Positions 1 through 50,550 of a stretch of 50,550 bases of DNA are shown here, one piece after another. Under the pieces are notes generated by a model that was not told the origin of the DNA, did not search any database, and was given only the letters and a program-made list of their open reading frames with translations. Every line of letters begins with the position of its first letter. Positions within the stretch are counted from its first letter, which is position 1. The DNA comes from Bacteroidota bacterium (GTDB taxonomy: Bacteria > Bacteroidota > Bacteroidia > Chitinophagales > Chitinophagaceae). The stretch spans positions 1-50,550 of the forward strand of contig JABDFN010000003.1 in NCBI GenBank assembly GCA_013286485.1. The letters run 5' to 3'. Position numbers and translations under genes: made by a program.

Positions 1-857
1 TCACCGCCATAGGTAGCATCATTAAATAAAGGATGCCCTGTATACTTCATATGTACACGTATCTGGTGTGTGCGTCCGGTTTCGAGTTTGAGTTCAAGTA
101 GTGTAACATAATTAAAACGTTCCAGTACTTTGTAGTGAGTAATAGCTTCCTTGCCGTAATTACCATCAGGATATGCGTCCATTATTTTTCTATAGCGAAG
201 GTTTCGGCCAACATGAGCTTTTATTGTTCCTTCATTGGCTTCCATATCTCCCCAAACTAATGCAATATAGCGGCGATGCACTGTATGTTTCTTAAACTGG
301 GCAGCAAGATCTGTCATAGCAGGTGATGTCTTCGCAATCACTACCAGGCCTGTTGTGTCTTTATCTATGCGGTGTACCAGCCCAACACGCTGCAAAGAAT
401 CAGTATCTATCTTTTCCTGTTGCAAGTAATATGCCAGCCCGTTTACCAATGTGCCGGTATAATTGCCACAACCCGGATGCACCACCATACCAGCCCGTTT
501 ATTAACAATCAAAATTGTGTCATCTTCATATACAATATCCAGCGGCAGGTTTTCGGGAATTACTTCTCCTAATTCTGCTTTTCGCGTTTCATATACTATT
601 ATTTCGTCACCGGGTTTTATTTTATAGTTTGATTTTACGATAGCATTGTTGACTATAATAAAACCTTCTTCAAGCGCTTGCTGTATTTTATTTCTTGTAG
701 CACCTTCGAGTGATATCATCAGGTACTTATCTATTCGCAGCGGATCTTGTTTGCGAGGAATGGTAATACGTGTTCTTTCTACCGGCTCGGCAGTATTGGT
801 TTCCTGTTCCGGTTCGTCGTCGTCCCAAATTTCTTCTATATCTTTTTCTTCTGCCAT
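1..857 (-). CDS. rluD: RluA/RluD family 23S rRNA pseudouridine synthase (C-terminus cut by window edge)
   Basis: Reverse-strand translation from ATG at 857: MAEEKDIEEIWDDDEPEQ...LRIDKYL...VHPGCGNYTGTLVNGL...VGLVHRIDKDTTGLVVIAKT...LETGRTHQIRVHMKYTGHPLFNDATYGG, with the RluA-family HRIDKDTTGL catalytic motif; open at base 1. Confidence 0.93.
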   Translation of the reverse strand, partial: MAEEKDIEEIWDDDEPEQETNTAEPVERTRITIPRKQDPLRIDKYLMISLEGATRNKIQQALEEGFIIVNNAIVKSNYKIKPGDEIIVYETRKAELGEVIPENLPLDIVYEDDTILIVNKRAGMVVHPGCGNYTGTLVNGLAYYLQQEKIDTDSLQRVGLVHRIDKDTTGLVVIAKTSPAMTDLAAQFKKHTVHRRYIALVWGDMEANEGTIKAHVGRNLRYRKIMDAYPDGNYGKEAITHYKVLERFNYVTLLELKLETGRTHQIRVHMKYTGHPLFNDATYGG

Positions 858-862
858 TTTTA

Positions 863-1900
863 TTATTTCAACCAGGTTTCTATTTCTTTAGGGTCGAGTT
901 GATAATAACTTGATTTTCGCTCTATAACACTATTATTGACCCAGTATATTGCAGGGACACCAAAGTGCGTATCTGCCTGCGGGTGATGTGTGTAGTTAAT
1001 AAATACCTGAGTATTTGTAAATAACATATGCGGTATAGCCTCTGCATGCGATCTTTTAAAGAATTCAGCCTGTTGGCTGGGGTGCCCAGCTAAGACAAGG
1101 TATATGGGTATACCAGGGTTTTTACCCTGAATTGTTTGCAGCAGGTATGCAGCCTTTTGACAATGGGGGCAGGTAAGGCTCATAAATGCAATAATGTGTT
1201 TGCCTTTCCGTAATTCTTTAAATGGGGCAGGGGAGGTATTGTATAAGGGGTTGAGATCTATTGTTTCGTTTAGAACTGTAGCCGGTAAAATATCATCATT
1301 GAGCGGAGCTACAATGAATGGACCGCATATTGATAGCAACAGGACAACTAAAGACGACCACATATCTATTTTATGCGGCTTGCCGGGTAATAAGTACATT
1401 AACAGACAAGCTGCAATAATGATGAGCACATTTTTCCATATTGCCATTAGGGGTGTCATTTCAATTTTGTTCCCAAAGCAACCACAATCCCCAGAATTGC
1501 CGTGAACTATCAATATGTATAGCAAATAAACAATAAAAACCGATAGCATGATAATAACTAAAGGGTAGGTGAATTTGCGCAGGTATAAACGGAACAGGAG
1601 CATTAATCCCAATACTAATTCCATTCCAATAACGAGGCGTGCGGCTATTCCTGCCAATACCATGCTATTGAAACCAAGGTCTAAAAATTTCCATCTAAAG
1701 CTGTCGAATGCATTAAAATCGAGCGTAAAAGCATTTATGAAAAAGTTATCCTTTGTACTAAAAACACTTTTATGAAAATCGAAGCCCTGGAATAGTTTAC
1801 TGTATGGAGAATAAAGGAAGATGGCTGTTATTCCCAGCCATAATAAAAAAGCAATGAATTGTTTTAAGAAATAGAGTGCCTTAGTTTCGGTCTGCGACAT
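863..1900 (-). CDS. DoxX/MauE-like membrane protein with C-terminal thioredoxin-like region (BT_3928-type)
   Basis: 345 aa ORF, multiple TM segments, NSGDCGCFG motif, and a C-terminal MSLTCPHCQKA thioredoxin-like CxxC. Confidence 0.75.
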   Translation of the reverse strand: MSQTETKALYFLKQFIAFLLWLGITAIFLYSPYSKLFQGFDFHKSVFSTKDNFFINAFTLDFNAFDSFRWKFLDLGFNSMVLAGIAARLVIGMELVLGLMLLFRLYLRKFTYPLVIIMLSVFIVYLLYILIVHGNSGDCGCFGNKIEMTPLMAIWKNVLIIIAACLLMYLLPGKPHKIDMWSSLVVLLLSICGPFIVAPLNDDILPATVLNETIDLNPLYNTSPAPFKELRKGKHIIAFMSLTCPHCQKAAYLLQTIQGKNPGIPIYLVLAGHPSQQAEFFKRSHAEAIPHMLFTNTQVFINYTHHPQADTHFGVPAIYWVNNSVIERKSSYYQLDPKEIETWLK

Positions 1901-1958
1901 AGATATAAATAGCGTTCAAAAATAGGCTATTTAATTATAAGGAATTGAATACAAAAGG

Positions 1959-2207
1959 TTAATACAGGTCGCAATTTTCAACGGTATGTATACCGTTATT
2001 ATCAAAGGTTTTGGAATTGGACTGGCAACTGCTTTTAGCACTACTTTTTGTGTCTTTTATATCATAGGTTTTAATCACAGTATCCGGCAAACCCGGTTGC
2101 CCTGTATAAGATATATAACACTGGCAGGTATAATTACGCACGCAGGAACTGATACCGATCATACATATAAACATAACTATAAGCCATAGAGCGGGGCGCA
2201 ATTTCAT
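1959..2207 (-). CDS. small putative lipoprotein
   Basis: 82 aa ORF with N-terminal hydrophobic segment followed by SSC lipobox-like sequence. Confidence 0.55.
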   Translation of the reverse strand: MKLRPALWLIVMFICMIGISSCVRNYTCQCYISYTGQPGLPDTVIKTYDIKDTKSSAKSSCQSNSKTFDNNGIHTVENCDLY

Positions 2208-2341
2208 GTATTACTATCTATTTAACGGTTGAAGATAGTAGTAAATTTTTAAAACAACAAACACCATTGGAGGAAAGTTGTTGTGATAAATTTTACATTG
2301 CCTTATAATAATGATAGATAGCTTTGGTTTAACTTTACCTA

Positions 2342-3244
2342 ATGCAGCTTGAGAAACCGCTTACAGACAACCTGGAACTTATAGCCAAACAGGTGGTAGA
2401 AGGCTTTATAATAGGTCTGCATAAGAGCCCATTTCATGGTTTTTCGGTTGAATTTGCCGAGCATAGGCTATATAATGCCGGGGATCCACTAAGGCATATA
2501 GACTGGAGGGTATATGGGCGCACAGACAAACTTTTTGTAAAACGATTTGAAGAGGAGACGAATCTTAGGTGCTGCCTGGTACTGGATACGTCGAGCTCTA
2601 TGCAGTTTCCGAAAGACGATAACAGGATAAGTAAACAACAGTTTTCCTGTGTAGCTGCAGCCAGCCTGTTGCAGCTACTGAAACGACAACTGGATGCGGC
2701 TTCCCTTGCCCTGTTTGATGAAACCGTGTACTATTCTTCCCAATGCCGCTCCGTTTTGTCTCATTATCGTATGCTTACCCATGAGCTGCAAAAAGCATTG
2801 AATCATACAGCTTTGAATAAGAGAACGAATGCTGTTGCGGCTTTGCACCAAATAGCTGAACAAATGCATAAACGCTCCTTGGTAGTGATATTCAGCGATA
2901 TGCTCGATGATGCTGAGAATGTGGAAGAACTTTTTTCTGCGCTTCAGCATTTAAGGTATAATAAACATGAGGTAGTGCTTTTTCATATTGTTGACGGAAA
3001 GCAGGAAATGGAATTTGAATTTGAGAACCGTCCTTATGAATTTATTGATATGGAAACGAATGAACACATTAAGCTACAGCCACAAAATATTAAAAATCAA
3101 TATATTAATAAAATGAGCGCATTTAGAAAAATGGTGGAAAACCGCTGCCATCAATACCGGATTGACTGTGTGGAAGTGAACCTGGAAGAGCCTGTGGATA
3201 AGGTTCTATACACTTTCCTGGCAAAGAGAAATAATATGCATTAA
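2342..3244 (+). CDS. DUF58 domain-containing protein (vWA-like)
   Basis: 300 aa; FSVEFAEHRLYNAGDPLRHIDWRVYGRTDKLFVKRFEEETNLRCCLVLDTSSSM is typical of DUF58. Confidence 0.92.
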   Translation: MQLEKPLTDNLELIAKQVVEGFIIGLHKSPFHGFSVEFAEHRLYNAGDPLRHIDWRVYGRTDKLFVKRFEEETNLRCCLVLDTSSSMQFPKDDNRISKQQFSCVAAASLLQLLKRQLDAASLALFDETVYYSSQCRSVLSHYRMLTHELQKALNHTALNKRTNAVAALHQIAEQMHKRSLVVIFSDMLDDAENVEELFSALQHLRYNKHEVVLFHIVDGKQEMEFEFENRPYEFIDMETNEHIKLQPQNIKNQYINKMSAFRKMVENRCHQYRIDCVEVNLEEPVDKVLYTFLAKRNNMH

Positions 3245-3362
3245 ATCAGATTTTTTTTCTACCTTTGCAACCCGTTTTGGGGTAACATATATAGTTTTGA
3301 AGCTCTTTATTATACTGAGATATATAATTTAGTTACAATCTGAATAACCGCTATATAAACTG

Positions 3363-3920
3363 ATGAAGCACAACAGGGAATATGAAATTGCCTGGCAGGG
3401 ACTAAAACCCGGGGTGCATACTTACCAGTATGATATAGAAGGCAGATTTATGAAGGAAAAAGATGCGCCTGCTGACCATACAAACTGGGATGTGTGCGTA
3501 ACGCTGGATTTTGATAAAAAAAACAGTTTTTTTCTTTTGCATTTTGATGTAGACGGGAGTGTAACTGTACCCTGTGACAGATGTGGGGATGACTTTAGAA
3601 TGCAGCTTTGGGATGAATTTGACCTCGTAATAAAGCTGACGGGGGATGGTGAAAAAGAGAAAGATGAGGATGATGTGGTATTTATACCCCGAAGTGAAAC
3701 AGTTATAGATATTAGCAGATGGATATATGAATTCATTATGCTGAGTGTACCGCTACAACGGGTACACCCTAATAAACCCAACGGAACACCCGGGTGTAAT
3801 GCCCAGGCGCTGAAATTGCTAAACAAGCTGTCAGAACCCCCGGAAAGCTCTAAAAAAGCTATATGGAAAGGGTTGGAAGCATTAAAAGATAAAACAAGTA
3901 ATAAACGTAAATTAAAATAA
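3363..3920 (+). CDS. DUF177 (YceD-like) protein
   Basis: 185 aa immediately upstream of rpm[13 protein letters not shown] motif and C-terminal acidic/basic region typical of DUF177. Confidence 0.85.
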
Positions 3921-3921
3921 A

Positions 3922-4128
3922 ATGCCTAATCCAAAACGACGTCACTCACAACAGCGCGGTGCTAAACGCCGCACGCACTATAAAGCAGAGGCTGCTACCT
4001 GGAGCACAGATACAACTACAGGAGAGACCCATTTGCGCCATCGTGCACACTGGGTAGAGGACAAGCTGTATTATCGCGGTAAAGTAGTGGTGGACAATAC
4101 ACCTGCAATAGAAGCTGAAAAAAAATAA
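3922..4128 (+). CDS. rpmF: 50S ribosomal protein L32
   Basis: 68 aa; [22 protein letters not shown]...YYRGKVV; follows DUF177 directly. Confidence 0.93.
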
Positions 4129-4146
4129 TAAAGCTATTTTTCATTC

Positions 4147-5103
4147 ATGAAATTAGGGCTTGACATTATGGGCGGTGACTATGCTCCCGCAGAAGCTATA
4201 AAAGGCGTTAGTTTGTTTTTTGAAGAAACTAACGACGCATCTATTCATTTATTGCTAATAGGCAATGGGGCTATGGCGGCCCCTTATATGCCATTATTGG
4301 AACCCTATAAGAGCCGTTATACCTGGATAGAAGCACCAGATATAATAGACATGCATGAGCACCCTACCAAAGCATTTAAAGACAAGCCCAATTCTAGTAT
4401 ATCAGTAGGTTTTGGTTTATTGCATTTGAATAAGGCTGATGCTTTTATAAGCGTAGGTAATTCAGGTGCTGTTATGGTAGGCGCTATGTATAGTGTAAAA
4501 ACCATAGAGGGCATTTTAAGACCTACTGTTGTATCCCCAGTACCTCGCATTGATGGCAGCTTTAACCTGCTGCTGGATGTGGGTATTAACGCAGATTGTA
4601 AACCAGAACACCTGGTACAGTTTGCACAATTGGGTTCGTTGTACGCAAAACACGTATACGGAATAGATAAGCCAGCCGTGGGCCTTTTGAATATAGGTGA
4701 AGAAGAAGGCAAGGGTAATTTGCTAGCACAGGCTACGTACCCTTTACTAAAAGAGGATACAGGTATTCATTTTGCAGGCAATGTAGAAGGAAGGGACATT
4801 TTTCTTGATAAGGCCAATGTGATCGTATGTGAAGGTTTTGTAGGCAATGTGATACTAAAACTTGCAGAGTCTATGTATCACTTATTTAAAGAAGAACGTA
4901 AAGTATCTGATACATTCCTTGATCAGTTCAACTATGAAGTATATGGCGGGCTTCCGGTTTTAGGCTTGAATAAACCTGTGATGATCGGACATGGTATATC
5001 GAGCGCTAACGCTTTTAAGAATATCATCAGGGCAACCGGGAAAATGGTAAGTTCAAATGTAATAGATGCTTTTAAAAAGCATTTCTCACCTGCAGTAGCC
5101 TAA
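4147..5103 (+). CDS. plsX: phosphate acyltransferase PlsX
   Basis: 318 aa; LDIMGGDYAPAEAIKG, SISVGNSGAVMVGA, VCEGFVGNVILK are PlsX signatures. Confidence 0.95.
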   Translation: MKLGLDIMGGDYAPAEAIKGVSLFFEETNDASIHLLLIGNGAMAAPYMPLLEPYKSRYTWIEAPDIIDMHEHPTKAFKDKPNSSISVGFGLLHLNKADAFISVGNSGAVMVGAMYSVKTIEGILRPTVVSPVPRIDGSFNLLLDVGINADCKPEHLVQFAQLGSLYAKHVYGIDKPAVGLLNIGEEEGKGNLLAQATYPLLKEDTGIHFAGNVEGRDIFLDKANVIVCEGFVGNVILKLAESMYHLFKEERKVSDTFLDQFNYEVYGGLPVLGLNKPVMIGHGISSANAFKNIIRATGKMVSSNVIDAFKKHFSPAVA

Positions 5104-5104
5104 T

Positions 5105-5791
5105 TTATCTTGTTACTCCTTTTGCTGTAAGAATGCTGTCAAGAAGCATAGACGGCGTAATGCCCGGTATAGGATCGCTGTAACTATATTCTGCAGTGGT
5201 ATTTTTTTTCATATCAATCAGCCATATGGTAGGTATATACGAGTCATTCTCGTCTTCCGTTGTAATGCCCATTAACGCGATCTTGTCATCAGTGATCCAT
5301 GAAGCGTGTGAAATAAAACATGGTGATCCGCAAAAAAATATACGATAGCGTTTTTTCGTTTTTACATCTATCATCGCTACTTCCTGTTCTTCTTCTTTTC
5401 TTATATAGCGCAATTTGCCACGTTTGTCGGCGTGAATAACCAGTGCATTACTAAATGGGTCTATGAATTTTTCAGAGTCTATCCGGTAAACAAAAAAGCG
5501 TTCGTATTTTTTAAAATAGTCCTTTTGTAGTTTTGCAAGTGTATAAATAAAATCATTGCTATATTGACTTATATAACTAAAACTATCGAGCGAAAAGGCA
5601 TTGTCTTTGTGCTTATATATTCTTTGCCAATCAGCGTATAATATTGGTTGCTCTTTGAATCGTATAAAAATGCTGTCGGAGGCTAACTTCTTTTTGTCTG
5701 TGTCCGTACTACTCCAGCCGTATCTATTGCATGCATGCAGCAATAGCACAGGAAATAATAAAATAAGATGCCATACACGCGGGCGGACCAT
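5105..5791 (-). CDS. hypothetical lipoprotein
   Basis: 228 aa; N-terminus HLILLFPVLLLHACNRY lipobox. Confidence 0.55.
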   Translation of the reverse strand: MVRPRVWHLILLFPVLLLHACNRYGWSSTDTDKKKLASDSIFIRFKEQPILYADWQRIYKHKDNAFSLDSFSYISQYSNDFIYTLAKLQKDYFKKYERFFVYRIDSEKFIDPFSNALVIHADKRGKLRYIRKEEEQEVAMIDVKTKKRYRIFFCGSPCFISHASWITDDKIALMGITTEDENDSYIPTIWLIDMKKNTTAEYSYSDPIPGITPSMLLDSILTAKGVTR

Positions 5792-5886
5792 ATATATTGC
5801 TGTTGGCTTTTCACAAGATAATAATGTTATTTTGGAAAAAAGATGATATTTGGGAGAGATATCTATGCATAGCTAACCAGATATTA

Positions 5887-6447
5887 ATGAACGAATTATT
5901 TTCAGAATTTGTAATGATCTATACAACATATATTGAAACTCCAATAGGATTAATGCTGGCCGGTGCAACCAGTGAAGGCATATGTCTTTTTGATTTTGAA
6001 CACAGGCATATGATGAGCAGTATTCAAAAACGTTTATGTGATGGGTTGGAAACTACTACGACAGAAGGTGAACATTGGCACTTTGCGACATTACGTGCCC
6101 AGGCAATAGAATATTTTAATGGTACAAGAAAAACTTTTGATCTTCCACTGCATCTTGTAGGTACAGACTTTCAAAAGCGGGTTTGGGAGGCATTGCTTCA
6201 AATACCTTATGCAGAGACGCGCTCTTATAAACAACAATCCATTGCATTAGGGAATGAAAAAGCGATAAGAGCTGTGGCAGGCGCCAATGGAGAGAATGGT
6301 ATTGCTATTATTGTTCCATGTCATAGAGTAATTGGTGAGAATGGCAGTCTTACGGGTTATGGGGGTGGTCTGTGGCGCAAAAAATGGCTATTGGAACATG
6401 AGATAAAACATTCTGGCAAGACCAGCCAATTGAGCATTTTTGAATAG
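5887..6447 (+). CDS. ogt: methylated-DNA--[protein]-cysteine S-methyltransferase
   Basis: In-frame part of the track ORF 5797..6447; IPCHRVIG-type active site (IVPCHRVIGENGSLTGYGGGLWRKKWLLEHE). Start is uncertain (5797, 5887 or 5914). Confidence 0.93.
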   Translation: MNELFSEFVMIYTTYIETPIGLMLAGATSEGICLFDFEHRHMMSSIQKRLCDGLETTTTEGEHWHFATLRAQAIEYFNGTRKTFDLPLHLVGTDFQKRVWEALLQIPYAETRSYKQQSIALGNEKAIRAVAGANGENGIAIIVPCHRVIGENGSLTGYGGGLWRKKWLLEHEIKHSGKTSQLSIFE

Positions 6448-6523
6448 TGCTACTTTAACATATCATATCTCCAAATTGTACAAAAGCATGACACTATATA
6501 AGCATCATCTTTATTATATTTCT

Positions 6524-6531
6524 TAACTTTG
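6524..6531 (+). promoter_or_regulatory. Bacteroidetes-type -7 element (TAACTTTG) for rnpB
   Basis: TAACTTTG matches TAnnTTTG and lies 3 nt before the inferred start of the RNase P P1 helix; no clear TTTG -33 box seen. Confidence 0.5.
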
Positions 6532-6533
6532 TA

Positions 6534-6913
6534 GCGACTACAGGTCGGGTTATCGCCTTGTTTCTACATGGAGGAAAGTCCGGGCAGCAAAGAGCATCGC
6601 ACCACCTAACGGGTGGGGTTCCGTTTACTCCGAACATTCGGAGCGGGATACAGACAGTGCCACAGAAAATAACCGTTTCTGCGTAAGCGGAAATAAGGGT
6701 GAAAAAGTAGGGTAAGAGCCTACAGCGTATAATGGAAACATGATACGGGGGTAAACCTTGCGAGCTGAAATGTCAAATAAGCAAACGTCTGAGGGTAGCT
6801 CGTCCGAGTTTGTGGGTTGACAGACAGAGGTGTTGTGAGAGCAGCATCCCAGATAAATGATAACTACCCGCGCAAAACGGGGAACAGAATCCGGCTTATA
6901 GGCTTGTGGTTGT
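6534..6913 (+). ncRNA. rnpB: RNase P RNA (bacterial type A)
   Basis: Contains GGAGGAAAGTCCGGGC, CACCTAACGGGTGG, ACAGACAGTGCCACAGAAAA, AAGGGTGAAA, GGTAAGAGCCTACAGC, GGTAAACC, GATAAATGATAACTACCC and ACAGAATCCGGCTTAT; P1 strands 6535-6546 and 6901-6912 pair over 12 bp with GU. Confidence 0.96.
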
Positions 6914-6927
6914 TTTGGTTAAATGAT

Positions 6928-6960
6928 GCGGGTACCGTTTTGTCGGTACCCGCTTTTTTA
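6928..6960 (+). terminator. Rho-independent terminator after rnpB
   Basis: GCGGGTACCG TTTTGT CGGTACCCGC followed by TTTTTTTA. Confidence 0.88.
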
Positions 6961-7022
6961 TTTTCACATTTTTTATTTAAACCATGGCATAATAGTTATG
7001 TCTATTTGGTAAAAGTATAATT

Positions 7023-7319
7023 ATGAAAAAATTATTGAAATTTTTTGTTGTAGCATTTATTATGAGCTGCATATATGTTCCTGCTCATGCACAGCTAATA
7101 ATTAAAGTGCGACCTGAGCGTCCTCATTATGTAAGAGTAGCAGCACCCAGCCCCAGGCATGTGTGGGTTGATGAAGAGTGGGAGTGGCGTGATGGACGAT
7201 ATGAGTGGGCGGGTGGCCGTTGGGTAGAACCTGAGCACCCCGGAGCAGTATGGGTACCGGGACACTGGCGTCAAAGACCCGGAGGCTGGATATGGATAAG
7301 AGGACATTGGCGTTGGTAG
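7023..7319 (+). CDS. secreted WXXGXW/YXWGXW repeat protein
   Basis: 98 aa with signal peptide; WRDGRYEWAGGRWVEPEHPGAVWVPGHWRQRPGGWIWIRGHWRW. Confidence 0.78.
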   Translation: MKKLLKFFVVAFIMSCIYVPAHAQLIIKVRPERPHYVRVAAPSPRHVWVDEEWEWRDGRYEWAGGRWVEPEHPGAVWVPGHWRQRPGGWIWIRGHWRW

Positions 7320-7331
7320 ACAAATGATTAT

Positions 7332-7370
7332 AAAAATCCCCTTCCTAATAGCAGGGGATTTTTTATTTTA
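7332..7370 (+). terminator. intrinsic terminator
   Basis: AAAAATCCCC ... GGGGATTTTTT hairpin plus T tract downstream of the WXXGXW gene. Confidence 0.75.
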
Positions 7371-7440
7371 ACGAGCTTTAGTGCCGATGAAGATACTTTA
7401 TATAGCTTTTCTGAAAGAAAAGGCTATCAAACGTTTATCG

Positions 7441-8274
7441 TTATGTTTGTAATAGTTTAATGCCTGTTTGCGTTAATTCTATTTTGCGCTCTTTATACAA
7501 ACTACCAATCGTCATTTTAAAGGTTTTTTTGCTGATGCCAAAGAAGCTGTAGATGTTTTCAGGTGCAGATTTATCATTATAGGGTAGATAGCCATTATTT
7601 TCTTCCAACAGTTGCAATATGCGGTCTCTTTCATTTTCCGCCTTTTTGTAACCCCGTTCGCCCAGAACAACATCTATTTTATTTTCAGGGAGTATTTTTT
7701 TTACAAAGCCTTTTACGTGTTCACCATATTGCAATTCCCTAAAAACTTCACTATGGTGTAATACGCCCATATGCTTATTATTAATAATTACTTTATAGCC
7801 AAGGTCTGTTTTCTGAAATACAACCATATCTACAGAATCCAATTCTTTTATAGTCAGTTCATCATTCTTAATGAACCGGCTAAATTTTTGAGTAGCAGCA
7901 ACACGTCCTGTTTGCTCATCTATATAGATCATTACCAGGTAAGACTCTCCCTCGAGCATTCTTTCGTCCTGCTGAGATAAAGGGACAAAAATATCTTTCA
8001 TCAAACCCCAGTCAAGAAATGCGCCCTGATTTGTAGTACTTACTACTTTCAGCATTACGATATCTCCAACTACGCCTAAAGGGCGTTGTGTAGTGGCTAT
8101 AAGCCTGCTTTCTGAATCATGGTAAATGAATACCTCCAGATCATCACCGTCCTTCAAACCCGGTGGTACGAAGCGGGTAGGAAGTAGTATTTCATCTTGC
8201 CCCCCATCGAGATAAAATCCAAAATCAACTTGCTTTATAACTTTAAGTGTGTTGTACTGTCCTACTTGAACCAT
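7441..8274 (-). CDS. S1-domain RNA-binding protein, CvfB/YitL family
   Basis: 277 aa; FGFYLDGGQDEILLPTRFVP, GDIVMLKVVSTTNQGAFLDWGLMKDIFVPLSQQ, C-terminal winged-helix-like FFGISKKTFKMTIGSLYKERKIELTQTGIKL. Confidence 0.9.
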   Translation of the reverse strand: MVQVGQYNTLKVIKQVDFGFYLDGGQDEILLPTRFVPPGLKDGDDLEVFIYHDSESRLIATTQRPLGVVGDIVMLKVVSTTNQGAFLDWGLMKDIFVPLSQQDERMLEGESYLVMIYIDEQTGRVAATQKFSRFIKNDELTIKELDSVDMVVFQKTDLGYKVIINNKHMGVLHHSEVFRELQYGEHVKGFVKKILPENKIDVVLGERGYKKAENERDRILQLLEENNGYLPYNDKSAPENIYSFFGISKKTFKMTIGSLYKERKIELTQTGIKLLQT

Positions 8275-9038
8275 TAGTAATATTGTTTTACAAATGAACT
8301 TTCTATTTCTCCTAATACCTTGTTCTGTAATATTTTTATACCGGGCCTATAACCACTTACAGGAACAGAAAGGCCTATTGCGCCAGGCCTTACAGCAGGT
8401 GCATAAGTTGAATTCGGAAAATCAACAAAACACCTAATGTAATAGTGTTCTCCAAAACTAACATTTAATGCAACCGGCTCTTGTTGATCATTAATATATA
8501 TTTGGTATTCACTCTCTCTATCTAGTTTTATTGTAAATTTAGTATTTGCTTTCATTTCAAAGGTGTCTTTATCGATCCGAACGTACATCTTTTTTAAATC
8601 ATTTAATGAGTGATTATATACGGGTCTGAAAAGAGTAACGTAAGCGATTTGTTTATCGTATTTCTTTTTTCTTTTAAGTTGTATCAACGTTTTTAAACTA
8701 TCAAATTTATCAGTGTAATAAACATCTCCTTTAAGATTGTATAAACCTCTTTGTTTTACATTTTCAAAATGGGTCATTTGCAGTACATTCCCACCTTCAC
8801 TTATTGTTTCTTTCAAAAGTTTTTTGAATTGTTCATCGAAAGGAGCAGACCTTTTCAAAGAGGGATCGCCTGTTTTAATACTCCCTACATATTTTAATTC
8901 ATTTGTAAAATCGCTTTCTTTTGGTATAACAATGATCTCAGTTACTGTGGAATCATCCATTTTTTCCGTAACAACTAACTGGGCAAAAAGATGTTGGGGT
9001 AATAAAAGAAAAAGAATACCTGTAAAGTATAGCTTCAT
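8274..9038 (-). CDS. hypothetical secreted protein
   Basis: 254 aa with signal peptide; stop/start overlap with the CvfB-like gene. Confidence 0.6.
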   Translation of the reverse strand: MKLYFTGILFLLLPQHLFAQLVVTEKMDDSTVTEIIVIPKESDFTNELKYVGSIKTGDPSLKRSAPFDEQFKKLLKETISEGGNVLQMTHFENVKQRGLYNLKGDVYYTDKFDSLKTLIQLKRKKKYDKQIAYVTLFRPVYNHSLNDLKKMYVRIDKDTFEMKANTKFTIKLDRESEYQIYINDQQEPVALNVSFGEHYYIRCFVDFPNSTYAPAVRPGAIGLSVPVSGYRPGIKILQNKVLGEIESSFVKQYY

Positions 9039-9159
9039 AATGTGGTTTTTCGCAAAATTAGTATTTGGCTTGTTATTTGCACCTACTAACTATTTGTTTA
9101 TGGTTATATAGAACATTATTACTACATTTTGTCAAATATGTATATAATTTTGTATTAGC

Positions 9160-9681
9160 ATGTTAAGATTATTACGATATAGTTGCTTGTTGTTATGCTG
9201 TATAACATTTACTGTTTTTGCTTTTGGTCAAAAAAAGTTGAACAGCAGCCTTTACCAATATACACTTACCGTTCCCGATAGCCTTATGGAAACAACGGAA
9301 CCGGGCAATGATTCTGAAAAAACTTTTTATGATAATGTTTCGGGTGTTGTAATGATGGTAACAGGCAGAGCCGGCATTTTTGAAAATGCAAGCGGATATA
9401 TGAATTGTTCGAAAAAAAATCTTGAAACAGAGCTGAAAGATTACCAGGGGGATTCTACACTTCGGCTTATATCATGTGATCAGTCTAAGCACTATTCAAA
9501 AGAGGTAGTTATATTACATTTTGAAACTAAAGCATTACCTGAAGGGTTCAACAGGTGCATGATGTACTTTGTTCATCGTAGTGATAAAGAAGTCCAGTTT
9601 TCTTTTATGTATGATAAGGAAAATGATAAAACCAGTGTGGTCTATATAGAAAAGATCATGCAAACATTACAACTGCCTTAA
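9160..9681 (+). CDS. hypothetical secreted protein
   Basis: 173 aa with N-terminal signal peptide. Confidence 0.55.
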   Translation: MLRLLRYSCLLLCCITFTVFAFGQKKLNSSLYQYTLTVPDSLMETTEPGNDSEKTFYDNVSGVVMMVTGRAGIFENASGYMNCSKKNLETELKDYQGDSTLRLISCDQSKHYSKEVVILHFETKALPEGFNRCMMYFVHRSDKEVQFSFMYDKENDKTSVVYIEKIMQTLQLP

Positions 9682-10424
9682 AATGGCTTTAGTTTACCTT
9701 TTTTGAGTTTTATTTTAAAATCCTTTATTGAATCTGTGCCACGGATATCAATGCGTTTTATTTCATACAAGTCAGTTGCTGGTATTTTACATACCTGGTT
9801 GCCGATCCTAAAAGCGGCTTCCATACCTATTTCATGCATCCATTTCTTTAGCTCAGCAAAATCGGATTTTTTTTCGGGTCTTGCACCATATGGGTATGCC
9901 AGCACTTTATGATACTTAAGTCCACTATTCTCAAAAGCATGTAAGGATTTTTCAATTACTTTTTTAATTCCACTAACGCTTGTTTTAGAAAAATTTTCAT
10001 GATTATAACCATGCATGCCTAATTGTATGATTGTGGGATCTAATTGTTTCAATTCGGAAAGGCTCATTTTTTTATTTGTAAGATGTTTTGACTGTTCTGC
10101 TGTACCATCTACATTGTCAGCTATAATAAAAAAAGTGGCGGCCCAATTTAAGCTCTGTAGCAGTGGGTATACGTGCTGCAGGTTGTTTGTGTAACCATCG
10201 TCAAATGTTATTAGAATAGTTTTTTTATTATAAATGCCTTTTTTTGCAGCAATAATAAATTCAGGAAGTGTTATGGCATGATAACCATTTTTTTTAAGCC
10301 AATCCCATTGCCTGGAAAGTCTGTTCGGATCTATTGTCAACCTATCGTTAACCCCTTCCCAAACCTTATGATACATTAAAACAGGTATTCCTTTAATTGT
10401 AGGCAAAAGCCAATGTAACCTCAT
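9678..10424 (-). CDS. polysaccharide deacetylase family protein
   Basis: 248 aa; VLMYHKV, ILITFDDGYTNN, LGMHGYNHENFS and AYPYGARPEK motifs (NodB fold). Confidence 0.92.
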   Translation of the reverse strand: MRLHWLLPTIKGIPVLMYHKVWEGVNDRLTIDPNRLSRQWDWLKKNGYHAITLPEFIIAAKKGIYNKKTILITFDDGYTNNLQHVYPLLQSLNWAATFFIIADNVDGTAEQSKHLTNKKMSLSELKQLDPTIIQLGMHGYNHENFSKTSVSGIKKVIEKSLHAFENSGLKYHKVLAYPYGARPEKKSDFAELKKWMHEIGMEAAFRIGNQVCKIPATDLYEIKRIDIRGTDSIKDFKIKLKKGKLKPF

Positions 10425-10498
10425 TGATATATTTTTTCAATAATGAAAAATACATTTTATTGTTGAAGATACTCTTTTAGGGCTATTTAATAATATCT

Positions 10499-11308
10499 TT
10501 GATCACAGACATGTCTTCTAATGACAATATAATAAAAATAAGCGCTGTAATAATCACTCACAATGAAGAAAAAAATATAGCGCGTTGTATAAGCTCAGTA
10601 AAGAAAATAGCTGATGAAGTAATAGTTGTAGACAGCTTTTCTACTGATAGTACCGTACCTATTGCAAAAAGCTTAGGGGCCAATGTTATTTCTCACGAAT
10701 TTAATGGTTACGGAGAACAGAAATATTTTGCTGAAAAACTGACATCCAACCCATGGATATTATCATTAGATGCAGACGAAGAAATATCTGTTGAATTAGG
10801 TAAAAGTATATTGTTATTAAAAGACAAGCAACCAATATGGGATGCATATAAAATAAATATTCTTCCCAACTTTTGTGGCAAATGGATCAGGCATTGTGGC
10901 TGGTACCCACAACCTAAAGTTCGTTTATGGAATAAATGTAAAGGCGCTACTAACAACAACACAGTGCATGAAGAATGGCTACCTGTAGATAAAACCGTAA
11001 AAATAGGCCGGCTAAGAGGCGATATACTACACTATAGTTATCCTACCATTTCTGATTATATGCGCAAACTGGAACAGTATTCTGAATTGAAGGCAAGAGC
11101 CGCAGTATCGGAAGGGAAGCATATAACTTTATTGAAAATAATTGTAGGTCCAGCATGGCGATTTATAGTAGACTTTTTTCTTCGCGCGGGATTTTTAGAT
11201 GGCTATTACGGATATATTGTTTGTAAAAATTCTGCATTCTATACCTTTATCAAGTATATTAAAATATGGGTTTACAACAGAGATAAAAAAAGAATGGCTA
11301 AGACTTGA
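10499..11308 (+). CDS. glycosyltransferase family 2 (LPS core WaaE/KdtX-like)
   Basis: 269 aa; SAVIITHNEEKNIARCISSVKKIADEVIVVDSFSTDST...WILSLDADEEIS. Confidence 0.9.
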   Translation: MITDMSSNDNIIKISAVIITHNEEKNIARCISSVKKIADEVIVVDSFSTDSTVPIAKSLGANVISHEFNGYGEQKYFAEKLTSNPWILSLDADEEISVELGKSILLLKDKQPIWDAYKINILPNFCGKWIRHCGWYPQPKVRLWNKCKGATNNNTVHEEWLPVDKTVKIGRLRGDILHYSYPTISDYMRKLEQYSELKARAAVSEGKHITLLKIIVGPAWRFIVDFFLRAGFLDGYYGYIVCKNSAFYTFIKYIKIWVYNRDKKRMAKT

Positions 11309-13271
11309 CCCATTTTCTGACCTGCATCTCATTCCGAATTTTTATTGATACAGTATAAGCGCCTGAAGTAAGTGCGCTTACGTTTATACTCACAGTGTTC
11401 TGTCCGGAAGTTAATTGTTCAGATTCGGTTATTATTTTTCTGCCTGATGCATCAATAATATATAATAAGGCAGTTTCATTATTTGTGCAGTTTATTTGCA
11501 GATTCAATTTTGTTGTTACAGGATTTGGGTATAATACGACTTCAAACGTATGAACAGGAATATGGTTAATAGCTTCGTAAATAACATTATTGGCAGTAAT
11601 AACGGTGCCGATGCCAAGATTATAGTAATTGCCGGATGGGGTTTGCTGTAACTTTACAGGACGAACCATATACAACTTATTACCACTTTTACCTACAGTA
11701 TCGTCAAAGCTAAAAACTGTTTTAGAGACCATAGGTGATATTTTTTGATAATAGCCATAAGTACTATCAGCACGATATACATAATAACCTACAACTGCTG
11801 TGTCGGGAGAGGCTGCCCAAGTAATATTGGCACCTTTAGAAGTATTATGAGCACTAACACTTACCACCGGATTTATGTAGTCCATTCTTAGGGTTGGATC
11901 GCCCATAAGCGCTACATGTACCCATTGTTGTCCATATCCGCCCGGATTGTATATGCTATTATTTTGTGTAAGCCTGGCTGAATAACCAATAGATTCTCCT
12001 AAAGCCATATGGTGAAAAAACCAGTTAGGCCTACCTGCCCAACAGTCGGTAAGTGCCGGCACATCAGAGCAGAGCGGGGCCCTAAGAAAATTATCCTGTA
12101 CATTCCAGTCACCAAAATAACTGCCAAACAGCATTGTAAAAATGCCATTTATATGGTTGGTTGCAAAATTTGTAGTGCTGCCAATTCCTCCTGCACTTGT
12201 AAATGAGCCACCGCCACAGCCATATGCCCATAAATAATCAGAATCATTCAATGATGAAATAAAGTCTATTGATTGGGTATTATTTGCACCTATCAATGCT
12301 GGAAAATTTCTCCATGCATTCGCTGCAAATGCCTCACCGCTAAAAGGTCCGAAATTATCATCTACTAATGCGCGGTGCTTAATATTTAGAGAATCCATTT
12401 TATACAAATGATCACGCAACAGATATGAGCGCATCATCTGTATTTCAGTTTTGGCAAATGAAGGCATATTATAAAAATCAACGCGGCCTACTTGTAACTC
12501 TACCAGGCTTGGAATGTTTGTTTGATCCCATTTACCATCTCCAGGTGCATTCCAGTTTGCAGCAATAATTGCAGAACCGGTATCAATTACTGATATATCG
12601 GTCCATGTACCATTTACATCACCATAATACACGTCGGCAGGCCATGCACCATAATGGTTTCCGTGCCCGTCAGGATTAAGTGCTCCGCTATAAGGTACCG
12701 GTATGTGTCCTAAAAGCAATAGTGCCTGTACATTACCATGACCATTATAGTCATTGATAATTAGCCTTCTTACAATTGTGTCACTTGTATTTCTACTTAC
12801 ATCATGCCTTATTAACTGCCACCCATCACCATTTATATCGCCCATCAGCCTTTTGATCTCGGCAGCACAGGAATCTGTAAACATAGAATCTACCATCAAT
12901 ATCAATATACCCCTGTTATGTATAGCAGGGCATTTTATTCCAGCATAAATATATCCAGTAGGAGATGTGCCTCCAGATGCTTCTACTGCATATTCATATG
13001 CGCTATCAACTATAATAGTGTTGTCAATATATTGGCTATCTGTAGCAGTTAGTGTGGCTATGGATGCACCCCAACCAGTTGCCGTTTTTGACTTTTTGAA
13101 AATATTATAAGAGGTTACGCCAACAACAGGTTTCCATGACAATGTAATCCTTGCGGGGGATAATTGTGTGGTTGTTGTTACCTGTAATGCATAGTCCGCA
13201 GTAGTTTGGGCTATACTTTTCGAAAAAGCCAATAAAAACAAAAAAATGATAATTCCTGATCGGTTTACCAT
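11298..13271 (-). CDS. T9SS-secreted protein with fibronectin III-like domains, possible C25-like peptidase
   Basis: 657 aa with signal peptide; C-terminus YPNPVTTKLNLQI...IIDASGRKI...LTSGAYTVSIKIRNEMQVRKWVKS is a type A sorting domain; the peptidase call is tentative. Confidence 0.75.
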   Translation of the reverse strand: MVNRSGIIIFLFLLAFSKSIAQTTADYALQVTTTTQLSPARITLSWKPVVGVTSYNIFKKSKTATGWGASIATLTATDSQYIDNTIIVDSAYEYAVEASGGTSPTGYIYAGIKCPAIHNRGILILMVDSMFTDSCAAEIKRLMGDINGDGWQLIRHDVSRNTSDTIVRRLIINDYNGHGNVQALLLLGHIPVPYSGALNPDGHGNHYGAWPADVYYGDVNGTWTDISVIDTGSAIIAANWNAPGDGKWDQTNIPSLVELQVGRVDFYNMPSFAKTEIQMMRSYLLRDHLYKMDSLNIKHRALVDDNFGPFSGEAFAANAWRNFPALIGANNTQSIDFISSLNDSDYLWAYGCGGGSFTSAGGIGSTTNFATNHINGIFTMLFGSYFGDWNVQDNFLRAPLCSDVPALTDCWAGRPNWFFHHMALGESIGYSARLTQNNSIYNPGGYGQQWVHVALMGDPTLRMDYINPVVSVSAHNTSKGANITWAASPDTAVVGYYVYRADSTYGYYQKISPMVSKTVFSFDDTVGKSGNKLYMVRPVKLQQTPSGNYYNLGIGTVITANNVIYEAINHIPVHTFEVVLYPNPVTTKLNLQINCTNNETALLYIIDASGRKIITESEQLTSGQNTVSINVSALTSGAYTVSIKIRNEMQVRKWVKS

Positions 13272-13292
13272 ACCGCAAATATAGTAGTATTT

Positions 13293-14636
13293 TTAATAAA
13301 TATTGCCCGAAGTCTCGTGTATGGGCAAGTCAATATTGAATGTAGTACCCAGTTTTTCTTCACTGTTTACAGATATTCTACCTTCATGCGCCTCTACAAT
13401 TTGTTGGCAGATGTTGAGTCCTAAACCATAGGATTTTTCTCCATGAAGCCCTCTTCTTGCTGCATGAGTAAATCTATCAAAGATGTAAGGTTGCAAATTT
13501 TTTGGTATGCCGATACCGTTATCGCTCACCGATATTCTTGCCATATTATTTTCGGTAGTGAGGCCAATGCTAATAAGCCCATCTGATTTAGTGAATTTTA
13601 TGGCATTATTGATAAGGTTGTCGATAACCCTGCGCATTTTTTGTTCGTTAATAGCTGCAACAATCACTTCATCGGGAATGGTAAATTCAAAATGTTTTTC
13701 ACCTGTGACCCGATGCTCCCATTTTTTTTGTATAGAATCAATAAAACTATTCAATGACATGGGCGTTTTATCTATCATCTCATCTTCATTCTTCCTTGCT
13801 GCGTCGATAACATCGTGCAGAATATGGTCTGCGTCACCACAAGCTGACAATATCATATCATAATACTCCTCCTTTTCCTGCTCAGTAACAGAAGGAAACC
13901 TTATAATTTCTACTAAACCCGATATGCTGTTCAATGGGCTTCGCAGGTCATGTGCTACTGCATCCAATATGTTTGTATGCTTTTGATAAATACTCTTTAT
14001 CTCTTTATTTTTATCTACGATCGTTATTAGCTGTATATAATACCTGAAATGGTAGGAATAGATAACACGGGAAATAACAAAGAAAACTACAAGCACTATA
14101 ATTAATGCAACATAATTTTGAAACAGTATAGAAATATCTGTTTGAAATAAATGCAGGAACAACATAAATGATGTAAAAACTACTAAAGATATGCTCAACG
14201 TACCCCAGATATCCAAAATCCATAATACAGAAACGACGAACATACCTGAAACGAACATAGTAAGGGTATTTCTGGGGTTATGTTGTGCAATAAATGTTAA
14301 CCACATAAAACCACAAGCTATTATCAATGCATAAAAAGAAGATAATACCCAATAGACATTGAATCTTTGTTTGGTTAATCCTTTTTTGGTTAAGTAAAAA
14401 AGAGCACGGTATAAAAATGAACCGGATAATAAAAACAGTGTAACATACCTATACCCCTCGATATGCGAAATAGTAAAACGTGTTTCTACAAATATCCTGA
14501 CGATAAGTAATGATATACATGTGCCGATTATAGTAATCGACATGATATTTGATATAGCTATATTTTGCCGGACCGCATATTGCTTAAATTTTTCTGCTTC
14601 GGCCCGTTTTGGGGTTTTAAAAAAATAATATTGCAT
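13293..14636 (-). CDS. membrane sensor histidine kinase
   Basis: 447 aa; N-terminal TM helices, H-box VAHDLRSPLNSISGLVE, N-box NLINNAIKFT, G boxes DNGIGIPKN / GLGLNICQQIVEAHEG. Confidence 0.92.
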   Translation of the reverse strand: MQYYFFKTPKRAEAEKFKQYAVRQNIAISNIMSITIIGTCISLLIVRIFVETRFTISHIEGYRYVTLFLLSGSFLYRALFYLTKKGLTKQRFNVYWVLSSFYALIIACGFMWLTFIAQHNPRNTLTMFVSGMFVVSVLWILDIWGTLSISLVVFTSFMLFLHLFQTDISILFQNYVALIIVLVVFFVISRVIYSYHFRYYIQLITIVDKNKEIKSIYQKHTNILDAVAHDLRSPLNSISGLVEIIRFPSVTEQEKEEYYDMILSACGDADHILHDVIDAARKNEDEMIDKTPMSLNSFIDSIQKKWEHRVTGEKHFEFTIPDEVIVAAINEQKMRRVIDNLINNAIKFTKSDGLISIGLTTENNMARISVSDNGIGIPKNLQPYIFDRFTHAARRGLHGEKSYGLGLNICQQIVEAHEGRISVNSEEKLGTTFNIDLPIHETSGNIY

Positions 14637-14711
14637 TTATTTTGAAGTACTCCCGATACTTATATGAAAACATGCAAGTTTAATAAATATTTTTCTTCTT
14701 TTAGACGTATA

Positions 14712-15209
14712 TTAATCAAACTTAATGTAGTTCTGTATAAGCAGATCCCAGTCGTTTTTGTTTAATATACAGGTGGTATTCTCTTGCAGCATACAATAAG
14801 CAGTAAGGATAGTATTATTTCTTTCTATTAATATACCGGCAATGTTTTCAGCGGGTTTTCCTATTACTTCGGCATGTTTCAGCCGCATTAAAAAAGATTC
14901 TTTGTTCTCATCAGGATAGTCATCATATTCAATGTTCTCTATAAAAAAAACATATCCCGCATCTTCTTTAAATACTTTTATATAATCACCTGTATGTGCT
15001 TTTCTATGTAATTCCCTGGCATGATGGTCTGATAAAGTAAACCGGATGTTTGTAATGCCGCAAATAGTAGCCCAATTACTTACATCAAATAACTTATCCT
15101 TAGATTCTATAAATAGATCTTCTGCTTCTTCAATAAATTCCGCATCGTAAGAATAATGCCATTCATTCGACATTTCACTTGATGCAATAGGTTCCGAATG
15201 TTCGGCCAT
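14712..15209 (-). CDS. hypothetical protein
   Basis: 165 aa ORF with no recognised domain; the N-terminus encodes the CCGAACATTCGG palindrome. Confidence 0.55.
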   Translation of the reverse strand: MAEHSEPIASSEMSNEWHYSYDAEFIEEAEDLFIESKDKLFDVSNWATICGITNIRFTLSDHHARELHRKAHTGDYIKVFKEDAGYVFFIENIEYDDYPDENKESFLMRLKHAEVIGKPAENIAGILIERNNTILTAYCMLQENTTCILNKNDWDLLIQNYIKFD

Positions 15210-15330
15210 TGGGGGAATTTGTGTTTAATATACGAAAATTCATGCCAGTTTTTAAAAAGCCGGTAATTCTTATACATTCTTAACCCGTGTATTATTTCGT
15301 ATTTTGGCAGTCCAAAATTTCAAAAGCCTT

Positions 15331-17610
15331 ATGGCACAGCATATTCGAAAAGAAGAAGCATTAGAATATCATGAGAAGGGACGACCGGGCAAAATTGAAG
15401 TAATACCATCAAAAGAGACAAAAACACAGCGAGATCTTGCTCTTGCATATTCACCCGGTGTAGCAGAACCATGTAAAGAAATAAGTGCAAATGTTGAGAA
15501 CGTTTATAAGTATACTGCTAAGGGAAACCTGGTTGCAGTTATTAGTAACGGAACAGCAGTACTTGGATTAGGTAATATTGGGCCTGAAGCGGCCAAACCT
15601 GTAATGGAAGGTAAGGGTATTTTGTTCAAGATATTCGCTGATATTGACGTTTTTGATATTGAATTAAATACAAAGAGCATTGATGAATTTGTAAATGTGG
15701 TGAAAGCTTTAGAACCAACATTTGGTGGTGTGAACCTGGAAGATATTAAAGCACCTGAATGTTTTGCTATTGAAACTAGGCTTAAAGAAGAAATGAATAT
15801 ACCCGTAATGCATGACGATCAGCATGGTACGGCTATTATTTCAGGTGCAGCATTATTGAATGCTTTAGACATTGTAAACAAGAAAATTGACAAAGTAAAA
15901 ATTGTGGTTAGTGGTGCAGGGGCCTCAGCAATATCTTGCTGCAAAATATATATAGCGTTAGGCGCTAAGCCTGGGAATGTATTTATGTTCGATACCAAAG
16001 GCCTGATTACCAATTCCAGGAAAGATCTGGATGAATATAAAAAACAGTTTGCTCAAGACGTACCTATGAGCAGCCTTGCTGACGAAATGAAGGATGCTGA
16101 TGTATTTATTGGTTTGTCGAAAGGGAATATTGTATCAACAGACATGGTGAAGTCTATGGCGAAAGATCCAATTATATTCGCATTGGCAAACCCTGACCCG
16201 GAAATACCGTATGAAGATGCTGTGGCAGCAAGGCCGGACGCTATTGTTGCCACCGGCCGCAGCGATTATCCAAACCAGGTAAATAATGTGTTGGGCTTCC
16301 CTTATATTTTTCGTGGGGCTCTTGATGTACGTGCTTCATCTATAAACGAAGAAATGAAATTGGCTGCAGTAAAAGCACTGGCGCAGCTTGCAAAAGAGCC
16401 GGTTCCGGATATTGTGAACATGGCCTACAATGAAAAAAGCCTGCATTATGGACCTGTGTATATCATTCCAAAACCTATTGATCCAAGATTATTGGTTGCC
16501 GTGTCGCCTGCTGTGGCAAAGGCTGCTATGGATAGTGGAGTGGCCAAACATCCCATAACTGATTGGGATGCCTATGAGTCTGCTTTATATCGCAGGTTAG
16601 GTTCTAACGATAATATCCTGCGTTTTATTACAAATAAAGCAAGAAAGGATCCTAAGCGTGTGGTATTCGTAGATGCTGAAAATTTAAAGGTTTTGAAAGC
16701 TGCCCAAACAGCTAAAGATGAGGGAATAGCAATACCTATATTATTAGGTGATGAAAAGAAAATAAAACAATTGATCAAAGTGAATGACCTTCAATTAAAA
16801 GATATAACAATCATAAATCCTACCGATGAGGCATACGAGAAGAAAAGGGTAGAATTTGGCGACATGTTTTTTGAAAAAAGAAAGCGCCGTGGATTTAACC
16901 TGTACGAAGCAAGAAAAATAATGCGCGAACGCCAGTATTTCGGTTGCATGATGGTAGAAACAGGAGAAGCAGATGCTTTAATATCAGGTTTGACACGAAA
17001 ATATCCTGATACAGTAAAACCTGCATTAGAAATAATAGGAATGGAGCCAAGTGCTAAACGTGTAGCGGGTATGTATATTATGCTTACAAAAAAGGGGCCT
17101 TTGTTCTTTGCAGATACAACAGTAAATTTTAATCCTACTGAAGAGGAATTGGAGGATATAACCTTGCTTACGGCGAGAACTGTTGAAACCTATAATATTA
17201 AACCACGCATAGCCATGCTTTCGTATTCTAATTTCGGTAGCAGCGATTCCCCTGAAGCAATTCTTGTCCGCAATGTTGTTGCAAGAATAAAAGAGAAACA
17301 TCCTGAAATTGTGATTGATGGAGAAATGCAGGCAGGTGTCGCGTTTAATAAAGACCTGTTGCGCGAAAATTATCCTTTTTCAGATCTTATAAGTGAACCG
17401 CCTAATGTGCTTATTTTTCCAAACCTGGCTGCTGGTAATATTGCATACCATTTGTTACAGGAGTTGGGTGGGGCAGAAGCGGTAGGACCTGTATTGGTAG
17501 GGCTTCGTAAACCGGTACATGTATTACAATTAGGTAGCACTGTACGCCAGATCACCAATATGGTGGCGATAGCGGTTGTAGAAGCGCAGGTAAAATGTAA
17601 TAATAAATAA
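15331..17610 (+). CDS. maeB: NADP-dependent malic enzyme with C-terminal phosphotransacetylase-like domain
   Basis: [35 protein letters not shown]...[21 protein letters not shown]...C-terminal PTA-like domain. Track ORF starts at TTG 15304; ATG 15331 preferred. Confidence 0.95.
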
Positions 17611-17613
17611 CCA

Positions 17614-18837
17614 ATGCGTATTGCCATCATTGGAGCTGGTGCAGCAGGTTGTTTTGCTGCGGCAAATCTTCCTTATCATGAGGGTGATGAAGTAGCTGTT
17701 TTTGAGAAAACAGGGAAGGTACTGCAGAAAGTAAAAGTATCCGGTGGCGGGCGTTGTAATGTTACACATGCTTGTTTTGATATTCCCGAGCTTATAACAC
17801 GTTACCCTCGTGGTAAGCAGTTGTTGCGCAGATCATTGTACTGCTTCACACCTGCTGACACAATAAAATGGTTTACTGATCGTGGAGTAAAATTAAAGAC
17901 AGAAGCAGATGGCAGAATCTTTCCGGTCACTGATAGCTCTCAAACTATCATTGATTGCATCTGGCAGCAAATGATGCAAAATAAAGTACAGGTATTATAT
18001 CATCGCTCAGTAGAAAGAATAGAAAGGAAAGAGAATAAATTTATTATTCATTTTGTAGATGCACCTGCTTATGAAACTGATAAGATAATTATTGCCGTGG
18101 GCGGTTTCCCTAAAGCTGAACAATATAAATGGTTATTGCAATTGGGCCATACTATTCAGTCACCCATACCTTCACTTTTTACATTTAATATCCCAGGTGA
18201 AACGATTACGCAATTGATGGGAGTAAGTGTGCAAAACGCAACTATCAAAATACAAGGAACAAAATCGTCTGTTTCCGGCCCTTTGTTAATTACACATTGG
18301 GGACTAAGTGGCCCTGCTGTTTTAAGAACATCTGCCTGGGCAGCGAGAGAGCTTGCTGAAAAAAAATATGATTTTCATATACTCATTAATTGGCTGGGCT
18401 CGCTTACAGAGCCTGATCTACAGGAAACTTTTCAGCATCTAAGACAAAATGAAGGAAAACGTTTGGTGTCCGGTAAAAATCCTTTTGATCTCCCGTCCCG
18501 TCTTTGGTCTTATTTTTTTGAGCGTAGTGGTATCAATAACCTTGTTCGTTGGGGAGATCTGCGATCTGCGGAGCAAAATAAATTGATCACAGTTTTACTG
18601 TGCGATAGCTACCATGTAAAAGGGAAAACAACCTTTAAAGAAGAATTTGTGACAGCGGGAGGTATTAATATATCAGAAATAGATCCGCAAAGCATGGAAA
18701 GCAGGATAATTCCCGGGCTTTATTTTGCAGGCGAAATATTAGATGCAGATGGCATTACCGGTGGGTTTAATTTTCAGCATGCATGGAGTAGTGGATATAT
18801 TGCCGCATCGGGCATTAGAAAACAAGAATTAATTTAG
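17614..18837 (+). CDS. NAD(P)/FAD-dependent oxidoreductase, HI0933/YhiN family
   Basis: 407 aa; MRIAIIGAGAAGCFAA...KVKVSGGGRCNVTHA...GLYFAGEILDADGITGGFNFQHAWSSGYIAA. Confidence 0.94.
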   Translation: MRIAIIGAGAAGCFAAANLPYHEGDEVAVFEKTGKVLQKVKVSGGGRCNVTHACFDIPELITRYPRGKQLLRRSLYCFTPADTIKWFTDRGVKLKTEADGRIFPVTDSSQTIIDCIWQQMMQNKVQVLYHRSVERIERKENKFIIHFVDAPAYETDKIIIAVGGFPKAEQYKWLLQLGHTIQSPIPSLFTFNIPGETITQLMGVSVQNATIKIQGTKSSVSGPLLITHWGLSGPAVLRTSAWAARELAEKKYDFHILINWLGSLTEPDLQETFQHLRQNEGKRLVSGKNPFDLPSRLWSYFFERSGINNLVRWGDLRSAEQNKLITVLLCDSYHVKGKTTFKEEFVTAGGINISEIDPQSMESRIIPGLYFAGEILDADGITGGFNFQHAWSSGYIAASGIRKQELI

Positions 18838-18841
18838 AGGA

Positions 18842-19528
18842 ATGCAAACCTTATTATTATTGCACGGAGCTATTGGATCAGTACAACAAATGCAACCGTT
18901 GGTAAAAGAGCTTGGTGAGCGCTATAAAATACATACACTCAATTTTTCAGGACATGGTGGAAGAGAATTTGCCGACGAAACATTTTCTATAAAGCTATTT
19001 GCAGATGATGTGATAGCATTTTTGAAAGACCATAATATTGATAAGGTTTCAATATTTGGATATAGCATGGGTGGCTATGTAGGTATGTACATGGCTAAAC
19101 ATTATCCCGATAAGTTAGATAAGGTGATTACCCTTGCTACTAAATACCATTGGGACAAAACAACCGCTGAAAAAGAAGCCAAAATGTTGGATCCTGAAAA
19201 AATGCAGGCTAAAATACCTGCTTTTGCTGCAATATTGCAAGAACGCCATACACCTGAGGACTGGAAAAAAGTTGTTGCTGCTACTGCTGAAATGATGCTT
19301 GCATTAGGGAATGATAATACCATACAACAAACAGATTACTCTTCTATTCTGCATCCCTGCCTTATTATGCTTGGCGACAGGGATAAAATGGTAAGTCTTG
19401 GTGAAACTGTAACTACCTATAAAGCGTTGCCCAATGGCTCGCTATGTATATTACCTGCTACACCACATCCCATTGAGCAAATAGATACTGTATTGTTAGC
19501 AAGTATGATTAAGCAGTTCCTGCAATAG
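18842..19528 (+). CDS. alpha/beta hydrolase
   Basis: 228 aa; LLLLHGAIGS, SIFGYSMGGYVGMYMA nucleophile elbow, GDRDKMV. Confidence 0.88.
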   Translation: MQTLLLLHGAIGSVQQMQPLVKELGERYKIHTLNFSGHGGREFADETFSIKLFADDVIAFLKDHNIDKVSIFGYSMGGYVGMYMAKHYPDKLDKVITLATKYHWDKTTAEKEAKMLDPEKMQAKIPAFAAILQERHTPEDWKKVVAATAEMMLALGNDNTIQQTDYSSILHPCLIMLGDRDKMVSLGETVTTYKALPNGSLCILPATPHPIEQIDTVLLASMIKQFLQ

Positions 19529-19676
19529 AAGAATCTTTTCTTAGTATAAATACGGATTTATGTAAATCCTGTTTTATCAATGTTTTAACAGTTCTATTAA
19601 AACAAGTTAATCAGTTTGGTTTAATCTTTGTTGTAACGTTATCACTCGGTCTTTAAAACCATCGGGTCTGTCTATA

Positions 19677-19991
19677 ATGAGAAAGTCCGGTAAAGTCATC
19701 TTATCCTTTATTATGCTTACTGCAGTAGCAGCGGCAAAAGCAGGCGCCCAGGCGATGTCTGGCGCTCCAACAGATTCTTTGCAATCAGATACTGTAGGTA
19801 GCAGGCGAAGCTACACTACGTATGGAAACGCGTATGTGTTACATGTGCATCATCGTAGCTGGCTGAATAATTGGTGGTGCAGAACTTTTCATCCAAATTA
19901 CGGGACACGAAGCCCAAGATTTGAACGTGGTGGCACAAGGGGTGGCTTTGGAACTACAGTTCGTCCTTTATTATTGGTCGCTCATTCGTAA
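19677..19991 (+). CDS. small secreted protein with RGGTRGGFG tail, possibly YgiB/DUF1190-like
   Basis: 104 aa with signal peptide, 11 nt upstream of a YgiC-like ATP-grasp gene; RGGFG motif near the C-terminus. Confidence 0.5.
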   Translation: MRKSGKVILSFIMLTAVAAAKAGAQAMSGAPTDSLQSDTVGSRRSYTTYGNAYVLHVHHRSWLNNWWCRTFHPNYGTRSPRFERGGTRGGFGTTVRPLLLVAHS

Positions 19992-20002
19992 TCGCTACTA
20001 TT

Positions 20003-21142
20003 ATGAAGAGAACATCTATTACGCCCAGACAAAACTGGGAGCAGAAAGTTATTGACCAGGGTTTCCTGTTTTACAAACACGAATCTTATTATAATGAGAC
20101 CATCGCCTACGAATTTAACAATGAAGAAATAGATTTGATAGAAACCGCTACCTCGGATTTGTTTGAGATGTGCCTCGAAGTTGTAGAGTATGTTATTAAG
20201 AATAAACTATGGGATGAGTTCTTTATTCCTAAGCAGTATGCAGAATTGATTGAATGGTCGTGGCAAAATGATCAACCCTCTTTTTATGGCCGTTTTGATC
20301 TTGCTTTTAATAATGGGCAAGTAAAATTGCTGGAGTTTAATGCAGACACACCTACCTCTTTATTGGAATCGAGTGTAATACAATGGTACTGGTTACAGGA
20401 CTATAATAAAAGTTATGACCAGTTCAACAGTATTCATGAAAAATTATTGGTGCATTTATCTGAATGCAGACAGCACTTGTTGCCGGGTAGTTTATTTTTT
20501 TCTTGTGTGCAGGATAATCTGGAGGATTTCATGAATGTAAAATACTTACAGGATGCAGCTGACCAGGCAGGGTTTAACACTGATTTCATTTACATAGATG
20601 ATATAAGTATCAATAGTGCTTCTCAATTCATTACCCCTTCCGGTATGCAGATACCCAATATTTTTAAACTCTATCCTTACGAGTGGTTGTTCAACGAGAA
20701 ATTTGGACCTAACCTAATCTCATCGCGTGATCAGTGTTACTGGATAGAACCACAATACAAGGCTATACTCTCTAACAAAATGTTATTAAAATATTTATGG
20801 GATTTGTTTCCGGATTCCCCTTATATATTGCCTTGCACATTTATTAAGCCCGGCGCATCGGGTGATCGCCCGTTGCATTATGTAAAAAAGCCGGTCTATT
20901 CACGTGAGGGTGCTAACATCTCTATTGTTGTAAACGGAGAGGTAATAGAACAAACTACAGGCGATTATGGCGAAGAAGGTTTTTTATACCAGCAATATTT
21001 CTCTTTACCAGATTTTGATAGTAACAGACCTGTAATTGGTAGTTGGTTAATAGGTGGTAAAGCAGCTGGTATGGGCATTCGGGAATCTTCAGGTCTTATA
21101 ACCAATAATGTAAGCAGGTTCTGTCCGCATTATATAAAATAG
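20003..21142 (+). CDS. glutathionylspermidine synthase family (YgiC-like) ATP-grasp protein
   Basis: 379 aa; ITPRQNWEQKVIDQGF, YGRFDLAFNNGQVKLLEFNADTPTSLLESSVIQWYWL, KKPVYSREGANISIV, SWLIGGKAAGMGIRES. Confidence 0.92.
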   Translation: MKRTSITPRQNWEQKVIDQGFLFYKHESYYNETIAYEFNNEEIDLIETATSDLFEMCLEVVEYVIKNKLWDEFFIPKQYAELIEWSWQNDQPSFYGRFDLAFNNGQVKLLEFNADTPTSLLESSVIQWYWLQDYNKSYDQFNSIHEKLLVHLSECRQHLLPGSLFFSCVQDNLEDFMNVKYLQDAADQAGFNTDFIYIDDISINSASQFITPSGMQIPNIFKLYPYEWLFNEKFGPNLISSRDQCYWIEPQYKAILSNKMLLKYLWDLFPDSPYILPCTFIKPGASGDRPLHYVKKPVYSREGANISIVVNGEVIEQTTGDYGEEGFLYQQYFSLPDFDSNRPVIGSWLIGGKAAGMGIRESSGLITNNVSRFCPHYIK

Positions 21143-21185
21143 CCTTGCCAATTTTACTCAGCAAGTTTGTTTACGTAACTTTCTG

Positions 21186-21497
21186 TTGCTATTTTTATAT
21201 GTCATGTCTCAAAAAACTATACAAATGAGTGAAGCTAGTTGTTCTCATATATCAGCAATTAAAGAACTTAAACAGCCCAAAGAATATGTCTGCGAAGAAT
21301 GTATAAAAATTGGTAGTGATTGGATGCATCTGCGTACCTGCCAACAGTGTGGCGTTACTTTGTGTTGCGATCAATCCCCTAAAAAGCATATGACTGCTCA
21401 TTATCACCATACAAAACATCCTGTTGTTATATCTGCAGAGCAGGGTGAACAGTGGTTGTACTGTTATATTGATGATGAATTTACAGACTATGAATAA
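21186..21497 (+). CDS. UBP-type zinc finger domain protein
   Basis: 103 aa; CSH...CEECIKIGSDWMHLRTCQQCGVTLCCDQSPKKHMTAHYHHTKHPVVISAEQGEQWLYCYIDDEF matches the ZnF-UBP Cys/His pattern. Confidence 0.88.
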   Translation: MLFLYVMSQKTIQMSEASCSHISAIKELKQPKEYVCEECIKIGSDWMHLRTCQQCGVTLCCDQSPKKHMTAHYHHTKHPVVISAEQGEQWLYCYIDDEFTDYE

Positions 21498-21508
21498 ACA
21501 CCTGCCAA

Positions 21509-22438
21509 ATGCTTACTAACAGTCCATTACCGCCCTTGCCGCTGAATGAGTGGATAGAAACAAAGAAAACTTTGCATTTATATAGCCAGATAATAGGTAA
21601 AATAAAGCTGAAACTATACCCCTACAAAAATCATTGGTGGCATGCTGCATTATATATAAATGCGAGAGGGTTTGGCACTTCACCCTTACCCTATAAAGAC
21701 AAGTTAATAGAACTGAATTTTGATCTCTGCAAACATCAATTAATTATTACTACTACTCAAAGTGAAATAGAGGTAATAGAACTACACAATGGCTTATGTG
21801 TATCCCAATTTTACAAACAAGTATTTGATTCCCTTGCCAGGCTGCAGGTTGAGGTAAAGATATTGGCTAGACCATACGAGTTTGAAACGAATACTCCTTT
21901 TGCAGAAGACAATGAACACTGCACTTACAATAAGGAATATGTTTCGAGATTTTGGAAAGCTTATTCTTTTGCAGATGCCGTACTGAAAGAATTCAGTGGA
22001 AGGTTTATAGGCAAATGTTCTCCTGTTCATATGTTCTGGCATAGCTTCGATATTGCAGTTACCCGTTTTTCTGGTAAGCGCGCACCCGATATGCCGGGTG
22101 CAAATGCAGTAAATACAGAAGCCTACTCTCACGAAGTGATCAGCGCAGGTTTTTGGGCAGGTGACACTATTATACAAGAGCCTGCATTCTATTCCTATAC
22201 CGCCCCCCCGCCACAAGGATTAGAGTTGGAGCCATTGCTACCTGTAGGTAAAGCAAAATGGATTGAGCTCAGGGGCAGCCCCATGGCATTGCTTACTTAT
22301 GAAGATGTAAGAAGGGATGAAGATCCCAAAGCAGTTGTACTGGCCTTTCTTGAAAGTTCTTATCTCGCAGGTGCAAAAAAAGCAGGCTGGGATATGAATG
22401 CCTTCAAAGCAAAAACTAAAAATGCATCTTTATTTTAG
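21509..22438 (+). CDS. DUF5996 family protein
   Basis: 309 aa; PPLPLNEWIETKKTLHLYSQIIGKIKLKLYPYKNHWWHAALYINARGFGTSPLPY...MFWHSFDIAVTRFSGKRAP. Confidence 0.85.
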   Translation: MLTNSPLPPLPLNEWIETKKTLHLYSQIIGKIKLKLYPYKNHWWHAALYINARGFGTSPLPYKDKLIELNFDLCKHQLIITTTQSEIEVIELHNGLCVSQFYKQVFDSLARLQVEVKILARPYEFETNTPFAEDNEHCTYNKEYVSRFWKAYSFADAVLKEFSGRFIGKCSPVHMFWHSFDIAVTRFSGKRAPDMPGANAVNTEAYSHEVISAGFWAGDTIIQEPAFYSYTAPPPQGLELEPLLPVGKAKWIELRGSPMALLTYEDVRRDEDPKAVVLAFLESSYLAGAKKAGWDMNAFKAKTKNASLF

Positions 22439-22904
22439 GTGCGAACGCAACATCCACGCCATTTTTTTCATGCGCTTCCATCAGGCCGGTAATATAATCG
22501 CTGGTGCCCATATCGTCATATTTGTTGCCAATAGCATTGATATTGCCGCGTATAAATTCTATAATGCTGCTATGGTCTGCTGCTAACTCTTTTATAAAGC
22601 CTTTACTGTCATTTTTATTTTGGTTATTTTCTGACAGGTGAGTCAGCTGCAGGTAAGCTTTTAATGTAGCAGGGGCATAATGACCAATAGAGCGAATGCG
22701 CTCTGCGACACCATCCATTATATCATCCAGTTGCTCGTATTGCGATTCAAAGAACAAGTGCATGGCATGAAAATCCGGGCCTTCTACATTCCAGTGTGCA
22801 TTACGCGTTTTAGTGTAAAGCATAAATTCGTCTGCGAGCAATTGAGACAATACTGCTGCAACTGCTTTGCTGTTCTTATCAGATATTCCTATGTTGGCTT
22901 TCAT
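22416..22904 (-). CDS. dps: Dps family ferritin-like DNA-binding protein
   Basis: 162 aa; LLADEFMLYTKTRNAHWNVEGPDFHAMHLFFESQYEQLDDIMDGVAERIRSIGHYAPATL. Confidence 0.94.
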   Translation of the reverse strand: MKANIGISDKNSKAVAAVLSQLLADEFMLYTKTRNAHWNVEGPDFHAMHLFFESQYEQLDDIMDGVAERIRSIGHYAPATLKAYLQLTHLSENNQNKNDSKGFIKELAADHSSIIEFIRGNINAIGNKYDDMGTSDYITGLMEAHEKNGVDVAFAPKIKMHF

Positions 22905-23077
22905 TGTTTTTTATTTTGACATTAAAGATACTGAGGTTCTATCTATTAAAAATTTATTAAAACAATATAACCACATTTATTGCATGCTCTTTTTCTCACT
23001 GCCCTTTGAATTCATTTCCACGTTACTAACAAAATGCTATTTACACACGTCATATGAGTGTTGATACCCTCCTTACA

Positions 23078-23099
23078 AAGATTAAATTGCTTTAATCTT
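23078..23099. repeat. 9-bp perfect inverted repeat upstream of a T9SS gene
   Basis: AAGATTAAA TTGC TTTAATCTT. Confidence 0.6.
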
Positions 23100-23145
23100 A
23101 TATGTATTATTAATTCATATCGTTAACTTTAAAAAAATTATACAA

Positions 23146-24846
23146 ATGAAAAAAGTTACCTACTTGTCATTGTTGGTTATTCTATGCATTTTATCCGGTG
23201 CCTTTCAAGCCAATGCACAGACCATCAGCTTAACGGGACATACAATGTTCTCTAATTGCGATTCTCAAACTTTCCGTATACAAACCGACGCTTACACATC
23301 ATCTTTAAGAGTTATCACTTATTTTGGAGATGGTTCAAGCCGCACTGATACTTTTATTAATGGTGGTACGAACACAAGAACATATACTTCACATGCTTAT
23401 GCTACTTCAGGTGTTTATACTGTTAAGCATGTAATAACGGTTTCAGGAAGCCGGATAGATTCTGTTTCTTATTCCGATACGGTTAATATCTGCCATATTA
23501 TTTACTATACTTCTTATGTAGATAATAACAGCAATTGTATTTTAGATTCCGGCGATACTTACATGCCGCATTCATATTATGTAGAGATAGACTCTGCCGG
23601 TGTACCGGTAGATACAGATGCAGGTCCGTCATTTTACTATAATGTTCCGCACAGCACACCTACAGGTACCATTTATACATTTAAAAAGATCACGAATCCA
23701 GCAGGGTATGTATTTACCTGTCCTACTTCAGGGATCAAAGATGATACTATCAGTACAAGCCACGCAGGTTATGTGAAAATGGGCTTTGGCTGCGATACTT
23801 CTCATTTCGATTTGTATATATACGCATACATGTCTGCCGGCCTTTATGGTGCTTGCGCTCATGTATATGTTGTTAACAATAGTTGCACACCTAAGGCAGC
23901 GACTGTTACAATCAATTACAGCTCCAAATATTCTTATTCATATACTGTGCCTTCTACTTATTCGCCTACTACAGGAACAGGTACGCTTACTTATAGTGTA
24001 GGTACAGTATCTGCCGGCACTGCAAAGTATTTTACTGTGCATTTTTACCATTCAGGTACACTCACACTGGGTGATACAGTACATACTAAATGGACAGTTA
24101 CTCCTTTTGCAGGTGATGTGGATACAACCAACAATGTTCGCACACGTACAGATACGATCCGTTCTTCTTACGATCCAAACGAGAAGAGTGTAGAACCGCA
24201 GGGTTATGTGCACGCAGGTACGCCTTTGCAATATAGCATCGAGTTCCAGAATACAGGTAATGATACGGCCCACAATATTTATGTGTTGGATACTTTGTCT
24301 GACAACCTGGATGTAAACAGTTTACAGGTTCTTTCTGCTACAGCTCCGGAGGTTACTACAACCATGCAGGATGCTAGCGGGCATAATGTGGTAAAATTTG
24401 ATCTTCAAAATATCAACCTGCTCGACTCTGCTGCCAATTCAAATGCAAGCAGCGGCATGGTAGTATTTACAGTAAATACAAAAGCAGGGCTTGCCAATGG
24501 CAATAAAATAGATAATACTGCAAGCATCTATTTTGATGACAATCCACCAGTTAAAACCAATATGGTTGAAAACATTATTGGTATACCTGCTGGCGTTGCC
24601 ATTATGTCAAACATAAGTGATGTGTTGCTATATCCAAATCCTGCCCACGATGCGATCATAGTTAAAATGAAGGATGGTTTGTATAATGCACTTACTGTTA
24701 CCAATTTAATGGGACAAGTTTTATTGCAGCAAAATATTACGAACGCACAAACTAACATCAGCATCGGCACCTTACCTGCAGGCCTTTATATCATTACGCT
24801 AAAGGGTAGTGAAGGCATAAACGTTCAGAAGTTCCAGAAACTATAA
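23146..24846 (+). CDS. T9SS type A sorting domain protein with DUF7619/DUF11-like repeat domain
   Basis: 566 aa with signal peptide; SYDPNEKSVEPQGYVHAGTPLQYSIEFQNTGNDTAHNIYVLDTLSDNLDVNSLQV...YPNPAHDAIIVKM...LPAGLYIITLKGSEGINVQKFQKL. Confidence 0.9.
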   Translation: MKKVTYLSLLVILCILSGAFQANAQTISLTGHTMFSNCDSQTFRIQTDAYTSSLRVITYFGDGSSRTDTFINGGTNTRTYTSHAYATSGVYTVKHVITVSGSRIDSVSYSDTVNICHIIYYTSYVDNNSNCILDSGDTYMPHSYYVEIDSAGVPVDTDAGPSFYYNVPHSTPTGTIYTFKKITNPAGYVFTCPTSGIKDDTISTSHAGYVKMGFGCDTSHFDLYIYAYMSAGLYGACAHVYVVNNSCTPKAATVTINYSSKYSYSYTVPSTYSPTTGTGTLTYSVGTVSAGTAKYFTVHFYHSGTLTLGDTVHTKWTVTPFAGDVDTTNNVRTRTDTIRSSYDPNEKSVEPQGYVHAGTPLQYSIEFQNTGNDTAHNIYVLDTLSDNLDVNSLQVLSATAPEVTTTMQDASGHNVVKFDLQNINLLDSAANSNASSGMVVFTVNTKAGLANGNKIDNTASIYFDDNPPVKTNMVENIIGIPAGVAIMSNISDVLLYPNPAHDAIIVKMKDGLYNALTVTNLMGQVLLQQNITNAQTNISIGTLPAGLYIITLKGSEGINVQKFQKL

Positions 24847-24866
24847 AATCGATAAGCTTGTTATTT

Positions 24867-24900
24867 AAGTCCCTGCCATTTGGCAGGGACTTTTTATTTT
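24867..24900 (+). terminator. Rho-independent terminator
   Basis: AAGTCCCTGCC ATTT GGCAGGGACTT then TTTATTTT. Confidence 0.9.
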
Positions 24901-24936
24901 ATGCTATCATGATAAGCTATACCAGGCTGTTACTAC

Positions 24937-25335
24937 CTAATTCTCATGAAGAAGCATCCAAGATGTGCCAAATTTATCCCGCAGCATAGCAAAGCGTGAT
25001 GCGAAAAACGTTTGTTCCATCTTCATAAATATCTCACCACCTTCACTCAGCGATGCATACAATCTTTCTGCTTCCTCCGCACTATCTAAGCTAAGTGTAA
25101 GATAAGCGCTGCGCATAGGCTCAGCATTTGGAATATCTGCTCCCATAAGCACTGTTTCGCCAATTGCAATACGGCCATGAAGAATATCATTTTTTCTTTC
25201 AGCAGGAATATTGGCTGCGTCGGGCATTTCTGCAAAAGTGGACATCATAATGATCTTGCCGCCAAGATGCTCTTCATAAAAACTGAAAGCCTGTTTGCAG
25301 TTTCCTTTGTAATTGACATAAATATCTAGTTTCAT
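24937..25335 (-). CDS. VOC family protein (PhnB-like)
   Basis: 132 aa; MKLDIYVNYKGNCKQAFSFYEEHLGGKI...LRDKFGTSWMLLHEN. Confidence 0.9.
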   Translation of the reverse strand: MKLDIYVNYKGNCKQAFSFYEEHLGGKIIMMSTFAEMPDAANIPAERKNDILHGRIAIGETVLMGADIPNAEPMRSAYLTLSLDSAEEAERLYASLSEGGEIFMKMEQTFFASRFAMLRDKFGTSWMLLHEN

Positions 25336-25475
25336 CGTACTGTTTTTGTTGACGATACAAAATTCATACTAATTGCTGAATTGTATAGAGTGAGAATACG
25401 GCAAGATGGAGGGGTAGTTAGGACAATTTTTCAACATCATTAGAGCCCCGATCCGTTATTTACTTACTGCATACC

Positions 25476-26090
25476 TTACCGGTTATCATTATAATTCTCT
25501 TTTACCCCCGGTTTGTCGTTGGTGTATACAGTCTTACTTTTCAATTGCCCGCTTTCATAATATTCTTTATCCTCTCCATCTTCAAGGCCATTTACCATTG
25601 GGATCTCGCGTTTTAATTTTCCGCTGGCATAATATTGTTTCCATAATCCATTCATTTTGCCATTTGTGTAAGGCGTTTCTGCTTGCAGTATACCAGTTTC
25701 ATAATATTGTTTATGAAGGCCATTAGGCTGACCATTAGCAAGCGCTTCTTCACTCATTAACTGGCCACTCTCATAATACATCTTCTCTACCTTATCTGTT
25801 AGTTTGTTATTCACCCATATAGTTTTATAAAATAGTTTACCGCTCAAATAATATACGCTCCTTGTGCCATTATAAGCACCGGCTTTATACACTGTAAGGC
25901 TGTAATATTTTGCCTCTTTCATGTCATTTGTTTCAAGCGTATAATTATCCAGGTATTCAAGCCATTTACCATCTTTTTTGCCTTCAACTAACTTGTTGGT
26001 GGCATCTGCTTTATTTGTAAAGCCCTGGGCAAAAGCAGGCAGCCTTAAAAACGATAGGCCAATTAGTATAGAAATGAATAATGTTCTCAT
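25476..26090 (-). CDS. YwqK/MORN-repeat type protein
   Basis: 204 aa with signal peptide; repeated YY.SGKL/QL....NG..NGLHKQYYETG motifs. Confidence 0.82.
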   Translation of the reverse strand: MRTLFISILIGLSFLRLPAFAQGFTNKADATNKLVEGKKDGKWLEYLDNYTLETNDMKEAKYYSLTVYKAGAYNGTRSVYYLSGKLFYKTIWVNNKLTDKVEKMYYESGQLMSEEALANGQPNGLHKQYYETGILQAETPYTNGKMNGLWKQYYASGKLKREIPMVNGLEDGEDKEYYESGQLKSKTVYTNDKPGVKENYNDNR

Positions 26091-26196
26091 TATATATTTT
26101 TTTGTATGCTGTAAAGTACTTCTTTAGCGCAGGATATTCTTAACATTTTAAAGAAAAATATAATTTTTTGTTTTTAAAACGGTAGATTTATAGACC

Positions 26197-26760
26197 ATGG
26201 TAGCTGTTTTCATTTATTTCAGAAAGGTGTTTCGCTACATTATAGCATGTTTTATACTTCTTAGTTTAACCACATTTAGCGGTTGCAGCAAACTGGATAG
26301 TAGTCTTTCTCCTGCACGAAGCCTTGCCGGCACATGGAAATCTTTTGTACCTGTTACAGTATATTATATAACAAATTGCAATAACAGTTCGGTATATACT
26401 TATAAAACTTTTCAGTGCAAATTTACTTTTACAATAACTGCAATAGACGATAATAATGTTTCAGTTGATATAAGCGGAGATGTTTATAATGTTACAAATG
26501 ATAATTGTGGTGAATCTCCACCAATTGCAGGCGGGTTTCCTATTACTTTTTCCGGTAGGGTGTCAAGTTCTCAATTGATGCTGACTGATTATATTTATTC
26601 AAAAAATACTTCCGGTGCTATTGTGGCAGGAAATTATAATGTAGGCAGCTTTTCCTTTACAAGTAACATTTTAACAGGTGCAATTTACTGGCTTCAGTAT
26701 TATGATAGTTTTGATTGCATTGGCTGGAGTACAGACAAAATAAGTTTAACCAAACAATAA
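26197..26760 (+). CDS. hypothetical lipoprotein
   Basis: 187 aa; FILLSLTTFSGCSK lipobox. Confidence 0.6.
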   Translation: MVAVFIYFRKVFRYIIACFILLSLTTFSGCSKLDSSLSPARSLAGTWKSFVPVTVYYITNCNNSSVYTYKTFQCKFTFTITAIDDNNVSVDISGDVYNVTNDNCGESPPIAGGFPITFSGRVSSSQLMLTDYIYSKNTSGAIVAGNYNVGSFSFTSNILTGAIYWLQYYDSFDCIGWSTDKISLTKQ

Positions 26761-26803
26761 AAAATTTCGATTTACCAATTTTCTAATCTTTTAAAAATAT
26801 ACT

Positions 26804-27502
26804 ATGAGAGTCCTCAACGTTCTTTTTTTCTTATTATCCCCGGTGTTTGTGTTTGCACAGCAATACGAAGTAGGGATAGGATTTGGAGCGAGCATCAACA
26901 GCAAGCCCACCAATAATATGTATTTCAGGGGAGACCTGGTGGCGGCAAACTATGCAACGCAACTTACAGTACTGCGAAATTTAAAAGATGATTTCCAGGT
27001 TGGAATTGATCTGCACGTATTAGAATTGTCCCGCAGGTCAAGCATCGGCTATACAAATGATGGGTATAATATTGGGGCGGATCATAAAAAGATAGTGTAT
27101 GCTACCTATGCATCCTCTTTTTGCGCCGTAGTGAATAAGAAACTGTATATGGACGAAAACTATTTTTATTTTGGTGCAGGCATGGGATTGGCTATAGCCA
27201 GGAATAATTCTAAAACTTTACCTGTTGATGCTTCTTATGAAGCACCGGATGGTGGCTTTGGTTTAACCGTAGGGTTACAGGTAGGATACACGTTGAATTT
27301 TTCAAACAGGTTTGCATTAAATATGGAAATAGCGGCACGTTATTACGATCTTGATTATACCGCAGAAGCCCCGGTAGTAAGGCCATATACTAATATACAT
27401 TACAGGATAGTAGCTTATCCGGCTACGGTCGGTATCCGTTACAGGCTTGGTTATCAAAAGAAACTTGACCCCCAGACCGGGGAAACACAAATTGTAAAAT
27501 AA
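26804..27502 (+). CDS. outer membrane beta-barrel protein
   Basis: 232 aa with signal peptide; alternating aromatic/hydrophobic strands, GFGLTVGLQVGYTLNFSNRFALNMEIAARYY. Confidence 0.7.
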   Translation: MRVLNVLFFLLSPVFVFAQQYEVGIGFGASINSKPTNNMYFRGDLVAANYATQLTVLRNLKDDFQVGIDLHVLELSRRSSIGYTNDGYNIGADHKKIVYATYASSFCAVVNKKLYMDENYFYFGAGMGLAIARNNSKTLPVDASYEAPDGGFGLTVGLQVGYTLNFSNRFALNMEIAARYYDLDYTAEAPVVRPYTNIHYRIVAYPATVGIRYRLGYQKKLDPQTGETQIVK

Positions 27503-27582
27503 TATCACCGGGTCAGTCCCTGTTTATGGGCTAGTTGTTGCAATGACGGTTGATGTTTGTGTAGGGAGAATATTGCAACCTT

Positions 27583-27938
27583 GCGGAAGTAGAATTTCCG
27601 CTTTAGTTCCACAATCTTCCGCTTTGCTTCCGCATAAATAATTCGTAATATGGTTTACCAGCGTGGTTTTGAGCGTATGGGGTAGTGAATTACTTCCGCT
27701 TTTTCCTTTAAAAATTAAAAGCGGAAGCGGAAGTAAAATAACATCACTGTTCAAATAAGGGAATTTGTAATGTTCCGTTCCTCAAAAATATTTTATAAAC
27801 ATATATCCAATGTCCCACGATGTATCATCAATGTCGCATGAAAAAGATAAGATGTTTGATAGGGCCAATATGTCAAAGAACTTATTCAATTAGCTAATTG
27901 AAACCCATAACACATAATAATATGCTTATGAGCGGAAG
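27583..27938. repeat. cluster of GCGGAAG/CTTCCGC heptamers
   Basis: Exact copies at 27583, 27616, 27627, 27693, 27721, 27727, 27932 plus TTTCCGC at 27595; includes CTTCCGCTTTT(27693-27703)/AAAAGCGGAAG(27717-27727), an 11-bp perfect stem. Confidence 0.8.
27885..27902. repeat. 18-bp perfect palindrome
   Basis: TTCAATTAG|CTAATTGAA. Confidence 0.75.
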
Positions 27939-28091
27939 CAAGTTAATATTATTAACAAGGGGTTTCCAAATTTTTCTTTGAAAGGAGGTATAGAAAAATA
28001 TTATAGAAATAATGGGTTACCTTTTATTTGCCTCGCAGACGCTGTTCCATATCATCCTCGCCTATTTATTATTATTAATTTTTATATGTTA

Positions 28092-28117
28092 TTCCGATCC
28101 GAACGTTCGGATCGGAA
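28092..28117. repeat. 26-bp perfect palindrome with CCGAACGTTCGG core
   Basis: TTCCGATCCGAAC|GTTCGGATCGGAA. Confidence 0.9.
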
Positions 28118-28141
28118 CAAATGCGGATGAGTGGGGTTTTG

Positions 28142-28324
28142 TTAATCACTGTCGTCACCTAGCATATAAAACACTTCTCTAAAAGCTTTATCTACGAGAT
28201 TGCCCGGAAACTTTGTATTAATAATCTCATAAAGAATCCCATCAATTCTAATGGGAATGTTTTTAGTTATGGGTAAGGCATTTGCACTAGCCCCTGTCCC
28301 TAATAAGTAACTTACTTTAGTCAT
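28142..28324 (-). pseudogene. probable truncated N-terminus of a GxGASANALP (SIR2-like/Rossmann) protein
   Basis: 60 aa ORF MTKVSYLLGTGASANALPITKNIPIRIDGILYEIINTKF...; the N-terminal glycine-rich motif resembles the start of much longer SIR2-like proteins. Confidence 0.5.
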
Positions 28325-28379
28325 TTATTAAATATTTATAGCTAAGTTATAATTATATAAAAGTAATCCTTTTATATAA

Positions 28380-28411
28380 TTTGTCAAATTAATTGGATAT
28401 TCCTACCTTTG
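28380..28411 (+). promoter_or_regulatory. Bacteroidetes sigma promoter upstream of the Y-family polymerase
   Basis: TTTG (28380-28383), 20 nt spacer, TACCTTTG (28404-28411); matches TTTG/TAnnTTTG consensus. Confidence 0.7.
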
Positions 28412-28418
28412 TGGAGGA

Positions 28419-29768
28419 ATGGAGCAGGTAAGCACCACGGAAAGGCCTAAAAAACAGGAATACAGGGCCAATAGCGCCGATGCAAAGCACGGTTCGGTTG
28501 TCATGTACCTTGACATGAACAGCTATTTTGCCAGTTGCGAGCAGCAACTAAATCCAGAGCTGAGGAATAAACCTGTGGGGGTAATAACCTACGATAGCCC
28601 CAATGCCTGCATTATTGCCCCAAGCATGGAGGCCAAGAAATATGGTGTAAAAACAGGCATGCGCCTGGGAGAGGGCAGGCAGTTGTGCCCGCATATTATA
28701 CCTGTTACTACCAATCCTTACCAGTACCGCCGCATACATGTAAAGATCATGGAAATACTGCATAACTATTGCGATGATGTAATAGCACGCAGTATAGATG
28801 AGGCGGTGATGAACATGAGTAGCTATAAACTGGTGTATAAGGATATGCAGGAAGTGGGCAGAAAAATAAAAGCAGACATCAGCCGCGAATACGACTGGCT
28901 AAAATGCAGCATAGGCATTGCACCCAATTCTTTTCTCGCCAAGCTGGCCACCGAAATACAAAAGCCTGACGGGCTGGTAGAAATAACACCTGAGAATATA
29001 GATGAGAAACTAAGCAAGCTGCAATTGCAGGACCTGCCGGGCATAGCCAGCCGCAATGAAAGAAGATTGCAACTATGCGGTATTACTTCTCCCTTGCAAA
29101 TGCGGCATACCAGCGAGGCACTGCTGAGAAAGGCATTTGGCGGTGTGGTAGGCAATTTCTGGTATCGCCGTTTGAATTTTGGTGAGATAGACCTGTATGC
29201 ACATGAGAACAGAAATATGAGTGCTATGCGCACGGTGAGCCGCGAACAGAGAGAAAACAAAGCCACACTGGAAGCCATGCTGGTAGCACTCTGCACCAAA
29301 CTGGAACAGCGTATGGTGAAGCAGGATATTTTTTGCAGGGACGCCAGTTTTTTTATCCGCTACCGCGACAGCACAGGCTGGGATACCAAAGTGCGCTTTC
29401 AGCAACCCGTGCAGGATGGATTGGAACTGCGCCGCTACCTGGTGCAGCAGATAGAAATGTTTGAACGCAGCAGGAACACGACCATGTTCAATAAGAACAC
29501 ACAAAGCCTGGGCGTGGCTATTGGCAGTTTTATGAGCGGCGGAAACCTGCAGTATAGTTTGTTTGACAACCGTATGAAACAAGATGTGGTGCGCAAAGCG
29601 ATGTATAATATAAAAGATAAGTACGGCAGAAATATAGTGCGCAAGGGCGTGGAAATGCTTGACCCTTATGTAATGAAAGACGCTATAGGCTTCGGTTCTG
29701 TAAAAGATATGGGTAATGGAATAGATGGGGAGATCGTTAATAAATATATGCTGGAGGAAGACTTTTGA
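28419..29768 (+). CDS. Y-family (DinB/UmuC-like) DNA polymerase
   Basis: 449 aa; VMYLDMNSYFASCEQQLNPELRNKPVGV, ARSIDEAVMNMSSY, SIGIAPNSFLAKLATEIQKPDGLVEI, LPGIASRNERRLQLCGI; putative clamp motif QYSLFDN. Confidence 0.93.
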   Translation: MEQVSTTERPKKQEYRANSADAKHGSVVMYLDMNSYFASCEQQLNPELRNKPVGVITYDSPNACIIAPSMEAKKYGVKTGMRLGEGRQLCPHIIPVTTNPYQYRRIHVKIMEILHNYCDDVIARSIDEAVMNMSSYKLVYKDMQEVGRKIKADISREYDWLKCSIGIAPNSFLAKLATEIQKPDGLVEITPENIDEKLSKLQLQDLPGIASRNERRLQLCGITSPLQMRHTSEALLRKAFGGVVGNFWYRRLNFGEIDLYAHENRNMSAMRTVSREQRENKATLEAMLVALCTKLEQRMVKQDIFCRDASFFIRYRDSTGWDTKVRFQQPVQDGLELRRYLVQQIEMFERSRNTTMFNKNTQSLGVAIGSFMSGGNLQYSLFDNRMKQDVVRKAMYNIKDKYGRNIVRKGVEMLDPYVMKDAIGFGSVKDMGNGIDGEIVNKYMLEEDF

Positions 29769-29807
29769 CAATGTGCAAATTGAATGTGATGGAATAAAAA
29801 TGGTTCC

Positions 29808-29886
29808 CGCAGATTTGTCGCAGACCCACAACATAAGTATCTGCGTTTTTTTCTGCGCTTATCAGCGAGTCCCGAACATTCGGGAC
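29808..29886. repeat. intergenic element of CGCAGA/TCTGCG sub-repeats ending in GTCCCGAACATTCGGGAC palindrome
   Basis: CGCAGAT 29808, CGCAGAC 29819, ATCTGCG 29839, TCTGCG 29852, then GTCCCGAA CA TTCGGGAC 29869-29886. Confidence 0.65.
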
Positions 29887-29917
29887 AGCAGGAGAAAATA
29901 AATAATTAGAGAACAAT

Positions 29918-30991
29918 ATGATAAACCAAAAAGCATACGACCGGTTTGAAAAGGGCAGGGGGGCGCAGTACAATCCGAAGAATAAATTTCTGAAGGGAGA
30001 GTATGTGCAAGAGCACGTAGAGGCCATAGACGACTGGGAACAGGAAGAACGACAGACCGAATATATTTACGATGAAAGCAAAACGCTGGTAAATACAGTC
30101 ACCAGCCCTGATGTAGGTATGATGTTCTCTGCCAATCCTTACCAGGGTTGTGAGCATGGTTGTATTTATTGTTATGCACGCAACAGCCATGAGTATTGGG
30201 GATACAGTGCGGGCGTAGATTTTGAGAGCAGGATAGTAGTGAAGAAAAACGCACCGGCTTTGCTGAAAAAGTTTTTCGAGAATAAGAATTGGGAGCCTGC
30301 CTGTATATCGCTCAGCGGTAATACAGATTGCTACCAGCCGATAGAAAGAAAAATGCGCATTACACGCAAGCTGCTGGAAATATGCCTTGATTTTCGCAAC
30401 CCTGTAGGCATACTTACTAAAAATGCTTTAGTGCTTCGCGACCTGGATGTGCTGCAGGAGTTGAACAAGCTGAATCTGGTAAGAGTGTTTAGTTCTATCA
30501 CTTCTTTAGATGAAGATATGAGAAGAGTAATGGAACCGAGAACAGCATCTTACAGATCGAGGTTGAAAGTGGTGGAAACATTGTCTAAGAACGGCATACC
30601 TACCGGCATTATGAACGCACCATTAATACCCGGCCTGAATGACATGCATATGCACGATGTGCTGAAGGCCGCCAGTGAAGCGGGTGCCAAATGGGCGGGC
30701 TATACAGTGGTGAGGCTCAACGGGGCTATTGGCGGTATATTTCATGACTGGTTGCATAAAGCATTTCCCGACCGTGCAGAAAAAGTATGGAACCAGGTAT
30801 GCGCCTGCCACGAAGGTACGGTGAACGACAGCCGCTGGGGTAACAGAATAACAGGCGATGGAAAATTTGCTGAGCTGATAAGAACACAGTTTCATATCTA
30901 CTGCAAAAAATTTCACCTGAATGAAACACATATGGAAATGAACACCAAAGATTTCAGGCGAATAAGAAATGGTCAGTTGCCTCTCTTCTGA
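29918..30991 (+). CDS. PA0069 family radical SAM protein (SplB-like)
   Basis: 357 aa; FSANPYQGCEHGCIYCYARNSHEYWGYSAGVDFESRIVVKKNAP (CxxxCxxC), LSGNTDCYQPIER, AYTVVRLNG-like; C-terminus NGQLPLF. Confidence 0.93.
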   Translation: MINQKAYDRFEKGRGAQYNPKNKFLKGEYVQEHVEAIDDWEQEERQTEYIYDESKTLVNTVTSPDVGMMFSANPYQGCEHGCIYCYARNSHEYWGYSAGVDFESRIVVKKNAPALLKKFFENKNWEPACISLSGNTDCYQPIERKMRITRKLLEICLDFRNPVGILTKNALVLRDLDVLQELNKLNLVRVFSSITSLDEDMRRVMEPRTASYRSRLKVVETLSKNGIPTGIMNAPLIPGLNDMHMHDVLKAASEAGAKWAGYTVVRLNGAIGGIFHDWLHKAFPDRAEKVWNQVCACHEGTVNDSRWGNRITGDGKFAELIRTQFHIYCKKFHLNETHMEMNTKDFRRIRNGQLPLF

Positions 30992-31344
30992 CGGCCTATT
31001 AAACCGAGATGTGTAAAACCAAAGCCCTGGTAGGTTTTCAGTCCATAGCCCAGCATCCTGTCAAAAGAAGAATGAGCAAATAACATAAGCCCCGCAAACA
31101 TCCAGTACTCGTTCTTAAGTACAATGCCTAATACACCCACAATAATTGTTACAGCTTTATGATGAAAGAAGTTATAACTAATAGTTCCAACTTTATTTCC
31201 TGCCAGGTAACCAAGCGCACTAATGTCGGGACTCAAAAATAAAAACGGGTACAACCACCAGCTAAAAGAAATATGCAATTGCGAAATGAAATAAAAAGCG
31301 ATCGCTGTCATAGCAGCTTCTTCGAGTGCAATGATGGTTTTCAT
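30973..31344 (-). CDS. DUF4260 family membrane protein
   Basis: 123 aa; LFLSPDISALGYLAGNKVGTISYNFFHHKA...FAHSSFDRMLGYGLKTYQGFGFTHLGLIG. Confidence 0.88.
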   Translation of the reverse strand: MKTIIALEEAAMTAIAFYFISQLHISFSWWLYPFLFLSPDISALGYLAGNKVGTISYNFFHHKAVTIIVGVLGIVLKNEYWMFAGLMLFAHSSFDRMLGYGLKTYQGFGFTHLGLIGRQKRGN

Positions 31345-31364
31345 GAAAATATTCTTTTAATGAA

Positions 31365-32327
31365 TTATGCAGTTTGTGCTGCCAGTGCAGCATGCTCTAA
31401 TGCACCTAAATACCTTTCAGCATCAAGAGCAGCCATGCAGCCGCTACCGGCGGCAGTTACAGCTTGTCGGTATGTTTTATCCTGTACGTCTCCGCAGGCA
31501 AACACACCTTCGATATTTGTTTTAGAAGAGCCCGGAATTGTTTTGATGTATCCCTGCTCATCCATATCAATCACGCCTTTAAACATAGAAGAATTAGGCT
31601 CGTGCCCAATAGCCACGAAGAATGCTTTTAATGGAATAATGGTTTCTACACCCGTAACATTATTACGAACTTTTAAACTGTCTACTTTATTTTCACCCAA
31701 TACTTCAACTGTATCTGTGTTCCAATACACTTTAATATTCGCTGTAGCTAATACACGCGCCTGCATTACTTTACTGGCACGCATTTCACCTTTTCTTATC
31801 AGCATATGTACTGTGCTGCAGAGTTTAGAGAGATATAAAGCTTCTTCGCAAGCAGTGTCCCCTGCACCAACTATTGCTACTTCCTGTCCTTTGAAAAAGA
31901 AACCATCACAAACAGCACAGGCAGAAACACCATGGCCATTCAGGCGTTGTTCAGATTCCAATCCCAACCATTTTGCAGAAGCACCTGTAGCTATTATTAA
32001 AGCATCGGCAGCTATCCATTTTTCTTCATCTATCTGCACTTTATATGGACGTGATGAAAGATCTACTTTAGTAGCTATGCCCCAGCGTATATCAGCGCCC
32101 ATGCGCTGCGCTTGCTGTTCAAAATCCACCATCATTTGTGGACCCATGATACCATTAGGATAACCCGGGTAATTCTCAACTTCAGTAGTTATGGTAAGCT
32201 GTCCGCCCGGTTGTAACCCCTGGTATAAAACAGGATGCAGATTTGCACGTGAAGCATAGATAGCCGCTGTATAACCCGCAGGGCCGGAACCAATTATCAA
32301 ACAATGTACTTTTTCTATATCAGCCAT
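31365..32327 (-). CDS. trxB: thioredoxin-disulfide reductase
   Basis: 320 aa; CLIIGSGPAGYTAAIYASRA, CAVCDGFFFKGQEVAIVGAGDTACEEALYLSKL, GVFACGDVQDKTYRQAVTAAGSGCMAALDAERYL. Confidence 0.96.
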   Translation of the reverse strand: MADIEKVHCLIIGSGPAGYTAAIYASRANLHPVLYQGLQPGGQLTITTEVENYPGYPNGIMGPQMMVDFEQQAQRMGADIRWGIATKVDLSSRPYKVQIDEEKWIAADALIIATGASAKWLGLESEQRLNGHGVSACAVCDGFFFKGQEVAIVGAGDTACEEALYLSKLCSTVHMLIRKGEMRASKVMQARVLATANIKVYWNTDTVEVLGENKVDSLKVRNNVTGVETIIPLKAFFVAIGHEPNSSMFKGVIDMDEQGYIKTIPGSSKTNIEGVFACGDVQDKTYRQAVTAAGSGCMAALDAERYLGALEHAALAAQTA

Positions 32328-32442
32328 TTTCAGTATTAAATATTCAATCCACCTAAGGTGGATAAGTTAGCAAAAATGCGAAAGATTTAGCGATGCAGCA
32401 AACCTGTGCAGTTATGGGGCAATAGATTTATTAAAACGTTAA

Positions 32443-33360
32443 TTATTTGGGGATAATAAAGGTAGACTGGGTAGTGCCATAGCCTGCCCATACGCCCACA
32501 GCCCCATTGCTTATATTGCTTTCAGAATTGATAGGCGAAGAAAACGGATTACCAACCTGGTCAGCTGCATATTGGAATGTATTCCAGAAAGTATAAACTC
32601 CTTTATCAATAGAACTCCATGCTACTGTAACAGTATCACCTTTAAAGAAGTAAGAATTCTTCACACTATCGGGCTGTGCTGTATTCTTGCCGGGGTGTAT
32701 ATGCCAGTTAACTGCAATACCATTGGTTATCTGGTCGGAATACAGATCGCCGGTGTAAAAAGGTTCACTGTTTCTTTTAGTAGAGTAGCGTGCATAGTTG
32801 CCTAGTGTATCAGGGTCTTTAAAATAAACAACCAGGTCAATAGCATTAGGGTAGTCTTTAGGTACAAATGCTGGGGGCTGAGACCTTATGGAATCAATTT
32901 TAATTGGCTCAGGTATTTTGGTTACAGATGTATAAGTTTGTCCGTTATAGTTAATAGTAAGCGTGTAAAATTTACCTACCTGCCCGGTAAAACTGAGGGC
33001 GCCGGGTGAAGAAGTATCGAGCGAATAGATATAAAACTTACTGTGGTTACCGGTATCTAAAGCGTATTCTTTGAGGCTCACTGTAGTGGTGCCATCACTT
33101 ACTTTTATATCTGCATTATGGATAAAGTAATTCTGCAATGAAGAAAAATCTACAGTATCAAAGAATCCGATGGATGAGGTGAGTGTTACAAACGGAGGAT
33201 AGCCATTATCTATTCTGCCTTCTACAACAACCTTTGGTGTGCCAGTACTTAAATTTAAATGTACTTCTCTTTCACATGCTGAAATACCTAAAATAATAGC
33301 CAGGCAGGAAATAGCGATAATACTGTTTTTTATAAGGATCATATACCAATAACGAGGCAA
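32443..33360 (-). CDS. DUF4249 domain-containing lipoprotein
   Basis: 305 aa; LAIILGISACEREVHLNLSTGTPKVVVEGRIDNGYPPFVTLTSSIGFFDTVD. Confidence 0.88.
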   Translation of the reverse strand: MPRYWYMILIKNSIIAISCLAIILGISACEREVHLNLSTGTPKVVVEGRIDNGYPPFVTLTSSIGFFDTVDFSSLQNYFIHNADIKVSDGTTTVSLKEYALDTGNHSKFYIYSLDTSSPGALSFTGQVGKFYTLTINYNGQTYTSVTKIPEPIKIDSIRSQPPAFVPKDYPNAIDLVVYFKDPDTLGNYARYSTKRNSEPFYTGDLYSDQITNGIAVNWHIHPGKNTAQPDSVKNSYFFKGDTVTVAWSSIDKGVYTFWNTFQYAADQVGNPFSSPINSESNISNGAVGVWAGYGTTQSTFIIPK

Positions 33361-33365
33361 AGGTA

Positions 33366-34136
33366 TTACATATTGCTGAACACATATTTACCATCTGGTG
33401 TGTACATAACAGGTAAGAGTTTATGATACTTTTCGAAGTAATCATAATCATTTTTCATATTTACCCAAAACTCCTGTTTTTTGGTATCCTTGCCATATTC
33501 GCGGCCCAGGAAATTAAGACCTGCTTTATTGAAGCGGGTAGGGAATATATGAACAGGTATATACGTTTGACCGTTTATTTTAGCGCTCAGGCACACTACA
33601 TACAACTCCTGAATGATATCGTCTGTCATTGGCATGCAACCCACTGTTACACATCCGCCGTGAATGTAGATGTCGCCGCCAGGGTTTTGTTTGTCACCCA
33701 ATACCATATCTGAATAATTAGGATAGTTTAATAACAGGGAAAGATAAAAATCGCTTTTAGGATTGAAATCATCAATGAAGTAACAACCTTCAGGCACCTG
33801 CCTGTCGCCCTCTGTGCGTTTAGGCCCGAGTATTCCTGATAAAGCGCAAATGCGATAGGTTTTAATAAGCTTGTATTCAGATGTTTTAGGACTTTTAGCC
33901 CATAATTCTAATTCGTTCTGAGCTTTGAAAATGCGCAGGTAAATATCTTTTGGAGGGTATTCTCCGCCCTTATTTTTAAATAGTTTGTTGACAGAGTCAC
34001 TAAACTTAGTCCAGGCAGTAGTAACACGATTAAATGAGAATTGAAAATCGTGAAATGTTTTTGCATCGGTTTGAGCAAAGACATTTGTAGTAACCAGGCA
34101 AATCAACGGTATCATTACACTTCTCAACTTCATCAT
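33366..34136 (-). CDS. L,D-transpeptidase (YafK-like murein transpeptidase)
   Basis: 256 aa with signal peptide; GDIYIHGGCVTVGCMPMTDD catalytic HGxxxxxGCxP-like motif. Confidence 0.9.
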   Translation of the reverse strand: MMKLRSVMIPLICLVTTNVFAQTDAKTFHDFQFSFNRVTTAWTKFSDSVNKLFKNKGGEYPPKDIYLRIFKAQNELELWAKSPKTSEYKLIKTYRICALSGILGPKRTEGDRQVPEGCYFIDDFNPKSDFYLSLLLNYPNYSDMVLGDKQNPGGDIYIHGGCVTVGCMPMTDDIIQELYVVCLSAKINGQTYIPVHIFPTRFNKAGLNFLGREYGKDTKKQEFWVNMKNDYDYFEKYHKLLPVMYTPDGKYVFSNM

Positions 34137-34221
34137 AAATCGTTATAAATAAGGCGGTTATTAACTAATTCAATGTACACAAAAATAAGGATAAGCCTTT
34201 ATAAGATTATCTTAAAAATGT

Positions 34222-34250
34222 AAAAAGTCCCTGCCCCGCAGAGACTTTTC
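34222..34250 (-). terminator. terminator hairpin downstream of hppD
   Basis: AAAAGTCCCTGC CCC GCAGAGACTTTT, one internal mismatch. Confidence 0.7.
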
Positions 34251-34290
34251 CATATGATATTAACATACCGGAAGGCATGCAGGGATTTAC

Positions 34291-35418
34291 TTAAAGATTG
34301 CCTCTGAGCGCTTGTTCCCGTTCTATAGACTCAAATAAGGCTTTAAAATTACCAGCACCAAAGCTTTGAGCACCTTTGCGCTGAATGATCTCAAAGAAAA
34401 GGGTGGGGCGGTCTTCGATCGGTTTAGTAAATATCTGGAGCAGATAACCTTCATCATCCCGGTCAACGAGAATGCCTAATTCATGTAGAGAAGCAACGTC
34501 TTCATCAATTTTACCAACCCTGTTTTGCAGGTCTTCGTAGTATGTGTTGGGTGTATTCAAAAATTCAACACCACGAGATTTTAATTCACGTACGGTTTTG
34601 ATAATGTCTTTTGTAGCAACTGCGATATGTTGTACGCCCTCACCTTCATAGAATTGTAAGTATTCTTCTATCTGTGATTTCTTCTTGCCTTCAGCCGGTT
34701 CATTGATCGGGAACTTTACATACCCGTTGCCGTTGCTCATTACCTTACTCATTAATGCAGAATACTCAGTATTGATCTGCTTGTCATCAAAAGAAAGAAT
34801 ATTTACAAATCCCATTACATCTTCATACCATTTCACGGTTTCATTCATTCTGTTCCAGCCAACATTACCAACGCAATGGTCAACATGCAATAAACCGGTT
34901 TCTGAAGGATTGTAATTGCTTTTCCATTCTTTATAACCCGGTAAGAAAGGGCCTTTATAATTTTTACGTTCTACAAAAAGATGTGCTGTTTCTCCGTATG
35001 TGTAAATGCCGCTTATCTTCACCTCGCCAAATTCATCCTTCATGGTTTTTGGCTGCATGTACGCTTTTGCCCCACGGCTTGTAGTTTCCTGGAAAGCTTT
35101 ATAAGCGTCATCTACCCACAACGCCAACACCTTCACCCCATCACCATGTTTGAAAATGTGTTGAGAGATTGGATGCTCTGATTCAAGTGGAGTGGTAAGC
35201 ACCAGGCGTATCTTGCCTTGCTGCAATACATAAGAGGCTATTTCTTTTACACCTGTTTCAGGCCCGGCATATGCCAAGGACTGAAATCCAAAAGCTGTTT
35301 TGTAAAAATGTGCTGCTTGTTTGGCATTGCCAACATATAGTTCAATATGGTCGGTACCATTAATAGGAAGGAAATCCTTCGCTGTTGCCATTTTTGCACT
35401 TACTGTTAGTGTATCCAT
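34291..35418 (-). CDS. hppD: 4-hydroxyphenylpyruvate dioxygenase
   Basis: 375 aa; DHIELYVGNAKQAAHFYKTAFGF, HVDHCVGNV, GVQHIAVATKDI, RPTLFFEIIQRKGAQSFGAGNFKALFESIE. Confidence 0.96.
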   Translation of the reverse strand: MDTLTVSAKMATAKDFLPINGTDHIELYVGNAKQAAHFYKTAFGFQSLAYAGPETGVKEIASYVLQQGKIRLVLTTPLESEHPISQHIFKHGDGVKVLALWVDDAYKAFQETTSRGAKAYMQPKTMKDEFGEVKISGIYTYGETAHLFVERKNYKGPFLPGYKEWKSNYNPSETGLLHVDHCVGNVGWNRMNETVKWYEDVMGFVNILSFDDKQINTEYSALMSKVMSNGNGYVKFPINEPAEGKKKSQIEEYLQFYEGEGVQHIAVATKDIIKTVRELKSRGVEFLNTPNTYYEDLQNRVGKIDEDVASLHELGILVDRDDEGYLLQIFTKPIEDRPTLFFEIIQRKGAQSFGAGNFKALFESIEREQALRGNL

Positions 35419-35445
35419 GATCTATTTATAATTTTCAATTTTAAT

Positions 35446-36603
35446 TTATTCTGCCCAGCTCATTACGTAATGATCATCTTCAATTCCCTGTGCTTCTTTT
35501 GTTAACATTAAGGGATGGAAGGTATCAACCATTACAGCCAGTTCTTTTGTTTCTTTTGCTCCAATGCTTTTTTCTACAGCTCCAGGGTGTGGGCCGTGTG
35601 GTATACCGCCGGGATGCAAAGTTATCATACCACGCTCAACATGTTTACGACTCATAAAATCTCCGTCTACATAATACAATACTTCATCACTATCTATATT
35701 GCTATGATTATATGGTGCAGGAATTGATTGTGGATGATAATCGAATAAGCGTGGTACGAAAGAACATACCACAAAATTATTTGCATCAAAGGTTTGATGA
35801 ACCGGTGGTGGCTGATGCACACGCCCAGTAATTGGCTCAAAATTGTGAATACTGAAAATAAAAGGATATTCGCAGCCATCCCATCCAATCACATCAAAAG
35901 GATGATTTGCATACCATATTGGGTAGAGCAGCCCTTTCTTTTTTATGTTGATCAGGAATTCACCTTTTTTATCAATGGTTTCAAGGTCTTGCGGTTTGCG
36001 TAGATCACGTTCGCAATAAGGAGAATTTTCAAGCAATTGCCCGTATTTACTCAGGTATCTTTTAGGAAAGGTAATAGGACTGAATGACTCTATTATAAAT
36101 AACCTGTTCTCAGGTTTGTCAAATTCTATTTGATAGATAGTACCTCTTGGCAATACAATATAATCACCATAGCTAAATGGTAATTGCCCATATTGAGTTT
36201 TTACTCTACCTGTCCCTTCATGTATAAATAATACCTCGTCGGCATCCGCATTTTTGTAGAATGTATCTTTTAATCCCGCAGTGGGTGCTGCTAAAGATAA
36301 GTGTACATCGTTATTAAATAATACGCATTTTCTGCTTTTCAAATAATCCGCTTCCGGTTTTACTTTAAATCCCTGGAAACTGCGATGCTTTAAAATATTA
36401 CCCGTCCCAGCCTTAGGAGATACATCTGTAGGCTCTTCAGTTCTTACAATTGTAGTAGGGGGGTAAATATGGTATAATAAGGAGTAATTAGATGAAAAGC
36501 CTTCTGTACTGAATAGCTGTTCTGAGTATAATTTACCATCCGGCCTTCTGAATTGAGTGTGTCGTTTAGGGGGTATTTGTCCGAGCGAATAATAGTGCGG
36601 CAT
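35446..36603 (-). CDS. hmgA: homogentisate 1,2-dioxygenase
   Basis: 385 aa; GDYIVLPRGTIYQIEFD, DEVLYYVDGDFMSRKHVERGMITLHPGGIPHGPHPGAVEKSIGAKETKELAVMVDTFHPL; adjacent to hppD. Confidence 0.95.
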   Translation of the reverse strand: MPHYYSLGQIPPKRHTQFRRPDGKLYSEQLFSTEGFSSNYSLLYHIYPPTTIVRTEEPTDVSPKAGTGNILKHRSFQGFKVKPEADYLKSRKCVLFNNDVHLSLAAPTAGLKDTFYKNADADEVLFIHEGTGRVKTQYGQLPFSYGDYIVLPRGTIYQIEFDKPENRLFIIESFSPITFPKRYLSKYGQLLENSPYCERDLRKPQDLETIDKKGEFLINIKKKGLLYPIWYANHPFDVIGWDGCEYPFIFSIHNFEPITGRVHQPPPVHQTFDANNFVVCSFVPRLFDYHPQSIPAPYNHSNIDSDEVLYYVDGDFMSRKHVERGMITLHPGGIPHGPHPGAVEKSIGAKETKELAVMVDTFHPLMLTKEAQGIEDDHYVMSWAE

Positions 36604-36688
36604 AGAACTGCTTTATTGAGCTACAAAACTACAAAATTAGCAACAAGTAAATATTGTAAATAACTATTGTCTAATAGGTGTTCAAATA

Positions 36689-37555
36689 TTAAATTTGACC
36701 TATAAGGCTTTTTAAATATACCCCATAGCCACTCTTTATATAAGTAGTAGCCAGCTTTTCCATTTGTGTATCATTTATCCAACCATTTCGGTATGCAATT
36801 TCTTCTATGCAACCAATTTTTAAACCCTGACGTTTTTCTATTACTTCAATAAATTGACTGGCCTCTATAAGCGAATCAAAAGTGCCTGTATCTAACCATG
36901 CTGTACCACGGTCTAACACACCGACTTCTAGTTTTCCTTGTTCAAGGTAAGTTTTATTTACATCGGTAATTTCATATTCACCACGAGGAGATTGTTTAAT
37001 AGACTTAGCAATACTGACTACATTATTATCATAGAAATATAATCCAGGTACAGCATAGTTTGATTTAGGTTGTTTTGGTTTTTCTTCTATGCTCAGCACT
37101 TTAAAATTCTTATCAAACTCAACAACTCCATACCTCTCTGGGTCGTGTACCTGGTAAGCAAAAACAACAGCTCCCTTTGGGTTTGCTTTTTGCTGTAATA
37201 TAGTACCCATGCCAGAGCCGTGAAAAATATTGTCTCCCAAAACTAATGCAACTGGATCTTTGCCAATAAAGTCTGCTCCTAGTACAAATGCCTGTGCAAG
37301 CCCATTGGGTGTATGCTGCACTACGTACTGAAACTTACAACCAATCTGGCTACCGTCACCTAATAGCTTTTTGAATGCTGCTTGGTCATCTGGAGTTGTA
37401 ATAATGAGAATATCATTTATACCTGCCAGCATTAATGTAGAAAGTGGATAATAGATCATAGGCTTGTCATAAACAGGCATCAGCTGTTTGCTGACTGCGA
37501 TAGTCAGTGGATACAATCTTGTTCCGGAACCACCGGCTAATATGATGCCTTTCAT
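36689..37555 (-). CDS. rfbA: glucose-1-phosphate thymidylyltransferase
   Basis: 288 aa; [46 protein letters not shown]. Confidence 0.97.
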
Positions 37556-38607
37556 GAATGAGCGTATTGAGTGTTATAATATTTTTGATAGTCGCCGGAA
37601 GTAACATGATCAAGCCATTGTTGGTTAGCCAAATACCAATCTATTGTCCGGCTTAATCCTTCTTCGAATGTTACAGAAGGTGTCCAGCTCAGTTCGTTTT
37701 TTATTTTATTAGCATCTATGGCATAACGCCTGTCATGACCGGGGCGGTCTTTTACATAAGTAATCAATTTTGCCGAAGTACCTGCATCTCTTCCTAACTT
37801 CTCATCCATTTTAACACAAAGCAGTTTTATCAGTTCAATATTTTGCCACTCGTTGAAGCCACCAATATTATAGGTCTCACCATTCTTACCATTGTGGTAT
37901 ACCATATCAATAGCTCTTGCATGGTCTATTACGTATAACCAGTCGCGTGTGTATTTGCCATCGCCATATACAGGCAATGGTTTATTGTTGCGAATATTAT
38001 TTATAAAGAGTGGTAATAATTTTTCCGGAAATTGATTAGGGCCATAATTATTTGAGCAATTAGTAATTACAAATGGAATATGATACGTATTGCCATAAGC
38101 CCGTACCAAATGGTCTGATGCGGCTTTAGATGCAGAGTAGGGTGATTGTGGATCGTATGGTGTTGTTTCTAAGAAAAAACCGGTTGCACCGAGTGAACCA
38201 TAAACCTCATCGGTGGACACATGGTAAAAGCGTTTGCCTTCGTAATTATTCTTCCAGGTTGTTTTTGCTGCACTTAGCAAATTTGCTGTTCCCATTACAT
38301 TGGTTTGTATAAATGCATTAGGATCAGTAATAGACCTGTCTACATGGCTTTCGGCAGCGAGGTGAATAATACCATCAAAAGTATAAGTTGCAAAAAGCTC
38401 ACTCATAGCTTCAGCATCAGTAATATCTGCTTTTACAAAAGTATAGTTAGGGGCATGCTCTATATCTTTCAGGTTCTCGAGATTACCTGCATATGTAAGT
38501 GCATCCAAATTAATAATATGGTAATCAGGATATTTCTGTACGAATAAACGCACTACATGAGAGCCTATAAATCCCGCCCCGCCAGTTATAAGCAATTTTT
38601 TTTGCAT
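37552..38607 (-). CDS. rfbB: dTDP-glucose 4,6-dehydratase
   Basis: 351 aa; [48 protein letters not shown]; 4-nt overlap with rfbA. Confidence 0.97.
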
Positions 38608-38667
38608 GGCACGAAGATAAGTTAATTGGTTTACAGGTTAAAAGGTCATTAGTTAACGATATTATGA

Positions 38668-39045
38668 CTACCAAATTGATACAGTATCATTGGGATAAAA
38701 TGCGTAAGAAGTATCTTTTTTCTTTAATAAAACTTTTAAACTACCTTTTTCCTTAACGAGAGTGTCGCCAATTTCTGTATAATTAAAACAATCATGAAAT
38801 ACACTTACTCCAATACAAATACCTTTAGCATCGCAAATTGTTTTTTCTCCTTTGTTATTATCATCTTCATATTTCTTCGAAACCACTATTTGATATTCTT
38901 CTTTCTTCAAATTATTCAAATGATGCAAGTTACTGCTAAGTATTTCGAAACCTATAAATAATAAAAACAAAATAGCGAATCCCAAAACCTTTAACAACCT
39001 AAGATATTTACTATCAAAAGGGCCATATGGTGTTTCTACTATCAC
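38668..39045 (-). CDS. hypothetical membrane protein
   Basis: 125 aa; start overlaps accC stop by 4 nt; one TM segment. Confidence 0.55.
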
Positions 39046-40379
39046 ACAAGGTGAAAACTTTCTATGAACTTAGTTGTGAAATTGCCTTTTCTGAATTGTT
39101 CATTACGCATCAATTGCTGATGGAATGGAATAGTGGTTTTTATACCTTCTATTACATATTCACTTAGCGCACGCTCCATTGTATTTATTGCCTCTTCGCG
39201 TGTTTGTGCCACTGCTATAACTTTTGCGATCATAGAATCGTAATATGGGGGGATAACATAACCGGCGTATATATGAGAATCTACACGCACACCATGACCA
39301 CCAGGTGTGTGTAATACAGTTATTCTTCCGGGGCTGGGGCGAAAATCATTATAAGGGTCTTCTGCATTGATACGGCATTCAATGGCATGCATTTGGGGTT
39401 CGTAGTTTTTACCACTAATAGGTATGCCTGCAGCTATTTTTATTTGTTCTTTTACCAGGTCATAATTGATCACTTCTTCAGTAACACCATGTTCTACCTG
39501 TATGCGGGTATTCATTTCCATAAAGTAGAAATTGCGATGCTTATCTACCAGGAATTCTATAGTACCCACGCTTTCGTAATTGATAGCTGATGCAGCTTTA
39601 ATGGCAGCTTCACCCATTTTCTGGCGGAGCTCTTTGGTCATGAAAGGAGATGGAGATTCCTCCACCAGCTTTTGGTGACGACGTTGAATAGAACAATCAC
39701 GCTCACTTAAATGGCAAACTGTACCAAACTGATCTCCTGCTATTTGTATTTCTATATGTCGTGGTTCTTCCACAAATTTTTCCATATAGATACCATCATT
39801 TTTAAATGCAGCACCTGCTTCTGCTTTTGCAGTATTATAAGCTTTTTCGATTTCACTTTCTTCCCATACCACCCGCATACCCTTACCACCACCACCAGCT
39901 GTTGCTTTAAGAATAACGGGATAGCCCATCTTCTTTGCCAGTTTTTTGGCTTCATCATGATTTTGCAATAAACCATCAGAACCCGGTATAACAGGCACTC
40001 CTGCTTTTATCATGGTTTCTTTTGCGGTGATCTTATCACCCATAGACCTTATCATATCAGGAGTAGGGCCTATGAATTTAATATTGTATTGCGAGCATAT
40101 CTCTGAGAAATTCGCATTCTCAGCTAAAAAACCATAACCAGGGTGAATAGCATCTGCATTGGTAATTTCAGCAGCAGCCATGATATGCGGAATGTTCAAA
40201 TAAGAATCCGCACTTTGTGGCTTACCAATACAAACTGCTTCATCTGCAAAACGAACGTGCAGACTATCTTTATCAGCAGTAGAATAAACAGCAACGGTCC
40301 TGATGCCCATTTCGCGGCATGTACGAATAACACGCAATGCTATTTCTCCACGATTGGCTATGAGTATTTTTTTAAACAC
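39042..40379 (-). CDS. accC: acetyl-CoA carboxylase biotin carboxylase subunit
   Basis: 445 aa; [56 protein letters not shown]. Confidence 0.97.
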
Positions 40380-40388
40380 AATTAAGAT

Positions 40389-40880
40389 TTAAATCGGTTC
40401 AACAAGGAATAAAGGCTGATCATATTCTACCGGTGAAGCATCATCTGCCAACATTTTAATAATTCTGCCACTTACTTCGCTTTCTATTTCATTAAAGAGT
40501 TTCATGGCTTCTATGATGCATAACACCTGGCCTTCTTTTATTTCATCACCGACATTTACAAATACCGGCTTGTCGGGAGACGGGCTGCGATAAAATGTGC
40601 CGATCATTGGAGATTTTATGGTAATAGCTTTATCGCTCGTTGCCGCAGGTTGTGGCGCCGCTTGTGTTGCAGGAGCGGGGCTTGTGCTCTGTTGGATAGC
40701 TGCTAGAGGTTGCTGTGCCTGCATTGGCATTTGTATAGGTGCCTGAACAGCTACAAATGGTGCAGACTGGCTATGTTCTTGTTTTATTGTTATCTTAAAA
40801 TCTCCGTCCTCAACACTCAACTCACTAATATTAGACTTATTGATCATTTTGATCAATTCCTGTATCTGTTTGTACTCCAT
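40389..40880 (-). CDS. accB: acetyl-CoA carboxylase biotin carboxyl carrier protein
   Basis: 163 aa; [46 protein letters not shown]. Confidence 0.97.
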
Positions 40881-40910
40881 GAGTAATGTTTTTTGTAATG
40901 AATAAAATAA

Positions 40911-41498
40911 TTATTCCTTCACGCGCTCTATATAAGCGCCTGTTTTACTATCAATCCTTATCAGTTCGTCTGTGTTTACGAAAAGAGGTACGTTAACAGT
41001 GGCCCCTGTTTCAACAGTAGCCGGTTTTAAAGTACGTGTGGCAGTATCGCCTTTGACTCCGGGTTCTGAATAAGTAACGCGTAGTACAACGTTTGGAGGT
41101 AATTCTACACTCATAGGTAGTTCTGTTTCGGTATTTACCAATACAAAACATTCCTGTCCTTCTTTATATAATTCGGGGTGTTCTATACTACTTGTACTTA
41201 TTATTATTTGTTCAAAAGTGGCCGTATCCATCAGGTTGAAGCCCGAATCATCTTTGTATAAGAACTGGTATGGGCGTCGTTCTACACGTACAGGGAAAAT
41301 GTTATCTCCTGAGTTCCATGTGTGTTCGATAGAGCGGGTATTATCTACACCCTTTAGTTTTGCCCAAACCTTTGCGGCAGCTCTTGCTGTTTTATTTTGT
41401 CCGAATTCTACTACTGAATAAAGGCTACCATCTAATTTTATGATAAGTCCTGTTCTGAAATCTGCTGTTGTTGCCATAAGTATTTTGTGGGGTAGCAA
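40911..41498 (-). CDS. efp: elongation factor P
   Basis: 195 aa; DFRTGLIIKLDGSLYSVVEFGQNKTARAAAKVWAKLKGV, PLFVNTDELIRIDSKTGAYIERVKE. Confidence 0.96.
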   Translation of the reverse strand: MLPHKILMATTADFRTGLIIKLDGSLYSVVEFGQNKTARAAAKVWAKLKGVDNTRSIEHTWNSGDNIFPVRVERRPYQFLYKDDSGFNLMDTATFEQIIISTSSIEHPELYKEGQECFVLVNTETELPMSVELPPNVVLRVTYSEPGVKGDTATRTLKPATVETGATVNVPLFVNTDELIRIDSKTGAYIERVKE

Positions 41499-41533
41499 AA
41501 GTAATCATTAAAGCCGAAAAGCGAAATGTGATT

Positions 41534-42766
41534 TTAGGCGATTTTGCCCGAAAAAACCATTTTTTCGACCGGATTATTGCCAAAATCATATGGAATATGG
41601 GCAAAATTGGGTATTTTTTGGGTGATTATTAAATTAGCTTTTTTGCCAATTTTTATTGTTCCCAATTCATTTTCCAGTTCCATGGCTGCGGCCCCGTTCA
41701 GGGTTACGGCATTAATGGCTTCTTCTGGGGTCATTTTTAGCTGGGTGCATGCTATGGTAAGCAGTAATGGCACATTACCTGATGGGCAGGAGCCGGGATT
41801 ATAATCAGTAGCCAGGCAAACGGGCAGACCAGCATCTATTATTTTGCGTGCAGGCTGATAGTGCATACCCAGAAAGAATGCAGCACCCGGAAGCAGGGTA
41901 GGCATGGTATCAGAGCCTCTCAAGGCTTCTATTTCAGCGTCACCCACACATTCTAAGTGATCTACACTGACAGCTTTATGCTTTACTCCTACCTGCACAC
42001 CACCTGAATAATGAAGCTGGTTAGCATGTATCTTAGGCTTTAATCCGTATTTAGCTGCAGCCTCTAATATCCTTTCAGTATCAGCTACGCTAAAAAAGCC
42101 TTCCTCGCAAAAAACATCTATATAATCTGCCAAGCCCTCGCCTGCTACTTTTGGTAATAATTGTTTAATTATTAAGTTTATATAACCTTCTTTATTTTCT
42201 TTATAATCAATTGGATATGCATGTGCAGCTAAAAAATTTGCCTTTATTGGAATAGGGCTTTTTTCCTTCAATTTTCTTATCACTTTCAGCATCTTCAATT
42301 CGCCTTCTTCATTCAGTCCATAACCGCTTTTTATCTCTATAGCCCCTGTGCCGGTGGCCATTACTTTATGCAAACGTTCCAGGCTTTGATCGTATAATTG
42401 CCCTGCACTTGTTTCATTTAGCTTTTTTGCTGAATTTAAAATACCACCACCACGACGGGCTATTTCTTCATAGCTGAGCCCTTTTATACGGTCTACAAAT
42501 TCATGTTCGCGGCTGGCAGCAAAAACCAAATGTGTATGAGAATCACACCAGGCAGGCAATACTAACCTGTCATCAGCATTATAGGTTTGATCCACTTTTC
42601 TAAAAGGTAGATCAGTCATGCTACCATAGCTATGTATCAAACCATCTTCTGCAAGGAGCCACGCATTTTCCATACAAGACAAAGTAGCCATGTCTTTCCC
42701 GGCAATACGTTTCTTGTCGGTATCTATTCCGCAGAGTTGTTTGATATTGGTGATGAGTAAACGCAT
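41534..42766 (-). CDS. hutI: imidazolonepropionase
   Basis: 410 aa; LPAWCDSHTHLVFAASREHEFVDRIKGLSYEEIARRGGGILNSAKK, KSGYGLNEEGELKML, ATDYNPGSCPSGNVPLLL. Confidence 0.96.
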   Translation of the reverse strand: MRLLITNIKQLCGIDTDKKRIAGKDMATLSCMENAWLLAEDGLIHSYGSMTDLPFRKVDQTYNADDRLVLPAWCDSHTHLVFAASREHEFVDRIKGLSYEEIARRGGGILNSAKKLNETSAGQLYDQSLERLHKVMATGTGAIEIKSGYGLNEEGELKMLKVIRKLKEKSPIPIKANFLAAHAYPIDYKENKEGYINLIIKQLLPKVAGEGLADYIDVFCEEGFFSVADTERILEAAAKYGLKPKIHANQLHYSGGVQVGVKHKAVSVDHLECVGDAEIEALRGSDTMPTLLPGAAFFLGMHYQPARKIIDAGLPVCLATDYNPGSCPSGNVPLLLTIACTQLKMTPEEAINAVTLNGAAAMELENELGTIKIGKKANLIITQKIPNFAHIPYDFGNNPVEKMVFSGKIA

Positions 42767-42789
42767 GGGTAGTAAAAGTAAATAGAAAA

Positions 42790-43017
42790 ATGTATCATTA
42801 TAGTATGAAAAACGGCAAATACATTTTCTACGATTTTCTTATTTACCTGGCTTTATGGGCGGCTATGACATTTCTGTTTGATGACTATAGTGTTAAGAAG
42901 AGTATTATATATGCTATTGGACAAGCCTTGTTATTCACACTCATATTTTCGGGCATTGGTAAATCATTCACTCAAACATTGACTGAACGCAGGCAAAAGA
43001 AAAAGTCCCAACCATAG
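42790..43017 (+). CDS. small hypothetical membrane protein
   Basis: 75 aa with two predicted TM segments; start may be the second Met (42805). Confidence 0.5.
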   Translation: MYHYSMKNGKYIFYDFLIYLALWAAMTFLFDDYSVKKSIIYAIGQALLFTLIFSGIGKSFTQTLTERRQKKKSQP

Positions 43018-43029
43018 GCAGGGACTTTT
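43001..43029. terminator. bidirectional terminator between convergent genes
   Basis: AAAAGTCCC ... GGGACTTTT between 42790..43017(+) and sigma factor(-); overlaps the stop codon of the + gene. Confidence 0.7.
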
Positions 43030-43048
43030 AAAATATGCGAGATCGTAC

Positions 43049-43909
43049 TTATTTTCCTAAGTATCCTTTTAAAGATGTGCTGTAGCGTGCTTTTTGCAAA
43101 CGTTTGATAGCACGCTCTTTTATCTGGCGTATACGCTCTTTGGTAAGATCATATTTTTCGCCTATTTCTTCTATGCTTGGTCCGTCATCACCTTCCAGTC
43201 CGAAGTAAGCAGCTAATATTTCTGCTTCGCGGGGGCTGAGTGATTTAAGTATGCGACGTATCTCTGTGCGTAAAGAATCTCTCATTACATCATCATCCGT
43301 ATCGCTGCTACCTTCCAGCAAGTCGCCCATAGCCACATCCTCTGCTTCATGTACGGGAGCATCTAATGATGTATGACGTGAGTTGCTGGTGAATATATTA
43401 GTTACTTCAGTTTCGCTCATGTCCAGTATTCCTGCCAGTTCTTCGGTTGACGGTTCGCGCTCATGTTCCTGTTCAAAAGCGATAAATGCTTTATTGGCTT
43501 TATTGTAAGTGCCTATTTTATTTTGTGGCAGGCGCACCAAACGGCCCTGTTCTGCCAAAGCTTGTAAAATAGACTGGCGGATCCACCATACTGCATATGA
43601 TATGAATTTAAATCCTTTAGTTTCATCAAAGCGTTGTGCTGCTTTTATCAAACCCAGGTTACCCTCATTAATAAGATCACTTAGTGATAGACCTTGATGT
43701 TGGTATTGTTTTGCAACTGATACCACGAAACGAAGATTTGCCTTAACCAGTTTTTCCAACGCGCGCTGGTCCCCCATATGTATTTTTTGCGCAAGTGTTG
43801 TTTCCTCTTCAGGTGTGATCATAGAAATTTTGCTGATCTCCTGCAGGTATTTTTCAACGGCTTGCGAATCGCGGTTGGTGATCTGGGTAGCAATCTTAAG
43901 TTGCCTCAT
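43049..43909 (-). CDS. rpoD: RNA polymerase primary sigma factor (RpoD/SigA, short Bacteroidetes type)
   Basis: 286 aa; NLGLIKAAQRFDETKGFKFISYAVWWIRQSILQALAEQGRLVRLPQNK...EEIGEKYDLTKERIRQIKERAIKRLQKARYSTSLKGYLGK. Confidence 0.95.
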   Translation of the reverse strand: MRQLKIATQITNRDSQAVEKYLQEISKISMITPEEETTLAQKIHMGDQRALEKLVKANLRFVVSVAKQYQHQGLSLSDLINEGNLGLIKAAQRFDETKGFKFISYAVWWIRQSILQALAEQGRLVRLPQNKIGTYNKANKAFIAFEQEHEREPSTEELAGILDMSETEVTNIFTSNSRHTSLDAPVHEAEDVAMGDLLEGSSDTDDDVMRDSLRTEIRRILKSLSPREAEILAAYFGLEGDDGPSIEEIGEKYDLTKERIRQIKERAIKRLQKARYSTSLKGYLGK

Positions 43910-44248
43910 AAAATGTAAAATTTAATATCTGTTATTGAAATTCAATATATAAGACGTAAAAAAACAGTTAAGGGTTAGTTTATGTCGAAATATTTACGTA
44001 TTACCTCCCACAAAACGCGTTCCACAATCTTTTTATTTTCCTGCCGTTATCTAAAAATCTGTTAACATATTTTGAAAACCGCTCTGGGCAAAGATCAGGG
44101 AGGTTATGGATTGTACTTATAAGGGTATAAGAATTGTAATTACTTAAGTTGATTTGTCAGAAAGTTTGCAAAGGTATGTCGCCAGTGTCAAAAATGCTAC
44201 CTTTACAGGCTGAAATATGTCAGTTTATTGTCAACTTTAACAATTTCC

Positions 44249-45427
44249 ATGCAAAAAGACCTATATCAACATCCTGATTATTACCTGGTAGATGAACTTT
44301 TGACTGAAGAGCATAAGCTAATACGTGATTCTGTAAGAGCATTTGTAAAAAAAGACATCTCTCCTATAATTGAAGAATATGCTCAAAGGGCAGAATTTCC
44401 AAAGCAAGTCATCAAGGGTTTGGCAGATGCAGGTTGCTTTGGACCCTTTATTCCGCAGCAATATGGAGGACCTGGTTTAGACTATATCAGCTATGGTATT
44501 ATGATGCAGGAGCTGGAAAGAGGGGACTCAGGCATACGTTCTACCGCTTCAGTACAGGGCTCACTAGTTATGTTCCCTATTTATAAATATGGCAGTGAAG
44601 AACAAAAGAAAAAATATCTACCTAAACTGGCGTCGGGCGAAATGATGGGATGTTTTGGCCTTACCGAACCCAACTTTGGGTCAAATCCTGCAGGTATGCT
44701 TACCAACTACAAAGATGCTGGTAATCACGTAGTTCTGAATGGTTCTAAAATGTGGATCAGTAATGCTCCATTTGCTGATATAGCTGTAGTATGGGCAAAA
44801 GATGACAATGGGGAAATAAAGGGACTAATTGTGGAAAGGGGGATGCCCGGATTCACCACTCCTGAAACACATGGTAAGTGGTCATTGAGAGCATCTGCTA
44901 CAGGGGAATTGGTATTTGACAATGTAAAAGTGCCTAAAGAAAATATATTACCAAATGTAAAAGGCTTGAAGGGACCTTTAGGTTGCCTGTCAAGTGCGCG
45001 GTATGGTATAGCATGGGGTGCATTAGGTTGTGCAATGGATTGCTATGATACAGCTCTTCGTTATTCTATACAGCGTATTCAATTCGATAGACCGATAGGA
45101 GGCTTTCAGCTTACACAAAAAAAGCTGGCAGAAATGATCACTGAGATCACAAAAAGTCAGTTAATGAATTGGCGTTTGGGAGTATTGAAGAATGAAGACC
45201 GTGCGACACCTGCGCAGATATCTATGGCTAAACGTAATAGCGTGGATATAGCTCTTAAGGTTTCACGCGAAGCAAGACAAATACTGGGTGGCATGGGCAT
45301 AACAGGCGAATACAGCATTATGCGTCATATGATGAACCTGGAATCTGTTATTACTTATGAGGGTACGCATGATATTCACTTGCTGATCACCGGTATGGAC
45401 GTAACCGGGCTAAATGCATTTAAATAG
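44249..45427 (+). CDS. acyl-CoA dehydrogenase, glutaryl-CoA dehydrogenase type
   Basis: MQKDLYQHPDYYLVDELLTEEHKLIRDSVRAFV...GCFGLTEPNFGSNPAGM...GGMGITGEYSIMRHMMNLESVITYEGTHDIHLLITGMDVTGLNAF. Track ORF starts at TTG 44228; ATG 44249 preferred. Confidence 0.92.
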   Translation: MQKDLYQHPDYYLVDELLTEEHKLIRDSVRAFVKKDISPIIEEYAQRAEFPKQVIKGLADAGCFGPFIPQQYGGPGLDYISYGIMMQELERGDSGIRSTASVQGSLVMFPIYKYGSEEQKKKYLPKLASGEMMGCFGLTEPNFGSNPAGMLTNYKDAGNHVVLNGSKMWISNAPFADIAVVWAKDDNGEIKGLIVERGMPGFTTPETHGKWSLRASATGELVFDNVKVPKENILPNVKGLKGPLGCLSSARYGIAWGALGCAMDCYDTALRYSIQRIQFDRPIGGFQLTQKKLAEMITEITKSQLMNWRLGVLKNEDRATPAQISMAKRNSVDIALKVSREARQILGGMGITGEYSIMRHMMNLESVITYEGTHDIHLLITGMDVTGLNAFK

Positions 45428-45432
45428 TTTTT

Positions 45433-45798
45433 TTATTGCATTGGTTTGTTTTCAGTTCTCGAGAATGAGGACAACAGTATTATTAAGCCGCTTACCAACA
45501 ATAACAGAAAAAGACCAACACCAGCCAGGTAAGAATTATATACTGGCCAATTTCCTGCAACTTTAATACTCAAACTTATAGTGTAGAAGAGCGATATAAG
45601 TAAAACGCAACTGCCAATTATAGCATCTAATATTTTGCTTTTGATAAACAGTAATAAAACAAAGCATCCTGTGACTATTAACCAAGGGAAATAAAAATGT
45701 CCATGACCATTGTATGAACATGCAGTTGCAATAATGATATAATATAAATAAGATAAAAAGCGAAGCACACTTTTCTGCAATAAGAAAGACATACCCAT
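45433..45798 (-). CDS. hypothetical membrane protein
   Basis: 121 aa, four hydrophobic segments. Confidence 0.5.
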   Translation of the reverse strand: MGMSFLLQKSVLRFLSYLYYIIIATACSYNGHGHFYFPWLIVTGCFVLLLFIKSKILDAIIGSCVLLISLFYTISLSIKVAGNWPVYNSYLAGVGLFLLLLVSGLIILLSSFSRTENKPMQ

Positions 45799-45929
45799 TG
45801 TAGTTATTGCTAATTTACAATAAATCGCAGCTTTTGTTTCCTTATTGTTGAAACTGTTTTCCCGATTATTACAACCTGCTGATATAGTTATTCATTTCTT
45901 TGCGCCTGATTTAGAAAAAACAAAGACTC

Positions 45930-47171
45930 ATGCGCAAAATATTTATACTTTTTTCGGCTTCATTTTTAGCTACTCATGCAGCTTCAGCACAGCAACAACA
46001 GGGTATACAAAACCTTACCCCGGCACAACAATTAATAGCCAATACAGGTGAGGATTCTTTAAATAGTTATTCTCATGGTTCAAGAACAGTGATATCCGGT
46101 TATGGAGAAGCCTTTTATCAACGTAATTTTAATGAACAAACAGCTACTACAGGTTTGGCAAGAGCTGTTCTGTTTGTAGGCCATCAATTCAACCATAAAA
46201 TTGCTTTCTTTTCTGAATTGGAAGTAGAAAATGCAAAAGTGCAGGCAGGTGGTACAACAGGTGAGGTGGGCATGGAACAAGCGTATTTGAAATTTAGTTT
46301 CAATCCACGTCAATATCTGGTTGCAGGTTTGTTTGTTCCGAGGATAGGTATCACTAATGAAAATCATTTACCAATTAATTATAATGGTGTGGAAAGACCA
46401 ATGGTAGAACAATTGATCATCCCCACTACATGGAGAGAAATAGGTGTATGCTTTTACGGACAATCTTCTGCGCTACCCGTAACTTACACTATTGGTATTG
46501 TAAATGGTTTGAATAATGCAGGCTTTGAACATGGAAGTGGCTTTGAAGGTGGCAGGGCAGAGGGGCAAAATGCAAATGCAAATAACGTTGCCATATTAGC
46601 ATCAGCACAGTATTATGCAGGTAACTGGAAATTCCAGGCGTCAGGATATATGGGTGGCACTACACCATTAAAGAAAGCAATAGCAGATACATTGGGATTG
46701 ACATCAGGTACATTCAGCAACCCTTTATACCTGGGCGAAGCAGATGTGCAATACTCTAATAAAGGTATCTCGTTTAAAGCTTTGTATTGTGTTGTATCGA
46801 TTCCGGATGCTTACCAGATCAATAACGCCTATGCATCCAATAAACCATCGGGCATGACGGGTTTTTATGCAGAACTGGGTTATAACATATTGCAAAATGC
46901 TGGAGGTAAATGGAAACATAAACAATTGGTAGCATTTGGGCGCTACGAATCGTTGGATATGAATGCCTATATACCGTCTAATGGCATCACCGACGGCACA
47001 TTAAAACAAACACATATAGTAGCGGGTTTCAGCTATCTTCCTATTCCGAATGTGGTTATTAAAACTGATGTGAGATTAGTAAATACAGGTGCAGCAAATC
47101 CATTGCTTACTACAATTCCGTATCAACAGAATAACAGCTTTCTTAACTTTGGTATTGGTTATTCATTCTGA
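45930..47171 (+). CDS. porin-like outer membrane protein
   Basis: 413 aa with signal peptide; ISGYGEAFYQRNF...FFSELEVENAK...EQAYLKFSFNPRQYLVAGLFVPRIGI...LNFGIGYSF C-terminal aromatic. Confidence 0.8.
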   Translation: MRKIFILFSASFLATHAASAQQQQGIQNLTPAQQLIANTGEDSLNSYSHGSRTVISGYGEAFYQRNFNEQTATTGLARAVLFVGHQFNHKIAFFSELEVENAKVQAGGTTGEVGMEQAYLKFSFNPRQYLVAGLFVPRIGITNENHLPINYNGVERPMVEQLIIPTTWREIGVCFYGQSSALPVTYTIGIVNGLNNAGFEHGSGFEGGRAEGQNANANNVAILASAQYYAGNWKFQASGYMGGTTPLKKAIADTLGLTSGTFSNPLYLGEADVQYSNKGISFKALYCVVSIPDAYQINNAYASNKPSGMTGFYAELGYNILQNAGGKWKHKQLVAFGRYESLDMNAYIPSNGITDGTLKQTHIVAGFSYLPIPNVVIKTDVRLVNTGAANPLLTTIPYQQNNSFLNFGIGYSF

Positions 47172-47174
47172 TCA

Positions 47175-47600
47175 ATGGACAGGAAAGAGTTTATAAAAAG
47201 TACCTGCGGTATATGTGTGGCAATGAGCACCGGATTTTTATGGAGCCTGATAGAGGCTTGTAAAACCCCGTTAAGTGTTTACAAAACCACTGCTGCAAGT
47301 AATATTGTAAGAGTACCATTAACGGAATTCAAGGAAAGCAATTACAAGGTCATCCGTATCAGCGATTATGATTACGATCTGGCAGTTCAAAAAAATGTTG
47401 ACGATTCTTTTTCAGTCATGGTACTCATGTGCACACATGCAGGGCATCCACTTACCAAAACAGGTCAGAATTATTATTGCACTCTGCATGGCAGCCAGTT
47501 CGATCATGAGGGACATGTTACCAAAGGGCCTGCCTCACGGGACTTAAAACACCTTCAGGCTAAGACTGACAATGATTTTTTGTTGATACAATTAAGCTAG
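47175..47600 (+). CDS. Rieske (2Fe-2S) domain protein
   Basis: 141 aa; CTHAGHPLTKTGQNYYCTLHGSQFDHEGHVTKGPASRDLKHL contains the CxH..CxxH Rieske ligands. Confidence 0.92.
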   Translation: MDRKEFIKSTCGICVAMSTGFLWSLIEACKTPLSVYKTTAASNIVRVPLTEFKESNYKVIRISDYDYDLAVQKNVDDSFSVMVLMCTHAGHPLTKTGQNYYCTLHGSQFDHEGHVTKGPASRDLKHLQAKTDNDFLLIQLS

Positions 47601-47606
47601 TAGCAG

Positions 47607-48041
47607 TTATACCATTGGTTTTAATGGCCGCATTAGTTTCGACCATTTTACTACCGGGTAGTCTTTTGATATCTGCCTTTTGGACGGATGTGAAAGTTTG
47701 GTCAGTTTACCCTCAACTATCATTTTTTGGTGTATGGTTTTCCAGTCGGGTAGTGTATTATCTTCCTGTAGCCAATGTATATAGGCAGCCTCATTACACC
47801 AATCTGGTAGCTTTTGCATAGCCTTTCTATGCGCTTTCCCATTCCTGAATGTTTTCATATCCGTATCTGCACCCCACATAGTAATGGTCCAGAATACCAA
47901 CCCTTTATCAGTGAGTTCTGTGCCTTGTATAAAGCCTTTTGTTTTAACCAATTCTTTTACCGCAGCTTCATTTGCCCTCAAAAAACCTGGTAGAAAAAAT
48001 ATTGACCTGACCCTCAAACGTGTAGCTGAAACAAATATCAT
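47607..48041 (-). CDS. DUF3291-like/antibiotic biosynthesis monooxygenase-like protein
   Basis: 144 aa; RSIFFLPGFLRANEAAVKELVKTKGFIQGTELTDKGLVFWTITMWGADTDMKTFRNGKAHRKAMQKL. Confidence 0.7.
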   Translation of the reverse strand: MIFVSATRLRVRSIFFLPGFLRANEAAVKELVKTKGFIQGTELTDKGLVFWTITMWGADTDMKTFRNGKAHRKAMQKLPDWCNEAAYIHWLQEDNTLPDWKTIHQKMIVEGKLTKLSHPSKRQISKDYPVVKWSKLMRPLKPMV

Positions 48042-48475
48042 AAGCTCATTTTTTCTTTTTGTATAAAGGCATACAAAAAGCTGAATATTAAAATACCAGC
48101 AAGTATTATACCAATAGAAAAAACGATGATGTCAATAATAAAAAGCTTGTTATAAAATGGAGAATTTATTTGATGATAAAAGTTAGTAGCTTCCATAAGT
48201 TGCAGTATAGAAAAGAACATTGCCAGAATACCCAATACAAGGGTTACTATCTTGTTCCTTAAAAATAATTGTACAGTAAATATTATCATGAGTGTAAAAG
48301 CTTCAGTATAAAAAGTGCCCAAATACAATAAAGCACTAAACCATATCAATCCTATTAATGCAAAATAGACAAGTGCTATAACCACCAGTACTCCATATGT
48401 TTTCCCATAATTCTCTTTATGAGATCTTATTAATTGCTTCATTGCCTCAAAAATACACAAACTGTTTTGTACCAT
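48038..48475 (-). CDS. hypothetical membrane protein
   Basis: 145 aa, several TM segments; overlaps start of downstream gene by 4 nt. Confidence 0.55.
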   Translation of the reverse strand: MVQNSLCIFEAMKQLIRSHKENYGKTYGVLVVIALVYFALIGLIWFSALLYLGTFYTEAFTLMIIFTVQLFLRNKIVTLVLGILAMFFSILQLMEATNFYHQINSPFYNKLFIIDIIVFSIGIILAGILIFSFLYAFIQKEKMSL

Positions 48476-48500
48476 CTTACATTCGTAGTCTTTTGTATCA

Positions 48501-48532
48501 TTTGCACATTAAGCAATCTTTTTATATCTTTG
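48501..48532 (+). promoter_or_regulatory. Bacteroidetes sigma promoter for pyrR
   Basis: TTTG (48501-48504), 20-nt spacer, TATCTTTG (48525-48532). Confidence 0.72.
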
Positions 48533-48547
48533 CCCAATTCTTAGCGA

Positions 48548-49075
48548 TTGAAGACCCTTCTTGACAATAAGCAACTGGATATCACGCTACAGCGTTTAGC
48601 GCATCAATTAGTTGAAAATCACGATAATTTAAAGGACACTGCTATCGTTGGTATACAGCCTCGCGGGGTTTGGATGTCAGATCGTATTGCATACCTGGTA
48701 AAAAAGATCACCGGCCAGAAGAATATACTATACGGTAAACTGGACATTACCTTCTACCGAGACGATGTACACCAGGGAGATATGCACCTGCCTAAGCAAA
48801 CAGACATACCATTTAGCATAGAGGATAAAAATGTAGTACTGGTTGACGATGTGCTCCATACCGGCCGCACTATACGCGCTGCTATGGATGCTTTGCTGGA
48901 CAATGGCAGGCCGAAGAATGTAGAATTAATGGTGTTGATAGACCGCCGCTTTAGCCGCGAATTACCTATACAACCTGATTATATTGGTCATACAGTGGAT
49001 ACAGTGCGCTCACAAAAAGTAAAAGTGTACTGGATGGAAAAAGATAAAAAAGACGAAGTAGTATTAATTAATTAA
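48548..49075 (+). CDS. pyrR: bifunctional pyr operon regulator / uracil phosphoribosyltransferase PyrR
   Basis: 175 aa (TTG start); AIVGIQPRGVWMSDRIAY, VVLVDDVLHTGRTIRAAMDALLDNGRPKNVELMVLIDR. Confidence 0.94.
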   Translation: MKTLLDNKQLDITLQRLAHQLVENHDNLKDTAIVGIQPRGVWMSDRIAYLVKKITGQKNILYGKLDITFYRDDVHQGDMHLPKQTDIPFSIEDKNVVLVDDVLHTGRTIRAAMDALLDNGRPKNVELMVLIDRRFSRELPIQPDYIGHTVDTVRSQKVKVYWMEKDKKDEVVLIN

Positions 49076-49091
49076 TGAACAAAATAAAAGA

Positions 49092-50042
49092 ATGTCGCTT
49101 TCTGTAAAACATTTGTTAGGTATCAAAGAACTGCAAAAGCAGGATATAGAGCAGATTTTCCAGACAGCAGATAATTTTAAAGAAGTATTGCAAAGGCCTA
49201 TTAAAAAGGTGCCCAGCCTCCGCGATACTACGGTTGCTAATATCTTCTTTGAGAACTCCACGCGCACACGTATTTCTTTTGAACTGGCTGAAAGACGCCT
49301 GAGCGCCGACGTAGTGAACTTCTCATCCTCTGGCTCTTCTGTATCTAAAGGTGAGACCCTGGTAGATACGGTGAACAATATCCTGGCCATGAAAGTGGAC
49401 ATGGTGGTTATGCGCCACTCAGCCAGTGGTGCTCCATGGTTCCTGGCAAATCATATTGATGCAAGTATTATAAACGCAGGAGATGGCATTAACGAGCATC
49501 CTACACAGGCATTGCTCGATGCTTTTTCCATACGCGAAGCATTTTCGAAAGGTTCTAAAAAAGCAACTCTTAAAGGCAAGCGAATCGCTATTATAGGAGA
49601 TATTATGCACTCAAGGGTGGCGCTGAGTAATATTTTTTGCCTGAACAAGCTTGGAGCTGAGGTAATGGTGGCCGGCCCGCCAACGCTCATGCCTAGGTAT
49701 ATTCAGGACTTAGGTGTAAAAGTAGAATATGATGTAAAAAAAGCACTGGAATGGTGCGAGGTGGCAAACGTGCTGCGTATACAATTGGAGCGCCAGCACA
49801 AACCTCTGTTCTCAACCCTGCGTGAATACGCCATGTACTACGGCATCAACAAACAAATGCTCGATAGCCTGAAAAAAGATATTGTCATTATGCACCCGGG
49901 CCCTATCAACAGGGGGGTGGAAATAAACTCAGATGTGGCCGACAGTAAACAATCCATCATCCTCGACCAGGTAGAAAATGGTGTAGCCATCCGTATGGCG
50001 GTTATATACCTTTTATCTGGTAAGCGGGAAGTGTTGGAGTAG
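49092..50042 (+). CDS. pyrB: aspartate carbamoyltransferase catalytic subunit
   Basis: 316 aa; FFENSTRTRISFELAERRLSADVVNFSSSGSSVSKGETLVDT, GDGINEHPTQALLDAFSIRE, MHPGPINRGVEI. Confidence 0.97.
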   Translation: MSLSVKHLLGIKELQKQDIEQIFQTADNFKEVLQRPIKKVPSLRDTTVANIFFENSTRTRISFELAERRLSADVVNFSSSGSSVSKGETLVDTVNNILAMKVDMVVMRHSASGAPWFLANHIDASIINAGDGINEHPTQALLDAFSIREAFSKGSKKATLKGKRIAIIGDIMHSRVALSNIFCLNKLGAEVMVAGPPTLMPRYIQDLGVKVEYDVKKALEWCEVANVLRIQLERQHKPLFSTLREYAMYYGINKQMLDSLKKDIVIMHPGPINRGVEINSDVADSKQSIILDQVENGVAIRMAVIYLLSGKREVLE

Positions 50043-50053
50043 AACTATCTATT

Positions 50054-50550
50054 ATGCAATATTTTTTACCAATATTTTTATTTCTTATCTTCTCTTTATT
50101 ATTTGATAGAATATTTGGTAGAAAAATAAAGAATCTTTTAACAAGATTAATATTGGATTTATGCCTCGCTTTGGTATCAAGTGCTATATTAATGTTTGCC
50201 TGTTTCTGTATATTCTTTTCCTTTATTTTTTCAGATTATAATTTTCCGAGAATCAGAACCGATATTGACAAAAAATACTATTACATTAAACAGGAAACAG
50301 GATTTGCTTTCACTTCTACTTTTCTGAAATTAAGGATTTATGAGAAGAAAACTTTTTGGTTTGATCGGGAAATAGGCCAAATTGCTATAGTTGAAGAGAA
50401 TCATCACCAATTAAATATTAGTGATTGGGCAGCTATTACCATTCAATTAGATACCGCAAATTCATTGTCTCCCCATAGGGTAATTATTAAAGGAGATACT
50501 ACTGTTATAATGGATACGACACTAAATTTTGATAAAAAATTTGATATTAT
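50054..50550 (+). CDS. hypothetical membrane protein (3' end beyond window)
   Basis: ATG at 50054 opens an uninterrupted frame to the window edge: MQYFLPIFLFLIFSLLFDRIFGRKIKNLLTRLILD...YYYIKQETGFAFTSTFLKLRIYEKKTFWFDREIG. Confidence 0.6.
   Translation, partial: MQYFLPIFLFLIFSLLFDRIFGRKIKNLLTRLILDLCLALVSSAILMFACFCIFFSFIFSDYNFPRIRTDIDKKYYYIKQETGFAFTSTFLKLRIYEKKTFWFDREIGQIAIVEENHHQLNISDWAAITIQLDTANSLSPHRVIIKGDTTVIMDTTLNFDKKFDI

Follow-up and report, generated by a model that had tools for sequence, protein, structure and literature searches.

A conserved clamp-type tail and SOS-type control in the PA0069 family of radical SAM proteins, neighbours of a bypass polymerase in some lineages

The closest described relatives of the two genes treated here, a Y-family DNA polymerase and a radical SAM protein of the PA0069 family, have been met in quite different settings. 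Spore photoproduct lyase, the SplB of B. subtilis, works through a radical relay that requires a cysteine (C141) and two tyrosines, Y97/Y99 (PMC5368176). Genes labelled SplB or COG1533, which is how the PA0069 family (NF033668) appears in the SOS literature, have been placed under SOS control before: LexA regulation was known earlier in alpha- and betaproteobacteria (PMC3323433), and in Bacteroidetes, where divergent SOS palindromes have been reported, both dinB and SplB/COG1533 are named in each of two SOS regulons, whose published operators are CTAA-N5-TTAG and GGA-N5-TCC (PMC8565304). A paper in Biol Direct 2013 proposes that mutagenic polymerase systems and SplB-like radical SAM proteins are linked (PMC3765255), and in archaea, NreB-SplB pairs set a SplB-like enzyme beside the gene for a protein with a PCNA motif (PMC4929162).

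How does our locus compare? It lies in a stretch of 50,550 nucleotides (the window) from a Bacteroidota assembly of 1.93 Mb that is 60% complete, and its radical SAM protein, whose closest match is a Taibaiella MAG protein at 89%, scores 481.7 bits on NCBIfam NF033668 (rSAM_PA0069; cut-off 360), covering positions 1-348 of 348 and thus reaching the last residue of the model. Membership in the sister family Rv2578c (NF038135) was ruled out (198 bits; cut-off 430). With B. subtilis SplB (4fhc), its best structural match, the protein shares the radical SAM cluster and an adjacent tyrosine, but identity is 17%, and the PA0069 family is marked by its QLxLF tail and by SOS control. Unlike the ImuB-C/SRAP SOS operons, the window has no ImuB-C protein, and the accessible part of that source (PMC3765255) describes neither a DinB-like pairing nor a clamp tail; in the archaeal pairs, it is Nre and not the SplB-like enzyme that carries the PIP motif. 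What appears to be new, judged by sequence comparison, is the conserved clamp-type tail of the PA0069 family and its sister, whereas SOS control had been reported before, as had the SplB label. Within the open-licence literature, which did not cover the founding 2001 motif paper, we found no earlier report of a clamp motif in this family, no published function for it, and no paper linking PA0069 by that name with radical SAM or SOS.

We think it probable that the PA0069-family protein is a damage-induced enzyme resembling spore photoproduct lyase, recruited to the clamp by its C-terminal peptide and, in the clade of the window, paired with a polymerase. That is, DNA damage would induce the radical SAM protein; its C-terminal Q-phi-x-LF peptide would dock in the hydrophobic pocket of DnaN, the replication clamp, and so bring the enzyme to DNA; and SAM would be cleaved at the C78/C82/C85 cluster, setting off radical chemistry on a damaged base, or on a related nucleic-acid lesion, at stalled forks or behind them. 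In the window clade, one SOS-type promoter would drive both the radical SAM gene and a DinB-like polymerase with a clamp motif of its own, and with both proteins clamp-tagged under one promoter, bypass and chemical repair would both be available at the same clamp. The sequences give good support for calling the protein a clamp-tethered SOS repair enzyme; to call the two genes a module would be apt only in some lineages. Our analysis shows the family membership, the fold, the conserved motif, SOS-type operators in several phyla and the two genes side by side on one strand in four related genomes; from these we infer that the protein binds DnaN, that the two genes share a transcript, that the substrate is DNA, that repair is by direct reversal and not by excision, and that the two proteins are coordinated. 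More tentatively, and leaning slightly against it, we consider that the whole PA0069/Rv2578c superfamily might be a widespread SOS-induced, clamp-bound radical enzyme that acts at stalled forks, chemically undoing some lesion different from the spore photoproduct.

Why should this matter? A large enzyme family has been labelled "SplB-like" without a known substrate, and a conserved clamp-type tail together with SOS operators in several phyla would indicate where and when the enzyme acts, narrowing the search for a substrate to those DNA lesions that the replisome encounters in ordinary vegetative bacteria. If we are right, a radical SAM enzyme would join the clients of the bacterial clamp; on the wider reading for the superfamily, direct-reversal repair would operate at the replisome in non-spore-forming bacteria, and the gene would sometimes be encoded with the very bypass polymerase with which the enzyme would compete or cooperate.

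Table 1. Positions of the features discussed, in window coordinates
Feature	Position	Strand	Basis
Bacteroidota-type promoter TTTG-N20-TACCTTTG (-33/-7), directly before polymerase start codon	28380..28411	+	Read from sequence
Tandem operator-like sites TGTCAA-N5-TTGGAT / TTCCTA-N5-GTGGAG, 18 bp apart, overlapping promoter	28382..28416	+	PSSM
Y-family polymerase of 449 aa, DinB/Pol IV-like	28419..29768	+	PF00817, PF11799
Predicted internal clamp motif of polymerase, QYSLF at aa 378-382	29550..29564	+	Alignment of relatives
Intergenic stretch, 149 bp, with palindrome GTCCCGAACATTCGGGAC at 29869-29886	29769..29917	+	
PA0069-family radical SAM protein, 357 aa, spore-photoproduct-lyase-like fold	29918..30991	+	NF033668
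Radical SAM cluster motif C78-x3-C82-x2-C85, Y84 beside it	30149..30172	+	Invariant, 78/78
QLPLF, aa 353-357, clamp-binding-type C-terminal pentapeptide (predicted), disordered tail	30974..30988	+	

The polymerase and its place beside the radical SAM gene

Both ORFs lie at the coordinates first given for them, and the polymerase is of a familiar kind. Its ORF matches Pfam IMS (PF00817; E 4.2e-41) and IMS_C (PF11799), and the catalytic residues, D32 and S125-I-D127-E128, are present in invariant alignment columns. Domains, catalytic residues and a clamp motif behind the little finger are all held in common with DinB/Pol IV and UmuC, from which the window polymerase differs by a clade-specific C-terminal extension. 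Because Q378, L381 and F382 are invariant in eight aligned DinB/UmuC-type relatives (three sister polymerases, two DinB and two UmuC among them), QYSLF reads as the usual clamp motif of Y-family polymerases. The preliminary description of this locus had placed the motif, as QYSLFDN, near the C-terminus; it lies instead directly behind the little-finger domain, 67 residues short of the end, a distance taken up by the extension. The N-termini of the sister polymerases vary.

To see how often the two genes keep company, one needs loci from elsewhere. Our 158 homologs come from two sources: an even draw of 198 Bacteroidota genomes supplied 78 loci, and GTDB contigs supplied a further 80 named ones. 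Three sister genomes (L037, L038 and L109) carry an orthologous polymerase directly upstream of the radical SAM gene on the same strand; in Chitinophagaceae, a LigT-like gene usually precedes the radical SAM gene, opposite a divergent umuDC (11 loci; genes read from sequence); and a third arrangement joins DinB, SRAP and DnaE to it. The three fall on separate branches of the tree. Yet in the even draw, a Y-family polymerase lies within 7 kb at 3 of the 78 loci, all from one family, and although such a polymerase is encoded in 73 of the 78 genomes that have the radical SAM gene (compared with 95 of the 120 that do not), none was detectable in the other five. Since most loci have no polymerase neighbour and five genomes have no Y-family polymerase, the pairing is recurrent but neither general nor obligatory. 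The proposal that the two genes form a clamp module thus survives in part: adjacency recurs beyond the window genome, in the three sisters and in the other arrangements, and it does not extend to the family at large.

These counts bear most directly on the strongest competing account, in which the terminal QLxLF is a real clamp dock, but the polymerase and the radical SAM protein are separate members of the SOS regulon that have come to be adjacent in a few lineages. We find ourselves evenly divided about it. The 3 of 78 loci, the five genomes that do without the polymerase, and the Flavobacteriaceae, whose radical SAM loci sit in stable housekeeping neighbourhoods with neighbours that are not repair genes, all speak for it; at least three arrangements with translesion genes (DinB-like operon, divergent umuDC and DinB-SRAP-DnaE), on separate branches, and a chance expectation of only about 0.5 polymerase neighbours in 78 loci speak against it.

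Some details of these neighbourhoods deserve a record of their own, with the proviso that LigT, SRAP, DnaE and umuDC were identified by reading the sequences and are not HMM calls. The LigT-like gene, of the 2'-5' RNA ligase/cyclic phosphodiesterase type, sits between the radical SAM gene and the divergent umuDC (for example, L046 5150-5773 and L055 5179-5835). In two MAGs, a compact operon runs DinB, SRAP (HMCES-like), DnaE and, last, the PA0069 radical SAM gene (L093 786-7068; L113 3-7032), and the one in L113 is headed by an XRE-S24 regulator; such an operon is possibly a complete SOS mutagenesis and repair cassette. Phage and viral collections yielded only distant or truncated relatives.

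The C-terminal peptide

The preliminary description had noted that the radical SAM protein ends exactly in QLPLF, and so it does, with the stop codon directly after. Is such an ending more than an accident? A strict class, Q[LIMYFVA]x[LM][FL], is found at the C-terminus of 110 of the 158 homologs (70%) but of only 4 of 1,380 neighbouring ORFs (0.3%), and a wider class, Qxx[LMI][FLW], in 138 (87%) as against 26 (1.9%), numbers that do not count independent events because the homologs share ancestry. In most homologs, the motif ends at the stop, and otherwise it ends up to 5 residues earlier. With a frequency so far above the neighbouring-ORF background, we take it that the terminal motif of the family is not a product of chance. 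Position by position, in an alignment of 78 sequences, Q353 is kept in 69 of 78, L356 in 72 of 78 and F357 in 72 of 77 (3.6, 3.8 and 3.9 bits, respectively), the third residue of the motif is variable, and so are most of the 30 residues ahead of it. Several of the homologs that do not match are evident variants (QLKLGL, QLGFF and QFTLDL), and in a minority the leading Q is missing or position 2 is G, as in QGKLF, either of which may mean weaker clamp binding.

The motif is not confined to Bacteroidota. It is terminal in proteins from Alphaproteobacteria and Aeromonas and nearly terminal in those from Legionella; members of the actinobacterial Rv2578c sister family (L208, L209 and L207) end in QLRLL, QLTLL or LQESLF; and a relative from Gemmatimonadota has QLSLGI as its last residues. 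The motif is missing from six radical SAM relatives that are further removed, a mobile-pair protein B among them. The expectation that the terminal Q-L-x-L-F would prove conserved among PA0069 homologs has therefore held, in the family and its sister alike, and so has the likeness to the clamp-binding pentapeptide that had been pointed out: the pattern of substitutions, with L, M or I at position 2, anything at position 3, L at position 4 and F or L at position 5, fits the published consensus Q-phi-x-[L/M][F/L] (PMC13254535).

One might still imagine that the conserved Q..LF does something other than bind the clamp, such as pack on the core of the enzyme or meet some other partner, and it is fair to say that a conserved C-terminal peptide does not by itself name its partner and that some members end in QGKLF or have no Q. 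We consider this unlikely. The tail is predicted to be disordered, the block containing the last seven residues of the AlphaFold model averaging pLDDT 50; the substitutions, down to the LGL and LGI endings, are those of the published clamp motif (PMC13254535); and the motif coincides with SOS control.

SOS operators, fold and target

When palindromic dyads in the DNA ahead of the radical SAM gene were enumerated blind, with other genes of the same loci for comparison, CTAA-N5-TTAG (22 occurrences for an expected 3.4) and GGA-N5-TCC (21 for an expected 7.7) came out among the top dyads, the rest of which were AT-only, and these two are precisely the published Bacteroidetes SOS operators (PMC8565304). 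In many Bacteroidota promoters, the operator stands in tandem, its copies 17-20 bp apart, about 40 and about 60 bp ahead of the aligned start. Loci from other phyla, all taken from plasmid-collection records, show the LexA boxes of their own: an exact GTTC-N7-GTTC in six of eight alphaproteobacterial loci, where about 0.016 would be expected per locus; a CTGT-N8-ACAG box, CTGTATATATAAACAG, 37 bp before the aligned start in Aeromonas; and GAAC-N4-GTTC upstream in two of three actinomycete loci of the Rv2578c family. From these predicted sites, we conclude that the PA0069-family gene is under SOS control in many lineages.

Could the enzyme nonetheless modify tRNA, a protein or a cofactor, with SOS control there for another reason? 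The radical SAM superfamily is highly diverse, and MoaA- and SkfB-type models match our protein weakly. We rate this no higher than a role for the tail apart from the clamp, in view of the SOS operators in several phyla, the clamp-type tail, the SPL-like fold and neighbours that belong to DNA repair (SRAP, DnaE and umuDC, as well as PolX and UDG in Pseudomonadota).

An enzyme that works on DNA at the clamp remains our preferred reading, and the fold gives some idea of its chemistry. A fold search was needed because phmmer with the single protein against PDB gave nothing at E 0.01 and a profile gave only weak matches, to SPL, NifB and SkfB. The AlphaFold model is confident (pLDDT 87.3), and its best three matches in PDB are spore photoproduct lyases (4fhc/4rh0/4fhf; E 3e-8 to 2e-7, TM ~0.53), with 4fhc on top at E 3.4e-8, which bears out the kinship with SplB suggested at the outset. 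The relay is another matter. No cysteine outside C78/C82/C85 is invariant in the family alignment, C138 is proline in 9/9 Pseudomonadota sequences, and position 86 alternates between Y and F beside an invariant Y84; judged by sequence alignment rather than by structure superposition, then, the H-donor cysteine and the tyrosine pair of the lyase (the C141/Y99 relay) are not kept across the family, and so the protein, for all its resemblance to spore photoproduct lyase, probably has a different substrate. That it is a true lyase acting on 5-thyminyl-5,6-dihydrothymine, as its best fold match and the equivalence of CxxxCxxC and Y84 to the lyase Y-C-Y motif might invite one to think, is the least likely reading of all, given the relay residues just described, the failure of spore photoproduct lyase models to recognise the window protein, and sampled hosts that are not endospore formers.

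Promoter and intergenic DNA in the window

Bacteroidota promoters follow the consensus TTTG/TAnnTTTG, and the one before the polymerase gene is overlapped by tandem operator-like sites. These sites were scored with a PSSM built from the promoters of three XRE-S24 (SOS-type) regulators, which supply its only three training sites. The window polymerase promoter ranks first of 103 regions (shuffle p < 1/2000), that of L037 comes next, and those of L038 and L109 score weakly, so that two of the four promoters of the clade are strongly supported; a mismatch count for the TTCCAA-N5-TTGGAA-type palindrome is suggestive only. We regard 28382-28416 as a putative divergent, clade-specific SOS operator, a view drawn from those three training sites and in keeping with the divergent palindromes described in PMC8565304. 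The recA promoter of the window fits the PSSM poorly (rank 16 of 103), neither published Bacteroidetes SOS motif shows an excess in the window or a site at the polymerase or radical SAM gene, a scan for sigma-70 promoters showed no enrichment, and the window's own 60%-complete genome yielded no S24 regulator.

In their own promoters, the regulators themselves (L203, L204 and L205, from sister genomes) have TTCCAA-N5-TTGGAA-like sites in tandem, at a spacing of 18 bp. These putative auto-operators differ from both published Bacteroidetes SOS motifs, with which they have the N5 spacing in common, and are possibly a third class of SOS operator. The predicted -7 element ends 7 bp ahead of the polymerase ATG (28419), for which reason the polymerase transcript may have almost no leader, or translation may in fact begin further downstream, for example at M29.

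Between the two genes, the sister genomes L037, L038 and L109 have only tens of bp, whereas the 149-bp gap of the window leaves room for separate transcription. Two intergenic features may be added. The window contains four copies of a palindromic repeat with the core CCGAACNTTCGG (6630-6641, 15194-15205, 28099-28110 and 29872-29883), giving eight strand matches where 0.23 are expected; two copies flank the polymerase gene, and the repeat is possibly an intergenic family. The sequence at 29800-29905, before the radical SAM gene, is structured (fold z -3.5) and rich in CTGCG/T-tract/CAGCGA words, and because similar words (CTGCGGTTTTTTCAGCGAG) precede recA in the same genome (L200 ~1260-1330), it would seem to be a dispersed intergenic element.
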